From: an uncultured Acidimicrobiia bacterium
GTDB lineage: Bacteria; Actinomycetota; Acidimicrobiia; Acidimicrobiales; CAIXPF01
DNA: 64,000 nt
Assembly: GCA_903921205.1 (NCBI GenBank)
Contig: CAIXPF010000034.1
Span: forward strand, 51,844 to 115,843
Direction of reading: 5' to 3'
Shown: positions 1 to 64,000 of the stretch, piece by piece
Position numbering within the stretch: the first letter of the stretch is position 1
Layout: each line of letters starts with the position of its first letter
Notes under the pieces: model-generated
Told to the model about the DNA's origin: nothing
Seen by the model: only the letters and a program-made list of their open reading frames with translations
Database searches by the model: none
Program-made: the position numbers and the translations under genes

Positions 1-772
1 CGCAGCGCAGGCCTTCCTGATGGCCGACCGACGCACCGACCAGGAAGCTCGCCTGACGGCCGGCACGATCGACCATGGGCAACAGGTCGCATCCGTCGAC
101 CCGGTACAGCCCGACCGTACGGGCCGAGGCACCCGAGCCGGTGAGGACGAAGAGCACCGGGCGGGCCGTCTCACCGCCCGGCTCGCTGCCCGCGCCGAGT
201 ACCACGGCCCCGAGCACCCGGACCTCGCCCGGAGCAGGGTCCTCGGCGACGGCGGTGTCCGATCCCCCACCGGCGGCGAAGCTCACCCGCAGATGCCAAT
301 CGCCCGCCCCCGGCCGCGTCCCGACCGCGTAGCTCGTCACGGTGTCCGCCGCACCGTCGCCGTCGAGATCGGCGCTGAGCGTCCGCACCCGCGCCGCCCC
401 GGCCGGCAGGGCACCGAGCACAGCGCAGCGTGCCAGCGATGCCGCCCCGGTCTCGGTCGCCGGGGGCCGCGAGACCGTCGTCGAGGTCACCGGTACCGAC
501 GCCGTGGTGACGGACGCCGAGTTCCCCGGCCCTCCGGCACCGGCACCGGCGTTCGCTGACGCGCCGGAACCGGCCGGACCGGACCCGGGCCGCGTCCCCG
601 ACGGCGTTGCCACCGTCCCCGGCGACGCATCTGCGGGCCGGCTCGTACCGGCCGGCGATGCCAGCTCCACCGCGTCGTCCGCGCTACGGCACCCGCTGGT
701 CGCGCCGACCACGGCGGTCAGGGCGAGCAGCAGCACCAAGAGCGGTTTCCGACAACGGCCGGCTTCGAGCAA
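1..772 (-). CDS. putative lipoprotein, C-terminus beyond window edge
   Basis: Open minus-strand frame from a TTG at 772 to the window edge, absent from the ORF track (TTG start, partial). Starts LLEAGRCRKPLLVLLLALTAVVGATSGCRSADDAVELASPAGTS: signal peptide with lipobox-like GATSGC. Confidence 0.65.
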   Translation of the reverse strand, partial: MLEAGRCRKPLLVLLLALTAVVGATSGCRSADDAVELASPAGTSRPADASPGTVATPSGTRPGSGPAGSGASANAGAGAGGPGNSASVTTASVPVTSTTVSRPPATETGAASLARCAVLGALPAGAARVRTLSADLDGDGAADTVTSYAVGTRPGAGDWHLRVSFAAGGGSDTAVAEDPAPGEVRVLGAVVLGAGSEPGGETARPVLFVLTGSGASARTVGLYRVDGCDLLPMVDRAGRQASFLVGASVGHQEGLRC

Positions 773-888
773 CGGATCCCTCCTGCGCGATCGCTCTCAG
801 GATACGGGGGCCCGGCCCGATCGGGACCGGACCCCGCACACGATCCCGGTCGGGGCGTCGCCGCATGCTCCAGAGCTCCGGTCAGACC

Positions 889-1740
889 TCAGCGGTCCTC
901 GGGCCGGTACAGGCGGATCGGGTGTGGCTCGGTGAGCCACTTCGCCTGCTTGCGCCACGGCTTGCCCGCCCGGAACCCGCCGTCGACCACCAGGGCGTGC
1001 CCGGTGATCCACTCGCTGTCGTCGGAGGCGAGGAACAGGGCGGCCTTGGCGATGTCGAGCGCCTCACCCATCCGGTGCATCGGCTGGGCGTCGACGCTGG
1101 CCGCCCGGGCCTTCTCGAGGGTCTTCTCGGCCGCTTCGCGACCTGCCGTGCCGAGCGGCTTGCCGGCATAGAGGGGGGTGGCGATGAAGCCGGGACAGAT
1201 GCAGTTGACCCGTACGTTCTGCTCGGCGAGTTCGTTGGCCACGGTGGTGGTGAGCTGGATGACCGCGGCCTTCGCCACGTTGTAGAGGTGTGCACCGACC
1301 CCGCCACCGAGCCCGGCGATGGAGGCCGTCGAGATGATCGAGCCCGACTCCTGGGCCTTGAGCACCGGGGCGGCGTACTTCATGCCGTAGAACACGCCCT
1401 TGAGCAGCACGTCGAAGGTGATGTCCCAGTCCTCGCTGGAGATGGACTGGATCGGGCCCATGGCGCCGCCGAACCCGGCGTTGTTGAACACCACGTCGAG
1501 GCGGCCGAACTGGTTGGTGGCCTCGTCGATGAGCGCAGCGACCTGCTCCTCCTTGGTCACGTTGCAGGGCAGGAAGGCGCAGCGGTCACCGAGACGGCCG
1601 GCGGTCTCCTCGCCGACCTCGGCCTGCATGTCGCCGATGACCACCGAGGCACCCTCGGCGATGAACAGTTCTGCGGTGGCGGCGCCGATGCCGCTCGCGC
1701 CACCGGTGATGACCGCGACCTTGCCGTCGAGCCGTCCCAT
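889..1740 (-). CDS. SDR family NAD(P)-dependent oxidoreductase
   Basis: MGRLDGKVAVITGGASGIGAATAELF (TGxxxGxG), NNAG, YNVAK catalytic motif; the longer ORF (889-2157) is an upstream extension. Confidence 0.93.
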   Translation of the reverse strand: MGRLDGKVAVITGGASGIGAATAELFIAEGASVVIGDMQAEVGEETAGRLGDRCAFLPCNVTKEEQVAALIDEATNQFGRLDVVFNNAGFGGAMGPIQSISSEDWDITFDVLLKGVFYGMKYAAPVLKAQESGSIISTASIAGLGGGVGAHLYNVAKAAVIQLTTTVANELAEQNVRVNCICPGFIATPLYAGKPLGTAGREAAEKTLEKARAASVDAQPMHRMGEALDIAKAALFLASDDSEWITGHALVVDGGFRAGKPWRKQAKWLTEPHPIRLYRPEDR

Positions 1741-1849
1741 GGTTGTGTCTCCCCCGTTGCGGTGCCGGGCACTCCCTGTCCCGGCGGCGTGAGGGCCACC
1801 GTACCCGTCCGGCCACGGCGGCCGCCCCGCTGCCCGGACCGCCGGTAGC

Positions 1850-2941
1850 GTGTCCGCCGTGCGCGACGCCACCCCGACCGATGCGGCCACCGGCTTCACC
1901 GCGATCCCCGTGGTCGACCTCCGCCGTTGGGACCAGGGTGCGGCGGAACGGGCCCGCCTCGCCGACGAGGTCCGCCGGATCTGCCACGAGGTCGGCTTCT
2001 TCACGCTCGTGGGCCACGGCGTCGACGACGCCTTCCTCGACCGGTACGTCACGATGTTGCAGGCCTTCTTCGCCCTCGACGTGGCCGACAAGGCCCGAAT
2101 CGACAAGGTCGCCTCACCGCACTTCCGCGGCTGGGAACGGGTCGGTTCGGAGCTCACCGGCGGCCGGACCGACTACCGGGAACAGCTCGACGTGTCGAGC
2201 GAGCACCCGGCCTACCCCCGCGACGTCGAGCCGGAGTACCTGCGCCTCGACGGGCCCAACCAATGGCTGCCCGAGTCGGTGCTGCCCGGCTTCCGGGCCA
2301 CCGTGACGGAGTTCTTCGCCCGCATGGACGTGCTGGCGCACCGGATCATGGCGGTCGTGGCCACCGGGCTGGGCCTGCCCGAGCGGTACTTCGCCGAGAT
2401 GTTCGGGGAACGGCCGCACTCGCTGGCCAAGCTGATCAGCTACCCACCGACCCCGCCCGGCGAGGCCGGGGTCAACCCCCACCACGACGCCGGGTTCCTC
2501 ACGATCCTGCTGCAGCACGGGGTGGGCGGGCTGCAGGCGCTCTCCCCCGACGGCGCCTGGGTGGACATCGAGCCTCGTCCGGGCGCCTTCGTGATCAACA
2601 CCGGCGAGATGCTGCAGGAACTGTCCGGCAACTACGTCGTCGCCGCCACCCACCGGGTCATCACCGCCGAGGCCCGGTTCTCCTCGGCCTACTTCCACGG
2701 TCCGGACCTGCGGACCCCGCTCGACCCGCTGCCCCTCGACCCCCGTTTCGCCGACGCGGTCGCCGCCTCGGCCCGCCACGCCGGGGCAGGCTTCATGGCC
2801 CGCCGCAGCGAGCTCACCGACGGGATCGACGGTATCGCCAGCCGCGAGGGCGCCGGCGTCTACGGCCGCCAGCTGTGGAACTACTACAGCCGGAGTTACC
2901 CGGCGAACATGGCCCGCCACTACGGCGCGGGCGGGGCCTGA
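1850..2941 (+). CDS. isopenicillin N synthase-like 2-oxoglutarate/Fe(II) oxygenase
   Basis: GTG start; IPVVDLRRW N-terminus, NPHHDAGFLTILLQ (HxD), GAFVINTGEMLQELSGN, THRVI. Confidence 0.9.
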   Translation: MSAVRDATPTDAATGFTAIPVVDLRRWDQGAAERARLADEVRRICHEVGFFTLVGHGVDDAFLDRYVTMLQAFFALDVADKARIDKVASPHFRGWERVGSELTGGRTDYREQLDVSSEHPAYPRDVEPEYLRLDGPNQWLPESVLPGFRATVTEFFARMDVLAHRIMAVVATGLGLPERYFAEMFGERPHSLAKLISYPPTPPGEAGVNPHHDAGFLTILLQHGVGGLQALSPDGAWVDIEPRPGAFVINTGEMLQELSGNYVVAATHRVITAEARFSSAYFHGPDLRTPLDPLPLDPRFADAVAASARHAGAGFMARRSELTDGIDGIASREGAGVYGRQLWNYYSRSYPANMARHYGAGGA

Positions 2942-3001
2942 CGCCACAGCCGGCGGGCGGGACCCGGCCGAACGCCGGCCGGTCCCGCCGACCGACCGGA
3001 C

Positions 3002-4207
3002 CTACCGGCGGATGGTCGCCTTCTCGACCGACGCTCCGACCACCGGGATCTCGTCATCGGCCAACGGCTGCATCCAGTTCTTGCGGGCCAGCGCAGCCTC
3101 CAGGTAGGGCGCCAGCTCGGCGGCCTTGCGGGCCTCGTGCGCCTCCCGGGCGGGCTCGAAGTGCGGCAGCACCTCGGTGCCGAACAGCTCGAGCGAGTTG
3201 CAGATGTCCTCGTGGCGGTTCAACCCGCCCTGCTGCAGGAAGATCACCTGGTCGACCCCGACCTCCTCGTAGGCCCGCACCAGCTCACCGAACTGCGCCG
3301 GCGTCCCGATGCCGGCGGCCGGCTTGGACAGGCCACGGGTCGAGGACTGGGCCAGGTAGTCCTCCCACAGGGTGGTGCGGCCCGGCACGTTGGGCTTCTC
3401 CACCAGGGCCCGCATGGCGTAGTTGAAGAACCGGAACCCGTCGATGCCCTTCTGCACCGCCCGCTCGGGGTCGTGGTCGAGCGAGAACGGCGCCACCATC
3501 GCGATGTTGGCGTTGACCGCATGGCCCAGCGGCACGCACTCCTCGGAGCGGATGATCGAGTAGTAGGCGTCGGCCCAGCGCCTGGCCTCGTCGGGATCGA
3601 CGAAGCTGAACGCCAGCGCCCCCAGGCCGTTGCGGGCCGCCGTCTCGATGGTGGCCCGGTTGGTGCAGGCCATCCACATCGGCGGGTGCGGCTTCTGCAC
3701 CGGCTTGGGCAGCACGTTGCGGCACGGCATCGAGAAGTACTGGCCCTCGTAGCCGGGGTAGGGGTCCATCGCCATCATGTTGGCGATCTGCTCGGCGGCC
3801 TCGAGGGCCATCGCCCGCTTCTCCTTGCCGCTGATGTTGAAGCCCCGCAGCTCCATGCGGGTGGCGCTCTCGCCGATGCCGAGCTCGGCCCGGCCCTGCG
3901 ACACGAGGTCCAACATGCCGACCGCCTCGGCGGTACGGGCCGGGTGGTTGTAGAGCGGGATCACCTGGCGGATGCCGAACCCGACCCGGATGCGTTCGGT
4001 CTTGGCCGCCAAGGCCGACAGGAACACCTCCGACGCCGAGCAGTGGGAGTACTCGTCGAGGAAGTGGTGCTCCACCGCCCAGGCATGGTGGATACCGAGC
4101 TTGTCGGCCAGCACCACCTGCTCGATGGCCTCCTGGACCAGGCGCAGCTCGGCCTGCTCGTCCCACGGCTTGGGCAACTGCAACTCGTAGAACACCCCGA
4201 AACGCAT
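3002..4207 (-). CDS. LLM class flavin-dependent oxidoreductase
   Basis: MRFGVFYELQLPKPW..., WAVEHHFLDEYSHCSASEVFLSALAAKTERIRVG typical of luciferase-like monooxygenases. Confidence 0.9.
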   Translation of the reverse strand: MRFGVFYELQLPKPWDEQAELRLVQEAIEQVVLADKLGIHHAWAVEHHFLDEYSHCSASEVFLSALAAKTERIRVGFGIRQVIPLYNHPARTAEAVGMLDLVSQGRAELGIGESATRMELRGFNISGKEKRAMALEAAEQIANMMAMDPYPGYEGQYFSMPCRNVLPKPVQKPHPPMWMACTNRATIETAARNGLGALAFSFVDPDEARRWADAYYSIIRSEECVPLGHAVNANIAMVAPFSLDHDPERAVQKGIDGFRFFNYAMRALVEKPNVPGRTTLWEDYLAQSSTRGLSKPAAGIGTPAQFGELVRAYEEVGVDQVIFLQQGGLNRHEDICNSLELFGTEVLPHFEPAREAHEARKAAELAPYLEAALARKNWMQPLADDEIPVVGASVEKATIRR

Positions 4208-4303
4208 CGTTCGAACCCCCCAGATCCAGATGCAGCGATGATGCTCGTCATCGTCGGTCACCGCCCCGCCCGGAAGCGAATCGGGCGAGGTGATGGCCGC
4301 CCC

Positions 4304-6286
4304 TCAGCGGGTGCGGGCGAACTCCTCGAACGCACTCAGCGACTCGGGGTTGGCCAGCGAACCCTTGCTCGCCACCTTGTCGGCCTCGGCGCCCTGCAGG
4401 ATGCGCTTGACCGGCAGCTCCAGCTTCTTGCCCGACAGGGTGCGGGGCACCGCTGCCACCGCGACCATACGGTCTGGTACGTGGCGGGGTGAGAGGTCGG
4501 CGCGCAGGGCGGCGGCGACCTTGCCCCGCAGGGCGTCGTCGAGCTCGACACCCGGTTGCAGCACCACGAACAGCAGCAGCTCACCGGCGGTGCCCCCGGC
4601 GTCCTCGAGGTGGACCACCAGGCTGTCCGCCACCTCGGGCAGGCCCTCCACCACCGAATAGAACTCGGAGGTGCCCAGCCGGACGCCGCCCCGGTTCAGC
4701 GTGGCGTCGGAGCGGCCGGAGATCACGCAGGAACCGTGCTCGGTGAAGGTCAGCCAGTCGCCGTGCCGCCACACGCCGGGGAAGTCCTCGAAGTAGGCGG
4801 CGCGGTACTTGGCGCCGTCGGGATCGTTCCAGAAGCCCACCGGCATCGACGGCATCGGCTCGGTCACCACCAACTCGCCGGTCTCGCCCTGCGGGACCGC
4901 GGTGGCGTCGGGCCCGAAGGCCTCCAGCTTGCAGCCCAGGTACGGCCGGGACATCTCGCCCGACCACACCGGGGTGAGGGTGGTCATTCCCACGAACGCC
5001 GAGGCGATGTCGGTGCCGCCGGACACCGAGTTGAGGAACAGCCGCTCACCGAGCTGCTCGTAGAGGTAGTCGAACGCCTCCGGCGGCAACGGCGCCCCGG
5101 TGGAGGCGACGTTGCGGATGGCCGACAGGTCGCCGGCATCGGCCAGGTCCAGGCCCTGCTTGCGGCAGGACACGTAGTACGGCGCCGAGCCTCCGAAGAA
5201 CGTGAGCTTCTCCTCGGCGGCCATCGTCCACAGGCCCAGGGCGTCGGGGAAGAGCGGGTTGCCGTCGAGGCAGACCAGCGTGGCGCCGAACAGCAAGGTC
5301 GACAGCACGTAGTTCCACATCATCCAGCCCGTGGTGGAGAACCAGAACAGGCGGTCGTGGGGCTTCACGTCGTTGAACAGGCCGAGCAGCTTGTGGTGCT
5401 CGAGGGTGACCCCGCCGTGGCCGTGCACGATGGCCTTGGGCAGCCCGGTGGTGCCCGAGGAGTACAGCACGTAGAGCGGGTGGGTGAACGGCATCGGGTC
5501 GAACAGGGCGGCGCCGTCAGCAGGCTCGGCGGCGAGCAACTCGTCCCAGGTCATGGCGTCGGGCACCCGGGTGGGGTCGGGGTCGAGGTAGGGCAGCACC
5601 ACCGTGGTCTGCACCGTGGGCAGCGCGGCACGGATGGCGGCGACCTCGGCCACCCGGTCCATCACCCGGTCCCCGAAGCGGTAGCCGTCGACCACCAGCA
5701 GCACCTTGGGCTCGATCTGGCCGAAGCGGTCCACCACCGAGCGGGTGCCGAACTCGGGCGCACAGGTCGACCACACCGCGCCCATCGACGTGGCGGCCAG
5801 GAAGGCCACGATGGTCTCGGGCACGTGCGGCAGGTAGGCGGCCACCCGGTCGCCGGCGACCACGCCGAGCTGCTGCAGGCCGGCGCGACAGCGGGCCACC
5901 GCGGCGGCGAGCTCGCCGTAGGTCATCTCGGTGCGGGGCCGGGTCTGGGACCGGCCGACCAGGGCGACCCGGTCGCGGTTGGCCGGGTCGGTGGCCACCC
6001 GCAGGATGTGCCCGGCGTAGTTGACGGTGGCGCCCTCGAACCACCGGGCACCCGGCATCACCGGGTCGGCCAACACCTGCGCGTAGGGCGTGGCCGACTC
6101 GATGTCGAAGTAGTCCCAGATCGACTGCCAGAACCCCCCGAGGTCGGTGACCGACCAGTTCCACAGGGTGTCGTAGTCGTCGAAGTGGCCGATCTCCTGC
6201 TCGCGCAGCCATTCGACGTAATGCCCGAGGTTGGACCCCGCCTTCTCACGGTCGGTCGGGTCCCACAGCAGATCACCAGCAGCCAT
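4304..6286 (-). CDS. acetoacetate--CoA ligase (acyl-CoA synthetase)
   Basis: YSSGTTGLPKAIVHGHGG AMP-binding motif; N-terminal WDYFDI and architecture typical of acetoacetyl-CoA synthetases. Confidence 0.9.
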   Translation of the reverse strand: MAAGDLLWDPTDREKAGSNLGHYVEWLREQEIGHFDDYDTLWNWSVTDLGGFWQSIWDYFDIESATPYAQVLADPVMPGARWFEGATVNYAGHILRVATDPANRDRVALVGRSQTRPRTEMTYGELAAAVARCRAGLQQLGVVAGDRVAAYLPHVPETIVAFLAATSMGAVWSTCAPEFGTRSVVDRFGQIEPKVLLVVDGYRFGDRVMDRVAEVAAIRAALPTVQTTVVLPYLDPDPTRVPDAMTWDELLAAEPADGAALFDPMPFTHPLYVLYSSGTTGLPKAIVHGHGGVTLEHHKLLGLFNDVKPHDRLFWFSTTGWMMWNYVLSTLLFGATLVCLDGNPLFPDALGLWTMAAEEKLTFFGGSAPYYVSCRKQGLDLADAGDLSAIRNVASTGAPLPPEAFDYLYEQLGERLFLNSVSGGTDIASAFVGMTTLTPVWSGEMSRPYLGCKLEAFGPDATAVPQGETGELVVTEPMPSMPVGFWNDPDGAKYRAAYFEDFPGVWRHGDWLTFTEHGSCVISGRSDATLNRGGVRLGTSEFYSVVEGLPEVADSLVVHLEDAGGTAGELLLFVVLQPGVELDDALRGKVAAALRADLSPRHVPDRMVAVAAVPRTLSGKKLELPVKRILQGAEADKVASKGSLANPESLSAFEEFARTR

Positions 6287-6347
6287 GGGCGCGAAGCTAG
6301 ACCGGCGGGCAGCGCCGGCGGGAGTGGCCGGCCGGACGCCGCCCGGC

Positions 6348-8105
6348 TCAGCCCTGGCGTTTGCGGATCTTGGCCCAGTCGTCGCGCAGGCCGACCGTGC
6401 GGTGGAACAGGCCCGGTCGGTCGGCGTCGGCGCAGTAGTAGCCAAGACGCTCGAACTGCACCCGCTGCGACGGTGCCGCCTCGGCCAGCGCCGGTTCGAG
6501 CTTGGCCCCGGAGATCACCTCGAGGGAGGCCGGGTTGAGGAAGTCCAACGGGTCGCGACCCTCGTGGGCGTCAGGGTGTGCCTCGGTGAACAGCCGGTTG
6601 TAGTGGCGTACCTCGGCATCGACGGCATGGGCTGCGGACACCCAGTGCAGCGTGGTCTTGACCTTGCGCCCGTCGGGCGACTGCCCGCCGGCGGTGGCCG
6701 GGTCATAGGTGCAGCGCAGCTCGACGATCTCGCCGTCGTCGTTCTTGACCACGTCGGTGCAGCGGATGAAGTAGGCGTAGCGCAGCCGCACCTCGTTGCC
6801 GGGCGACAGCCGGTAGAACTTCGGTGCCGGGACCTCCATGAAGTCGTCGGCCTCGAGGTACAGCTCACGCGAGAACGGCACCTGCCGGGTCCCGGCGGTG
6901 GGGTCCTCGGGGTTGTTGACCGCCTCGAGCCATTCCACCTGGCCCTCGGGGTAGTTCTCGATGACCACCTTGATGGGCCGCAGCACCGCGGTGCGCCGCA
7001 ACGAGGTGCGGTTCAACTCGTCACGCACGAACGACTCGAGCAGCTCGATCTCGTGGATGGAGTTCACCTTTGCCACACCGATGTGGGCGCAGAACGCCCG
7101 CAGCGCCTCGGGCGGATAGCCCAGCCGGCGCAGGCCCCGCAGGGTGGGCATGCGGGGGTCGTCCCAGCCCTCGACGAGGCCGTGGGTCACCAGGTGCAGC
7201 AACTTGCGCTTGGACAGAACGGTGTAGGTGAGCTGCAGACGGGCGAACTCGTACTGGTGGGGATGGTTGCCCGGCACCGCCAGCGTGTCGAGCTCGCCGA
7301 GCTCGCCGAGACGGTCGAGGAACCAGTCGTAGAGCGGACGGTGGGCGTCGAACTCGAGGGTGCACACCGAATGGGTGGTGCCCTCGATGGCGTCGGACTG
7401 GCCGTGGGCCCAGTCATAGGTCGGGTAGATCGGCCAGCGGTCGCCGGTGCGGTGATGGTGGGCATGGCGGATGCGGTACAGCACCGGGTCGCGCAGCTGC
7501 GGGTTGGGGTGCGCCATGTCGATCCGGGCCCGCAGCACCCGGGCGCCGTCGGGGAACTCCCCCGCCCGCATCCCGCGGAACAGCGCCAGGTTCTCCTCGA
7601 CGGTGCGGGTCCGGAACGGGCTGTCGGTGCCCGGCTCGGTGAACCCGCCGCGTTGGGCGGAGATGGTCTCGGCGTCCTGGTCGTCGACGTAGGCCAGCCC
7701 GGCACCGATCAGCCGCTCGGCCCACCGGTAGAGCTGCTCGAAGTAGTCCGAGGCGTAGCGGGTCTCGCCCGGTTCGAAGCCCAGCCAACGCACGTCGGTC
7801 TCGATGCCGGTCACGTAGTCGACGCTCTCGGTCTCGGGGTTGGTGTCGTCCATGCGCAGCCGGCACAGGCCCCCGAACTCGGCCGCGACCCCGAAGTTCA
7901 GGCAGATCGACTTGGCATGACCGATGTGCAGGTACCCGTTGGGCTCCGGTGGGAACCGGGTCTGCACCCGACCTGCGAAGGTGCCCTCCTGCTGGTCGCG
8001 CTGGACCTGCTCGCGAATGAAATCGACGTGGTGGGGGGCACTCGTTGGATCGCCGGCCGGGTTGCTCACCGTGCAATGCTCGCCGCTGGGCACGCCACAG
8101 GACAA
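6348..8105 (-). CDS. glnS: glutamine--tRNA ligase
   Basis: [23 protein letters not shown] (HIGH), [16 protein letters not shown] (KMSKS-like); characteristic GlnRS C-terminal beta-barrel sequence. Confidence 0.93.
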
Positions 8106-8139
8106 GCACCCCTGCGCGGCGGGCCCGCCGGACGCGGCA

Positions 8140-8994
8140 TCACCGGCTGGCGGCGCTGGTGAAGCGGCGCACGGTGAGGGTGGCGAACACCACGATGATG
8201 CCGAGCGCCCACAGCAGCGACTGCCATGCTGCGCCGCCGGGATCCTGGCCGTTGTAGAGCGCCCGGGCGGCGTCGGTGACCAGGGTGAAGGGGTTGTGCT
8301 CGGCCAGCGTACGCACCCACGGTGCCATCTGGGTCGGGTCGACGAAGGCCGACGAGACGAAGGTGAGCGGGAACATCCAGATGAACCCGGCCGAGTTCGC
8401 CGCCTCGACGGAACGGACGGACAACCCGATGAGGGCCTGGATCCAACTGAACGCGTAGCTGAACACCAGCAGCAGCCCGGTGGCGGCCAGCCCGCGGAGC
8501 AGACCGCCCTCGAAGCGGAACCCGATGATGAACGCCACCACCAGCATCACGCTGAAGGTGATGAGGTTGCGCAAGGCGTCGCTGACGGTGCGGCCGATGA
8601 GCACCGCCGACTGCGAGATGGGCAGCGACCGCAGCCGGTCGATGAAGCCCTTCTGCAGGTCCTCGGCGAGGCCGACGCCGGTGAACGCCGAGCCGAACAC
8701 CACGGTCTGGGCGAAGATCCCCGGCATCAGGTACTGCGTGTAGGACATGCCCGGGATCTCGATGGAGCCGCCGAACACGTAGCGGAACAACACCACGAAC
8801 ATGATCGGCTGCAGGGTGGCGAAGATCAGCAGCTCCGGGTTGCGGGGCATGGCCCGCAGGTGCCGGGTCGCCTCGTTCCACGAGTCGCGCAGGGCCCAGC
8901 GCACCCCGCCCGGCACGTCGCCGGCCCAGACCCGGCCCGGCTCGCCGGCGCCGGCGCCGGTCGTGGTGGTGGTGCTGACAGTCGGGGCACTCAT
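8140..8994 (-). CDS. ABC-2 type transporter permease (DrrB-like)
   Basis: [24 protein letters not shown]...[17 protein letters not shown] typical of daunorubicin-type permeases; start overlaps the upstream ATPase stop. Confidence 0.9.
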
Positions 8995-9938
8995 GCGGCG
9001 GACTCCGTGCCGTGCCCGGTCAGGTTCAGGAACACGTCGTCGAGGGTAGGACGGTGCAGCACCAGGTCGTGCACCACCACACCGGCGGCGTCGAGGTCGC
9101 GCACCAGGTCGGGGGTGGTCACCCCGGCCCGCACCCCGACCGTGAGCTCGCGTCCTTCGCGAACCGGGGGAACCGACCCGTGCCGGTGGGCGGCCAGGGC
9201 CGCGAGCACCGCCTCGGGATCGCCCTCGCCGTCGAGGGTGATGGTCACCCGGTCGCCGCCCATACGGGTCTTCAGCTGGTCGGAGGTGCCCTCGGCGATC
9301 ACCCGGCCGTGGTCGATGACCACCATCCGGTCGGCGAGGCGGTCGGCCTCCTCGAGGTACTGGGTGGTCAGCAACGTGGTCGTGCCCTCGCTGACAAGGC
9401 CTTCGATGAGCTCCCACATGCCCAGGCGGCTGCGGGGATCGAGCCCGGTGGTCGGCTCGTCGAGGAAGAGCACCTTGGGCCGGGCCACCAGGCTCATGGC
9501 GATGTCGAGCCGCCGCCGCATGCCACCCGAGAAGCCCTTGACGGGGCGATCGGCGGCGTCGGAGAGGTCGAACTCGGCGAGCAGCTCGGCGGCGCGCACC
9601 TTGGCCTGACGGCCCGGCAGGCGGAAGAACCGGCCGATCAGCACCAGGTTCTCACGGGCGGTCAGCCGTTCGTCGACCGCGGCGTACTGGCCGGTCAGGC
9701 CGATCCGGGCCCGGACCCGCTGCGGCTCGGCCGCCACGTCGATCCCGTCGATGAACGCCCGGCCGCCGTCGGGGCGCAGCAGGGTGGTGAGGATGCGCAC
9801 CGCGGTGGTCTTGCCGGCACCGTTGGGGCCGAGCACCCCCAGCACGGTGCCGCGCTCGAGGGACAGGTCGAGGCCGCGCAGGGCCTCCGTGTCGCCGAAG
9901 CGCTTGATCAGTCCTTCGGCGTGCACCACCGCCGTCAT
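8991..9938 (-). CDS. ABC transporter ATP-binding protein (daunorubicin resistance type)
   Basis: GPNGAGKTT Walker A, FSGGMRRRLDIAMSLVARPKVLFLDEPTTGLDPRSR. Confidence 0.94.
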   Translation of the reverse strand: MTAVVHAEGLIKRFGDTEALRGLDLSLERGTVLGVLGPNGAGKTTAVRILTTLLRPDGGRAFIDGIDVAAEPQRVRARIGLTGQYAAVDERLTARENLVLIGRFFRLPGRQAKVRAAELLAEFDLSDAADRPVKGFSGGMRRRLDIAMSLVARPKVLFLDEPTTGLDPRSRLGMWELIEGLVSEGTTTLLTTQYLEEADRLADRMVVIDHGRVIAEGTSDQLKTRMGGDRVTITLDGEGDPEAVLAALAAHRHGSVPPVREGRELTVGVRAGVTTPDLVRDLDAAGVVVHDLVLHRPTLDDVFLNLTGHGTESAA

Positions 9939-10030
9939 GGCTGTCCTCCTGGTACCGGGCGTCCGCCGGGCACTGCGGCCAACCTACCGACGGTGCGGAT
10001 TCCGTCAGCCGGCGGCGTCGAGCTCACGTC

Positions 10031-10089
10031 GCGCCCTGCCGCGCCCTGCCGCGCCGTGCCCTGCCGTGCCCTGCCGTGCCCTGCCGCGG
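10031..10089. repeat. ~10-bp tandem repeat, GCGCCCTGCC/CTGCCGTGCC type
   Basis: gcgccctgcc gcgccctgcc gcgccgtgcc ctgccgtgcc ctgccgtgcc ctgccgcgg read directly. Confidence 0.9.
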
Positions 10090-11574
10090 TCAGGCCGCTG
10101 CGGCAACGGCGCCTGCGTCCATCCCCGATGCGGCGCGACGCTGGCGGGACCGGCTGATCGCCGCCACGGTCGAGCAGGTGAGCCCGAGACCGGCGAAGAC
10201 CGCGCCGAACAGGAACGTGCCGGCGAAACGCCCGGCCGAGGCCGAGTCGCCCAGCACCACCAGCATGATCTGGATGCCCGACACGATGCCGACATACAGC
10301 ATGGTCTGGTTCATCCCGGTGGCCACGCCGATGTCCTTGGGGTCGACCGACCCGGCCACCAGCGTGGTGTAGGCAGGCGAGCCGATACCGGCCGAGGCCC
10401 CTGAGAGCACCAGACCCAGGACCACCAACACCACCGCCTGGGTCTGCGCGCCGAGCGCGAAGGACACCATCGACGCGATCATCATCGACGACGCCGCCAC
10501 CATCGGGATGCCCTCGCCGACCTTGGTGGTGATGATGCCGCCGAGCGGCGAGCACGCAGCGAACACCCCCGGTCGGGGAGCCATCAGCACCGCCACCAGA
10601 CCGACGCCGTAGCCGAAGCGGTCACCGAGCAGCAGCGGGGTGAGCACGAAACCGCCCATGTAGGCGAACTGGTTCAGCGAGTTGGCCAGCAGCGGCGCGG
10701 TGAACGTGGGTCGCCGGAAGTAGTCGAGCCGCAGCAACGGGTAGGGATGGCGCTTCTCGGTACGGATGAACAGCGTCAGCGCCACCACCGCGCCGAGGGC
10801 GAAGGCCGCGACCCACGGGTCGAACAGGCCGGAGCGCACCGCCACGCTGACCGCCAGCAGGGTGCCCAGGATGGTGCCGGCCAGTGACAGCGACCCGACG
10901 ATGTCGAGCGGCACCTTGGCCCGCAACTCCGACTCGCGCAGCACCCGGGCGGCCAGCAGCCAGGCCACCAGCGAGACGACGGCGAAGAACCAGAAGATGC
11001 CGCGCCAGCCGACGACGCCCACCATGGGGCCACCCACGACCAGACCGATGGTCGGCGCCCCGGTGGTGGCGAACTGGAACCAGCCCATGGCCGTGGCGCG
11101 GCGCTTGAGACCGTAGGCCGCCATCATCAGTGCCATGCCGTTGGGCTGCACCAGGGCCCCGCACATCCCGAACATCACCCGGAAGGTGATCAGCGACGCC
11201 GCGTTCCACGACAGGGCGCACAGCCCGGTGGTGACGACCGACCCGGCGAGGCCCACCAGGAACATCTTGCGATGGCCCTTGATGTCGCCCAGCTTGCCCC
11301 CGAGCGGGGTGAACACCGCCATGGTCAGCATCAGGCCGGTGACGATCCAGCCCAAGGTCGTCCGGCTGGTGCCGAGGTCGTTGGCGATGACCGCCAGGGA
11401 GACCGTGACGATGGTCATCAGCGAGCCGAAGCCCATCACCGCCAGCATCACGGTGAACAGCAGCTTCTTGCGGTAGCCGCTGTCCTCGTCGAACGCCGCC
11501 GCGGCTGCGGCGTCAGCTGCGGCCACATCGTCGGCCGCCGCTGCGTCCTGCGCCATCGGCTTCGTCACGGACAT
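10090..11574 (-). CDS. MFS transporter (DHA2/EmrB-like)
   Basis: Multiple TM helices, PLGGKLGDIKGHRKMFLVG motif A, LGTSRTTLGWIVTGLMLT. Confidence 0.88.
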   Translation of the reverse strand: MSVTKPMAQDAAAADDVAAADAAAAAAFDEDSGYRKKLLFTVMLAVMGFGSLMTIVTVSLAVIANDLGTSRTTLGWIVTGLMLTMAVFTPLGGKLGDIKGHRKMFLVGLAGSVVTTGLCALSWNAASLITFRVMFGMCGALVQPNGMALMMAAYGLKRRATAMGWFQFATTGAPTIGLVVGGPMVGVVGWRGIFWFFAVVSLVAWLLAARVLRESELRAKVPLDIVGSLSLAGTILGTLLAVSVAVRSGLFDPWVAAFALGAVVALTLFIRTEKRHPYPLLRLDYFRRPTFTAPLLANSLNQFAYMGGFVLTPLLLGDRFGYGVGLVAVLMAPRPGVFAACSPLGGIITTKVGEGIPMVAASSMMIASMVSFALGAQTQAVVLVVLGLVLSGASAGIGSPAYTTLVAGSVDPKDIGVATGMNQTMLYVGIVSGIQIMLVVLGDSASAGRFAGTFLFGAVFAGLGLTCSTVAAISRSRQRRAASGMDAGAVAAAA

Positions 11575-11689
11575 CCCCCTCGCTCGACCATGCTGCGACG
11601 CCGGTCCCGATACTTGACGATGTCGTCACGTTACGGGGTCGCACGTGGTGATGGCACAGGACGGTGACCGACGCCACCCCGCGACGTCG

Positions 11690-12778
11690 TCAGACCCGCT
11701 GGGTGGTCCTGGTCCCGAACAGCCCGGACGGCTTGAACAGCAGCACGACGAGGATCAGCACGAACGCGACGACCAGCGAGAAGTTCGACTTCATCCAGCC
11801 GAGACCGGGAAGTTCCTGCCCGTACCCGAGGACGAGACTCTGCACGGCGGCGATCACGAACGACCCGATCACGGCGCCGCCGATGCTGTCGAGCCCGCCG
11901 AGGGTGGCGGCGGCGAACGCGAAGATGACCAACTTGGCCATGAACGCCGGTTCGAGGTTCGTCTGCTTGGCGACCAGGGTCGCGCCGAGCGTGCCGAACC
12001 CCGCGGCAAGGGCCCAACCGAACTGCAAGGTCGGGCCGACCCGGATGCCGGCGAGGCGCGCCGACTCGACGCTGGAGGACACCGCACGGAACCGCAGCCC
12101 CAGCTTCGTGCGGCTCAGCAGCAGATGCAGTCCTACGACGACCACGGCGCACAGAACCAACGAACCGATGGTCTCGTAGCGGAACCTCGCACCGGCGACC
12201 GAGACGAAATCCGCCGGGCCGGCGGGGAACGGGCTGCGGAAGGCGTGGAACTCCAGGCCCCACAACCCGCCGGCGAAGGACTCCAACATGGCCGCGAGCC
12301 CGAAGGTCACCAGCACGACGGGCAGCGGGTCGGTCGGGTCGAACGGCCGGATGAGCACCCGCTCGATACCGGCCCCGGCAGCCGCCATCACCACGCAGGC
12401 CACGCCGATCCCGACCACGACCGGCAGGCCCCACCCCTCGACCACCTGCCAGCACAGGTAGGCCCCGAACATCGACAGGTTCGCCTGAACGAAGTTGATG
12501 ATGCCGGTTGCCTTGAAGATGAGCACGACCCCGATCGCCGTCATCGCATAGGCCACCCCGTTGCTGAGGCTGTCGAACAGCCGCTGCAGCAACAGGCCGG
12601 GGAAGTCCTCGGTGAGGATGGGCGGCAGCAGCGCCACCACGGTGATCGCCAGCAACCCGCCGAGAACGGCGCTGCCCCGATCGATGGGCCGGCGCCGCCG
12701 AGCAGGGGGCGCAGTTGGCGCCGGCGCGGCCGGGGCGTGGCCACCGTTCACCGGCTTGGTCGTGGAGAGGGAATCCAT
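11690..12778 (-). CDS. branched-chain amino acid ABC transporter permease (LivH-type)
   Basis: LLQRLFDSLSNGVAYAMTAIGVVLIFKATGIINFVQANLSMFGAY, AATLGGLDSIGGAVIGSFVI typical of LivH. Confidence 0.88.
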   Translation of the reverse strand: MDSLSTTKPVNGGHAPAAPAPTAPPARRRRPIDRGSAVLGGLLAITVVALLPPILTEDFPGLLLQRLFDSLSNGVAYAMTAIGVVLIFKATGIINFVQANLSMFGAYLCWQVVEGWGLPVVVGIGVACVVMAAAGAGIERVLIRPFDPTDPLPVVLVTFGLAAMLESFAGGLWGLEFHAFRSPFPAGPADFVSVAGARFRYETIGSLVLCAVVVVGLHLLLSRTKLGLRFRAVSSSVESARLAGIRVGPTLQFGWALAAGFGTLGATLVAKQTNLEPAFMAKLVIFAFAAATLGGLDSIGGAVIGSFVIAAVQSLVLGYGQELPGLGWMKSNFSLVVAFVLILVVLLFKPSGLFGTRTTQRV

Positions 12779-12858
12779 GGCTAATAACTATATCGAACGC
12801 TCTACTATGTCAACCTTCCGAGTCCCTCCTCGCGCACCCCGAACTACGCTCGGCGCCG
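12779..12858. promoter_or_regulatory. AT-rich divergent promoter/operator region between livH-type permease and TetR-type regulator
   Basis: AT-rich island in very GC-rich DNA; minus-strand TTGACA (12813-12808) with TATAGT/TAGTTA just before the livH start; direct repeat ACTATRT at 12787 and 12804. Confidence 0.5.
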
Positions 12859-13497
12859 ATGGGCCGCCGACCGACCGATGCCCGCAACCGACTCGCCGCG
12901 GCCGCCGCGGCGCTGCTCCGCGACCGGGGCTACCACGCCACCGGCGTCAAGGAGATCGCGGCGAAGGCCCGCGTCCCCATGGGGTCGCTCTACTTCCACT
13001 TCCCGGGTGGCAAGCAGGAGCTCGTGCTGTCGGCGGTGACCGAGTCGGGCTCCGGCATCGACGCCGCGATCGACCAGGCCATCAGTCTGCATCCGACGGC
13101 CCGGCACGCGGTTGCCGCATTCATCGATCACCTCGCCAACACCCTCGAGACGTCGGGATACGAGACCGGCTGTCCGCTCGCCACCACCGGGCTCGAGCTC
13201 GGCGTCGGAGACGACCCGCTGGCGGCGGCGATCTCCTCGTGGTTCCGCTCGTGGACGTCGCACCTCGCCGAGGCGTTCGCGGCCGAGGGCCGACCGGATG
13301 CGGAGCAACTCGCGACCTTCGTGCTCTCCGCCGTCGAGGGCGGCCTGCTGCTGGCCCGGGTGGCGCGCGACCTCGGGCCGCTGCGGCAGGTCGCCGCCGG
13401 CGTCGACCGGCTCCTGACCCCCACCGCCGGGGACGCCGAGCCCGGCCCCCCATCCGACGAGGCGGCGGACCGACGAGCCGACGTCCCCGCGCCGTAG
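12859..13497 (+). CDS. TetR/AcrR family transcriptional regulator
   Basis: MGRRPTDARNRLAAAAAALLRDRGYHATGVKEIAAKARVPMGSLYFHFPGGKQEL: N-terminal TetR HTH. Confidence 0.93.
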   Translation: MGRRPTDARNRLAAAAAALLRDRGYHATGVKEIAAKARVPMGSLYFHFPGGKQELVLSAVTESGSGIDAAIDQAISLHPTARHAVAAFIDHLANTLETSGYETGCPLATTGLELGVGDDPLAAAISSWFRSWTSHLAEAFAAEGRPDAEQLATFVLSAVEGGLLLARVARDLGPLRQVAAGVDRLLTPTAGDAEPGPPSDEAADRRADVPAP

Positions 13498-13530
13498 CGC
13501 TTCGGCCGCGACGCCGACCGGCTGCGCCGC

Positions 13531-14832
13531 TCAGGCGGTGGCGACCGCGCCGGGGGCCGGGCGACGACGCTCGCCGGCCATGGTGGCGAGCACGCCGACG
13601 ATCAGCAGGACGCCGAGCCCGGCGGCCGCGAGGTTGAGGTCGTGGTAGCTGCGGGCGGCGACGATGGCACCGGCGGAGATACCGGCCGTAGCCCCGAACC
13701 CGGCCATGCACAGGTCGCCGGCGCCCTGGACGCTGGCCCGCTGGCTGACGGGGAAGCTCTCGGTGAGCAGGCCGCTCGAGGCGATGATGCCGAAGCACCA
13801 GGCCAGGCCGACCACGGTGAGCCCGCCGGTGACGCCGATGAACCCGTCGCTGGGGGTCATGCCGGCCCAGATCGCGCCGGCGACGCACAGGGCACCGGCC
13901 GTGATGAGCATCGGGTAGCGGCCCACCCGGTCGGTCAACGAGCCGATGAACGGGCTGAGGGCGTACATGCCCAGAATGTGGCTGAACAACATGATGCTGA
14001 TGGCGGTGTTGGTCTGACCGCCCTCCTTCATGTGCAGCGGCGTCAGCGTCATCGTGCCGACCATGGTGGCCTGGCTGATCATCATGCCCAGCACCGCCAG
14101 ACGGGCCCGCGGATTGGCCAGGATGAGCTTCATCGACGCGGTGAACGGCAGTCGGCCCTCTTCCTTGGTCTGGCCGACGCCACCGGCCACCACCAGCGGG
14201 TCGGGCCGCAGCCGCCACTCGATGATGGCCGCGCCGACCAGGAACAGCAGCGCCCCGACCAGGAACGAGCCGCCGTAGTCGGGCAGTCCGAGGCGACGAC
14301 CGGCCGGGTCGAACACCGACAGCGACACCAGCGAGCCGAACCCGGAGCCGATGGTGGTGGCCCACACGATCAGGCCGATGGTGCGGGCCCGGTGCTCCGG
14401 CTTGGCGAGGTCGGCCGCGGCATAGCGGGTGGCCATGTTGGTGGCGTTGCCGACGCCGATGCAGGCCACGCCGAGCGGCAGCAACGGGAAGAACCGGGTC
14501 ACCGCGGCCATGACCGCCAGGAAGGCTCCGAGGGCGCCGATCAGATAGCCCAGCCGAAGCCCGGGCCTGCGGCCGGAACGGGCCATGAGCCGGGCGAGCG
14601 GGAACGAGCCGGTCGCCGCACCGATCGAAAGGCAGGCCGCCGACAGGCCGGCCAGGCTCTTGCTCCCGGTCAGGTCGTTGGCCAGCAACGCCGTCACCGA
14701 GTAGCCCGACACCAGGCCCATGCCACCGCAGATCTGGCTGCCGAGCAAGGTCCGCACGGTGCGCTTCTGGATCGCCTCGACGTCGAGCGGGGCCGTCGCG
14801 GCACTCGTCGATGAGTTCTCAACCTGCGTCAT
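13531..14832 (-). CDS. MFS transporter
   Basis: ~12 TM helices, ARLMARSGRRPGLRLGYLIGA and SLTDRVGRYPMLI motifs. Confidence 0.87.
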   Translation of the reverse strand: MTQVENSSTSAATAPLDVEAIQKRTVRTLLGSQICGGMGLVSGYSVTALLANDLTGSKSLAGLSAACLSIGAATGSFPLARLMARSGRRPGLRLGYLIGALGAFLAVMAAVTRFFPLLPLGVACIGVGNATNMATRYAAADLAKPEHRARTIGLIVWATTIGSGFGSLVSLSVFDPAGRRLGLPDYGGSFLVGALLFLVGAAIIEWRLRPDPLVVAGGVGQTKEEGRLPFTASMKLILANPRARLAVLGMMISQATMVGTMTLTPLHMKEGGQTNTAISIMLFSHILGMYALSPFIGSLTDRVGRYPMLITAGALCVAGAIWAGMTPSDGFIGVTGGLTVVGLAWCFGIIASSGLLTESFPVSQRASVQGAGDLCMAGFGATAGISAGAIVAARSYHDLNLAAAGLGVLLIVGVLATMAGERRRPAPGAVATA

Positions 14833-15135
14833 GAACAGCCCCCCGGCATGCGCCCGGCCGACGGGGCGCAGCTCCGACGGTAGCGATCCGCCCCTCCGGT
14901 GGCACGATGCTGTGGTCGAGGTCACACCCGGACCCGGAGGACCCCCACCGGACGCGGACGGGCGAGCGTCACCCGGGGCCCGCCGGGCCCGCGATCGGTG
15001 CGAGTCGGACCCGCTCGGGCGGGCCGTCCGGGACTGGCCACGGCGACGGCCCTGTACAGTTCGTTCCTCCCGCAAACCCGTGCCGTGACCAAACGTTTCG
15101 GCGCGCGGCTGCAGCGACCGAACAGGTGAGGCCCA

Positions 15136-15660
15136 ATGGAGAAGAGAAGAGTCGCTCGGTGGTCGTTGGCGGCGGTTCTCGTTGCCTCAGTGCTCATCGC
15201 CACCGGCTGCAGTGGCACGAAAGCGGGCACCGAATGGCAAACCATGACCTTGATCCAGGCCAAGCCCGTGCTCGTCGAACTGTCCGATGGGGACGACGTT
15301 CGGGAACACGGGGAGGGGATGGCCTTCGAGGCGGAGCTCGATGATCAGGGTGGGAAGCCGGTGGCCCGGTTGTTGGGTCATCACCTCATCGTCGACACCC
15401 CGGGCGATGACGGCATCGGCGAGCCGTCGTTGGAGGAGCGCTTCGTCACCCTCTCCCTGATCTTCGAATCCGGCGATGCGATCCTCGTTCAGGGCGCCAA
15501 CGTCTATCCGCCCGATCAGAGGATCCTCAAGGCCGACGCTCCGCAGTACCGCGCCATCGTCGGTGGAACAGGGGCGTACAAGGGGATTCGAGGTCAGGTG
15601 AAGACCACGAGGAATGGGGACGAGACGTACACCCATGTCCTCGAGTACACGTTGGACTGA
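15136..15660 (+). CDS. lipoprotein with allene-oxide-cyclase/dirigent-like barrel
   Basis: MEKRRVARWSLAAVLVASVLIATGCSGT lipobox; YRAIVGGTGAYKGIRGQVKTTRNGDETYTHVLEYTL resembles AOC/dirigent C-terminal motifs; AGGTGAGG RBS upstream. Confidence 0.65.
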   Translation: MEKRRVARWSLAAVLVASVLIATGCSGTKAGTEWQTMTLIQAKPVLVELSDGDDVREHGEGMAFEAELDDQGGKPVARLLGHHLIVDTPGDDGIGEPSLEERFVTLSLIFESGDAILVQGANVYPPDQRILKADAPQYRAIVGGTGAYKGIRGQVKTTRNGDETYTHVLEYTLD

Positions 15661-15777
15661 GACGGCGGTCAACGTGCCGGACGCCTGCGCCACCCGTTCC
15701 GAGCGACGTTGCCGGGACGCGGAACGGGCGGTCACCCCGCCGCCGCAGGGTGACCGCCCGTTCCCACGGGCAGGGAC

Positions 15778-16956
15778 TCAGAGGTCGATCTTGTACAGCT
15801 CGGCGGCGTTGTCCTGCAGGATGCGCTTCTGCACCGCCGGATCGAGGGCACCGATGGCCTCGCGCACCCGCTCCACGCTGTGGGGGTAGAGGCAGGTCGG
15901 GTGAGGGATGTCGGTCTCGAACAGGATGCGCTCGGCGCCGAGGTGCTCCACCGCCGGGGCGAGCGTGCGGCTCTCGAACCAGAAGCAGCCGTAGAACTGC
16001 CGGCGGAAGTATTCCGACGGCTTCATCGACAGGTGGCGGAGGTGCTCGGGGGCGGTCTCGCCGCACTGGTAGTCGAGGGCGTCGAGCAGGAACGGGATCC
16101 AGCCGATGCCGCTCTCGACCGACACGAACTTGAGGTTCGGGTGGCGCTCGGGCACGTCACTGACCAGCAGGTTCACCATCCAGCGCAGCTGGCCCAGGAA
16201 GATCGCGGCGCCACCGAGGCTGATCTTCACGTCACCCGGCCACGTCGAGTAGGGCACGGTGCCCGACCAGTTGATGTCGCCCTCGGACGCCCCGATGTGG
16301 AAGTTGATCGGCATCTCGAGCGCCTCGCACACCTCCCAGAACGGCCGCCACTCGGGCTGCGCGAAGTTGGGCATCCCCGAGTCGTGAGGGTTCGAGCACA
16401 TCACGATGCCCTTGGCCCCGTTGCGCTGCATGCGCTCGACCTCGCTGACGCAGGCGTCGATGTCCCACCACGGCACCAGCGCCATGGGCAGGATGCGTCC
16501 ACCCGAGCGGGCCTGCAGGTCGCTCATCCAGTCGTTGTAGATCTCCACGCAGGCGATGCGCAGGGCCCGGTCCTCGATGCGCAGGAAGTTCTGGTTCCCG
16601 AAACCGCCGACGTTCGGGTACACGATGCCGTGGCTGACACCCATCTGGTCCATCAACTGCAGGCGGGCATCGCAGTCGTAGGACGCCGCATGGACCATGT
16701 CGAAGTCGTGCTTGAGGAACTCGAGGCCGAGCATCTTCTCGCCGTCGGGGCGGATGGCGCTGACCGCGGAGTTCCCGGCAAGGGGGATGTCGCCGTTGAC
16801 GACCCACTTCTGGCGGCCGCGGTGCTCCTTGATCTGCGGGACGAGGTCCTTGTACTTGGCCGGGGCCAGCGAGGTCCACAGGTCGGGCGGCTCGGTCCAG
16901 TGGGTGTCGGTGTCGATGATGTTGACGCCGGGAAAGATCGGGCTGACTGCGGGCAT
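15778..16956 (-). CDS. amidohydrolase family protein (ACMSD-like TIM barrel)
   Basis: IIDTDTHWTEPPDLW, GVSHGIVYPNVGGFGNQ, RILFETDIPHPTCLYPHS. Confidence 0.88.
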   Translation of the reverse strand: MPAVSPIFPGVNIIDTDTHWTEPPDLWTSLAPAKYKDLVPQIKEHRGRQKWVVNGDIPLAGNSAVSAIRPDGEKMLGLEFLKHDFDMVHAASYDCDARLQLMDQMGVSHGIVYPNVGGFGNQNFLRIEDRALRIACVEIYNDWMSDLQARSGGRILPMALVPWWDIDACVSEVERMQRNGAKGIVMCSNPHDSGMPNFAQPEWRPFWEVCEALEMPINFHIGASEGDINWSGTVPYSTWPGDVKISLGGAAIFLGQLRWMVNLLVSDVPERHPNLKFVSVESGIGWIPFLLDALDYQCGETAPEHLRHLSMKPSEYFRRQFYGCFWFESRTLAPAVEHLGAERILFETDIPHPTCLYPHSVERVREAIGALDPAVQKRILQDNAAELYKIDL

Positions 16957-17060
16957 GTCGATCCACCTTTCTGAGCCTGTGGGGCATCCACGCGCCACAG
17001 GCCGTCCAAGGCACCTGACAGTACCGTCAAGTCGCGAGCCGCGCCGAGGCGGCCCGGCCC

Positions 17061-17092
17061 GCCATCGCAATACCAACAGGTATGGCGACGGC
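17061..17092. promoter_or_regulatory. 32-bp imperfect palindrome, possible operator or hairpin
   Basis: GCCATCGCAATACCAACAGGTATGGCGACGGC: half-sites match at 12 of 16 positions, core ATACC-N4-GGTAT perfect. Confidence 0.45.
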
Positions 17093-17118
17093 GGGCGGAG
17101 TGAAACGAGCCGGAAGAC

Positions 17119-17697
17119 TCAGACCACGGCACCGGCAGCAGTTGCGGCGGGCACCTCGACCAGCCGACCGGTGGTGACGTCGTAGATGTAGCCGTAGACC
17201 GGGATGGTGCCGGGCACCAGCGGGTGGGAACGGATGCGCACCACGTCGTCGACCACGCTCTGGGCGAGATCACCGATGGTGAGCCAGCTGATGTAGCGAC
17301 CCTCGGCCGAGCCGGGACCGGTGCCCACGTCGGTGAAACCGTCGGCACCGAGCGCCGCGGTCTCCAGGCTCGACGCAAGAAGGTCGCCCATCAGGGCGTC
17401 GGTGAAGAACTCCATGCCGCAGTTGGTGTGATGGATCACGAACCACTCACGGGTCCCGAGCAGCTTGTAGGAGATGACCAGCGAACGGATGGCATCGTCG
17501 CTGGCCCTGCCGCCGGCGTTGCGCACCACGTGCGCGTCGCCCTCGGCCAGGCCGGCGTACTTCGCCGGGTCGAGCCGGGCGTCCATACAGGTGAGAATGG
17601 CGAAGCGGCGGGCCGGGGGCATGGCCAGCCCGCCCTTGTCGCCGAAGCTCGCGGCATAGGTCTCGTTGGCCGAGAGGACTTCCTGCAGAACGGACAT
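17119..17697 (-). CDS. beta-carbonic anhydrase-like protein
   Basis: CMDARLDP (CxDxR), [26 protein letters not shown] (HxxC) zinc ligands. Confidence 0.92.
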
Positions 17698-17775
17698 CGG
17701 GCGTCTCCCCAGGTCTCCGCCACGGCCCGGTTGGCCGCGGACGAACTCGAACGCGTCCAACCTACCGATCCGACC

Positions 17776-17795
17776 CATAATTGTCGACTTTTATG
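17776..17795. promoter_or_regulatory. 20-bp palindromic operator-like site in AT-rich island upstream of the carbonic anhydrase
   Basis: CATAATTGTCGACTTTTATG: symmetric at 8 of 10 half-positions, within the AT-rich segment 17776-17817. Confidence 0.5.
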
Positions 17796-17859
17796 ATCGG
17801 ATTTATCTTCTTTACATCGCCGCTCCTGGAACCACAGCCACCCGAGCGGCCGAGCGCGT

Positions 17860-19479
17860 TCAGATCGGCGGCAGGGGGCGCACCCGGCGGGCGTTGCGTG
17901 CCGGACGACGACGGGGCGAACGAGCAACCGCCTCGCACAGCACCGCCCGGGTGTCGGCGGGGTCGATCACGTCGTCGATCCCGAACCCGTCGGCGGCGCG
18001 CAACGCCCCCGCCCGGGACATGAAGTCGTCGATGATCTCGCTGCGCCGGGCCGCCGGGTCCTCGGCCGCGCCGTACTCATGACGGAACAGCACGTCGATC
18101 GCCCCTTCGATCGACATGGCCGAGATCTGCGCCTGCGGCCAGGCCACCGCCAGCTCGGCCTGGTGGGACCGGCCACCGGCCATCGCGTAGTAGGCCAGCC
18201 CGTAGCCCTTGCGCAGGATGACGGAGTACCGCGGCACCGTGGCGGCACCGAGCTCCCACAGGAACCGGGCCGACCAGCGCACCAGGTTCGACTCCTCGGC
18301 GCCCATGCCCACCAGGAAGCCGGGGGTGTCCATCAGGTACACCAACGGGATGCCGTAGGCATCGCACATGGCGATGAACCGCGACCCCTTGCGGCACGCC
18401 CCGGCGTCGAGGATGCCGGCGAGGTGACCGGCCTGGTTGGCCACGATGCCCACCGGGCGGCCACCGAGGCGGGCCAGGGCGGTGACGATGTTGCGGGCGT
18501 TGGTCGGGCGCAGCTCGAACACCGAACCACGGTCGGCCACGGCCTCCACCACCTTGCGCACGTCGTAGCCACGGCGCAGGTTGGCCGGCACCAGCTCCCG
18601 CAGCTCGGGGCAGGAACGGTCGACGGGGTCCTCGCAGGGCTGCACCGGCAGCTCGGCGGCGGCGCTCGAGGGCAGGTACGACAGGAAGCGGCGGGCCGCG
18701 GCGACCGTGGCGGCATCGTCGGCGACGGCGAGCTCCACCGCCCCGTTGCGATCGGCCTGCAGCTCGGCGGAGCCCATGTCCTCGGCGGTGAGGTCCTCCC
18801 CCACGCCTGCCTTGACCAGGCGGGGCCCGGCCATACCGATCGTCGAACCGCCGCGCACCATGATCGTGCAGTCCGACAGCGCCGCCAGGTTGGCCGGCCC
18901 GGCGAAGCCGACCCCGGGCACGATGGTCACCGTCGGCACCCAGCCCGACAGCCGTTCGATGCCGTCGAGCCAGCTGCCGATGCGCCACATGCCACCCACC
19001 GCGAAGCTGCGGGCGTCGAGGCCGTCCTGGATGCGGTGGCCGCCGCCCTCGACGATCATCACCAGCGGGTACCCGCCGTCGTTGGCGAGGTCCATCATCC
19101 GGGTCATCTTGTGGCTGCCCACCACGCCCATCGAGCCGCCGGCGATCGACCCGTCGGTGGCCAGCACCGCAACCGGCCGCCCGTCGATCCGGGCCGTACC
19201 GCAGACGATGCCGTCGGCCGGCGCGTGCATGCCGGCGTTGAAGGGGTTGTCCCGGGTCGGACCGGCCAACCCGCCCATCTCCCGGAACGTGCCCTCGTCG
19301 ACCAGCGCCAGGATGCGGTCGCGGCAGGTCATACGGCCGGCATCGTGGCTGCGGCGCGTGGCCTCGGCCCGGGCTTCGTCGGTGGTGAGCGCCCGGGCGG
19401 CGTCGACCTCGGCGAGCAACCGGTCCATCTCGGCGGCTCCGGTGGTCGTACGGGGGTCGTTGGCGGAGGCGGGCATCAT
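17860..19479 (-). CDS. acyl-CoA carboxylase carboxyltransferase subunit
   Basis: RDRILALVDEGTFREMGG, GRPVAVLATDGSIAGGSMG, RFIAMCDAYGIPLVYLMDTPGFLVGMGAE. Confidence 0.93.
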   Translation of the reverse strand: MMPASANDPRTTTGAAEMDRLLAEVDAARALTTDEARAEATRRSHDAGRMTCRDRILALVDEGTFREMGGLAGPTRDNPFNAGMHAPADGIVCGTARIDGRPVAVLATDGSIAGGSMGVVGSHKMTRMMDLANDGGYPLVMIVEGGGHRIQDGLDARSFAVGGMWRIGSWLDGIERLSGWVPTVTIVPGVGFAGPANLAALSDCTIMVRGGSTIGMAGPRLVKAGVGEDLTAEDMGSAELQADRNGAVELAVADDAATVAAARRFLSYLPSSAAAELPVQPCEDPVDRSCPELRELVPANLRRGYDVRKVVEAVADRGSVFELRPTNARNIVTALARLGGRPVGIVANQAGHLAGILDAGACRKGSRFIAMCDAYGIPLVYLMDTPGFLVGMGAEESNLVRWSARFLWELGAATVPRYSVILRKGYGLAYYAMAGGRSHQAELAVAWPQAQISAMSIEGAIDVLFRHEYGAAEDPAARRSEIIDDFMSRAGALRAADGFGIDDVIDPADTRAVLCEAVARSPRRRPARNARRVRPLPPI

Positions 19480-19627
19480 CTCTCCCTGGAGGTCGAACGG
19501 TGCGCCGACCCTACGACGCCGCTCACCCCGGCAGCCATGCCCGGCCGCGGTGGACCGGCGGCCCGCAGCACGTACCATCGGGTCTGCGGCGCGCCACCGC
19601 CCCGCCCCTGACGACAAGAAGGTTCCC

Positions 19628-20011
19628 GTGGCCACCATCGCCCTGACCGAGAGCACCTTTCAGCAGACCATCGAGGACAACGACATCGTCCTGGTGGACT
19701 GGTGGGCGTCATGGTGCGGACCGTGCCGCACGTTCGGCCCGATCTTCGAGGCCTCCTCCGACCAGCACGAGGACATCGTGTTCGGCAAGATCGACACCGA
19801 GGCCGAGCAGGGCCTCGCCGCCGCTGCGCAGATCCAGTCGATCCCGATGCTGATGATCTTCCGCGAGGGCATCCTGCTGTTCGCCCAGCCCGGTGCCCTG
19901 CCCGGCGAGGCGCTCGAGGACCTCATCGGCCAGGTCCGGGCCCTCGACATGGACGAGGTGCGGGCCTCGGTCACCCACGAGCACGGGCCGGGCTGCGACC
20001 ACGACCACTGA
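19628..20011 (+). CDS. thioredoxin with His/Cys-rich C-terminal tail
   Basis: GTG start; VLVDWWASWCGPCRTFGPIFE (WCGPC); ends HEHGPGCDHDH. Confidence 0.92.
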   Translation: MATIALTESTFQQTIEDNDIVLVDWWASWCGPCRTFGPIFEASSDQHEDIVFGKIDTEAEQGLAAAAQIQSIPMLMIFREGILLFAQPGALPGEALEDLIGQVRALDMDEVRASVTHEHGPGCDHDH

Positions 20012-20085
20012 TTGCGACCGTTCCCGATCTCGTTGCCGACCACGGCGGCGCGGCGGGCGCGATCAGCGCCCCCGCACCGACCCGG

Positions 20086-21423
20086 TCACGGCCGGGCCAA
20101 CCCCAGGTGGTCGCGCAGGGTCGTGCCCTCGTAGGCGGTGCGGAACAGCCCACGCCGCTGCAGCTCGGGGACCAACAGCCGGGTCACCGTCTCGAACGTG
20201 CCGGGCAGGCTGGTGGCGGCGACCACGAACCCGTCGCAGGCCCCGGCGTCGAACCACTCCTGCATCTGGTCCGCGACCTGCGACGCGGTACCCACGAAAC
20301 GCGGTGACTGCCGCAACGTGGCCCGGTGCCCGGCGAGGTCGCGCAGGGTGACCTGCTTGCCGCCCATGTACTGGCGCACCGTCTCCACATAGCCGTGCAT
20401 CCCCGTCGCCGAGTCGAGGAACGCATCGGGGATCGGATCGTCGATCTCGAAGCCGGCGAAGTCGAGGTTGGTCGCCTCCGACAGCAGCACCAGCGAGGCG
20501 ATCGGCTCCACCAGGTCGAGCAGGTACTGCTCCTCGGCCCGGGCCGCCTCCTCGGTCTCGGCCACGATCAGGTACACCAGCGGCAGGATGGCGACCTGGC
20601 CGGGGTCGCGGCCCGCGGCGGCGATCATGGCCTTCTGCTGGCGGTAGTTGGCCACGGCCCGGTCGAGTTCGGGGGTGTTGGTGAACACCACGTCGGCCCA
20701 CCGGGCGGCGAACTCGTGACCACGGCCGGACGAGCCGGCCTGGATCATCACCGGGCGGCCCTGCGGTCCCCGCGGCACGGTGAGCGGGCCACGCACGTCG
20801 TAGTAGCGGCCGTGGTAGTTCAGCTCGTGGACCTTGTCGGGGTCGGCGAAGACACGGTTGGCCTGGTCCCAGCGCACCGCGCCGTCCTCCCAGCTGTCCC
20901 ACAGGCCGGTGACCGCCTCGAGGAACTCGTCGGCCTGGTCGTAGCGCTCGTCGTGACCGAGATGGCTCTGCACGCCGAAGTTCTGAGCCTCGGCGTCGTT
21001 GACCGAGGTCACCACGTTCCACGCGGCCCGACCGGCGGAGAGGTGGTCCAGCGTGGCGAACAGCCGGGCCACGTGGAACGGCGCGAAGTACGTCGTGGAG
21101 TAGGTGGCGCCGAGGCCGATATGCGTGGTGGCCGCGGCGATCATGGCCAGCGACAGGCCCACGTCGAGCTTCACGCAGCGGGCCCCCGAGCGCACCGTCT
21201 CGGCCACCGAGTCGCCGTAGATGCCGGGCATGGCCAGCCGGTCGTCGAAGAACAGCATGTCGAAACAGCCCTGCTCGAGGACCTGGCCGATGTGCTGGTA
21301 GTAGCCGGCGGTGAGGAAGTCGGGGCTGCTGTCGGGGTGCAGCCAGGACCCGGCGTACACGCTGACGTTGCTCGCCTGCATGAACCCCACCAGCTTCATC
21401 TGACGGGCGACGTCGTCGGCCAT
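20086..21423 (-). CDS. FMN-dependent monooxygenase, NtaA/SnaA/DszA-type
   Basis: LVGFMQASNVSVYAGSWLHPDS, WNVVTSVNDAEAQNFG, GRPVMIQAGSSGRGHEFAARWADVVFT. Confidence 0.92.
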   Translation of the reverse strand: MADDVARQMKLVGFMQASNVSVYAGSWLHPDSSPDFLTAGYYQHIGQVLEQGCFDMLFFDDRLAMPGIYGDSVAETVRSGARCVKLDVGLSLAMIAAATTHIGLGATYSTTYFAPFHVARLFATLDHLSAGRAAWNVVTSVNDAEAQNFGVQSHLGHDERYDQADEFLEAVTGLWDSWEDGAVRWDQANRVFADPDKVHELNYHGRYYDVRGPLTVPRGPQGRPVMIQAGSSGRGHEFAARWADVVFTNTPELDRAVANYRQQKAMIAAAGRDPGQVAILPLVYLIVAETEEAARAEEQYLLDLVEPIASLVLLSEATNLDFAGFEIDDPIPDAFLDSATGMHGYVETVRQYMGGKQVTLRDLAGHRATLRQSPRFVGTASQVADQMQEWFDAGACDGFVVAATSLPGTFETVTRLLVPELQRRGLFRTAYEGTTLRDHLGLARP

Positions 21424-21604
21424 GGTTCCACTCCCGGATCGGCTGGGAGCCGGCAGCCGCCGACTCCGCTCCACGCCCGGACCCTAGACCGTCCGTCACC
21501 GGCATCGCCCCCGCCGGCGGTGCCCGCACCGGGAGGATGGCACCCACCTCGCACCGGGGGCGTAGCCTGGCCGTATCACCCGACCGGTACCCCGGAGGCC
21601 CGCC

Positions 21605-22621
21605 GTGCACCGCGACATCCCGCTGTCCGTCCTGGATCTGGCCACCGTCAGCGACGGGCTCACCAGCGCGCAGGCCCTCGCCGACACCACCACCTACGCC
21701 CGCCGGGCCGACGAGCTGGGCTACCGGCGGTTCTGGGTGGCGGAGCACCACAACATGCCGACGGTGGCCTCCACCAATCCCCCGGTGCTCATGGCGCACC
21801 TCGCCGCGGTCACCGAACGCATCAAGCTCGGATCGGGCGGGGTGATGCTGCCCAACCACGCCCCCCTGGTGGTCGCCGAGCAGTTCGCCATGCTCGAGGC
21901 GCTGCACCCCGGCCGGATCGACCTCGGCATCGGTCGGGCCCCCGGCACCGACGGCGCGACCGCAGCGGCGCTTCGCCGCTCCCCCGACGCCCTCGGGGCC
22001 GAGGACTTCCCCCAGAACCTGATCGACGTGATGGGCCTGCTCGGCGACGAACGGGCCGAACGCGGCCTGTGGAACCGCTTCTCGGCCACCCCACTCGCCA
22101 CCAGCAGCCCCGAGATCGTGCTGCTCGGATCGAGCGGGTTCAGCGCACAGCTGGCGGGGATGCTGGGCCTGCCCTTCGCCTTCGCCCACCACTTCGACAT
22201 GGGTGGCACCACCTCCGCGGTGCAGATCTACCAGCGGCACTTCCAGCCCTCTGCAGTGCTCGATCGGCCCTACACCATCGTCAGCGCCAGCGTGTTGGCC
22301 GCCGAGGACCACGACCATGCCCAGTGGCTGGCCAACCCCGGTCAGTTGCGCCGCTACGGCATGCGCACCGGCCGGCTGTTCCCGCTGTACCGGCCGCAGG
22401 ATGCGGCCCGTCACCCCGAGATCGACGCCGCCAACGGCGTGCCGAGCTACCGCATCGTCGGCACCCCCGACGAGGTCGTCGACGGCCTGCGCCAGCTCGC
22501 CGCGGCCACCGACGCTGCCGAGCTGATGCTGCACACCGCCACCTACGACGTGGCCGACCGGGTCCGCAGCCTGGAGCTGATCGCCGCCCACTGGCCAGCC
22601 CTGGCCGGCGCCACGAGCTGA
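21605..22621 (+). CDS. LLM class flavin-dependent oxidoreductase
   Basis: IPLSVLDLATV, YRRFWVAEHHNMPTVASTNPPVLMAHLAAVTERIKLGSGGVMLPNHAPLVVAEQFAMLEALHPGRIDLGIGRAPGTD. Confidence 0.94.
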   Translation: MHRDIPLSVLDLATVSDGLTSAQALADTTTYARRADELGYRRFWVAEHHNMPTVASTNPPVLMAHLAAVTERIKLGSGGVMLPNHAPLVVAEQFAMLEALHPGRIDLGIGRAPGTDGATAAALRRSPDALGAEDFPQNLIDVMGLLGDERAERGLWNRFSATPLATSSPEIVLLGSSGFSAQLAGMLGLPFAFAHHFDMGGTTSAVQIYQRHFQPSAVLDRPYTIVSASVLAAEDHDHAQWLANPGQLRRYGMRTGRLFPLYRPQDAARHPEIDAANGVPSYRIVGTPDEVVDGLRQLAAATDAAELMLHTATYDVADRVRSLELIAAHWPALAGATS

Positions 22622-22733
22622 TCTCCCGGACGACCCGGACCTGCCGGCCCTGTCGCGGTGCCCCGGACCGGCTGCGACGGACGGCCCGGTCGATCCCCGC
22701 AAGGGTCGGGTCCGGTCATGGCAAACTGGGCCC

Positions 22734-23498
22734 ATGAACTCGGCAACGGCCCCCCAGATGGTGCAGCTCGACCGCGAGGGCGAGGTGTTCGTCCTGACCC
22801 TGTGCCACGGCGACAACCGTTGGAACACCACGCTGGTCGAGCAGATCAACCGGGCGCTCGACGAGGTGGAACGCTCCGAGGGCCCCGCTGCGCTGGTCAC
22901 CGCGTCGGCCGATCCGAAGTTCTTCTCCAACGGGCTCGACCTCGACTGGCTGGCCAGCCGCGGCGAGCACCCCGGCGGCGACCGGCGGGTCTTCGCCGAG
23001 GTGGCCATGGCGCTGTTCGCCCGGGTGATGACCCTTCCGATGCCGACGGTGTGCGCGGTCAACGGCCACGGCTTCGGGGCCGGGTTCATGATCGCCCTGT
23101 GCCACGACGTGCGCATCATGCGGGCCGACCGTGGCTTCCTCTGCGCCAACGAGATCGAGCTGGGCATGGCCATCCCCGAGCCGGAGCTGGCGCTGTTCCG
23201 CCACAAGCTGTCGATGACGGCGTTCCACCAGACGGTGATCCTGGCCAAGCGTTGGGGAGGGCAGGAAGCGCTCGATGCCGGGGTCGTGCAGCAACTCGCC
23301 GACGCCGACGCCGTACGTACCACCGCCGTGCAGACCGCCGCGGAGCTCGCCCGCCTGGCCCGCCACCGCGACGTGATGGGCTGGATGAAGGAACGCCTCT
23401 ACGGCGACCAGGCCGCCATCAACCGGCCCGAGGGCCCGGCCCACATGCTGCGCAACCTCCACGACTACGCCGAGGGACCCAACCACCTGCGCGGCTGA
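22734..23498 (+). CDS. enoyl-CoA hydratase/isomerase family protein
   Basis: crotonase fold signature VCAVNGHGFGAGFMIALCHDVRIMRADRGFLCANEIELGMAIPEPE. Confidence 0.9.
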   Translation: MNSATAPQMVQLDREGEVFVLTLCHGDNRWNTTLVEQINRALDEVERSEGPAALVTASADPKFFSNGLDLDWLASRGEHPGGDRRVFAEVAMALFARVMTLPMPTVCAVNGHGFGAGFMIALCHDVRIMRADRGFLCANEIELGMAIPEPELALFRHKLSMTAFHQTVILAKRWGGQEALDAGVVQQLADADAVRTTAVQTAAELARLARHRDVMGWMKERLYGDQAAINRPEGPAHMLRNLHDYAEGPNHLRG

Positions 23499-23504
23499 GC
23501 GCCC

Positions 23505-24206
23505 TCAGGCCGGCTTGCGCCACACCTCCACGAGGTTGTCCTGGCTGAAGGCGTAGCCGCCCTCGACCGGTCGACCCCGGGCGAAGAACCGTTCGGCGAA
23601 CTCGACGCGATGGCGCTCGAACGCCGCGGCGCGTCCGGCGTCGGCGCCGACCACCCGGGCCTGCATCGACGCCGGGCCGGCATGGACCATCTCGCTGCGG
23701 TAGGCGGTGCGGGTCACCAGCTCGAGGCCTGCGTCAGCGGCCCGCGTCAGGGCCTGCTGGGCCAGGGCGCGGACCTCCGTCTCGTCGTCGATGAGGCGGA
23801 CCACCTCGAACGCCGGCCCGGCGGCCACCGGTTCGACCACGTAGAGCAGACCACCGGGCCGCAACACCCGAGCCGCCTCGGCCAGCGCGGCATCGAGACA
23901 ATCGGCCGGGACATGGTGCAACGCGTAGGAATACACCACCGCGTCGAGCTCGCCGTCACCGAAGGGCAGCTCCTGGCCGACCCCCTCGACATACCGGTCG
24001 GCATGGTCAGGATCGGCGAGGCGGGCGGCCCGCAACGGCTCGGCGCCACACTCCACCCCGGTCACCTCGGCGCCACGCGATCGCAGCGCCCTGCTCAAGG
24101 CCCCGCTGCCGCAGCCCACGTCGGCGACCCGCGCCCCCGTCAGCGGGACGTGGGCGGCGAGCACCTCGTCGTGGGTTCTGGGCGCCTGCGCGGTCGGTCG
24201 GTCCAC
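23505..24206 (-). CDS. class I SAM-dependent methyltransferase
   Basis: VADVGCGSGALSRALRSRGAEVTGVE, LDAVVYSYALHHVP, ARVLRPGGLLYVVEP. Confidence 0.92.
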   Translation of the reverse strand: MDRPTAQAPRTHDEVLAAHVPLTGARVADVGCGSGALSRALRSRGAEVTGVECGAEPLRAARLADPDHADRYVEGVGQELPFGDGELDAVVYSYALHHVPADCLDAALAEAARVLRPGGLLYVVEPVAAGPAFEVVRLIDDETEVRALAQQALTRAADAGLELVTRTAYRSEMVHAGPASMQARVVGADAGRAAAFERHRVEFAERFFARGRPVEGGYAFSQDNLVEVWRKPA

Positions 24207-24215
24207 GGCCGCAGG

Positions 24216-25487
24216 CTACCGGCGACGCGAACGCCGCTCGTCGGTCTTCCCACCGTCCGCCGCCGCGGCGAGGGCCACCTCGTGGCGGTAGGCGCAACGC
24301 ACGGCGAGCGCCTCGCGCAACTCGGTCACCACGTCGTCACGGAACTCGTGACGATAGGTGTCGTCGGTGACCAGCACCACCGTGAAGTAGAAGCCGGTGA
24401 AGGTGGCCAGGAAGCCGGCGACCTGGAACAACTGGGTGCTCACGATCAGGTCACGGCCACCCCAGGCAAGGCTGAACCACACGTCGACGTGGTCCTGATG
24501 GGTCCAGTTGGCGATGGTCGCCGCCGGTAGGGCGAAGAAGCCGAACAGCGACAGGAACAGCCCCATGGTCAGCGCCACCAAGGTGATCTGCACCCCCTGG
24601 GTGAACAACGAGACCAGCGCCAGGTTCACCCACTGCCGACGCGACAGCTCTGCCGGCGGCGGCACTCCCTCCTCCGGCAGGACGCAGGCCTCCGCCGGGG
24701 TACCCGCCAGCAGCCCGCGCACCTCGTCCCAGGTGTCGAACTGGCCGACCATCCCGATCTCCGACGGCAGCCGGCTGGCCAGGAACGCCACCCCGGCCAC
24801 CACGAACAGGCCGACCACCAACGGGTAGACCGCGACCGGCAGCGTGCCCGCCATCTCCCACACCTCGGCGCTGAGGAACGAGAAGGTCACGATCAGCAGC
24901 AGCAACGGCAACGCCCGCGCCACCAGCCCACCGAGCGCGGCGAGCAGGCCCACCAGACGCACACAGGCCCACCGCAACAACGGCAGCAGGGCGTAGCTCG
25001 TCGCCACGTAGATGACCCCGAGCACCGTCAGTCCCACGGAGGTGGCCTGCAGCGCGTCGCCCCACTGCTGGCCGAACACCAGCGACGGCAGCGCCGGACC
25101 GAGCACGAACACCGCCAGCTCGGACCGCCCGACCCGCTGCGGACGCTCGAGCAGCGGGTGGCGGCGGATCAGGTTGGCCACCGCCCAGGCCACCACCAGC
25201 ATCGCCAGGATGCCGAAGGCGACGACGACGTTGCGCCAGGCCGACCAGCGGTAGATGTCCAGCGCCGTCAGCCCACCGAGCACGTAGGCGACGATCAACG
25301 CCGGGATCGACCGGGTGAAGATGTCGCGCCCGGCGCTGTAGTCGTCGATGAAGTGCGGGACCCCTCGCCGGACGAACCATCGTTCGATGTCGGCGCGCCG
25401 GACCACCACGGTGCGGCCGAGCTCGACGATGCCGGTCGGTTCAGGGACGCCGGTCGGTTCAGGGACGCCGGTCGGTTCGGTGGGCAT
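24216..25487 (-). CDS. hypothetical multi-pass membrane protein with PEPTGV repeat N-terminus
   Basis: Several predicted TM helices; N-terminus MPTEPTGVPEPTGVPEPTGIVELG; no recognised family. Confidence 0.75.
   Translation of the reverse strand: MPTEPTGVPEPTGVPEPTGIVELGRTVVVRRADIERWFVRRGVPHFIDDYSAGRDIFTRSIPALIVAYVLGGLTALDIYRWSAWRNVVVAFGILAMLVVAWAVANLIRRHPLLERPQRVGRSELAVFVLGPALPSLVFGQQWGDALQATSVGLTVLGVIYVATSYALLPLLRWACVRLVGLLAALGGLVARALPLLLLIVTFSFLSAEVWEMAGTLPVAVYPLVVGLFVVAGVAFLASRLPSEIGMVGQFDTWDEVRGLLAGTPAEACVLPEEGVPPPAELSRRQWVNLALVSLFTQGVQITLVALTMGLFLSLFGFFALPAATIANWTHQDHVDVWFSLAWGGRDLIVSTQLFQVAGFLATFTGFYFTVVLVTDDTYRHEFRDDVVTELREALAVRCAYRHEVALAAAADGGKTDERRSRRR
25431..25484. repeat. 18-bp tandem repeat (2 full + 1 partial copy), in frame
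   Basis: gccggtcggttcagggac at 25431 and 25449, then gccggtcggttcgg at 25467. Confidence 0.9.
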
Positions 25488-25504
25488 CGAGATGCGGGGC
25501 CCGC

Positions 25505-26083
25505 TCAGACCGGGAAGGTCAGCGGCCGGCCGAGCCGGGTGAACAGGTCCTGCAACATGCGCAGGGTCATGCCCCAGATCACCCGGTCACCCTCGATGGC
25601 GATGCCGGGGAAGATCTCCTGCTCGCGCAGCGGGTAGGGGTACGCCACCGCGCGGCTGGGGTCGGCGAGCTCCGCCAACGGGATCCACAGGGTGTCGGCC
25701 ACCTCGTAGTTGGGTTGCAGCTCGGGCCGCGGTCCGTGCAACCAGTATCCGAACGCCGAGACCGTGATGGGCCGGGCGCCACCGTGCAGATCGGCCAGCC
25801 GGCCGAGCCGTTCCGCCGGGCCGAGATCGAGCGAGATCTCCTCGCGGGTCTCGCGCTCGGCGGTGGCCATGGCGTGCTCGTCGGTGGGGTCGACCCGGCC
25901 ACCGGGCAGCGCCATGTGCCCCGACCACGGGTCGCCCTCGCGGCGGGCCCGCTCGATGAACAGCAGCTCCGAACCACGCTCACCCTCCCGGAACACCGCG
26001 GCGACCGCGGCCCGCGCCCCGGGAGGGACCGGGACCGGGACCCGGTGGTCGTCGAAGATCTCTCGCAGGACGTGCAGCTCCAC
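25505..26083 (-). CDS. NUDIX hydrolase (CoA pyrophosphatase-like)
   Basis: GHMALPGGRVDPTDEHAMATAERETREEISLDLG fits the Nudix box. Confidence 0.93.
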   Translation of the reverse strand: MELHVLREIFDDHRVPVPVPPGARAAVAAVFREGERGSELLFIERARREGDPWSGHMALPGGRVDPTDEHAMATAERETREEISLDLGPAERLGRLADLHGGARPITVSAFGYWLHGPRPELQPNYEVADTLWIPLAELADPSRAVAYPYPLREQEIFPGIAIEGDRVIWGMTLRMLQDLFTRLGRPLTFPV

Positions 26084-26230
26084 CAGGGTCGATCGTACCG
26101 AGCCGGGGGTGATCGCACCGGCACGGCGCGACCCGGCACCGGTCGCCGTTCACCGGCCGCGACGACGCATCGGACCCCACAAGATGGCAGACTTGACACT
26201 GTTGTCGATTTCTCGAGGGGGCCCACCGAC

Positions 26231-27940
26231 ATGGCTGCACACAGCGACGCCGACCTGATCATCCGCAACGGGACCGTGGTGGACGGCACGGGGGCCCCGG
26301 CCCGCCGGGCCGACGTGGCGATAAAGGGTGACCGCATCGTCGCCGTGGAGCCGGCCATCAGCGGCCGGGCCACCCGTGAGATCGACGCCACCGACCGCCT
26401 GGTCACCCCCGGCTTCGTCGATGTGCACACCCACCTCGACGCGCAGCTGGCCTGGGACCCGATGCCGACCTCCTCGTGCTGGCACGGCATCACCAGCGCC
26501 GTGCTCGGCAACTGCGGGGTCACCTTCGCCCCGGTCGGCCCGGACCAGAAGGAGTTCCTGGCCGAGATGATGGAGTCGGTCGAGGACATCCCCCGCGACG
26601 CCATCCTCGGCGGCCTGCCCTGGGACTGGACCACCTACGGCGACTACCTCGGCTGGCTCGACCGCATCGACAAGGGCATCAACGTCGGTGGCCTGGTGGG
26701 GCACTGCGCCCTGCGGGTGGCGGCCATGGGTGATCGGGCCATGACCGAAGGCTCCGGAACCGCCGAGGACATCGCCAGGATGGCGGCCATGGCCGAGGAG
26801 GCCATGCGCTCCGGTGCGTTGGGCATCTCCACCAGCCGCACGCTCGGCCACAAGGTGCCCGACGGCCGCCCGGTGCCCGGCACCTGGGCCGAGGCCGACG
26901 AGCTGCTGGCCTTCGGCGACGTGCTCGGCAAGGTCGGCCACGGCCTGTTCGAAGGGGCCATGCGGCTCGGCGAGCGCGACGACGAGGCGCTGACCAAGAC
27001 CCGCCACGAGATCAACATGTTGGGCGAGATCAGCCGCCGTTCCGGACGGCCGGTCAGCTACGGCCTGGTGCAGTCGGACCGCCGGCCCGACCTCTACAGC
27101 AAGGTCATCGAGTTCAACCTCGAGGAGAACGCCAACGGCGCCCTGCTGCGGCCCCAGACCACCGCCCGCGGCATCGGCATGATCTACAACTTGTTCAACC
27201 GCACCCCGTGGGACCGCACCCCGGCCTGGCGCGAGATGCGCAAGTTCTCCCGCGAGCAGCGCATGGCCGCCCTGCGCGACCCCGACCACCGGGCCCGCCT
27301 CGTGGCCGAGGGCGACGCCGCCAAGCTGGTCATGACCTACGAGCAGCTCTTCGTGCTGCCCGAGGGTGACGCCCGTTACGACTGCAAGCGCGAGGATTCC
27401 CTCGCTGCGCACGCCGCCCGCCGCGGGGTGCGCCCGGTCGAGGCGTTCATCGACCTGTGCCTCGAGCGCAACGGGTTCGTGAACGTCAACTATCCGATCC
27501 TCAACCACCAGCTCAGCGCGGTGGAGGAGATGCTCGACATGGACCTGATCACCCTGGGCCTCGCCGACGCAGGCGCCCATGTGGGCCAGATCATGGACAC
27601 CAGCCAGCCGACCTTCCTGCTCACCTACTGGGTGCGCGAGCGCCAGCGCTGGACCCTCGAGCAGGCCATCCGCCGGCTCACCTCCGACACCGCCGACCTG
27701 TTCGGCTTCACCGGTCGTGGCCGTCTGGCGGCCGGCAACTACGCCGACATCAACGTGATCGACTTCGAGAACCTGTCGCTGCCCCAGCCCGAGTACGTCA
27801 ACGACCTGCCCAACGGCGCCGGCCGCTACATCCAGGGCTCGAGCGGGTACGACTACACGCTGGTCAACGGCGAGGTGTTCATGGACCACGGGCAGCACGC
27901 CGGGGCCCTCCCCGGTCGCCTGGTGCGTTCCGGCCGCTGA
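26231..27940 (+). CDS. N-acyl-D-amino-acid deacylase family / amidohydrolase
   Basis: DLIIRNGTVVDGTGAPARRADVAIKGDRIVAV, VTPGFVDVHTHLDAQLAWDP, GNCGVTFAP, C-terminal TSDTADLFGFTGRGRLAAGNYADINVID. Confidence 0.92.
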   Translation: MAAHSDADLIIRNGTVVDGTGAPARRADVAIKGDRIVAVEPAISGRATREIDATDRLVTPGFVDVHTHLDAQLAWDPMPTSSCWHGITSAVLGNCGVTFAPVGPDQKEFLAEMMESVEDIPRDAILGGLPWDWTTYGDYLGWLDRIDKGINVGGLVGHCALRVAAMGDRAMTEGSGTAEDIARMAAMAEEAMRSGALGISTSRTLGHKVPDGRPVPGTWAEADELLAFGDVLGKVGHGLFEGAMRLGERDDEALTKTRHEINMLGEISRRSGRPVSYGLVQSDRRPDLYSKVIEFNLEENANGALLRPQTTARGIGMIYNLFNRTPWDRTPAWREMRKFSREQRMAALRDPDHRARLVAEGDAAKLVMTYEQLFVLPEGDARYDCKREDSLAAHAARRGVRPVEAFIDLCLERNGFVNVNYPILNHQLSAVEEMLDMDLITLGLADAGAHVGQIMDTSQPTFLLTYWVRERQRWTLEQAIRRLTSDTADLFGFTGRGRLAAGNYADINVIDFENLSLPQPEYVNDLPNGAGRYIQGSSGYDYTLVNGEVFMDHGQHAGALPGRLVRSGR

Positions 27941-27954
27941 GCGGCCGACCCGGC

Positions 27955-28824
27955 ATGGCGGTGGCACGCGCCCGGCAGATGTGGGAGCTGACCGAGCGCC
28001 TGCACGCCTGCTTCTACCTCGCTCCCGAACCCCGTCGCACTGCGGCGGAAGCCGGGTTGAAGGGGTTCTGGATGACCTACTTCGCCAGCCGGGCGGCGCC
28101 GATGGGCGCCGTCCGGCCCGAGGTGGTCACCGCCACGTTCTTCTATTTCGCACCGTCGCGGGTGGCGCGTGCCATCCCCGACGCCTGGGCGCTGTGCCCA
28201 CCGGAGCGGGCCCTCGCCGCCCGCTACGCCGGGGTCGACGAGGTGCTGCGACGCCTCTACGGCGCCGACATCGACGACCCGGCGTTCGGTCGGGCGGCGG
28301 AGCTGCTGCGCCGGGCGTTCGACGGTGCGTCCACCCTCGGCCGGCCGCTCTACGCCGGCTGGGCCGCGCTGCCCTGGCCCGAACAGCCGCACCTGGCCCT
28401 GTGGCACGGCTGCACCCTGGCCCGCGAGCACCGCTCCGGTGCGCACCTGCTGGCGCTGGCCGAAACCGGGCTCGACGGATGCGAATCGGTCGTGTCCCAT
28501 GTCGCGGCCGACCAGGCCCCCCACGACTGGATCGAGGGCGAGGCCGGATGGACCGCCGAGGAGGCCGCCGCCGCCCGGGCCCGTCTGACCGCACGGGGCT
28601 GGCTCGACGGCAACGGTTCGATCACGGCGACCGGGCTGGCCGGTCGGGCCGCCGTCGAGGCAACGACCGACCGGCTCGACGACGGACCGTGGGCACGGCT
28701 CGGCGAGGACGCCCGGGCCGAGTTGATGGCCCTGCTCGGCCCGTTGGTCGACCGGTTGCCGCCCGATGACCAGCTCGACTGGCGCGACCACTACGGACCG
28801 AACCCGGCCCCGGCGACCGCCTGA
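27955..28824 (+). CDS. SCO6745-like family protein
   Basis: MWELTERLHACFYLAPEPRRTAAEAGLKGFWMTYFASRAAPMG...TATFFYFAPSRVARAIPDAW; family assignment from memory. Confidence 0.65.
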   Translation: MAVARARQMWELTERLHACFYLAPEPRRTAAEAGLKGFWMTYFASRAAPMGAVRPEVVTATFFYFAPSRVARAIPDAWALCPPERALAARYAGVDEVLRRLYGADIDDPAFGRAAELLRRAFDGASTLGRPLYAGWAALPWPEQPHLALWHGCTLAREHRSGAHLLALAETGLDGCESVVSHVAADQAPHDWIEGEAGWTAEEAAAARARLTARGWLDGNGSITATGLAGRAAVEATTDRLDDGPWARLGEDARAELMALLGPLVDRLPPDDQLDWRDHYGPNPAPATA

Positions 28825-28849
28825 ACAGGCGGGCCGGGTTCGGGTGGGG

Positions 28850-29227
28850 TCAGCGGCGGCGCGAGGTGATGACCCGGTGTTTGACCCGCCAGCCCTCGGG
28901 GGTCTGCACCACGTCGTCGTAGTAGGAAGCCGTGCCCATCTTGCCGCCCGACAACATCGCCACGATGCGGAAGTACAACTTCACCCCCGCATCGGTCTCG
29001 TCGACGTAGATGTTGGTCATCAGGTGGGTCTTGGGGTGGGTGGCCCCGGTGTCCATGTACTGCTGGATGGCGCTGAGACCGTGCAGTGCCGGCCCACCGA
29101 GATCGGTGAGGTCGAACACCGCGTCCTCGGTGAAGATCCGGGCCAGGCGGGGCCAGTCCCGGTCGTCGATGGCGTCGCCGTAGCGGCCGGGCAGTTCGTG
29201 CAGTTCGAGACGGTCGGCAGGTTGCAT
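28850..29227 (-). CDS. SnoaL/NTF2-like nuclear transport factor 2 family protein
   Basis: LHELPGRYGDAIDDRDWPRLARIFTEDAVFDLTD...WRVKHRVITSRRR. Confidence 0.82.
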   Translation of the reverse strand: MQPADRLELHELPGRYGDAIDDRDWPRLARIFTEDAVFDLTDLGGPALHGLSAIQQYMDTGATHPKTHLMTNIYVDETDAGVKLYFRIVAMLSGGKMGTASYYDDVVQTPEGWRVKHRVITSRRR

Positions 29228-29285
29228 GACGCGGCACACTACGGCGCACGGAACGCCGACGCGCCAGTGACCGGGGTCACCTACG

Positions 29286-30557
29286 ATGCCGCCCATGCCG
29301 AACGGTCTGCTCGACGGGGTCAAGGTCATCGACTTCACCCAGGCGCTGTCGGGGCCGACCCTGACCCGCTACCTGGCCGAACTCGGGGCCGACGTGGTCA
29401 AGGTCGAGGTCCCACCGCACGGCGACATCACCCGGCTCTCCCAGACCGTTCGTGACGGCCGCAGCGGCTACTACGTGTCGGTCAACCGGGCCAAGCGATC
29501 CCTCTGCGTCGACATCAAGGACCCGCGGGGCCGGCAGTTGGTGCTCGATCTGATCGACGGGGCCGACGTGCTGGCGGAGAACTTCCGGCCCGGCACCATC
29601 GACCGGCTGGGGTTCGGCTGGGACGTGGTCCACGCCCGGAACCCGCGGCTGATCATGTGCTCGATCTCCGCCTTCGGCCAGGACGGGCCGCTGGCCCAGC
29701 ACGGTGGCTACGACGGCGTGGCCCAGGCCTATGCCGGGGTGACCTCGATGAACGGGGAGGCCGGCGGGGCCCCCATCGTGGCCGGCGCGGCGATGGGTGA
29801 CGTGCTCACCGGCGTGAACGCCGTGGCCGCGGTGCTCGGCGCGCTGTACCACCGCGAGCGCAGCGGCGCGGGCCAGCACGTGGCCGTGTCGTTGCTCGAG
29901 GCGTACCTGCAGGCGCATGACAGCTCGATCCAGAGCTACTCGCTCAGCGACGGCAAGGTGGTCCAGACCCGTTCCGGACGCTTCCATCCGATGGCCTGCC
30001 CCTACGGGATCTTCACCGCCCGTGACGGGTACCTGTTCATCTGCGCCGCCGCCGACCGCCACTGGCGCGACCTCTGCGCGGCCATGGACCGGCCCGACCT
30101 GGCGTCGGACCATCCCTGGGCGGTGCGGGCCACCCGCGAGCAGGAGAAGGCCGCCGTCAACGCCTTCCTCGACGCCTGGCTGTCGTCGTTGCCCTCCCGC
30201 GACGAGGCCCTGGCCCGGCTGCAGCGCCACGGCGTGCCGGTGGGGCCGGTGCACAGCATCGACGAGGTGGTGCACCACCCCGACCTGCGGGCCATAGGCG
30301 CCATCCGCCGGGCCTCGGACCCGGTGTTCGGCCACCTCGACGTGCCCGGCTTCCCGCTGCACTTCTCGGAGCTCGACGCCGCGAACCCGGCCGGACCCGA
30401 CGGTGACGACTCGCCGGAGGCCGCCTTCCTCGGCGAGCACAACGAGGAGATCGCCGTCGGACGCGCCGGGATGAGCCCAGAGCGCTACGCCGAGCTCGTC
30501 GCCGACGGCGTACTGCGGGCCGAACCGGTCAGCCCCCGCCCGTCCCGCCAGCGCTGA
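29286..30557 (+). CDS. CaiB/BaiF (family III) CoA-transferase
   Basis: GVKVIDFTQALSGPTLTRYLAELGADVVKVE, NRAKRSLCVDIKDPRGR, catalytic-type Asp in AAMGDVLTG. Confidence 0.94.
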   Translation: MPPMPNGLLDGVKVIDFTQALSGPTLTRYLAELGADVVKVEVPPHGDITRLSQTVRDGRSGYYVSVNRAKRSLCVDIKDPRGRQLVLDLIDGADVLAENFRPGTIDRLGFGWDVVHARNPRLIMCSISAFGQDGPLAQHGGYDGVAQAYAGVTSMNGEAGGAPIVAGAAMGDVLTGVNAVAAVLGALYHRERSGAGQHVAVSLLEAYLQAHDSSIQSYSLSDGKVVQTRSGRFHPMACPYGIFTARDGYLFICAAADRHWRDLCAAMDRPDLASDHPWAVRATREQEKAAVNAFLDAWLSSLPSRDEALARLQRHGVPVGPVHSIDEVVHHPDLRAIGAIRRASDPVFGHLDVPGFPLHFSELDAANPAGPDGDDSPEAAFLGEHNEEIAVGRAGMSPERYAELVADGVLRAEPVSPRPSRQR

Positions 30558-32226
30558 CCGCCGGCGTCGCCAGCAACGTCGACAACACCGCGTCGAGTTC
30601 GGCTCGGGCGGCGAGCGCATCGGAGACGCCGCCCGGTCGACGCCAGGCCACATGGCCGTCGGGCCGCACCAGCACGGCCCCGGCGTCGCCGATGCCGTAG
30701 AGCGACGCCAGGTCCCGATCCTCGGCGGGATCTGCCAGCAGATCGGCACCGAGCCGGTAGGCCACCACGACCGGCGAACCGAGCGCCGAGGCACCGTCGA
30801 CCCACGCCGCGCCGGCGGGCCCGGCGATCAGCACGAAGGTGGCGTCGAACAGATCGAGGATCGAGCACGACCGGCCGTCCCGGCGCACCGTCAGGTGCGG
30901 GGCCCGGTGCCCCGGACAGGCACAGGGGGCGTACTGGCCGATGGGATCCTCCACCGTGGGCGGCGCCGTACCGTCGGGTATGACAGCGCCCTCGTCGTAG
31001 TGCAACCCCAGATCCATCCCCAGCCAGTTGCCGTACTGGGCCGAGTCGGCCACCGCAGCGGCGGCTTCCTCCGGCTTGCCGCTCTCCATCAGCCGGCGGA
31101 TCTTGCCGACCTTTCGGGTGTTCTCGAAGGATCGATCGGCGTTGTACCGGGCCACCGGCCGGCGCTCCGTGTCGTAGGTGTCGAGCAGCGCGTCATCGGC
31201 CCAACCCCGCTCGACGAACGCCAGCTTCCAGGCCAGGTTGTGGGTGTCCTGCACCCCGGTGTTCATGCCGAAGCCACCCGAGGGCGGCAGCTGGTGGGCG
31301 GCGTCACCGGCCAGGAACACCCGTCCCACCCGCATCGACTCGGCCACCGTGCAGCTCATTGTCCACGGGATGACATCCATCACCTCGAGGCCGATCTCGT
31401 CGATCACCGCCGGGTCGGTGGCTCCGATCGAGCGCAGGATCCACGCCGCGGCCGTTTCCCGGTCGAAGTCCTCGGGACGGTGCTCCCGGGGGTCGTAGCC
31501 CAACTGGCACAGCCAACGGTCCTGCAGGTCGATCTTCTGGAAGACGTTCCGGTCGGGCCCCGTCGTCCAGTACAACGTGGCCGGGCGGTGCTCGGTGAAG
31601 CGGGCCAGATTGGCCCGGAACTGGCAGTTCACCAGGGTCGCGAGGTCGTGGCCGCCCTCCATGGCGATGTCGAGGCTGCGTCGCACCGGCGACGCTGCGC
31701 CGTCGGCGGCAACCACCCACCGGGCCCGCAGCTCGCGCTGCGCACCGTCCGAGGTCCGGCGGGTCTGCACCGTCACCCCGGTGCGATCGGCATCCAGGGC
31801 CACGAACTCCTCGGCCCAGCGGATGTCGATGCCATCGAGACGCTCGACGTAGCGCAGCAGGACGGGCTCGATCTGGTCCTGGGAGGACAGCAGCCACGGC
31901 GCCGGCGACAACACCTCGCCCTCGACCACCGGCTGGATGTTCAGCGTGGTACGGCCGATCTCCCGCCCGGCCAGGGTGTCGCAGTAGACGAACCGCTCAC
32001 CCCATGCGGGCGGCAGGCACACCGCCTCGAGCTCGTCCTGGATGCCCCACTGGCGGAACACCTCCACCGTGCGCACGTTGATCGACCGGGCACGCGGGTG
32101 GGGGTTGACCTGGCCGCGGCGTTCGACGACCACCGCCGGGACGCCGTAACGACCGAGCAGGCCCGCCATCGACAAACCGACCGGTCCGGCCCCCACGATG
32201 ACCACGGCGGTCTGCTCGATGTCCAC
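30529..32226 (-). CDS. FAD-dependent monooxygenase (aromatic hydroxylase, PheA/TfdB-like)
   Basis: GTG start; VVIVGAGPVGLSMAGLLGRYGVPAVVVE, RVFLAGDAAHQLPPSGGFGMNTGVQDTHNLAWKL. Confidence 0.94.
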   Translation of the reverse strand: MDIEQTAVVIVGAGPVGLSMAGLLGRYGVPAVVVERRGQVNPHPRARSINVRTVEVFRQWGIQDELEAVCLPPAWGERFVYCDTLAGREIGRTTLNIQPVVEGEVLSPAPWLLSSQDQIEPVLLRYVERLDGIDIRWAEEFVALDADRTGVTVQTRRTSDGAQRELRARWVVAADGAASPVRRSLDIAMEGGHDLATLVNCQFRANLARFTEHRPATLYWTTGPDRNVFQKIDLQDRWLCQLGYDPREHRPEDFDRETAAAWILRSIGATDPAVIDEIGLEVMDVIPWTMSCTVAESMRVGRVFLAGDAAHQLPPSGGFGMNTGVQDTHNLAWKLAFVERGWADDALLDTYDTERRPVARYNADRSFENTRKVGKIRRLMESGKPEEAAAAVADSAQYGNWLGMDLGLHYDEGAVIPDGTAPPTVEDPIGQYAPCACPGHRAPHLTVRRDGRSCSILDLFDATFVLIAGPAGAAWVDGASALGSPVVVAYRLGADLLADPAEDRDLASLYGIGDAGAVLVRPDGHVAWRRPGGVSDALAARAELDAVLSTLLATPAVSAGGTGGG

Positions 32227-32322
32227 GTCGTCTCCCCCTGTAGCGCTCGGCCCGACGGTACCGCGCCTGCGCCCCACGCCGCCGAGGCCGCAGCGGGTTG
32301 CGCAGCGGGCGATCCGCAGGTT

Positions 32323-32441
32323 GTTTGTAGCGAAGTGGTCGGCAGTACCCCGGCGCCGATCGCCCTGCACGCTCGAACATGCAGGTCAGAGCGTCGTGCC
32401 GGTTGCGGTCACCGTGACGGTCGAACCATTTCGCTACAAAC
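32323..32441 (-). repeat. Intergenic inverted-repeat element, copy A
   Basis: GTTTGTAGCGAAGTGGTC (32323-32340) / GAACCATTTCGCTACAAAC (32423-32441); core GAACATGCAGGTCAGAG 32375-32391; second copy at 50325. Confidence 0.85.
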
Positions 32442-32525
32442 CAGCCGGACGGGGACCGCACGCCGCGCCCGAACCGAGGTTGGCCGGCGACGCCCCCCTT
32501 TCGGACCGGGTACGGATCGACGTCG

Positions 32526-32600
32526 GAACGATTCGGCGGCGATTCGGTGGCCGAACGAATCGGCGGCGATTCGACACCGGAACGAATCGGCGGCGATTCG
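32526..32600. repeat. Three hairpin-forming repeats, 27-bp period
   Basis: CGATTCGGCGGCGATTCG at 32529 and CGAATCGGCGGCGATTCG at 32556 and 32583; 7-bp stem CGAATCG/CGATTCG with loop GCGG. Confidence 0.9.
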
Positions 32601-32609
32601 GCGGCGCGC

Positions 32610-33890
32610 TCAGCGCAGGCGGGCCGCCCCCTCGGCGGCAAGGGCGTCGATGCGGGCACGGTCCCATCCGAGCTCGGCGAGGACCTCGGCGGTGTGCTCG
32701 CCGGGGTTGGGCGCGTGACGTCGCAGAGCGGTGTCCATCGTGTCGTAACGCACCGAATCCCGTACCTGACGGTATGGACCTTCGGTGGGATGGTCGGCCA
32801 CGGGCAGCAGGTCGACGGCGACGAGGTGCGGGTCCTCGTGGGCGTGAGCCAGGTCCATCACCGACGAGGCCGGGATCGAGTGGGCCTCACAGAACGCCAG
32901 CCACTCGGCCACGGTGTGGCTCGGGGCCTGTTCCTCCACGAACCCGTAGAGCTCGCCGCTGTTGGCGATCCGGTCGGCATGGCGGGCGAAGCGGGGATCG
33001 TCGGCGAGCTCCGGCCGGCCGACGAAGCGGAAGAAGTCCCGCCAGTTGGCATCGGTGTAGGGCAGCAGGCAGGCCCATCCGTCGGCACAGCGGTACGGCC
33101 GGCGGTACGGGTTCATGGCCCGCACGTATCCGACATCGCCCAACGGGGGTTCGAAGATGGCCCCGCCGTGGTGCTCCGCCAGGTTGAACGCCACCATGGT
33201 CTCGAACATCGGCACCTCGATGGTCTGGCCCTGCCCGGTGCGTTCCCGGAAGAACAGTGCCGCCATCACCGCCTGCACGACATGCAGCGCGCACACCTTG
33301 TCCGCCACCACCGCAGGCGAGAAGCCCGGGCGGCCGCTGACCCGTCCGATCAGGTCGGCGTAGCCCGACGCGGCCTGGATGGCATCGTCGTAGGCCGCCC
33401 GCCCGCCGTAGGGCCCGGCGGATCCGAACCCGTTGGCCACGCAATGGATGAGGCCGGGATGGCGGCTGCGCAAGGTCGTGGCGTCGAGGCCGAGCCGTTC
33501 CAGCGCCGAGGAACGCATGTTGCTCAGCAGCACATCGGCCGAGGCCACCAGCTCGCGGGCGGCTGCAGCCCCCGCAGGGTGCTTGAGGTCGAGGGCGACG
33601 CTGCGCTTGTTGCGGTGCAGGTTCAGGCTGAACCAGTTCATCCCCGCGTGGCGCAACGGCGGGGTACTGAGGAACGCCTCACCCTCGACCGACTCGAGGC
33701 GGATCACGTCGGCCCCGTGGTCCGCCAGCATCCGGGCGGCGAGCGGCCCCATGAGCACGGTGGTCAGGTCGACGACCCGGATGCCGTCGAAGGCGCCGGT
33801 GATCGCCCCCGACGGCGAGCCGGCCTCGCTCCCGGACGCAGCATGATCGGACGCAGCATGATCGGACGCAGCATGATCGGACGCAGTCAC
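32610..33890 (-). CDS. CaiB/BaiF (family III) CoA-transferase with (ASDHA)n N-terminal repeat
   Basis: GIRVVDLTTVLMGPLAARMLADHGADVIRLE, NKRSVALDLKHPAG, AVVADKVCALHVVQAVMAALFFRERTGQGQTIEVPM; GTG start. Confidence 0.92.
   Translation of the reverse strand: MTASDHAASDHAASDHAASGSEAGSPSGAITGAFDGIRVVDLTTVLMGPLAARMLADHGADVIRLESVEGEAFLSTPPLRHAGMNWFSLNLHRNKRSVALDLKHPAGAAAARELVASADVLLSNMRSSALERLGLDATTLRSRHPGLIHCVANGFGSAGPYGGRAAYDDAIQAASGYADLIGRVSGRPGFSPAVVADKVCALHVVQAVMAALFFRERTGQGQTIEVPMFETMVAFNLAEHHGGAIFEPPLGDVGYVRAMNPYRRPYRCADGWACLLPYTDANWRDFFRFVGRPELADDPRFARHADRIANSGELYGFVEEQAPSHTVAEWLAFCEAHSIPASSVMDLAHAHEDPHLVAVDLLPVADHPTEGPYRQVRDSVRYDTMDTALRRHAPNPGEHTAEVLAELGWDRARIDALAAEGAARLR
33834..33885. repeat. 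15-bp tandem repeat (3 copies + partial), in frame at CoA-transferase N-terminus
   Basis: ggacgcagcatgatc at 33834, 33849, 33864, then ggacgca. Confidence 0.92.
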
Positions 33891-34010
33891 GCCGGGGAGT
33901 CTTCCACGCCCGGCGCGAACCACCGGTCCCGGACCGGTGGCAAGGGTCCCGTACCGGCGCCGGTCCGACGCAGCAACAGGGTTCGGTCGCTCCAGCTAGG
34001 GTCCGGCGCG

Positions 34011-34988
34011 ATGGAACCGCTCACGATCGTCGACCCGGACCTGCCCATCATCGACGCCCACCACCACCTGTGGCTCGAGGGCGGGCACGGCGGACAGCGG
34101 GCCTACACCGTCGAGGAACTGCACCGTGACCTCGCGACCGGCCATGACATCCGGGCCACCGTGTTCGTGGAGTGCCACTCGTGCTACCGCAGCGACGGAC
34201 CCGCCGAGTTCCGCCCGGTCGGGGAGATCGAGTTCGTGGCGGCCCAGGCAGCCGAGGCCCGGCGGCGCGGCGGCCCGCCGATCGCTGCCATCGTGGGTCA
34301 TGCCGACCTCAGCCTCGGCAACGCCGTCGAGCGGGTGCTCGAGGCGCACGAGGCCGCCGGCGGCGGGCTGTTCCGTGGGGTCCGCCACACCACCGCCCAC
34401 GACCCGTCCCCGATGAACAACAGCGCCGGCCGGGCCGGCCTGATGGCGGAACCGTCCTTCCGCGACGGGGTACGCACGCTGGGCCGTAGGGGCCACAGCT
34501 ACGACGCCTTCTTCTTCCACCCGCAGCTGCCGGAGGCCGTCGCCCTGGCCCGGGCCTGCCCGGAGGTCACCATCGTGGCCAACCACTTCGGCACGCCCAT
34601 CGCCGGTGGCCCCTACCGGGGCCGGGCCACCGAGACCCGGGCGTTCTGGCGGGAGCAGATCGCCGAGCTGGCCCGCTGCTCGAACGTGGTCATGAAGCTC
34701 GGCGCGATCACCCGACCGTTGTCGGGCGACCGCTGGGACCGCAACCCGACCACCGCCACCGCCGCGGACATCGACCGGGCCTGGCGCGACGAGATCCGCT
34801 GGTGCATCGACCACTTCGGACCGGACCGCTGCCTGTTCGAGTCGAACTTCCCCGTCGACAAGCCCTGCGTGTCCTACGCCGAGCTGTGGAACGGCTTCAA
34901 GCTCGCCACCGCCGACTACGGACCCGACGAGCGTCGCGCCCTGTTCCACGACACCGCCGCGCGCGTCTACCGCATCGCCCTGGACTGA
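34011..34988 (+). CDS. amidohydrolase family protein (TIM-barrel metal-dependent hydrolase)
   Basis: LPIIDAHHHLWLEG, IRATVFVECHSCYR, VAFHD-like C-terminus CLFESNFPVDKPCVSYAELWNGF. Confidence 0.92.
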   Translation: MEPLTIVDPDLPIIDAHHHLWLEGGHGGQRAYTVEELHRDLATGHDIRATVFVECHSCYRSDGPAEFRPVGEIEFVAAQAAEARRRGGPPIAAIVGHADLSLGNAVERVLEAHEAAGGGLFRGVRHTTAHDPSPMNNSAGRAGLMAEPSFRDGVRTLGRRGHSYDAFFFHPQLPEAVALARACPEVTIVANHFGTPIAGGPYRGRATETRAFWREQIAELARCSNVVMKLGAITRPLSGDRWDRNPTTATAADIDRAWRDEIRWCIDHFGPDRCLFESNFPVDKPCVSYAELWNGFKLATADYGPDERRALFHDTAARVYRIALD

Positions 34989-35078
34989 CCACCGCGCTCA
35001 GCTCACCACCGCCCTGGACTGACCACCGCGCTCAGCTCACCACCGCCCTGGACTGACCACCGCGCTCAGCTCACCACC
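34977..35078. repeat. Perfect 3 x 34-bp tandem repeat spanning a gene end
   Basis: gccctggactgaccaccgcgctcagctcaccacc at 34977, 35011, 35045, identical; contains the amidohydrolase stop codon. Confidence 0.95.
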
Positions 35079-35446
35079 GTGCGGGGTGTGCCGCCGTCGT
35101 CGGGGTTCGTGCTGTGCCGGCGATAGCTCGAGGTCGCCCGGTCGATGAGGCCGGAGGCGGCTGCGGGCGCGGAACGGTCGAGGTGCGAGGCCGCGGTCGC
35201 CAACCGTCCGCAACAGGCGCAGCCGACCGGGACCGCGCCCGACACCGGCACCGGCCGTGGCACCGACGCCGTGCGGACCACCGGTTGCGGCTGCGGGGCA
35301 CCGACGGCGTCGGGGCGATCCTCGGGCGCGTTGCCGCCACCGCCGTCGGAGGTTCCCGGTCGCCGGTTGGTGGACTCGGCCGACGGCGCGATCGACCGAC
35401 GATCGGTGCTGAAGGTTCGACCAATTGATCCCAGGGAGAACGCCAT
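35066..35446 (-). CDS. hypothetical small protein
   Basis: 126 codons, third positions mostly G/C as in neighbouring real genes; MAFSLGSIGRTFSTDRRSIAPS...PVGCACCGRLATAASHLDR; weak RBS. Confidence 0.45.
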   Translation of the reverse strand: MAFSLGSIGRTFSTDRRSIAPSAESTNRRPGTSDGGGGNAPEDRPDAVGAPQPQPVVRTASVPRPVPVSGAVPVGCACCGRLATAASHLDRSAPAAASGLIDRATSSYRRHSTNPDDGGTPRTVVS

Positions 35447-35579
35447 GACGTCTCGACTTTCGGCGCCCCATCCATGGTGCCGGCACGATCCTTCTGGCCA
35501 AACTCGGCCTACTCGGTACATCGACCGGATCGTCGCCCGCCTTGAGGACCTCCTCGGCGGAACCCGGCCAGGCCCGTAG
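35445..35579 (+). CDS. putative 44-aa small protein
   Basis: Strong Shine-Dalgarno (cAGGGAGaacgccATG); MTSRLSAPHPWCRHDPSGQTRPTRYIDRIVARLEDLLGGTRPGP; overlaps the start of the minus-strand ORF. Confidence 0.35.
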   Translation: MTSRLSAPHPWCRHDPSGQTRPTRYIDRIVARLEDLLGGTRPGP

Positions 35580-35621
35580 CCGCCGGACCGTGGCCGGGCG
35601 GGGCCCGCAGGGTGACCGTGG

Positions 35622-36320
35622 TCAGCCGAGCTCGAAGACCCGGTCGGCGAGGAAGCGGGTGTCGGCAGGGTCGCTACAGGCCAGCACCACGATGGCCGAC
35701 CGCGTCGCGAGCTGCCCGGCGAGCCACTGGCGCACGCTCAGACGGGTCCGGCTGTCCAGCGCGGCGAACGGGTCGTCGAGGACGACCACCGCCTCGCCGA
35801 GGGCGAGACAACGGGCCAGGGCCACCCGCTGGGTCTCGCCGCCCGAGAGGGTCCAGCCGTCGCGCCGGTAGACCGCAGGCGTCAGGCCGAGGGCCTCGAG
35901 GGTCGCCTCCGCAGCCTGGCCGGCCCCGGCGGCAGTGCCGGACCCGACGGTGCCGGACCCGACGGAGGCCGGTCCAGCACGGCCGATCACCTGGTCGATC
36001 GCGGCGATGTGGTCGGCCAGCATCGGGCGGGGCGGGAGGTAGGCAACCGGGCGCTCGGCCTCGGGACGCCACCCGCCCGCCGCCGGGTCGTCCCACACCC
36101 CGTCGGGACCCACCAGCCGCCCCGAGGACAGCCGGAGCCGGCCCGCCAGCGCAGCGAGCAGCGTCGACTTGCCCGAACCGACCTCACCGAGGACGCCCAC
36201 CACCTCGCCCGCCGCTACCGCCAGCGTGGCCTCGAGCACGAAGGAATCACGCTCCAACCGTCCGTCGAGGGACAACCCCGGCAACTCCCAGGACCCTTCA
36301 GCAGCAGATCGTTCCGGCAT
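35622..36320 (-). CDS. ABC-type ATP-binding protein (no adjacent permease)
   Basis: GEVGSGKSTLLAALAGRL Walker A; WTLSGGETQRVALARCLALGEAVVVLDDPFAALD. Confidence 0.85.
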   Translation of the reverse strand: MPERSAAEGSWELPGLSLDGRLERDSFVLEATLAVAAGEVVGVLGEVGSGKSTLLAALAGRLRLSSGRLVGPDGVWDDPAAGGWRPEAERPVAYLPPRPMLADHIAAIDQVIGRAGPASVGSGTVGSGTAAGAGQAAEATLEALGLTPAVYRRDGWTLSGGETQRVALARCLALGEAVVVLDDPFAALDSRTRLSVRQWLAGQLATRSAIVVLACSDPADTRFLADRVFELG

Positions 36321-36535
36321 CACCCCAGTCTGTCCGCTGCACCCTCCCGTCCACCCGAGGCCCGGCCGACCGCTACGGGGCGATGCGGCTACGGTGCCCT
36401 CGATCACGCGCCGACACCCGGGGGAGCTGTCATGACCACGCCGAGCCCAGCGCGGGCCCGCTGCGCAGACCGAGCCGGGTACCCCGACCCTGACCCGGCC
36501 GGGCGGCACCGCCGAACCTCACGGCCGCAGCGGCG

Positions 36536-37252
36536 ATGACCGCGGCTGCACAACCACCGGCCGAGACGGTCAAGGGCAAGAGCGCCCTCGACCTCGGCAC
36601 CCTGCTGTTCGCGTCGATCGCCATCGGCATCGCCGTCACGTCGATCCTCAGCGGGGTCGGCACCTCGGGCTGGGCGGTGATGGCCGCCTGCACCTTCGCC
36701 TACTCGGGAACCGGCGAGGTGGCCTACGCCTCGGTCATCGCCGCCGGCGGAGCCATGACCCCGGCGTTGGTGGCAGCGATGCTGGTCAGCTCCCGGTTCG
36801 GGTTGCTGGCCATGAGCATGACCGGCCGCTGGAAGGCCCCGCTGTGGGAGCGCATCGTCGTCGCCCACCTGGCCTCCGAGGTCGCCGTGGCCGCCGCCAT
36901 CGAAGCCGAGCCGCGCGGCGAACAGGCCGCGCGACGGGCCTTCTTCGAGCTGGCGTTGTGCAACACGGCCGGCTGGATCATCGGCTCGGGCATCGGGCTG
37001 GCCCTCGGCGACGTCGTCGGCAACACCGGACGGATCGGCCTCGACGTGGTGTTCCCGGCCTCGTTCGTGGGTGCGGTGGTCAACGGCCTGCGCCGCAAGG
37101 ACAGCACGGTGGCGGTGGTCGCCGGTGCCGGTGCGGCCCTGGCCCTCACGCCGGTGCTGCCCCCGGGGCTGCCGGTGCTGCTGGCCGCCGCCACCTCCCT
37201 GCTGGCCATGGCGGCCCCGGCCGCCACCTGGCGGAAGCCGGCGGTGTCGTGA
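36536..37252 (+). CDS. azlC: AzlC family branched-chain amino acid exporter subunit
   Basis: TSILSGVGTSGWAVMAACTFAYSGTGEVAYASVIAAGGAMTPALVAAMLVSSRFGLLAMSM typical AzlC. Confidence 0.87.
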   Translation: MTAAAQPPAETVKGKSALDLGTLLFASIAIGIAVTSILSGVGTSGWAVMAACTFAYSGTGEVAYASVIAAGGAMTPALVAAMLVSSRFGLLAMSMTGRWKAPLWERIVVAHLASEVAVAAAIEAEPRGEQAARRAFFELALCNTAGWIIGSGIGLALGDVVGNTGRIGLDVVFPASFVGAVVNGLRRKDSTVAVVAGAGAALALTPVLPPGLPVLLAAATSLLAMAAPAATWRKPAVS

Positions 37253-37560
37253 CCGCGCTCGGGACCCTGCTGTTCATCCTCGGCGTGTTCGCCATCCGCA
37301 TGGTCGGGGGCTTCTCGCTCAGCGGCGTGCTCGCCGGCAACGAGCGCGTCACCCGCCTGCTGCTGTTGATGCCGTTGTCGATCGTGTCCGCCGTGGTGGC
37401 CGTGCAGACCTTCACCAAGGGCACCACCCTGGTCCTCGACGCCCGGGCCGTGGGCATCGCCGTCGCTGCGATCCTCTCCTGGCGCAAGGTGCCGCTGGGC
37501 GTGGTGGTCGTGATCGCTGCGCTGACCACCGCGCTGGTCCGCCAGCTCGGCTGGGGCTGA
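37249..37560 (+). CDS. azlD: AzlD family transporter subunit
   Basis: GTG start overlapping the azlC stop (GTGA); LPLSIVSAVVAVQTF-like AzlD sequence LLLMPLSIVSAVVAVQTFTKGTTLVLDARAVGIAVAAILSWRKVPLGVVVVIAALTTALVR. Confidence 0.85.
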   Translation: MTALGTLLFILGVFAIRMVGGFSLSGVLAGNERVTRLLLLMPLSIVSAVVAVQTFTKGTTLVLDARAVGIAVAAILSWRKVPLGVVVVIAALTTALVRQLGWG

Positions 37561-37618
37561 GCGGGCCGAACTTCCCGACATCGGTCCGCGGCCGGGCGGT
37601 GGCGTGCCAGGATGCGCC

Positions 37619-39028
37619 ATGGCCCGTCACCGTTCGCGTCACCGTTCGCGTCACCGGGCGGGCCCCGTGACGACCGGACGCGACGGTTGGGCCAGCCGCA
37701 GCGGCTTCCTGCTGGCCACGATCGGGTCGGCCATCGGGATCGGGAGCATCTGGAAGTTCCCCTACGAGGTGGGCGCCAACGGGGGCGGGGCCTTCGTCGT
37801 GGTCTACGCCCTGGGGTTGGCGCTGGTCGTGGTCCCGTTGCTGCTCGCCGAGTTCGCCCTCGGACGGCGTGGCGGTGCCGATGCCGCCACCTCGCTCGAG
37901 CGCATCGCCGCGGCCGAACACGCCGGGCGGCAGTGGCGGCTGGTCGGGGTGCTCGGCGCGGTCTCCGCCTTCCTCATCCTCAGCTTCTACGCGGTGATCG
38001 GCGGCTGGACCCTGGCCTTCGCCGTGAAGACCGCCACCACCGGCCTCGTCAGCGGTGACGCCGCCGAGGTCGCGGCACGTTTCGACGGGTTCCTCGCCTC
38101 ACCGGGCCAGATGATCCTGGCCCAGGCTGCGTTCCTGGTGGCCGTCACCGTCGTCGTGGCCCGGGGCGTGCAGCGGGGGATCGAGTCGGCGATGAAGCTC
38201 CTCATGCCGCTGCTCACCGTGCTCCTGGTGGCGCTGGCCTGCTACACGTCGGTGCGCGGCGACGCCGCGGCGGCGGTGCGCTTCCTGTTCGTGCCGCGCT
38301 TCGACCAGCTCGGCGCCCGGGCGGTGCTCGACGCACTGGGGCTGGGCTTCTTCTCCATCGGGGTCGGGCTCGGCCTGATGATCACCTACGCGGCCTACAG
38401 CTCGGCGGGCACCGACCTGCGTCAGGTGGCCATCACCTCGGTGCTGGCCGACACCGCAGTGTCGCTCGTGGCCGGCATGGCGGTGTTCCCCATCGTGTTC
38501 GCCCAGGGTCTCGACCCGGCGAGCGGGCCCGGCCTGGTGTTCGTGTCGCTGCCCCTGGCCTTCGCCACGGTGCCCTTCGGCCGGGTCGCCGCCACCGCGT
38601 TCTTCCTGCTGCTGTTCGTGGCCGCGCTCGGCTCGGCCGTGGCCATGCTCGAAGGGGTCAGCGAGGTCGCCGCCACCGCCCTTCGCCGGCCGCGCCGGAC
38701 CATGGTGGTGGCGGCGGGCCTGGCCTGCTTCGTCGCCGGCCTGGCCACCGTCGGATCGTTCAACTGGTGGGCGCACTGGCACCCGCTCGACGCACTCGGG
38801 GCCCACGACGCGACCGTGTTCGACCTCATCGACCGGCTGACCTCGGACCTGCTGCTCCCGCTGGGCGGCCTGGCGCTGGCGGTGTTCACCGGCTGGGTCA
38901 CCGGTGGACGGGTGGTCGCCGGTGAGCTCGGGATGTCCCGGCGTGGCGCCATGCTGCTCGGGGGGTTGCTGCGCTATGTCGTACCCGGCGTGGTCGTGGC
39001 CACCACCGCCGCCGCCCTGTTCGGCTGA
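37619..39028 (+). CDS. sodium-dependent transporter (neurotransmitter:sodium symporter family)
   Basis: GFLLATIGSAIGIGSIWKFPYEVGANGGGAFVVVYALG is the NSS TM1 signature. Confidence 0.93.
   Translation: MARHRSRHRSRHRAGPVTTGRDGWASRSGFLLATIGSAIGIGSIWKFPYEVGANGGGAFVVVYALGLALVVVPLLLAEFALGRRGGADAATSLERIAAAEHAGRQWRLVGVLGAVSAFLILSFYAVIGGWTLAFAVKTATTGLVSGDAAEVAARFDGFLASPGQMILAQAAFLVAVTVVVARGVQRGIESAMKLLMPLLTVLLVALACYTSVRGDAAAAVRFLFVPRFDQLGARAVLDALGLGFFSIGVGLGLMITYAAYSSAGTDLRQVAITSVLADTAVSLVAGMAVFPIVFAQGLDPASGPGLVFVSLPLAFATVPFGRVAATAFFLLLFVAALGSAVAMLEGVSEVAATALRRPRRTMVVAAGLACFVAGLATVGSFNWWAHWHPLDALGAHDATVFDLIDRLTSDLLLPLGGLALAVFTGWVTGGRVVAGELGMSRRGAMLLGGLLRYVVPGVVVATTAAALFG
37625..37656. repeat. 12-bp tandem repeat encoding RHRSRHRSRHR
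   Basis: cgtcaccgttcg at 37625 and 37637 followed by cgtcaccg. Confidence 0.88.
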
Positions 39029-39108
39029 GCGGCAGCGGACGACGGGCCCGCGGCAGCAGCGTAGGCTCCGGTCATCGTCGTGCGTACAGACCGGAACGGA
39101 GCAACCCC

Positions 39109-39795
39109 ATGGCGCTGCACCCCAAGGGCGTGAACCACCTCGCCATCTCGACCAACGACATGAAGGGCCAGCTCGAGTTCTTCTGCGACGTGCTCGGGTG
39201 CCCGCTCAAGGCCCTGTACTGGATGCACGGCGTGGCCAACACCTTTCACGGCTTCGTCGAGCTCTCCCCCGAGAGCTACGTCGCCTTCGTCCAGAGCCCT
39301 GCGAACCCCGCGACGAGCGAGATCGGGGTGACCCATGCCGGCAACCCCACCGGCACCACCACCGCCGGCACCATGCAACACGTGTCCTTCCACGTCGACA
39401 CCTTCGACGAGCTACTGGCCATGCGCGACCGCATCCGGGCGCGCGGGGTGCCGGTGCTGGGACCGCTCGACCACGGGATGATCCAGTCGATGTACTTCGC
39501 CGGGCCCGAGGGCCTGGTGCTGGAGATCACCTGCGGCAGCGGCATCGACCCCGACCAGTGGGTCGATCCCGAGGTGGTCGAACTCTGCGGCATCTCCGCC
39601 GACGAACTGGCCCGCCTGCGGCAACCCGACGAGTTCGAGCGGCCGCCTACCGCAGTGCCCCAGCCGCCGCGCGACCCGGCCAAGCCCGTCCTGGTGTACC
39701 CGCCGGCGATCTACGAGCGGGTGCTGGGGGCCAGCGACGAGGACGTGTGGGAACGCTTCAGCGAGACCACCCCACCGGTCCCGCCCCGCGCGTGA
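39109..39795 (+). CDS. VOC family protein (glyoxalase/dioxygenase fold)
   Basis: KGVNHLAISTNDMKGQLEFFCDVLGCPLKALYW, HVSFHVDTFDELLAMRDRIRARGVPVLG, FAGPEGLVLEIT. Confidence 0.92.
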   Translation: MALHPKGVNHLAISTNDMKGQLEFFCDVLGCPLKALYWMHGVANTFHGFVELSPESYVAFVQSPANPATSEIGVTHAGNPTGTTTAGTMQHVSFHVDTFDELLAMRDRIRARGVPVLGPLDHGMIQSMYFAGPEGLVLEITCGSGIDPDQWVDPEVVELCGISADELARLRQPDEFERPPTAVPQPPRDPAKPVLVYPPAIYERVLGASDEDVWERFSETTPPVPPRA

Positions 39796-41033
39796 GCACC
39801 GCGCCGCCTGACGACGACGCTGCACTGGTGGTGCTGGCCGGACCGACCGACAGCTACCGGTTGGGAGCGTTCCGACGCGCCGCCGCCTCGCTCGGGGCGT
39901 CGGTGACCGTCGTCGTCGACCGGCCCCACCCGCTCGACGGAGCGGCCCGCCACACCGAGTTCGCCGCTGCTGCTCCTGCGGCGGACGGCACCGCCGGTGA
40001 CGTCCTCGCCGGCCTGCGTCCGGACGCAGTGGTCGCCACCGACGCGGTGGCGACGGTTTTCGCCGCCGCGGCCGGTACCGCCGCGGGTCTCCGTTGCAAC
40101 CACCCCGATGCCGCTGCAGCGGCCGGGGACAAGGGCCTGCAGCGGCTCGCGGCCCGCCGGGCCGGGGTCCGCCAGCCCGAGTTCAGCCTGGTCGATGACG
40201 GCGACGACCTCGCCCCGGCAGCCCTCGCCGTGGGCCTGCCGGCGGTGGTCAAGCCGCTGCGGCTGACCGCCGGCCGCGGGGTGATCCGGGTCGAGGACCC
40301 CCTCGACGCCCGCGCCGTCGGTCCGCTGGTGCGGGAACTCGGCGGCCACGACACGGTGCTGGTCGAACGGTTCGTGCCCGGCGGCGAGGTCGCCCTCGAG
40401 GGCCTGCTCGACGACGGCCGGCTGCACACGCTGGCGGTCTACGACAAGCCCGACGCGCCGCAGGGTCCGACCTTCCCCGAGACGATGTTGATCACCCCGA
40501 GCCTGCTCCCGGCCACCACGCAGCGCCGTCTGGCCCACGACACCGCTGCGGTCTGTGCCGAGCTGGGCCTGCGGCACGGCCCGGTGCACGCGGAGTTCCG
40601 CATCGACGACCGCGGACGCGCCTGGTTCCTCGAGTTGGCGGCGCGCACCATCGGCGGCCGTTGTGCGTCGATGCTGCGCTTCCACCGCCCGGCCGACGGC
40701 GCGGCCCGCACGCTCGAGGAGCTGGTGCTGCGCCAGGCCCTCGGTCTGGAGTTCGGCCACACCCCGGCCGACGGGTCCGCCGGGGTGTGGATGATCCCCG
40801 TCGCGCACACCGGGCGCCTCGTCGCCATCGAAGGGGCCGACGAGGTGGCTGCGCTGCCCGGCATCACCGAGGTCGCGCTCGACGTGGTGGTCGGCGAGCG
40901 GCTCGAGGCACTGCCGCGCGGCGATCGCTACCCGGGCTTCGTGTTCGCCCGGGGGGACGACCCTGCCGAGGTCCACACCGCTCTGGCCAAGGCCGCCGCC
41001 ACGCTCCGGCTCGTGATCGAACCGGAACGCTGA
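39792..41033 (+). CDS. ATP-grasp domain protein (L-amino-acid-ligase-like)
   Basis: GTG start overlapping the VOC stop; VVKPLRLTAGRGVIRVED, VLVERFVPGGEVALEGLL, FLELAARTIGGRCASML; C-terminus resembles the LAL C-terminal domain. Confidence 0.85.
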   Translation: MSTAPPDDDAALVVLAGPTDSYRLGAFRRAAASLGASVTVVVDRPHPLDGAARHTEFAAAAPAADGTAGDVLAGLRPDAVVATDAVATVFAAAAGTAAGLRCNHPDAAAAAGDKGLQRLAARRAGVRQPEFSLVDDGDDLAPAALAVGLPAVVKPLRLTAGRGVIRVEDPLDARAVGPLVRELGGHDTVLVERFVPGGEVALEGLLDDGRLHTLAVYDKPDAPQGPTFPETMLITPSLLPATTQRRLAHDTAAVCAELGLRHGPVHAEFRIDDRGRAWFLELAARTIGGRCASMLRFHRPADGAARTLEELVLRQALGLEFGHTPADGSAGVWMIPVAHTGRLVAIEGADEVAALPGITEVALDVVVGERLEALPRGDRYPGFVFARGDDPAEVHTALAKAAATLRLVIEPER

Positions 41034-41055
41034 CGGCGGCGCATGGACATACCGA

Positions 41056-41976
41056 TCAGTACGGGTTGAAGTTGAGCTTCAGACCGGGACGGGGCCAGGT
41101 CACCTTGCGCAGGGTGCCGGTGAGCGAACCGGTGATGTAGGCGGTGCGCAGGTCGGGGCCGCCGAAGCAGATGTTCGTGGTGAGCACGTCGCCGGTCGGC
41201 ACGTGCACGCTCGAGCCGTCCGAAGGGTCGATGTCGGTGATCCCGCCGTTGCGGATGGTGGCGACGCACACGTGGCCCGCGGCGTCGACCGCCAGGCTGT
41301 CGAGCAGCTGCTCACCCGGCAGGCCGACCACCAGCTCGCCCCGGGTCTTCTTGCCGAAGGTCGCCTCGAGCCGGCCCGGGCCGCTCAGCTTCCAGCTGCG
41401 CACCCGACCGGTGTGGGTCTCCGCGACGTAGACCACGTCCTCCGCCGGCGAGAGGCCCACCCCGTTGGGACCCTCGATGGGGAAGATCACCTCGCGTACC
41501 TCGGAACCGTCGGGCTTGGCGTAGTACAGCCCGCCACGGTCCACCGAGCGTTCGTGGGTCTTGCCGTGGTCGGTGAACCAGAACCCACCGGTACGGTCGA
41601 AGACCAGGTCGTTCGGGCCCTTCAGTGGCACCCCGTCGACCTCGGTGTACAGCGTCTCCACTGCGCCGGTGGCGAGGTCCACGGCCTGGATGGACCCGCC
41701 CACGTAGCTGTCGAGGGTCTCGGCGATGCGCACCTTGCCGTCACGGATCTCGGTATCGAACCCGCCGTTGTTGCACACGTAGATCCGGCCGTCGGGCCCG
41801 AACGCCGCACCGTTGGGCCCACCGCCGGTCTCGGCCACGGTCTCCACCCGGCCGTCGGGGTACACCCGGCTCAGCTTCCCGGCGGCGATCTCCACCAGGA
41901 TCACGCTGCCGTCGGGCATGGCGATGGGCCCCTCGGGGAAGGCCAGTCCCTCGGCGATGATCTCGACGTCACTCAT
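41056..41976 (-). CDS. SMP-30/gluconolactonase/LRE family protein
   Basis: EGLAFPEGPIAMPDGSVILVEIAAGKLSRV, GGGPNGAAFGPDGRIYVCNNGG, KGPNDLVFDRTGGFWFTDHGK. Confidence 0.93.
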   Translation of the reverse strand: MSDVEIIAEGLAFPEGPIAMPDGSVILVEIAAGKLSRVYPDGRVETVAETGGGPNGAAFGPDGRIYVCNNGGFDTEIRDGKVRIAETLDSYVGGSIQAVDLATGAVETLYTEVDGVPLKGPNDLVFDRTGGFWFTDHGKTHERSVDRGGLYYAKPDGSEVREVIFPIEGPNGVGLSPAEDVVYVAETHTGRVRSWKLSGPGRLEATFGKKTRGELVVGLPGEQLLDSLAVDAAGHVCVATIRNGGITDIDPSDGSSVHVPTGDVLTTNICFGGPDLRTAYITGSLTGTLRKVTWPRPGLKLNFNPY

Positions 41977-42040
41977 ACGGTCCCCCAACACGGTCAACGA
42001 CCCCGGGCGCACGCCCCCCGGGCCTCGGTCGGCGGGGATC

Positions 42041-43249
42041 CTAACGAGCCGGGGCGGGCTCGGCGTCGAGCCGGACCTCCACCGGGCGGTCGACAAGGGC
42101 CAGCGTGGCCGTGGTGGCCAGGGCGGCGGCCACCATGGCGAACAGGATGGGCGCCCGATGGGTGCCGGTGGCATCCGCCAGGGCACCGCCCACCACCGGA
42201 CCGATGAACCCGCCGATGCCCGAACCGAAGTAGACCAGGCCCAGCACGGCGCCGAGACCGCTGGCTCCGAACAGCCGGATGACCACCTCCGGCCCCAGGG
42301 CCACGAACCCGCCGTAGGAGATACCGAGCAGTACGGCAAAGGTCACGAGCAACGCGTAGCGGCTACCGGCCAGCAACCACACCAGGTAGGCCACGGCCTG
42401 CATGCCGAGGCACAGCTGGTACATGCGCACCGGGTCGAGCCGGCCCGACAGCGCGGTCAGGCCCAGCCGGCCGCCGATGCTCGACGCCCCGATCAGCCCG
42501 ACCAGCAACGCCGCCCTGGCGGCGGGGACGCCGTCCTGCTTGGCGAAGGACACGAGGAACGTGAAGGGGGTGTACAACGCTGCCGACATCAGCAGACCCG
42601 ACACGAACAGCAACCGGAACGGCCCGGTGCGGCTCACCGCCCGCAGATGTGCCCCGGCCCGGGTCGGACGCGGCACCGGTGGCCGCTCCACCAGCACCGC
42701 CGCGACGGCCAGGCCGACTGCACCGACCGCGGCAAGGATCATGTCGGTCCGGCGCCAGCCGTAGGCATCGATCAGCCGGGCGGTGCTCGGCGAGAAGATC
42801 AACGTGCCCAGCCCGCTGCCCGCGGCGGTCACCCCGAGGGCCTGCGCCCGGTGCCGTTCGAACCAGGCCCCGGCGGTGGCGGTCAGCGGCGTGACCCAGC
42901 AACCGCAGCCCATTCCCACCCCCAGCCCGTAGGTGACGTAGCCGAGGGTCAGGCTGTGCACCTGCGAGGTGGCGAGCAGGCCGCTGCAGAACAGCACTGC
43001 CCCCACCAGCACCATCGTGCGCGGCCCGAACCGGTCGGCCAAGGGCCCCGAGATCGCGCCGAAGCCGAAGAACAGCAGGATGGTCAGCGAGAACACCAGG
43101 GCGGTGGCACCGCGTCCCGAGCCGAACTCGGCGGCCATGGCGTCGAAGAAGGCACCGAAGGAGTACACGGTGCCGAAGCCGATGACGTTGGCCAGGGCGG
43201 CACCGGCGACCACCCCCCAGGCACGCGGCGAGTCGAGGGCGGCGGACAT
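42041..43249 (-). CDS. MFS transporter (OFA/monocarboxylate-like)
   Basis: GVVAGAALANVIGFGTVYSFGAFFDAMAAEFG, GPLADRFGPRTMVLVGAVLFCSGLLATSQV. Confidence 0.92.
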   Translation of the reverse strand: MSAALDSPRAWGVVAGAALANVIGFGTVYSFGAFFDAMAAEFGSGRGATALVFSLTILLFFGFGAISGPLADRFGPRTMVLVGAVLFCSGLLATSQVHSLTLGYVTYGLGVGMGCGCWVTPLTATAGAWFERHRAQALGVTAAGSGLGTLIFSPSTARLIDAYGWRRTDMILAAVGAVGLAVAAVLVERPPVPRPTRAGAHLRAVSRTGPFRLLFVSGLLMSAALYTPFTFLVSFAKQDGVPAARAALLVGLIGASSIGGRLGLTALSGRLDPVRMYQLCLGMQAVAYLVWLLAGSRYALLVTFAVLLGISYGGFVALGPEVVIRLFGASGLGAVLGLVYFGSGIGGFIGPVVGGALADATGTHRAPILFAMVAAALATTATLALVDRPVEVRLDAEPAPAR

Positions 43250-43263
43250 CGCCGCAGTCTGCC

Positions 43264-44832
43264 CTACCCGCCGGTCGGCCGCGCCGCCGATGGGTTGGCT
43301 GCGCTGACCGGGCCGAGCGGCGCGGTCCGGGCGTCGGCGTCGGCCTGACGGGCCGCAGCCCGCCCGGCGGCGGCGCTGCCGTGGGGGTACACGAACCAGA
43401 TCACCAGCGCCCCCGTCAGCACGCACAGGCCCAGGAACCCGAAGGCCCGGTCGAAGGTGGCCAGCGTCGCGGCCGGGCCGACGATGGCCACGACCGCCGC
43501 AGCTCCCATCGCCGAGGCCAGGTGCCGGGCGGTGTTGAACGCCGCGTTGACCTGGCCGAACGCCGCGTCGGGCACGCCGACCAGCGCTGCGGTGTTCAGC
43601 GGCGCGGTGGTCAGCCCGAACCCGCAGGAGAACAGCAGGATGCCCGGCAGCAGCTGGCGGACGTAGGACGGTTCGGGACCGAGCTGGGTGACGAACCACA
43701 CGACGCCGCAGATCGGCAGCAGTGAGCCCAGCGAGATCAGCGCCCGCGGGCCGTAGCGGTCGTTGAGGCGACCCGCCGCCGTGGCCCAGATGAAGTTGTT
43801 GGCCGGACCGGCCGAGATGGCCAGGCCGGTCTTGAGCGGCGAGTAGCCCCACATCCGGCTCACGAACAGCGGCCACACCAGCCAGATCGACATCCCCGCC
43901 GCCGCCAGGAACAGGTTGGCGAGGTTGGCCGACCACACCGTGCGCAGCCGCATCACCTCGGGGTTGAGCAACGGCTCGGGGTGGGTGAGGCAGCGCCGCC
44001 ACAGCAGCGGCAGGCCACCGAGGCCCGCCACCAGGGTCACGACCACCAGCGGGTCAGCCCAGCCCATCGGTGCGCTCTGGCTGATGGCGAACACCAGGGC
44101 GGCCACGCTGACGCTGCCCAAGGCCACGCCGAGGTAGTCGAGCCGGCCACCGGTGGCCGGGGCCTTGGTCTCGGGGAGCAGCCGCGGTCCGATCAGCAGC
44201 ATCAGCACCAGCACCGGTACGCCGATGAGGAACACCGCCCGCCACGACCACCACTGGATGGCCAGCGCCGACAGCGACGGACCCGATGCCGCGCCGACCG
44301 CGTTGGCCGACGCCCAGGTGGCCACCACGCGACCCCGGTAGGCCAGCGGGAACATCGGCAGGGCCACCGACAGCGACGCCGGCAGGGTGAACGCCGCTGC
44401 GGCGGCGGAGGCGAACCGGCACACGATGAGGGCACCGGCGGTGGGTGCCGCGGCCGAGGCCAACGAGGCCACCAGGAACCCGGCGCAGGCCCACAGCAGG
44501 ACCTTGCGTCGTCCCAACCGGTCGGCCAGACGGCCGCCGACCAGCAGGAACGACGCCAGGCCGATCCCGTAGGCGCTGATCGTCCACGACAACACCGACC
44601 GCGGGGTGTCGGGCCAGGTGGCCTCGAGCTGGGTGAAGGCCAGGTTCATCCCGGCCTGGTTGATGGCCACCACCGTCGCTGCCGCCGACGCCGCCACCAG
44701 AGCCCACCACGCCCGTCGGGTCGGCACCTCCGGAGCGATGATCTGCACGGACGGACCACCCGGACCCGACTGGTCGGGCGCGCCGGGCTCGTCGGACGGG
44801 CCGGGGTGCGACGTCGGCCGTTCGGTAGCCAT
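43264..44832 (-). CDS. MFS transporter (DHA2-like)
   Basis: SWTISAYGIGLASFLLVGGRLADRLGRRKVLLWACAGFLVASLASAAAPTAGALIVCRF. Confidence 0.92.
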   Translation of the reverse strand: MATERPTSHPGPSDEPGAPDQSGPGGPSVQIIAPEVPTRRAWWALVAASAAATVVAINQAGMNLAFTQLEATWPDTPRSVLSWTISAYGIGLASFLLVGGRLADRLGRRKVLLWACAGFLVASLASAAAPTAGALIVCRFASAAAAAFTLPASLSVALPMFPLAYRGRVVATWASANAVGAASGPSLSALAIQWWSWRAVFLIGVPVLVLMLLIGPRLLPETKAPATGGRLDYLGVALGSVSVAALVFAISQSAPMGWADPLVVVTLVAGLGGLPLLWRRCLTHPEPLLNPEVMRLRTVWSANLANLFLAAAGMSIWLVWPLFVSRMWGYSPLKTGLAISAGPANNFIWATAAGRLNDRYGPRALISLGSLLPICGVVWFVTQLGPEPSYVRQLLPGILLFSCGFGLTTAPLNTAALVGVPDAAFGQVNAAFNTARHLASAMGAAAVVAIVGPAATLATFDRAFGFLGLCVLTGALVIWFVYPHGSAAAGRAAARQADADARTAPLGPVSAANPSAARPTGG

Positions 44833-46430
44833 CAGCGCTTCGCCGGCTTGTAGAAGGGGGCCTCGCCGGCAGCGTGGTCGGTGGTGTCGACCACTGCGAT
44901 GACGCCGGCGAGCTCCCGCAGCAGCGGGGCCACGCCTTGGTACACGGTGACCTCGGCCATGGCACAGCCCTGACAACCGCCACCGAGCCGGATCGTGGCC
45001 ATGCCGTCGGGATCGACACCGACCAGTTCGATCGTGCCGCCGTGCGCGGCGATGGACGGGCGGACCTGCTGGTCGAGCACCGCCTCGGCCCGCTCGAGGG
45101 GCGGGGACTGGGCATCGGGCAGGGTCCCGCCGCTGCGGCGCAGACCCAGGCCCAGCCAGGCGCCGGGCGAGCCGACCGGGCCGTCGTCGGTCAGGTCGCC
45201 GCCGCGGGCGATGGCCATCGCCCGGTCGCCCTCCGGCACCGGCCCGGCCGGGGTCGGCCCGCTCCCGCCGGCGACGCGGGTGCCGCCGATGGCCAGGGCC
45301 GCCTCGAGGTCGGCGATGAGGTCGTCAACCGCCTCCAGCCCGATCGAGCACCGCAACAGATCGGACGGGACCGGGGTGGAGGGACCCTCCACCGAGGCCC
45401 GGTGCTCGATGAGGCTCTCGGTGCCCCCGAGCGAGGTCGCCCGGCCGAACACCCGCACCGCTGCGGCGACGGCGATCGCTGCCGCCTCGCCGCCGTGGAC
45501 CCGCAGCGACAGCATGGCGCCGTACCCGCCCTGCATCTGCCGCTGGGCGATGTCGTGGCCGGGATGGGACGGCAGACCGGGGTAGAGCACCTCGGCCACC
45601 GCCGGATGGCCGGCGAAGTGCTCGGCGATGCGCTGGGCCGCAGCGACCTGATGGCGGACCCGTACGTGCAGGGTGCGCATACCCCGAAGCAGCAACCACG
45701 CCTCGAAGGAGCCCATGACCGCGCCCTGCTCGCGCCGCCAGGCCCGCAGGCGTTCCCAGTAGGGGTCCTCCCGCCGGGTGACCAGCGCCCCGGCCAACAC
45801 GTCGGAATGGCCGTTGAGGTACTTGGTGGCCGAGTGCATGACCAGGTCGGCACCGTGCTCGAGCGGCCGGGTCAACACCGGCGTGGCCACCGTCGAGTCC
45901 ACCACCAACCGGGCATGGTGGCGGTGGGCGAGCTCGGCCAGGGCCGCGATGTCGGCCAGCTCCCAGGTGGGGTTGGCCGGGGTCTCGATCCACACCAGCC
46001 GGGTTCGACCGGGCCGCATCGCGTTCGCCACCGCATCCACCGAACGGGTGTCGGCCAGCGTGACCTCGATGCCCCAGGTCAGGGCGAACGTGGCCAGCCA
46101 CTTGCGCAGGCCCCAGTACATGACCCGGGGCACCACCACATGGTCGCCGGGCACCAGCACCGCGAACGGGGCGGTGGCCGCGGCCATACCGGAGGAGAAC
46201 AGCAGGGCCGACGGGCCGCACTCGAGCGCCGCGAGCAGCTGCTCCGGAGCGTCGTAGGCAGGGCTGTCGGCCCGAGCGTAACCACGGCCGTCGGGGAAGC
46301 TGTTGTCGGCGTTGCGCTCGAAGGTGGTCGACGGGTGCAGCGGTGGGACCAGCGCCCGGGTGGCCGGATCGACCCGGCCGAGGCCCTGCGCGGCCAGGGT
46401 CTGCGGGCTGACCTCGGGCGGGAGTGGCAT
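44832..46430 (-). CDS. fusion: Cys/Met-metabolism PLP enzyme (cystathionine gamma-synthase/lyase-like) + NfuA-like Fe-S scaffold domain
   Basis: N-terminal: SPAYDAPEQLLAALE...VMHSATKYLNGHSDVLAGALV (PLP Lys). C-terminal: VLDQQVRPSIAAHGGTIELVGVDPDGMATIRLGGGCQGCAMAEVTVYQGVAPLLRELAGVIAVVDTTDHAAGEAPFY (Nfu CxxC). One uninterrupted ORF. Confidence 0.9.
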   Translation of the reverse strand: MPLPPEVSPQTLAAQGLGRVDPATRALVPPLHPSTTFERNADNSFPDGRGYARADSPAYDAPEQLLAALECGPSALLFSSGMAAATAPFAVLVPGDHVVVPRVMYWGLRKWLATFALTWGIEVTLADTRSVDAVANAMRPGRTRLVWIETPANPTWELADIAALAELAHRHHARLVVDSTVATPVLTRPLEHGADLVMHSATKYLNGHSDVLAGALVTRREDPYWERLRAWRREQGAVMGSFEAWLLLRGMRTLHVRVRHQVAAAQRIAEHFAGHPAVAEVLYPGLPSHPGHDIAQRQMQGGYGAMLSLRVHGGEAAAIAVAAAVRVFGRATSLGGTESLIEHRASVEGPSTPVPSDLLRCSIGLEAVDDLIADLEAALAIGGTRVAGGSGPTPAGPVPEGDRAMAIARGGDLTDDGPVGSPGAWLGLGLRRSGGTLPDAQSPPLERAEAVLDQQVRPSIAAHGGTIELVGVDPDGMATIRLGGGCQGCAMAEVTVYQGVAPLLRELAGVIAVVDTTDHAAGEAPFYKPAKR

Positions 46431-46606
46431 GGCGCCACGCTAGAACCAGCGGCGTCCGCCGGTCGCAAACCGGTCGGCGGCGGTCCTTCCCGGCGCAGCC
46501 CGCTCCGGGCCACGCCGCACGACCCGGGCCGTCCCGGTTGCCGTCCGGCCCGTTGGCGGGCCCACGCATGCAGCGGCGCCCGAATCGCCTCGCTAGGGTC
46601 GCTGCC

Positions 46607-47752
46607 ATGGACCCGCTCGAAGACGCACGCCGCTATGCGGTCATCACCGACGACGCCCTCGACTCCCTGCGCCGGCTCATCGGCGTGCCGATCACCGAGA
46701 CGGTGGAGCCGTGGTGCTACGAGGTCAGCCGTGACAACATCCGCCACTACGCCCATGGCATCGGTGACGACAACCCCCTGTGGTGCGACCCCGCCTACGC
46801 CGCCGCAGGGCCGCACGGCGGCATCGTGGCCCTGCCGTCGTTCATCTTCCCGTTGAACCGGGTGCTGTCGGGCTACGTGGGCGGTCTGCCCGGCATCCAT
46901 GCCATGTGGGCCGGCGCCAACCTGACCTGGCACGACTGGTTCCGCCGCGGCGACGACGTCGAGGTCACCGCCCACCTCAAGGACCTCGTCGAGCACAACA
47001 CCCGCTTCGCCGGGCGGGCCATCCAGCAGATCTACCACGCGGAGTTCCGCAACCAGGACGGCACGCTGGTGGCCGAGGGCGACAGCTGGTGCTTCCGCAT
47101 CGAGCGCGACACCGCCCGGGAGCTGGGCACCAAGTACGACGCGGCCAAGGCCAGGGAGCCGTACCGCTACGACGAGGAGATCCTCGAGCGCATCTGGTCG
47201 CTGTACAAGGCCGAGGAGGTGCGCGGCGCCGAGCCCCGCTACGTCGAGGACGTCAAGGTCGGTGACGTGGTGCCACCCATCGTCAAGGGCCCGATGACCG
47301 CCACCGGCTTCATCGCCTACGCCCAGGGCTGGGGCGGGCTGTACATCCGGGCCAACAAGCTGGCGTGGAAGCAGCTCGAGAAGCACCCCGGCCTCGGTCT
47401 GGCCAACGGGGTGGGGATCCCCGACGTGCCCGAACGGGTGCACTGGGAGAACGACCTGGCCACCGACGTCGGCACGCCCGCCGCCTACGACTACGGGCCG
47501 GAGCGGTGCTCGTGGCTCACCCACCACGTCACCAACTGGATGGGCGACACCGGTTTCCTGCGCCATCACAACAGCGAGATCCGCCGTCACAACCCCGTCG
47601 GCGACTGGATGACCATCGAGGGCACCGTCACGGCCATCAAGGCCGACACCGACGGCACCCCGCTGGTGGAGATCACCCAGCAGGCCCGCCAGCAGGACGG
47701 TGAGCTGTCCGCCACCGGCGTGGCGCTGGTCCGCCTCCCGTCGCGGGGCTGA
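46607..47752 (+). CDS. MaoC/FAS1-type hotdog dehydratase domain protein
   Basis: YEVSRDNIRHYAHGIGDDNPLWCDPAYAAAGPHGGIVALPSFIF typical MaoC N-terminal hydratase. Confidence 0.88.
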   Translation: MDPLEDARRYAVITDDALDSLRRLIGVPITETVEPWCYEVSRDNIRHYAHGIGDDNPLWCDPAYAAAGPHGGIVALPSFIFPLNRVLSGYVGGLPGIHAMWAGANLTWHDWFRRGDDVEVTAHLKDLVEHNTRFAGRAIQQIYHAEFRNQDGTLVAEGDSWCFRIERDTARELGTKYDAAKAREPYRYDEEILERIWSLYKAEEVRGAEPRYVEDVKVGDVVPPIVKGPMTATGFIAYAQGWGGLYIRANKLAWKQLEKHPGLGLANGVGIPDVPERVHWENDLATDVGTPAAYDYGPERCSWLTHHVTNWMGDTGFLRHHNSEIRRHNPVGDWMTIEGTVTAIKADTDGTPLVEITQQARQQDGELSATGVALVRLPSRG

Positions 47753-47762
47753 GCTCCGACCG

Positions 47763-48563
47763 ATGGGGGCAGGCCCCGACGACCCGACCGACCGGTTCGA
47801 CCCGGCGGACCTGCCCCTGTTGGACTTCGACCCCGACCCGTTCGCCTATGTCGACCCCGGCCGCCATCGTGGCCGGGCCGAGCTGCCCGGCCATGCCGTC
47901 ATCTGCTTCTTCGACGAGGTGGTGCGCGCCGCGGTCGGCGACCGCAAGCCCGACTACAAGCTCCGCTGGGAGCACGGGATCCACGGCATCTGGGCCATCG
48001 AGCACGAGGGCAGGCCGCTGACCGTCTGCCACCCCGGCTGTACCGCTCCGCTCGCCGCCGCCAACCTCGACGCCCTGGTCGCAATGGGTTGCACCCGGGT
48101 GATCGCCTGCGGCGGGGCGGGCATGGTGGCCGCCGGCTTCGATGTCGGCCATGCCGTCGTGGTCACCGACGCGGTCCGTGACGAGGGAACCAGCTACCAC
48201 TACCTGCCCGCCACCGCCGGCCGCACCGTGGCATCGAGCCCGCAGGCCTGCGCTGCGCTCGAGGCCGAGCTCACCGCCCGGGGCGTGCCCTACGAGCTCG
48301 GCCGGACATGGACCACCGACGGGATCTTCCGTGAGACGCGGGCCAAGGTCGCCCGCCGCCGGGCCGAGGGATGCCTCACCGTCGACATGGAGGCATCGGC
48401 CCTCTTCGCCGTGGCGGCGTTCCGCGGGGCCACCATCGGACAGCTGCTCTACTGCGGCGACGACCTGTCCACCGAAACCTGGGACCATCGCGGCTGGGAC
48501 CGCGCCGTCGGGGTTCGCCAGCGGCTCTTCGACATCGCCTGCGGGGCCTGCCTGCGCCTGTAG
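47763..48563 (+). CDS. nucleoside phosphorylase family protein
   Basis: RVIACGGAGMVAAGFDVGHAVVVTDAVRDEGTSYHYLP...TVDMEASALFAVAAFRG. Confidence 0.9.
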   Translation: MGAGPDDPTDRFDPADLPLLDFDPDPFAYVDPGRHRGRAELPGHAVICFFDEVVRAAVGDRKPDYKLRWEHGIHGIWAIEHEGRPLTVCHPGCTAPLAAANLDALVAMGCTRVIACGGAGMVAAGFDVGHAVVVTDAVRDEGTSYHYLPATAGRTVASSPQACAALEAELTARGVPYELGRTWTTDGIFRETRAKVARRRAEGCLTVDMEASALFAVAAFRGATIGQLLYCGDDLSTETWDHRGWDRAVGVRQRLFDIACGACLRL

Positions 48564-48572
48564 ACCAGCGGG

Positions 48573-48641
48573 ACCCGGACGCCCCGGACGCCCCGGACGC
48601 CCCGGACGGAGCTGACGCCTCCGACGCCTCCGACGCCTCCG
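48573..48641. repeat. 9-bp minisatellites: CCCCGGACG x4 then ACGCCTCCG x3
   Basis: Read directly just after the phosphorylase stop codon. Confidence 0.93.
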
Positions 48642-48701
48642 GATCCACAGCGCCGACCCGGCCACCGAACCAGCCGGTGCGTTGCGCTACGGTGCCCCTT
48701 C

Positions 48702-49706
48702 GTGGCACCTTCGTTCCGTCTCGGGCTCATGTACGACTGCCGGATCCGGCCCGGCAGCAACGTCTCCATGCGTGACGTCTACGCCGGCGTGGTCAACCAG
48801 ACCGCCTTGGCCGACAAGCTCGGCTTCGACTTCGTGTGGTTCACCGAGCACCACTTCGTGGAGGACGGCTACCTGCCCGCCTTCCAGCCCATGGCCGGGG
48901 CCGTGGCCGCGGTGACCGAGCGCATCCGCATCTCCAACGACATCGCCCTGCTCCCGCTGTACCACCCGATCCGCCTCGCCGAGGAGCTGGCGGTGCTCGA
49001 CCAGCTGTCCAACGGCCGCATGGAGTTCGGCATCGGCATGGGCTATGTGCCGAAGGAGTTCGAGGCGTTCGGCCATTCGGTGAAGCACCGGGTCTCGCTC
49101 ACCGAGGAGGCCATCGAGATCATGAAACAGGCCTGGGGCGACGGGCCGGTGAACTTCTCCGGCAAGCGCTACCGGATCAGCGGGGTCGAGGTGTTCCCCA
49201 AGCCGATCCAGGCCGGTGGCCCGCCGCTGTGGATCGCCGCCATGAAGGAGGCCGGCGCGCTGCGGGCCGCCCGCTACGGGACCCACCTGCTGCCCCAGGG
49301 CAACCGGGCCGAGGTGCTCGACCCGTGGCGAGAGGCGGTCATCGCCGGTGGCGGCAACCCCGACGACTTCCGGGTGGGGGTGGCCCGCGGCATCCTGGTC
49401 ACCGACGACCCCGAGCGGGACTGGCCGGCCATCCGTGACGCCGAGCGGTACAAGATGGGGGTGTACGAGCGGTTCTTCACCGAGACGCCCGACACCTACA
49501 CCTTCGCCAAGCGAGATGCCCAGCCCATCCCCCAGACCTGGATCGTCGGCGACGCCGACCATGTGGTGAACGAGATCAACGCCTTCCGGGCGGAGTACGG
49601 CGTGACCGATATCGGCATGGCCGGGCTGCCGCCGGGGATCGACCCCGAGTTCATGGCCGCCAACCTCGAGCGCATCGCCACCGACGTCCTGCCCCGCCTG
49701 CGCTGA
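48702..49706 (+). CDS. LLM class flavin/F420-dependent oxidoreductase
   Basis: FDFVWFTEHHFVEDGYLPAFQPMAGAVAAVTERIRISNDIALLPLYHPIRLAEELAVLDQLSNGRMEFGIGMGYVPKEFEAFG. Confidence 0.94.
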   Translation: MAPSFRLGLMYDCRIRPGSNVSMRDVYAGVVNQTALADKLGFDFVWFTEHHFVEDGYLPAFQPMAGAVAAVTERIRISNDIALLPLYHPIRLAEELAVLDQLSNGRMEFGIGMGYVPKEFEAFGHSVKHRVSLTEEAIEIMKQAWGDGPVNFSGKRYRISGVEVFPKPIQAGGPPLWIAAMKEAGALRAARYGTHLLPQGNRAEVLDPWREAVIAGGGNPDDFRVGVARGILVTDDPERDWPAIRDAERYKMGVYERFFTETPDTYTFAKRDAQPIPQTWIVGDADHVVNEINAFRAEYGVTDIGMAGLPPGIDPEFMAANLERIATDVLPRLR

Positions 49707-49802
49707 ACGCGCCCGGGGACCGGCCGGACCCACCGGCCTCATCGACCCCGGCGACCGGTTCCCTGGGGCACCGGTCGCCGGCGACGCCGGGCCCGGATGC
49801 CG

Positions 49803-50264
49803 TCAGCCCTCGGCGGCCTGCTTGACGTTGGCCAGCATCGCGCTCACCGAGGCCTTGACCGCTTCACACCAGTTGGCGACCGCGGACTCGCCGCCACGCG
49901 CAATACCATCAGGTACGGTATGGAGTCGGTAGTGCTCGCCCAGACGCGTTCCGCCGGCGGTGGCCTCGAGGCTGTAGCGCCAGTGGGCGATGTCGGCCTC
50001 GCGGCCCAGCGTCCAGAAGCCGAACTCCCGACCCGGGGTGGCTTCGGTGATCTCCACCTTCGCCTTCCACTCCATCTTCCCGGCCTTGTTGTGGCCCTCG
50101 AACCAGTCGCCGACGTTGCCGCTACCGCCGTCGAGCCATTCGCCACCGACGTTCTGGGTGGACCACTCGCCGTAGCGGGCCATGTCGGACACCAGCGCAT
50201 ACACCGCTTCCGGCGGGGCGGCGATCTCGGTGTAGTCGTCGTGGGAGAAGATCGGGTCGCTCAT
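49803..50264 (-). CDS. SRPBCC family protein (polyketide cyclase/START-like)
   Basis: TEIAAPPEAVYALVSDMARYGEWSTQNVGGEWLDGG...WRYSLEATAGGTRLGEHYRL. Confidence 0.9.
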   Translation of the reverse strand: MSDPIFSHDDYTEIAAPPEAVYALVSDMARYGEWSTQNVGGEWLDGGSGNVGDWFEGHNKAGKMEWKAKVEITEATPGREFGFWTLGREADIAHWRYSLEATAGGTRLGEHYRLHTVPDGIARGGESAVANWCEAVKASVSAMLANVKQAAEG

Positions 50265-50324
50265 GGCGCGCAGCGTACGCCTGATCGACGCCGCAGATCG
50301 GGCCGACAGCCTGCCGCACGGTTC

Positions 50325-50443
50325 GGTTTGTAGCGAAATGGTTCGCGCCGCGGCGCCACCGGGACGCAGCATCCACGAACATGCTGGTCAGAGAGTCGCG
50401 CCGCGAAGCATCCGACCGGCGCCGAACCATTTGGCTACAAACC
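50325..50443 (-). repeat. Intergenic inverted-repeat element, copy B
   Basis: GGTTTGTAGCGAAATGGTTCG (50325-50345) / CGAACCATTTGGCTACAAACC (50423-50443), 20/21 complementary; core GAACATGCTGGTCAGAG 50377-50393. Confidence 0.87.
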
Positions 50444-50505
50444 AGATGCGAAACGGTTCTCCGAGACCCCTTCAGCCCACCGGCCCGACCCACCACGCCG
50501 TCGTA

Positions 50506-50595
50506 CACCGAATCGCCGCCGATTCGCTGCGGCCTCGTTTCACCGAATGCCACCGAATCGCCGCCGGCGCGTTTCACCGAATCGACGTCGAATCG
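50506..50595. repeat. CACCGAATCG-type hairpin repeats, related to 32526-32600
   Basis: CGAATCGCCGCCGATTCG 50509-50526 is the reverse complement of the locus A 18-mer; further ACCGAATCG copies; CGTTTCACCGAAT at 50536 and 50570. Confidence 0.85.
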
Positions 50596-50605
50596 TTGCT
50601 CGGGT

Positions 50606-51889
50606 TCAGCCTGCGACCGGCGCTGCGGCCGCCGAGCGTTCGGCGGGGACGTAGCTGCGCCAGCCCGAGGCGAAGATCACGGCCCCCACGGCCGCCGACA
50701 ACGCAGCCACGGCATAGGCCGCCACGTACCCACCGGCCTGGTCGTGCACCCATCCGAGTGCGAACGGACCAGCCGCCACGCCGGCGGTGACCACCAACTG
50801 CGATGCGGCGAAGATCTTGGCGTAGGAACCGGGCCCGAAGTACTCCGACAACAGCAGCGGGTGCAGCAGCAGCGTGTTGCCCACCGTCATCCCGGTCAGC
50901 ACCGAGGCGGCCAGCAGCGCAGGCCGGCTGAAGGAGACAGCCACCGCCGCCCAACCCAGACCCTGGGCGGCATAGCAGCCGAGGGCGAAGCGGCGACTGC
51001 CCAGACGGCTGGCCAACGGCGCACCGGCGAGGCGGCCGGCCAAGCCCATGATCGTGACCAACATCAGGCACAACCGGCCGGTGGCCTCGTCGGTACGCGA
51101 GGACGCGGCGTTGAACAGCTGGGCGATACCGCCGACCTGGGCCAACTGGGAGAACACCAGGGTCACCGTCACCGTGGCGAACGCCCGGGAACGGATCGCC
51201 CGGGCGTAGTCCCAGCTCGGCGCCACCACTGCCGCTTGGCCGGGCAACGGTGCGGCGTCCCCGTCCGGTCGCAGCCCCAGGACCGACGGGTCGGGCCGCA
51301 GCAGCAGGACGGGGATCGGGACGGCCAGCAGCAGGTACAGCAGGCCGAGCTTCGGCATGGCCGCACCGAGACCCTGACGGCCGATGATCCATGACGCCAG
51401 CGGAGCCACCAGCAGTCCACCGGTGGTCAGCCCCGAGATGGCGATGGCCAGCGCACCTGCCCGGCGCCGGTGGAACCACCGGGTCACCAGGGTGGTGCCG
51501 ACCACGAGCGAGTTGAGCGCCGTCGCACAGCCCAGCAGCGCGTACAGGGCGTAGATCTGCCACACCTCGGTGGCCGCACCGAGCAGCGCCAGTGCCGCCG
51601 CCGCGCCGAGCGCGCCGAGCGCGATCATCGGCCGGGGATCGCGCCGGTTGACCAGCCGGGCCACCACCAGACCGATCGGCCCGCCCAGCGCGTAGGACAG
51701 GGCGGTCGCCCCGGAGATCGCGGCGATCGAGAACCCGCGCTCGTTGACGAAGGCGCGCAGGTACACCGACAGCCCGTAGAAGGCCAGGCCGGAGACCGGC
51801 AGGCACAGGACGAACACGCCGGCCACCACCAGCCAGCCGTAGAAGAACGGAAGCCGTGCGACCCGGGGGCGGACCGCAGGCTCGTTCAC
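50606..51889 (-). CDS. MFS transporter (OFA/monocarboxylate-like)
   Basis: GTG start overlapping the DUF3237 stop; FFYGWLVVAGVFVLCLPVSGLAFYGLSVYLRAF. The ORF-track extension to 53368 is a shadow frame. Confidence 0.9.
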   Translation of the reverse strand: MNEPAVRPRVARLPFFYGWLVVAGVFVLCLPVSGLAFYGLSVYLRAFVNERGFSIAAISGATALSYALGGPIGLVVARLVNRRDPRPMIALGALGAAAALALLGAATEVWQIYALYALLGCATALNSLVVGTTLVTRWFHRRRAGALAIAISGLTTGGLLVAPLASWIIGRQGLGAAMPKLGLLYLLLAVPIPVLLLRPDPSVLGLRPDGDAAPLPGQAAVVAPSWDYARAIRSRAFATVTVTLVFSQLAQVGGIAQLFNAASSRTDEATGRLCLMLVTIMGLAGRLAGAPLASRLGSRRFALGCYAAQGLGWAAVAVSFSRPALLAASVLTGMTVGNTLLLHPLLLSEYFGPGSYAKIFAASQLVVTAGVAAGPFALGWVHDQAGGYVAAYAVAALSAAVGAVIFASGWRSYVPAERSAAAAPVAG

Positions 51890-52305
51890 TGCAGCGCGTA
51901 GACCTCGTAGGTCGGGCCCGACGCGTCGATCGAGCCGATGCCCACGGCCTGGACGTTGTTGAGCCAGGTATAGCGCTCGTCGCCGGTCTCGAAGTACGGG
52001 GCGCTGCGGGCCTGACCGTCCACCACGATGCCGCCGTAGTACATGTAGATCACGGCGTCGTCGTCGGTGACCAGCACCAGGCGGACGTCGAGCCGGAAGG
52101 ACTTGTCGGGCCGCACCGTGACCCAGTCGCCACCGGTCACCGGGGCGACGGTGCCTCGGACCTTGGGTCCCTCGAAGGTGCCGCCTGCCACCGCGGCGAT
52201 GATCCGCCGGCCTGCGGGGCCCCCGCGGACCTGATACGCCGCGGACGTGTCGGCCTGCAGGGCCAGGGTGAAGAGGTGCTCGACCGGGAGCGAGGAAGCT
52301 GCCAT
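51886..52305 (-). CDS. DUF3237 domain-containing protein
   Basis: GGRRIIAAVAGGTFEGPKVRGTVAPVTGGDWVTVRPDKSFRLDVRLVLVTDDDAVIYMYYGG-like DUF3237 sequence. Confidence 0.9.
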   Translation of the reverse strand: MAASSLPVEHLFTLALQADTSAAYQVRGGPAGRRIIAAVAGGTFEGPKVRGTVAPVTGGDWVTVRPDKSFRLDVRLVLVTDDDAVIYMYYGGIVVDGQARSAPYFETGDERYTWLNNVQAVGIGSIDASGPTYEVYALQ

Positions 52306-52413
52306 GGCCCGGCACCGTAGCCGCTGTCCGAGCCGTACTTATCAGTATGCGGACCTCACCACCCGCCCGGACCCGACACCCTCGCCGACCGGGTCGGGCC
52401 GGGCAACCGGACA

Positions 52414-52440
52414 GGATCGAACCGGATCGAACCGGATCGG
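52414..52440. repeat. 10-bp tandem repeat ggatcgaacc x2 + partial
   Basis: ggatcgaaccggatcgaaccggatcgg. Confidence 0.8.
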
Positions 52441-52455
52441 CCGGGTCGGCTGACC

Positions 52456-53673
52456 TCAGGCCTTGTCGGGCGACGGGCGCCGAAGCGCCAGGACCAGCAG
52501 GCCGAACGAGCCGAGGGCGATCAGCATGGCCAGGATCTGGGCGACGCGGTAGGTGTCGGTGGCGTCGATCAACCACCCGGCCGCCGGGGGGCCGCCCAAC
52601 GCACCGATGCCCGACCCGGTGTAGAGCAGGCCGACGATCCCACCCAGGCCCGCCAGGCCGAACAGGTGCGCCGCCACCGCCGGTGACAGCGCGACGTACC
52701 CGCCGTAGGAGATCCCGAGCACCAGGGCGAACACCACCAACATGACGAAGGATCCGCCGGCCACCATCCAGATGGCGAAGCTGCCGGCCATGGTGAGGAA
52801 GCACACCTGGTAGAGGCGCAACACGCCGAGCCGGCCACCGATCGCCCCGAGCACCAACCGGCCCGACATGCTGCCGACCCCCAGCACCGACACCAACGTG
52901 GCGGCGGTGGTCTTGGCGATGCCCTGCTCCTCGGCGTAGCGGATCAGGAACACGAAGGGCACGAACAGGGCGATCCCCATGAACAGCCCCGACAGGTACA
53001 GCAGCCGGAAGCTCCGCTGGCCGAACAACTCCCGCGGGGTCGCCGCCGGGGCCCCGCCCGCAGCGAGCGGCGCTCTCTTGGCCAGACCCGCTGCCGCCAG
53101 CAGGCCGACCGCCACGATGACCGCCAGGATGCGATAGGTGTCGCGCCAGCCGTAGGCGTCGATCAGCCGGCGGGCCAGCGGTGCCCCGACCACGGTGCCG
53201 AAACCCACCCCGGCGGATGCCACCCCCAGTGCGTTGGCCCGCTGCCGCTCGAACCACCCGCTCACCAACGTCACCAGCGGGACGTAGCCGCAGGCCACGC
53301 CGATCCCGACGCTGACCCCGTAGGTGAGATAGCCGATCTCCATGCGGTTGACATGGGAGGTGGCCCACAGACCGCCGGCGATGAACGCCCCGGCCGCCAC
53401 CGCCAGCGGGCGCGGGCCGAACCGGTCGGCGAGGCGACCGGTGAGCGCCCCGAGGACGAACAGGAAGAAGATCGTCAGCGAGAAGATGAAGGCGATGGAG
53501 CCCTTACCTGCGCCGAAGTCGTCGGCCATCGCACCGAAGAACGACCCGAACGAATAGACCACGCCGAACATGCAGCTCAAGGCGATGGCCACACCGGCCA
53601 CCACGAACCAGCCCCGAGCCGAGTCGACCCGGTCGCCGGTGGCCGCAGCCGCGTCATTCCCCTCGCTTGCCAT
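52456..53673 (-). CDS. MFS transporter (OFA-like)
   Basis: GWFVVAGVAIALSCMFGVVYSFGSFFGAMADDFGAGKGSIAFIFSLTIFFLFVLGALTGRLADRFGPR. Confidence 0.92.
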   Translation of the reverse strand: MASEGNDAAAATGDRVDSARGWFVVAGVAIALSCMFGVVYSFGSFFGAMADDFGAGKGSIAFIFSLTIFFLFVLGALTGRLADRFGPRPLAVAAGAFIAGGLWATSHVNRMEIGYLTYGVSVGIGVACGYVPLVTLVSGWFERQRANALGVASAGVGFGTVVGAPLARRLIDAYGWRDTYRILAVIVAVGLLAAAGLAKRAPLAAGGAPAATPRELFGQRSFRLLYLSGLFMGIALFVPFVFLIRYAEEQGIAKTTAATLVSVLGVGSMSGRLVLGAIGGRLGVLRLYQVCFLTMAGSFAIWMVAGGSFVMLVVFALVLGISYGGYVALSPAVAAHLFGLAGLGGIVGLLYTGSGIGALGGPPAAGWLIDATDTYRVAQILAMLIALGSFGLLVLALRRPSPDKA

Positions 53674-53732
53674 CGCCGCAACCTATCGGTCCTGCCCGGA
53701 ACGCGCCCGGAGACCGAGATCGCCCGATCGTC

Positions 53733-54176
53733 TCAGCCGACCGACTTCGGCTCGAGACGCAGACAGACCGAGTTGATGCACCAGCGCTGATCGGTCGGGG
53801 TGGGATACCCCTCGCCCTCGAACACGTGGCCGAGGTGCGAGCCGCAGCTCTGGCAACGGACCTCGATGCGGGGATACCCGAGCAGATGGTCGACGAGCAG
53901 CACGACCGCGTCGTTCTCGGTCGGGGCGTAGAACGACGGCCAGCCGCAGCCGCTGTGGAACTTGGCGTCGCTGCGGAACAGCTCGGCGTCACACGCCCGG
54001 CAGTGGTAGACGCCCTCGGTCTCGGTGTTCTCGTACTCGCCGCTGTAGGGCGGCTCGGTGCCGGCCTGGCGCAACACGTTGAAGGCCAACGGCTCCAACG
54101 TGCGACGCAGCTCGGTGTCGTCGAGCTGGACCGGGTACGGCACGCCGTCGGGCCGCTGCTTGGGGAGCTCGTGCAT
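53733..54176 (-). CDS. msrB: peptide-methionine (R)-S-oxide reductase
   Basis: EPPYSGEYENTETEGVYHCRACDAELFRSDAKFHSGCGWPSFYAP, RCQSCGSHLGHVFEGEGYPTPTDQRWCINSVCL. Confidence 0.96.
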   Translation of the reverse strand: MHELPKQRPDGVPYPVQLDDTELRRTLEPLAFNVLRQAGTEPPYSGEYENTETEGVYHCRACDAELFRSDAKFHSGCGWPSFYAPTENDAVVLLVDHLLGYPRIEVRCQSCGSHLGHVFEGEGYPTPTDQRWCINSVCLRLEPKSVG

Positions 54177-54251
54177 GGGAACCTCGCGCGTCGACGTCGA
54201 TGGTGGACAGCGTCAGCCTAGAGGCCGCGCCCGGGTCACGGAGGTGGCGGA

Positions 54252-54287
54252 AACAGCCGGCACAGCCGGCACAGCCGGCGCGGCCGG
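54252..54287. repeat. 9-bp tandem repeat, cacagccgg-type x4
   Basis: aacagccgg cacagccgg cacagccgg cgcggccgg. Confidence 0.88.
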
Positions 54288-54303
54288 GCCGTAACCTTCG
54301 GGC

Positions 54304-55509
54304 GTGCTGCTCACCGGTGTCCGCGTCCTCGATCTGACCCAGTACCTGTCGGGGCCATCGTGCACCCGGCTGCTCGCCGCCCTCGGGGCCGACGTGATCA
54401 AGGTCGAGTTCGGCCCGGCCGGCGACCCGTCACGCACCCTCCCGGTCGTCCGCGACGGCCGCAGCGCGTACTACGTGCAACAGAACCGGGGGAAGCGCTC
54501 GCTCGGGGTCGACTTCGGCCGGCCCGAGGCGGTGGCGTTGATCGCCGAGCTGGCCGGGCACTGCGACGTGTTCGTGGAGAACTTCGGCCCCGGGGTCCTG
54601 ACCCGCCGCGGCCTCGACGACGCCACCCTGTGCGCCCGTCATCCCCGGCTGATCTACGCCTCGATCAGCGGTTTCGGCCGTACCGGGTCGCTGTCGCACC
54701 TGCCGGGCTACGACCTCATCGGCCAGGCCTTCAGCGGCATGATGTACGTCACCGGCGAACCCGACGGGGCACCCCAGGCCACCGGCTCGCCCATCGCCGA
54801 CTTCGCAGCGGGCATGGCCACCTTCGCCTCGATCGGCCATGCCCTCTTCGCCCGGGAACGCACCGGACGGGGCCAGTACATCGACGTGTCGCTGATCGAG
54901 CCGCTGGTCTACATGCACTCGATCGCGGTCATGGCCCCCTCCGCCAGCGAAGGTTCGTTCCGCCAGGAGCGTTCCGGACGTCACTTCGGTTCGGTCACCC
55001 CGTCGGGCACCTTCCGCGGGCCCGAGGGTTGGCTGGTGCTGCAGGTGCTCGACCCGCAGTGGCCGCGGCTGTGCGCCGCCATGGGCCGGCCGGAGCTGGC
55101 CGAGCACCCCGACTACGCCTCCACCCCGGCGCGCGCCGCCCGGGCCGACGCCATCAACGAGCTGGTGGAGAACTGGATGCGCAGCTTCCCCTCCGACGCT
55201 GCGCTGCTCGCCCACCTCGAGGCCCACCGGCTACCGGCAGCCCCGGTGCTCGACCCGGCGACCGCAGCGGATCACCCGTGGTTCCGCGAACGCGGTGCCG
55301 TCGTCGACGTCGACGACGAGATCCTCGGCCGTATCGCGGTCACCGGCCTGCCGATGCACCTCAGCGACGTGCCCACCCAGCCGGTCGACCGGCCGGCTCC
55401 GTTCCTCGGCCAGCACAACGCCGAGATCCTCGCCGAGGTGCTCGGCTACGACACCGGGCGCGTCGACGCGCTGCACGCCGCCGGCATCGTCGTCTCGAAC
55501 CGTTCCTGA
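54304..55509 (+). CDS. CaiB/BaiF (family III) CoA-transferase
   Basis: GVRVLDLTQYLSGPSCTRLLAALGADVIKVEFG, NRGKRSLGVDFGRPE, SPIADFAAGMATFASIGHALFARERTGRGQYIDVSL. Confidence 0.94.
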   Translation: MLLTGVRVLDLTQYLSGPSCTRLLAALGADVIKVEFGPAGDPSRTLPVVRDGRSAYYVQQNRGKRSLGVDFGRPEAVALIAELAGHCDVFVENFGPGVLTRRGLDDATLCARHPRLIYASISGFGRTGSLSHLPGYDLIGQAFSGMMYVTGEPDGAPQATGSPIADFAAGMATFASIGHALFARERTGRGQYIDVSLIEPLVYMHSIAVMAPSASEGSFRQERSGRHFGSVTPSGTFRGPEGWLVLQVLDPQWPRLCAAMGRPELAEHPDYASTPARAARADAINELVENWMRSFPSDAALLAHLEAHRLPAAPVLDPATAADHPWFRERGAVVDVDDEILGRIAVTGLPMHLSDVPTQPVDRPAPFLGQHNAEILAEVLGYDTGRVDALHAAGIVVSNRS

Positions 55510-55580
55510 ACCTGCCACGAGGCAGCGGGAGATCCCGCCCACCGCCCGCAACCGCATCTCACCGAGCACCGGAGCAGCCC

Positions 55581-56429
55581 ATGAGCGCACCCGCCGTCAC
55601 CGAGTTCGTCGCCATCGCCGACCCGCCGGAGATCCAGGCCGCCAACCCCATCCATGCCGAGGGCGCCACCGCCTACGGCTACGACCGGCCGATCGTCGCC
55701 GGCCTGTCGAGCTACGGCTGGGCCGCCGCCTCGCTCATCGAGCTGTTCGGCGAGAGCTGGCTCGACCGGGGCTGGGCGGAGTTCCGGCTGCCCCGTCCGG
55801 TGTTCGCCGGTGACCGGCTGGTCACCACCGCAACGCTGACCGGCGAGGGTCGGGCCACGTTCGAACAGCTCAACGAGTCGGGCAAGGCCACCGTGGTCGG
55901 CGAAGCCGGGCTCGGCCTCGCCCCGTTCACGACCGGCCGGTCCGATACCGGCCGGTCCGATACCGGGTGGGATCTCCCGGTCCGACGCGACCCGGTGCCA
56001 CCGGCCGCGCACCGCCCCATGCTGCTGCCCGAACAGGCCCCCGTCGGCGAGGACTATCCGCCGATGGCCGTCGAGCTGTCGATCGAGGCCAACCGCCGCT
56101 GGACCGTCGGCCGACTCGGCGACCACCATCCGCGCTACCACAGCGGTGAGCACCCCTATGCCCATCCCTCGTGGGTGCCCGGCCAGATGACCCCGCTCAT
56201 CCGGCACAACTACCGCTTCGCCGCCGGTATCCACACCACCGGACGGGTCCAGCACCTCGCCGCCGTCCGGGCCCCGCAGACCGTCGTGGTGGCGGGACGT
56301 TGGATCGCCAGCGAGCTGCGCAAGGACCGGTGGTGGTCCACCAGCGATGCCGTGTTCCTCGGTGAGGACGGGACCGAGCTGGCCTACTGCCAGCAGGCCC
56401 AGATCCTGCTGCCGCCGTTGGGACGGTGA
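55581..56429 (+). CDS. MaoC/hotdog-like protein
   Basis: NPIHAEGATAYGYDRPIVAGLSSYGW, RLPRPVFAGDRLVTTATLTGEG; adjacent to a CoA-transferase. Confidence 0.75.
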   Translation: MSAPAVTEFVAIADPPEIQAANPIHAEGATAYGYDRPIVAGLSSYGWAAASLIELFGESWLDRGWAEFRLPRPVFAGDRLVTTATLTGEGRATFEQLNESGKATVVGEAGLGLAPFTTGRSDTGRSDTGWDLPVRRDPVPPAAHRPMLLPEQAPVGEDYPPMAVELSIEANRRWTVGRLGDHHPRYHSGEHPYAHPSWVPGQMTPLIRHNYRFAAGIHTTGRVQHLAAVRAPQTVVVAGRWIASELRKDRWWSTSDAVFLGEDGTELAYCQQAQILLPPLGR

Positions 56430-56482
56430 CCACACCGGGCCCGCCGCCCGCGTAGCCGTGCACCCACGGCCGGGCGCGGACC

Positions 56483-57874
56483 ATGACCACCACCCGCCGG
56501 GCGACCTACGCTGCGACGACGAGGGGGACGGTCATGCAGGCACAGTCGCAGGCTCAGCCGCGGTCGCAAGGCCAGCGGATCTACTACGGCTGGGTGGTGG
56601 CCTGGACCGCCTTCGGGGTGCTGAGCGTCACCTACGGCGTGCAGTTCAGCTTCGGGGTGCTGCTGCCCTCGATCGTGGAGGACCTGGGCATCTCGCGCAC
56701 CGCCGCCTCGCTGTGCTTCTCGATGTACGTGTTCGTCTACAGCGCCCTGTCGAGCTACTCCGGCTCGCTGACCGACCGGCGGGGCCCGCGCCTGGTGCTG
56801 GCCATCGGTGCCGTCCTGCTCGGTACGGGGTACGGGCTCAGTGCCCTGGCCCGCAACGAGTGGCAGCTGTTCATCGCCCTCGGGCTGATCGCTGCGGCGG
56901 GCATGTCGGCCTCGTTCGTGCCGTGCAACGCCACCGTCGTGCGCTGGTTCCTGCGCCGGCGCGGCCAGGCGCTGAGCATCTCCACCAGCGGTGGCAGCTT
57001 TGCCGCGATCGCCATGCCGCTGCTGATGGGCTGGCTGATCGGCACCACCTCCTGGCGGGTGCTGTACGGGGTGATGGCGGCCGTGGTGTTCGTCGGGCTG
57101 CTCACCGCCTCCAGGCTCATGGCCGCCTCGCCCGAGGCCAAGGGGCTCAGCATCGACGGCGAGCTGCGCCGGCGGGGCGAGCCGACGGCGACGGCGACGG
57201 CGACGGATCCCGGGTCGACGAACGGACCGTTGGTGACCAACCTCAACACCGAGGAGCCGTCGCTGACCCGGCGGGAGGCCATGCGGACCCGAATGTTCTG
57301 GATCATCGCCGGCATCTTCCTGTGCACCTGGCTGGTGGTCTTCCTGCCGCTCGTGCACCTGTCGCCCTTCGCCCGGGGACTGGGCGCCTCGGCGGGCCTG
57401 GCCGCCACCCTGGTCAGCTCGGTGGGTATCGGCGGGCTGTTGGGCCGCACCCTCACGGGCACCGTGTCCGACCGGATCGGCGGCGACGCCACCCTCGGCA
57501 TCGTGCTGAGCGTGCAGGTGGTGGCGTTCCTGGTCTTCGCCGTGAGCCACAGCTTGGCCACGCTGTACCCCGCGGCGGTGGCGTTCGGGTTCGGCTACGG
57601 CGGCACCACCACCGTGTTCCCGGCCATCGTCGGCGACCGGTTCGGCCGCGCCCATGCCGGGGCCATCGTCGGGCTGCTCTTCGCCGGGGCCGGGTCGCTG
57701 GCCGCCGTCGGCCCGTTCATGGCCGCCTGGATCTACGACTCGACCGGCAGCTACCGCATCGCCTTCCTGCTGTCGGCCGCAGCCAACGCCGTCGGCGTGG
57801 CACTGGTCTTCGTACTGCGGGCCGACAGTCGCCGCCGGGCCGCCCCGACACCGGCAGTGGCCGGGCCGGCCTGA
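56483..57874 (+). CDS. MFS transporter (OFA-like)
   Basis: IYYGWVVAWTAFGVLSVTYGVQFSFGVLLPSIVEDLGISRTAASLCFSMYVFVYSALSSYSGSLTDRRGPR; start may be 56534. Confidence 0.92.
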   Translation: MTTTRRATYAATTRGTVMQAQSQAQPRSQGQRIYYGWVVAWTAFGVLSVTYGVQFSFGVLLPSIVEDLGISRTAASLCFSMYVFVYSALSSYSGSLTDRRGPRLVLAIGAVLLGTGYGLSALARNEWQLFIALGLIAAAGMSASFVPCNATVVRWFLRRRGQALSISTSGGSFAAIAMPLLMGWLIGTTSWRVLYGVMAAVVFVGLLTASRLMAASPEAKGLSIDGELRRRGEPTATATATDPGSTNGPLVTNLNTEEPSLTRREAMRTRMFWIIAGIFLCTWLVVFLPLVHLSPFARGLGASAGLAATLVSSVGIGGLLGRTLTGTVSDRIGGDATLGIVLSVQVVAFLVFAVSHSLATLYPAAVAFGFGYGGTTTVFPAIVGDRFGRAHAGAIVGLLFAGAGSLAAVGPFMAAWIYDSTGSYRIAFLLSAAANAVGVALVFVLRADSRRRAAPTPAVAGPA

Positions 57875-58013
57875 GCCACCCCTGCGGGTCTCGCCCGGCC
57901 CGGCCCGGCCCGACGGGTCTTGCCGCCCGGCCCGCCCTCCCAGCCATCCGGCCCGCGCCGCGACGGTGGAACTGGAAGACTCTGTGCCACCGGGAAGCCG
58001 GGAGGGGGAAACC

Positions 58014-60461
58014 ATGTTGTCGCACTACCGCGTCCTCGACCTGTCCGACGATCGCGGCCATGTCGCCGGCTATGTGCTGGCGGCACTCGGCGCCGAGGTG
58101 ATCGCCGTCGAGCCCCCGGACGGGTCGCGCGCACGCCGGACGGGCCCCTTCGCCGAGGAGTCCGCCACAGCGGGTTCCGGGCAGTCGCTGACGTACCTGG
58201 CCTACAACCGTGGCAAGCGTTCGATCAGCCTCGACCTCGCCCGGCCCGAGGACCTCGAGCAGTTCCACCACCTCGTCGCCGGGGCCGATGTCGTGATCGA
58301 GTCGGCCCCGCCGGGGCAACTGGCGTCGCTCGGCGCCGGCTACGCCGACCTCGCCGCCATCAATCCGTCGCTGGTGTACACCTCGATCTCGCCCTTCGGC
58401 CAGGACGGACCCAAGGCCGGCTGGGCCGCCACCGACCTCACGGTGATGGCGTCGTCCTGCTCGTTGGTGCTCAACGGCGACCGCGACCGGGCACCGGTGC
58501 GGCTGGTGATCCCCCAGGCCTTCACCATGGGCTCTGCCGTGGCCGCCTGCGCCACGTTGATCGCGTTGGCCGAACGGCAGCGTTCCGGCCTCGGCCAGCA
58601 CGTCGAGGTCTCCGCCCAGGAGGCGGCGATGCTGGCCAACCAGTGCAGCGTGCTGGCCGAGGCGGTCGGCTCGCCGAGTGTCTCGCGCACCGCCGGTGGA
58701 GCCCGGACCGGGGCGATCGACATCCAGCTCGTGTACCCCGCGAAGGACGGGTTCGTGTCGGTCACCCACGTCTTCGGGCCCGCCATCGGACCGCGCACCG
58801 CCGCGCTGATGGCCTGGGCCCACGAGGAGGGCCACTGCGACGAATGGCTGCGCGATCGCGACTGGGTGGCGTTCAACGACCTGGTGGACCAAGGGCTCGA
58901 GACCGTCGAGACGTGGGAACGGGCCAAGGCCGCGGTCACCGCGCTGCTGTCCTCGCACACCAAGGCCGAGTTGCTCGACGAGGCCATGCGCCGTCGGCTG
59001 CTGATCGCCCCGGTCGCCGGGATGGACGACGTCCTCGCCAGCGCGCAGCTGCGCCACCGCGGGTTCTTCGACCAGCTCGACCAGCCCGGGCTCGGTCGGA
59101 CCGTCGAGGTGCCCGGCGCGTTCGCCAAGTTCTCCGGCACGCCGCTGCGCCCGCTCGGCCCGGCACCGGCGCTCGGCGTCGACACCGACACCGTCCTGGC
59201 CGCACCGGCTCGCCGGCCCGACGCGCCGACCGCGACCGGCCCGGCTGCGACCGGCACCGGCGGTGCCCTGACCGGGCTGAAGGTGCTCGACTTCACCTGG
59301 TCGATCGCCGGGCCGCACGGGGTTCGCATCCTCGCCGACTGCGGGGCGACCGTGGTGAAGGTCGAGTCGGCCACCAAACCCGACGCCGCCCGCGGCTACC
59401 GGCCGACCCATCGCAACGAGCCGGGCCACGAGAACTCGGCCCTGTTCGACACCATGAACGCCGGCAAGCGGTCCCTGCAGCTCGACCTCAACCATCCCGA
59501 CGCCCGCGCCGTGATCCTCGACCTGGTGCGCTGGGCCGATGTGGTGGTCGAGTCGTTCTCGCCACGGGCCATGAAGGGATGGCAGCTCGACTACGAGCAC
59601 CTGCGCGAGGTGAACCCGGGCATCGTCATGGTCTCGACGTGCCTCACCGGTCAGGACGGGCCGTTGGCCACCTTCGCCGGGTACGGCAACCTCGCCGCCG
59701 CACTGTCGGGGTTCTACGGGCTGGCGGGTTGGCCCGACCGGGCACCGGCCGGACCGTTCGGGGCCTACACCGACTACACCTCGACCCACCTGGTGCTGGC
59801 ATCGCTGCTCGCCGCCCTCGAACACCGCCGCCGCACCGGTGAAGGCCAGCACGTCGACGTCGCCCAGGCGGAAGCGGCCCTGCACTACCTCAGCCCGGCC
59901 CTGCTCGACTACACCGTCAACGGCCGGGTGGCCCAGCGGGCCGGCAACCGCGACGCCGAACTGGCGCCGCACGGCGTGTATCCCGCCGCCGGGGACGACC
60001 GGTGGGTGGCGGTGGCCTGCCAGCACGACGCGGCCTGGCCGGCGTTGTGCGCGGTCATCGGCCGGCCGGACCTCGCCACCGACCCCGAACTCACCGGTGC
60101 CCCAGGCCGCCTGGCCCGGGCCGAGGAGCTCGACCGGGTGCTGGAGGCGTGGACCCGGGACCGCCCGGCCGAGGAGATCGAACAGGTCCTGCAGGCTGCC
60201 GGGATCGCCGCCCACGCCGTGAACAACAGCGCCGAGTGCCTTGCCGACCCGCACCTCGTTGCGCGCGGCCACTTCGTTGCCGTCGATCGTTCCGACGGGA
60301 CCCGCATCGTCGAACGAACCCGGTTCCGGATGTCGCGCTCGGCGCCCACGGTGGGCGTCCCACCGCTTCGGGGTGAGCACACCGATCACGTGCTCGGCGA
60401 CCTGCTCGGCTACCCCCGAACCCGCATCGACGCGCTGCGCCGAGCCGGCGCCCTGTACTGA
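58014..60461 (+). CDS. tandem two-domain CaiB/BaiF CoA-transferase
   Basis: Two family III domains: YRVLDLSDDRGHVAGYVLAALGAEVIAVE...NRGKRSISLDLARPED and GLKVLDFTWSIAGPHGVRILADCGATVVKVE...NAGKRSLQLDLNHPDAR. Confidence 0.94.
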   Translation: MLSHYRVLDLSDDRGHVAGYVLAALGAEVIAVEPPDGSRARRTGPFAEESATAGSGQSLTYLAYNRGKRSISLDLARPEDLEQFHHLVAGADVVIESAPPGQLASLGAGYADLAAINPSLVYTSISPFGQDGPKAGWAATDLTVMASSCSLVLNGDRDRAPVRLVIPQAFTMGSAVAACATLIALAERQRSGLGQHVEVSAQEAAMLANQCSVLAEAVGSPSVSRTAGGARTGAIDIQLVYPAKDGFVSVTHVFGPAIGPRTAALMAWAHEEGHCDEWLRDRDWVAFNDLVDQGLETVETWERAKAAVTALLSSHTKAELLDEAMRRRLLIAPVAGMDDVLASAQLRHRGFFDQLDQPGLGRTVEVPGAFAKFSGTPLRPLGPAPALGVDTDTVLAAPARRPDAPTATGPAATGTGGALTGLKVLDFTWSIAGPHGVRILADCGATVVKVESATKPDAARGYRPTHRNEPGHENSALFDTMNAGKRSLQLDLNHPDARAVILDLVRWADVVVESFSPRAMKGWQLDYEHLREVNPGIVMVSTCLTGQDGPLATFAGYGNLAAALSGFYGLAGWPDRAPAGPFGAYTDYTSTHLVLASLLAALEHRRRTGEGQHVDVAQAEAALHYLSPALLDYTVNGRVAQRAGNRDAELAPHGVYPAAGDDRWVAVACQHDAAWPALCAVIGRPDLATDPELTGAPGRLARAEELDRVLEAWTRDRPAEEIEQVLQAAGIAAHAVNNSAECLADPHLVARGHFVAVDRSDGTRIVERTRFRMSRSAPTVGVPPLRGEHTDHVLGDLLGYPRTRIDALRRAGALY

Positions 60462-60565
60462 CCCGCCGACGACGGCGTTCGGACACCCTGCTCGAGCGAG
60501 CCGCCGCCCCGGCCCGGTCACCGACCGGGTCGAAGCGGCGTCGCCGGCCGGTCACCGGCCGACGG

Positions 60566-61456
60566 TCACAGGCCGATACGGGGCCGGCTGAACTCGGCGA
60601 TACGGGCGATGGCCTGGTCGGCCTCGGGCACGAACCCGGCCGAGGCGTGCCACACGTGGATCATCTCCGGCCACACCTCGAGGGTGACCTCGACCCCGGC
60701 CTCGGTGGCCTTGGCGGCGAAGCGGGTCGAGTCGTCGAGCAGCACCTCGGCGTCGCCGACCTGGATCAACAGCGGCGGCAGGCCGTGCAGCTCGGCGTGC
60801 AGCGGCGAGGCGAGCGGGTGGCGCGGGTCGCCGTCGGGGCCGAGGAACAGCGCCGCGATCTGCAGCAGCATGTCCTTGCTGATCATCGGGTCGGCGTCGG
60901 CACGGGTCACCGCCGACTCGCCGGTGCCCTCCATGTCGACCCACGGCGAGATGCCCACCGCCGCGGCGGGCAGGGGATCGCCGCCGTCGCGCAGCGCGAT
61001 CAGGGTGGCCATGGTGAGGCCGCCACCGGCCGAGTCGCCGGCGACGACGAGGTGATCGGCCTTCAGACCCTGACCCAGCATCCACCGATACGCCGCAACC
61101 GCGTCCTCGACCGGGGCGGGGTGGGGGTTCTCCGGGGCCAGCCGGTAGTGCAGCGCCAGGACGCGGCAGCCCATCGCCCGGGCGAGGTTGCCCGTCAGGT
61201 TGCGGTGCGAGTCGATCGAGCCGGCCACGTAGCCACCACCGTGGAGGTAGAGCACGGCCCGGTCCAGCGCGCCGCCCTCCGGGGTGATCCACTCGGCCGG
61301 GATGCCGTCGACGTCGACCGGGGTGCCGACCACGCCCTCGGGGAACTTGCCGCCGGACTTGTCCTGGAACACCCGCATCTGCTCGTGGTTGACCCGCTCG
61401 GGCCGGGGCTGCTTGCGCAACAGGTTCAGGAACTTCTCGAACTTCTCACTGGCCAT
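60566..61456 (-). CDS. alpha/beta hydrolase (HSL-family esterase/lipase)
   Basis: AVLYLHGGGYVAGSIDSHRN, VVAGDSAGGGLTMA, GDAEVLLDDS, HVWH. Confidence 0.95.
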   Translation of the reverse strand: MASEKFEKFLNLLRKQPRPERVNHEQMRVFQDKSGGKFPEGVVGTPVDVDGIPAEWITPEGGALDRAVLYLHGGGYVAGSIDSHRNLTGNLARAMGCRVLALHYRLAPENPHPAPVEDAVAAYRWMLGQGLKADHLVVAGDSAGGGLTMATLIALRDGGDPLPAAAVGISPWVDMEGTGESAVTRADADPMISKDMLLQIAALFLGPDGDPRHPLASPLHAELHGLPPLLIQVGDAEVLLDDSTRFAAKATEAGVEVTLEVWPEMIHVWHASAGFVPEADQAIARIAEFSRPRIGL

Positions 61457-61522
61457 CGGATCCCCCGTCGTCCGCCGCCGGCTCCACACCGTCGGCCCGG
61501 CGAACGCTACCGCGCGTCGGGT

Positions 61523-62773
61523 TCAGCTCGTCAGGCGCAGGACGTCGGGCCGCCACAGCAACGACAGGCCCAGCGTGACCAGCCCGACCCCGGCCGAGGT
61601 GACGATGGCCCATCGGGCCCCGATGATCTCCGCCAACTCGCCCAGCGCGATCATGCCGAGCGGCAGGGTGCCGATGGCCATGCTCAGCAGGCCCAGCGCC
61701 CGGCCACGCAACTCCGGCCCGACCGAGGTCATCACCAACGTGCCCTGCGTCGAGCCGAACAGGCCCATCCCGGTGGCCGAGACCAGCAGACAGGCCATCG
61801 AACCGGCGTAGAACGGCGAGAGGGCGAAGCCGGTCAGCACCACCATCGCCAGCGTCGCTCCGGTCACGTAGACCAGGCCGCGCCGGCGGGGTTGCTGGCG
61901 GGCGACGGTGGCCGAGCCGACCATCATGCCGACACCCAGCATCGCGGCGAGCAGGCCGGTGAGGAACGCCGCGACCCCGAAGTCGGAGGCGATCACCTGC
62001 ACCAACGGGCTGAAGCTGAAGTAGAAGAAGTTCACCACGGCGGTGACCCCGAGCACGCTGACCAGGGCCCGCTCGGTCCGCAGGAGCCGGAACCCGGCGA
62101 GGAAGGCCTGCAACGGGGCCTCGGTGTTGCGCAGGGTGGTGCGTTCCACCCGGGGAACCCGCAGGAAGCTCAACAGTGCCAGCGTGGCCAGCACCGACAG
62201 GCAGAGGTAGGCGGCGCCCACACCGACGGCCTGGATGGCGGCCCCACCGATGAGCGTGCCGATGGCCAGACCGCTGGCCGAGCTGAGCGACTCGAGGGCC
62301 ATGGCGTTGTCGAGCCGCTCGGCGCCGACGAGGTCGTAGACGATGGCGCGCCGGCTGGTCATGTCGAACACCCAGCCGATGCCGACCACCACCAGGAACG
62401 GGTACACCATCCACAGCCGCAGCACGTCGGTGATCGCCGCCACACCCATCGCCGCCGCCAGCGGGATGAGGACCAGGAACTGCGTCACCACCGTGCGGCG
62501 GCGGTCGAAGCGGTCCGAGATCATCCCACCGAGTACCCCACCGAAGAGGAGCGGCACCCACAACGACACCCCGGTGAGCTGCACGAGGCGGGCCGAATCG
62601 CTGAGCCGGTTGGCCAGGTAGGCCCCGAGGAAGCCGCTGGCCCAACGGCACATGTTCCACAGCCAGCCCGACACCAGCAGGTACGGGTAGTCCCGGACCC
62701 GCAGCGCGACGAACATGCCCGAACGGGCCCGTTGTGGCTCCTGTGGCCGCGCCTGCCCGGTCGCCGTTGCCAT
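61523..62773 (-). CDS. MFS transporter (EntS/DHA3-like)
   Basis: RDYPYLLVSGWLWNMCRWASGFLGAYLANRLSDSARLVQLTGVSLWVPLLFGGVLGGMISDRFDRRRTVV. Confidence 0.92.
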   Translation of the reverse strand: MATATGQARPQEPQRARSGMFVALRVRDYPYLLVSGWLWNMCRWASGFLGAYLANRLSDSARLVQLTGVSLWVPLLFGGVLGGMISDRFDRRRTVVTQFLVLIPLAAAMGVAAITDVLRLWMVYPFLVVVGIGWVFDMTSRRAIVYDLVGAERLDNAMALESLSSASGLAIGTLIGGAAIQAVGVGAAYLCLSVLATLALLSFLRVPRVERTTLRNTEAPLQAFLAGFRLLRTERALVSVLGVTAVVNFFYFSFSPLVQVIASDFGVAAFLTGLLAAMLGVGMMVGSATVARQQPRRRGLVYVTGATLAMVVLTGFALSPFYAGSMACLLVSATGMGLFGSTQGTLVMTSVGPELRGRALGLLSMAIGTLPLGMIALGELAEIIGARWAIVTSAGVGLVTLGLSLLWRPDVLRLTS

Positions 62774-62914
62774 GCACGTCCCCCCTGTCGATCGGCAACC
62801 TACCCAGTTGCGTCGATCCGCGCCCCACCGACCGAGCCCGATCGAGCCCGTCCCGGAGCGGCCCGGGCTCGCCCGAGCCGGTACCGTACGGGCGTCGCCC
62901 ACCAGGAGGTTGCC

Positions 62915-64000
62915 ATGCCCTATGTCGAGGGTCGCATCGTGCACGACGCCGATGCCCATGTGATGGAGACGCCGGACTGGCTCGACGAGTTCGCGTCGCC
63001 GCACATCTCCGCGTACCTCCGTCGCAACTTCGATCTCGGTGACGTCGACGCGGCGATCGCCGAGGTGGAACGCAGCCGGCGGTTGCACGCCGATCCCGAC
63101 TACGCCGCGGCTGCCGGCAGCGAGATCATGCTGCGCAAGAACTGGCGGGCCACCGGCTCGTTCCTGGCGCCGGACCGCAGCCTGGCCCTCGACCACATGG
63201 GTTTCGCCAGCCAGCTGATGTTCCCGACGGTGCTCAACGTGCTGCTCGAGAACCTCGAGCACTCCGGCGACGACCAGCTGATCTACGAGACCGCCTCGGC
63301 CGGCAACCGTTCACTGGCGGCCTTCTGTGCCGGCGACCCGCGACTTCTGCCGGTGGGCTACGTGCCCCTCGCCGGCCTCGAACGGGCGGCAGAGGCAGCG
63401 CGGGAGGCCATCGAGGTGGGCTGCAAGGCCTTGCTGATCCCCAACCGCTGCCCCCGCGACCATGCGCCGAGCCACATCGCCTTCGACGATGTCTGGGCCC
63501 AGGCGCAGCAGGCCGGTCTGCCGATCCTGATGCACGTGGCCACGCCGGACCTGGTCATGCCACCGCAGCACCGCAACAACGGCCTGCCGCCGGAGCCCGA
63601 CTTCCACGGTGGCGGCGAGAACTTCCGCTCGGTCAGCTACATGGCCATCCCGTCGGCGCCGATGCAGACCCTCTCGATGCTCATCTTCGACGGGGTGCTC
63701 GAGCGCTTCCCGGAGCTGCGCATCGGGATCATCGAGCTCGGTGCGGTATGGGTGCCGTCGTTCATGCGGCAGCTCGACGCCGCCATGGAGGCCTTCCGCC
63801 GTCACGAGGGCCGGCTGCAGAAGCTCAGCCAGCGCCCTTCGGACTACGTGCGCCGGCAGGTCCGGGTCACCCCCTACCCCACCGAGCCGACCCGGTGGAT
63901 CATCGAGAACTGTGGTCCCGAGATCTGCCTGTTCTCCTCCGACTACCCCCACGTCGAGGGCGGACGGAACCCGTTGCGTCGTTTCGACGACGAGGTCTCG
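62915..64000 (+). CDS. amidohydrolase family protein (TIM barrel), truncated by window end
   Basis: aggaggttgccATG RBS; IVHDADAHVMETPDWLDEFA, ICLFSSDYPHVEGGRNPLRRFD; open to the window end, so absent from the ORF track. Confidence 0.92.
   Translation, partial: MPYVEGRIVHDADAHVMETPDWLDEFASPHISAYLRRNFDLGDVDAAIAEVERSRRLHADPDYAAAAGSEIMLRKNWRATGSFLAPDRSLALDHMGFASQLMFPTVLNVLLENLEHSGDDQLIYETASAGNRSLAAFCAGDPRLLPVGYVPLAGLERAAEAAREAIEVGCKALLIPNRCPRDHAPSHIAFDDVWAQAQQAGLPILMHVATPDLVMPPQHRNNGLPPEPDFHGGGENFRSVSYMAIPSAPMQTLSMLIFDGVLERFPELRIGIIELGAVWVPSFMRQLDAAMEAFRRHEGRLQKLSQRPSDYVRRQVRVTPYPTEPTRWIIENCGPEICLFSSDYPHVEGGRNPLRRFDDEVS

Follow-up and report, generated by a model that had tools for sequence, protein, structure and literature searches.

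The window analysed in this study is a 64-kb stretch (64,000 nucleotides) of DNA from an uncultured Acidimicrobiia bacterium, and it harbours two copies, A and B, of a short element with inverted ends. Copy B comprises a left end, GGTTTGTAGCGAAATGGTTCG (50325..50345, plus strand; located by an end search in the window and the genome), an inverted right end, CGAACCATTTGGCTACAAACC (50423..50443, minus strand), and a core, GAACATGCTGGTCAGAG, from position 50377. The two ends agree at 20 of 21 positions, exactly as the original prediction had described them. Taken as GAACATGCTGGTCAGAGAGTCGC (50377..50399, plus strand), the core is a member of the motif AAnnnSCWGGTCASAGCGTTGC and may be bound by a bending factor of the IHF type. 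Copy A, considered as the entire element, has the 121-bp form and occupies 32322..32442 on the plus strand, with ends at 32322-32342 and 32422-32442 and a core at 32375-32397. A search of the 64-kb window with the end motif recovered copies A and B only, and 100 shuffled windows gave 0 matches; the element is real and a chance match is excluded. Copy B is flanked by two genes identified by Pfam, namely an SRPBCC gene (Polyketide_cyc2, PF10604; 49803..50264, minus strand) and an MFS transporter gene (PF07690; 50606..51886, minus strand, 5' boundary approximate) which runs in the same direction and whose 3' end faces the element. Copy B was correctly predicted to lie upstream of the start codon of the SRPBCC gene (ATG ending at 50264), with 60 bases between them instead of the 62 bp originally given. 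Both copies in the window lie upstream of the start of one gene and downstream of a second gene. A separate palindrome around GATTCGACGTCGAATC / GATTCGRCGTCGATTCG was also observed at 50500-50600; it is abundant, with dozens of intergenic copies, and likewise occurs in intergenic regions of genomes G001 and G005.

The source genome (G000; 4.36 Mb, 208 contigs), a sister species (G001) and another species of the same genus (G002) were then compared. About 14 dispersed, intergenic copies of the 119-121 bp element were identified in G000, where all 26 matches to the end motif are paired, some 100 bp from each other (backwards-read control: 0). G001 shares these ends and contains about 20 copies, paired at the G000 distance except for a few matches whose partner falls beyond the mismatch limit. 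In another 58 relatives, two of them from the same genus, the end motif is absent or represented by single chance-like matches. Twelve of the 14 G000 copies occupy orthologous intergenic positions in G001, where the flanking DNA is approximately 90% identical. Across these 12 pairs, identity reaches 93% in the left end, 95% in the right end and 90% in the core, compared with 80% and 82% in the spacers and 71-74% in the 150-bp flanks. A length of 119-121 bp is held across 34 copies from the two species, and non-orthologous copies keep it even though their spacers are mostly unrelated. Because the ends and core are better conserved than the spacers and flanks of orthologous pairs, sequence comparison indicates that selection acts on three blocks, the two ends and the core, at fixed distances. 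Two orthologous pairs (L090/L117 and L099/L114) are, unlike most, identical from end to end, spacers included, and one of their ends reads GGATGTAGC in place of GTTTGTAGC.

Short, dispersed, intergenic elements with terminal inverted repeats could also constitute a MITE family, in which the terminal repeats would be transposase sites, the core would be an accessory host-factor site as in Correia elements, and the copies would be old insertions. The presence/absence differences between the sister species G000 and G001 are in keeping with such an origin; because the intergenic DNA concerned changes fast, gains are not distinguishable from losses there. Against it, direct repeats of at least 4 bp border 11.8% of the copies as opposed to 9.0% of shuffled flank pairs, and element-free sites differ by larger indels instead of a neat insertion of 119 bp. 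Searches for target-site duplications and for clean empty sites found neither. Furthermore, all end matches in G000 and G001 belong to paired elements, and therefore no autonomous parent is present in these genomes. The orthologous copies have diverged interiors and preserved ends, a pattern that is not given by neutral decay. The element is thus not a product of random insertion; the orthology and the lack of target-site duplications agree with the original prediction, which held that random insertion with target duplications would favour a MITE. In view of this evidence the MITE explanation appears unlikely, although it deserves some weight.

To follow the core outside these two species, the 22-bp motif AAnnnSCWGGTCASAGCGTTGC was scanned against GTDB genomes and was detected in 118 contigs, against about 15 expected by chance (a rough estimate assuming uniform bases). 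Among the matches listed, nearly all contigs belong to Actinomycetota. Four settings of the core were recognized: the centre of elements with inverted ends, the position just after tRNA genes, the neighbourhood of tyrosine integrases, and the vicinity of phage ends or terminase genes. Inverted repeats with a score of at least 10 were found 15 times around 128 core matches (0.55 expected), and 13 of the 14 repeats measured have their dyad within the core. The ends surrounding the core are unrelated and specific to the genome, a feature that is also compatible with a MITE family. In G002, a search with the core alone revealed the same layout as in G000 with other ends, mainly TGTCTGTGCACCT, for which 41 end matches were obtained, mostly as pairs 106-108 bp apart. 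Flanking homology between the G002 elements and those of G000/G001 was looked for and none was found, so that common positions were rejected. The Olsenella genome G399, which was reached through a locus titled Olsenella sp. An293, contains 105 matches to the end TGAGGGTATGTACACC and many core-centred elements, in some of which the core is degenerate. Its inner end pairs are 83-84 bp apart in 18 of the 18 examined, and its ends are often doubled with a 22-bp period. Several further features were recorded: a conserved CGAGAAGAACG immediately after the core in L363-L392 of G399; a conserved unit of core plus inverted partner, CTGACCTGCAC..GTGCAGGTCAG, in Streptomyces (L180, L182, L217, L245, L259 and L277), joined to variable flanks as though it marked the edge of a mobile segment; and a core in Streptomyces plasmid records (H61-H63), at a distance of about 800 bp from their ends, one of which records, NZ_CP108371.1, is a linear plasmid.

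The original prediction had interpreted the element as a structured RNA with a 20-bp stem made by the ends and a conserved apical part supplied by the core, supported by an internal hairpin with a compensatory change. The internal stem sequences do pair (CAGCAT/ATGCTG in copy B and CCTGCA/TGCAGG in copy A), but conservation of the stem by compensatory change was not borne out. Over the 32 distinct copies the stem positions pair 45.8% of the time compared with a shuffled mean of 46.3%, with 323 of 500 shuffles as high, and show no excess of covariation; a stem of at least 5 bp is present at that place in 4 of 34 copies, whereas about 6 are expected. RNAalifold retained no pairing beyond the outer ends and detected neither a compensatory pair nor a double change. 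On the shuffled columns, stem counts and RNAalifold together the covarying hairpin was rejected, and a known RNA family was discarded because six copies gave no match in Rfam. The ends are nevertheless largely complementary in all copies and across families, and single copies give stable folds. Within one genome, however, the stem sequence itself is kept, beyond what pairing alone would need, and the core is found at sites without such a hairpin. In Olsenella G399, the 6-bp stretches that link doubled sites show complementarity at 23 of 48 positions as opposed to 106 of 128 in the outer sites, which points to DNA sites and not to an RNA stem. The RNA explanation is therefore very improbable; of the predicted selected structure, the selection and the conserved core stand, and the selected feature looks like a set of DNA sites at fixed spacing.

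A regulatory role for these DNA sites was also considered, in which they would be the operators of a lineage-specific transcription regulator looping DNA between the ends, with the neighbouring genes as its regulon. Conserved sites at fixed spacing, and the location of both window copies upstream of a gene start, would suit operators. By gene context, however, the G000 copies comprise at least 6 between convergent genes, which is unusual for operators, 7 between codirectional genes and at most 1 between divergent genes; these counts are approximate because the gene calls are crude. The neighbours, taken from open reading frames with four genes annotated by Pfam, share no obvious common pathway. 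We regard this explanation as improbable. The core has no uniform orientation relative to the genes around it, which speaks against a structured RNA as well. Many copies are placed between convergent genes or downstream of a gene, and the core additionally occurs at phage att and cos regions. The proposed cis-regulation of the SRPBCC gene was not upheld, and this gene is probably a neighbour and not a functional part of the copy B element.

Twelve of 119 core matches are located 0-5 bp after an intact tRNA gene, compared with 5 of 5900 random positions, and a pair of direct repeats often follows. An integrase gene was identified by Pfam after the tRNA-adjacent core in L269 and L286, and beside the core in L297, a viral contig. 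By signature, an integrase was detected at 2 of 147 core loci; the signature is too strict, as the Pfam results for these three loci indicate. In G001, a core directly after a tRNA-Arg gene (C3:32822-32844, L147) may mark the edge of an integrated element. The core was found in 132 phage records, all of them from actinophages, and among the matches listed nearly all are non-coding. In phages Bernal13 and Phrappuccino the core precedes the tyrosine integrase by 48 and 68 bp, respectively, and it also lies near the genome ends and small terminase genes of phi673, large mycobacteriophages such as Dove, and actinophage-like contigs. Some phage matches are placed elsewhere in non-coding DNA, and the core is therefore not restricted to att and cos. 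In phage lambda, attP has the order C'-H'-P', and IHF acts at both attP and cos (cosB). The order of tRNA gene, core and direct repeats is, by analogy, that of lambda C'-H'-P', and a site common to attP and cos regions, as the core is, is the hallmark of a host factor, IHF in the case of lambda. Owing to the tRNA-adjacent cases, the core was considered as an integrase arm-type site; this was rejected since so few core loci had an integrase by signature and since the core is also present at cos regions and in integrase-free chromosomal elements; the adjacent direct repeats would make more suitable arm sites.

Since its core also turns up where phages of this phylum integrate and package their DNA, the element probably represents a folded complex of DNA and protein and not an RNA switch, and on these grounds we read it as inverted end, bend site and inverted end. 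The explanation that we favour, at somewhat better than even confidence and by analogy with RIB/BIME-1, is that of a DNA-level element in which an IHF-like bend at the core joins two inverted, protein-bound ends. The element would act as double-stranded DNA, and the core at its dyad would be the site of an Actinomycetota-wide, sequence-specific host factor with the role that IHF plays in enterobacteria. Bending by this factor at the core would join the two inverted end sites, which would be bound by a second, lineage-specific protein, and a compact nucleoprotein loop would result in the intergenic DNA. Nucleoid folding, a transcription-unit boundary and the upkeep of an old mobile element are candidate purposes in the cell.

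Actinobacterial IHF, the first candidate for the factor that may bend the core and loop the ends, was discovered as a phage integration factor and is essential in mycobacteria. Integration of phage L5, a relative of D29, is mIHF-dependent. The D29 attP was examined as a positive control and set aside: its integration region has a partial core, CAGGTCAGAG, just after the tRNA-like core, which is not above noise. Actinobacterial IHF (NF041260) was found in 12 of 12 actinobacterial genomes with elements that were tested and was not found in the single genome from outside the actinobacteria that was tested, whose core match probably arose by chance; its presence in all the former is uninformative because this IHF is phylum-wide. 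Counting against an IHF-like factor at the core, published studies reported that the protein binds without sequence specificity and that ChIP-seq gave no common motif (PMC10028186, PMC6155035). We tentatively raise the possibility that the core is an overlooked specific site of mIHF/sIHF that marks sites of integration, packaging and chromosomal folding, with the ends serving partner proteins. A literature search for the exact core motif found no paper.

Among known systems, the element is closest to RIB/BIME-1 and then to Correia elements; it may work in a similar way and is a member of neither, since its ends are not REPs and no RAYT, target duplication or sequence relation was found. According to the account of Boccard and Prentki (1993) given in PMC2817692, the RIB/RIP (BIME-1) elements of E. 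coli bind IHF and are located mainly at the 3' ends of genes. As far as that account goes, the likeness consists in two inverted repeats, dispersed in intergenic DNA, around a bending-factor site, which in the present element is a putative one suggested by the use of the core at att and cos. The ends described here differ in not being palindromes like REPs (their folding energies are -0.4 to -0.9 kcal/mol where they fold), and the core is another motif, 22 bp long and GC-rich, which does not correspond to the enterobacterial IHF consensus. A REPIN/RAYT system was rejected because the Y1 transposase (PF01797) was not found in G000, G001 or G002 and the ends are not palindromic; the elements number about 14-50 copies per genome. 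Correia elements (NEMIS) of Neisseria are likewise short with inverted ends, have an internal IHF site, which is a point in favour of the MITE explanation, and are nearly always intergenic in their 155-bp form (PMC2229807). The present element has a candidate IHF-like site in the corresponding place and differs in lacking target-site duplications and any known sequence relation, and in having ends that vary by genome around a constant core. Likeness to lambda extends to the P' arm of attP, where the core stands between the tRNA/crossover region, which it directly follows, and the direct repeats, and to the IHF site of cosB, matched by the core near cos in actinophages; however, the core is unrelated to the enterobacterial consensus and almost confined to Actinomycetota, and the chromosomal elements are without a recombinase.

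These comparisons suggest that RIB-like elements built of two ends plus a bend may have arisen independently outside Proteobacteria. If the core is indeed a specific site of actinobacterial IHF, a single 22-bp motif would, in all of Actinomycetota, mark the sites of phage integration and packaging as well as elements that fold the chromosome. The occurrence of one motif at att, at cos and in selected chromosomal elements makes the question of IHF specificity directly testable, whether the factor is IHF or another protein.
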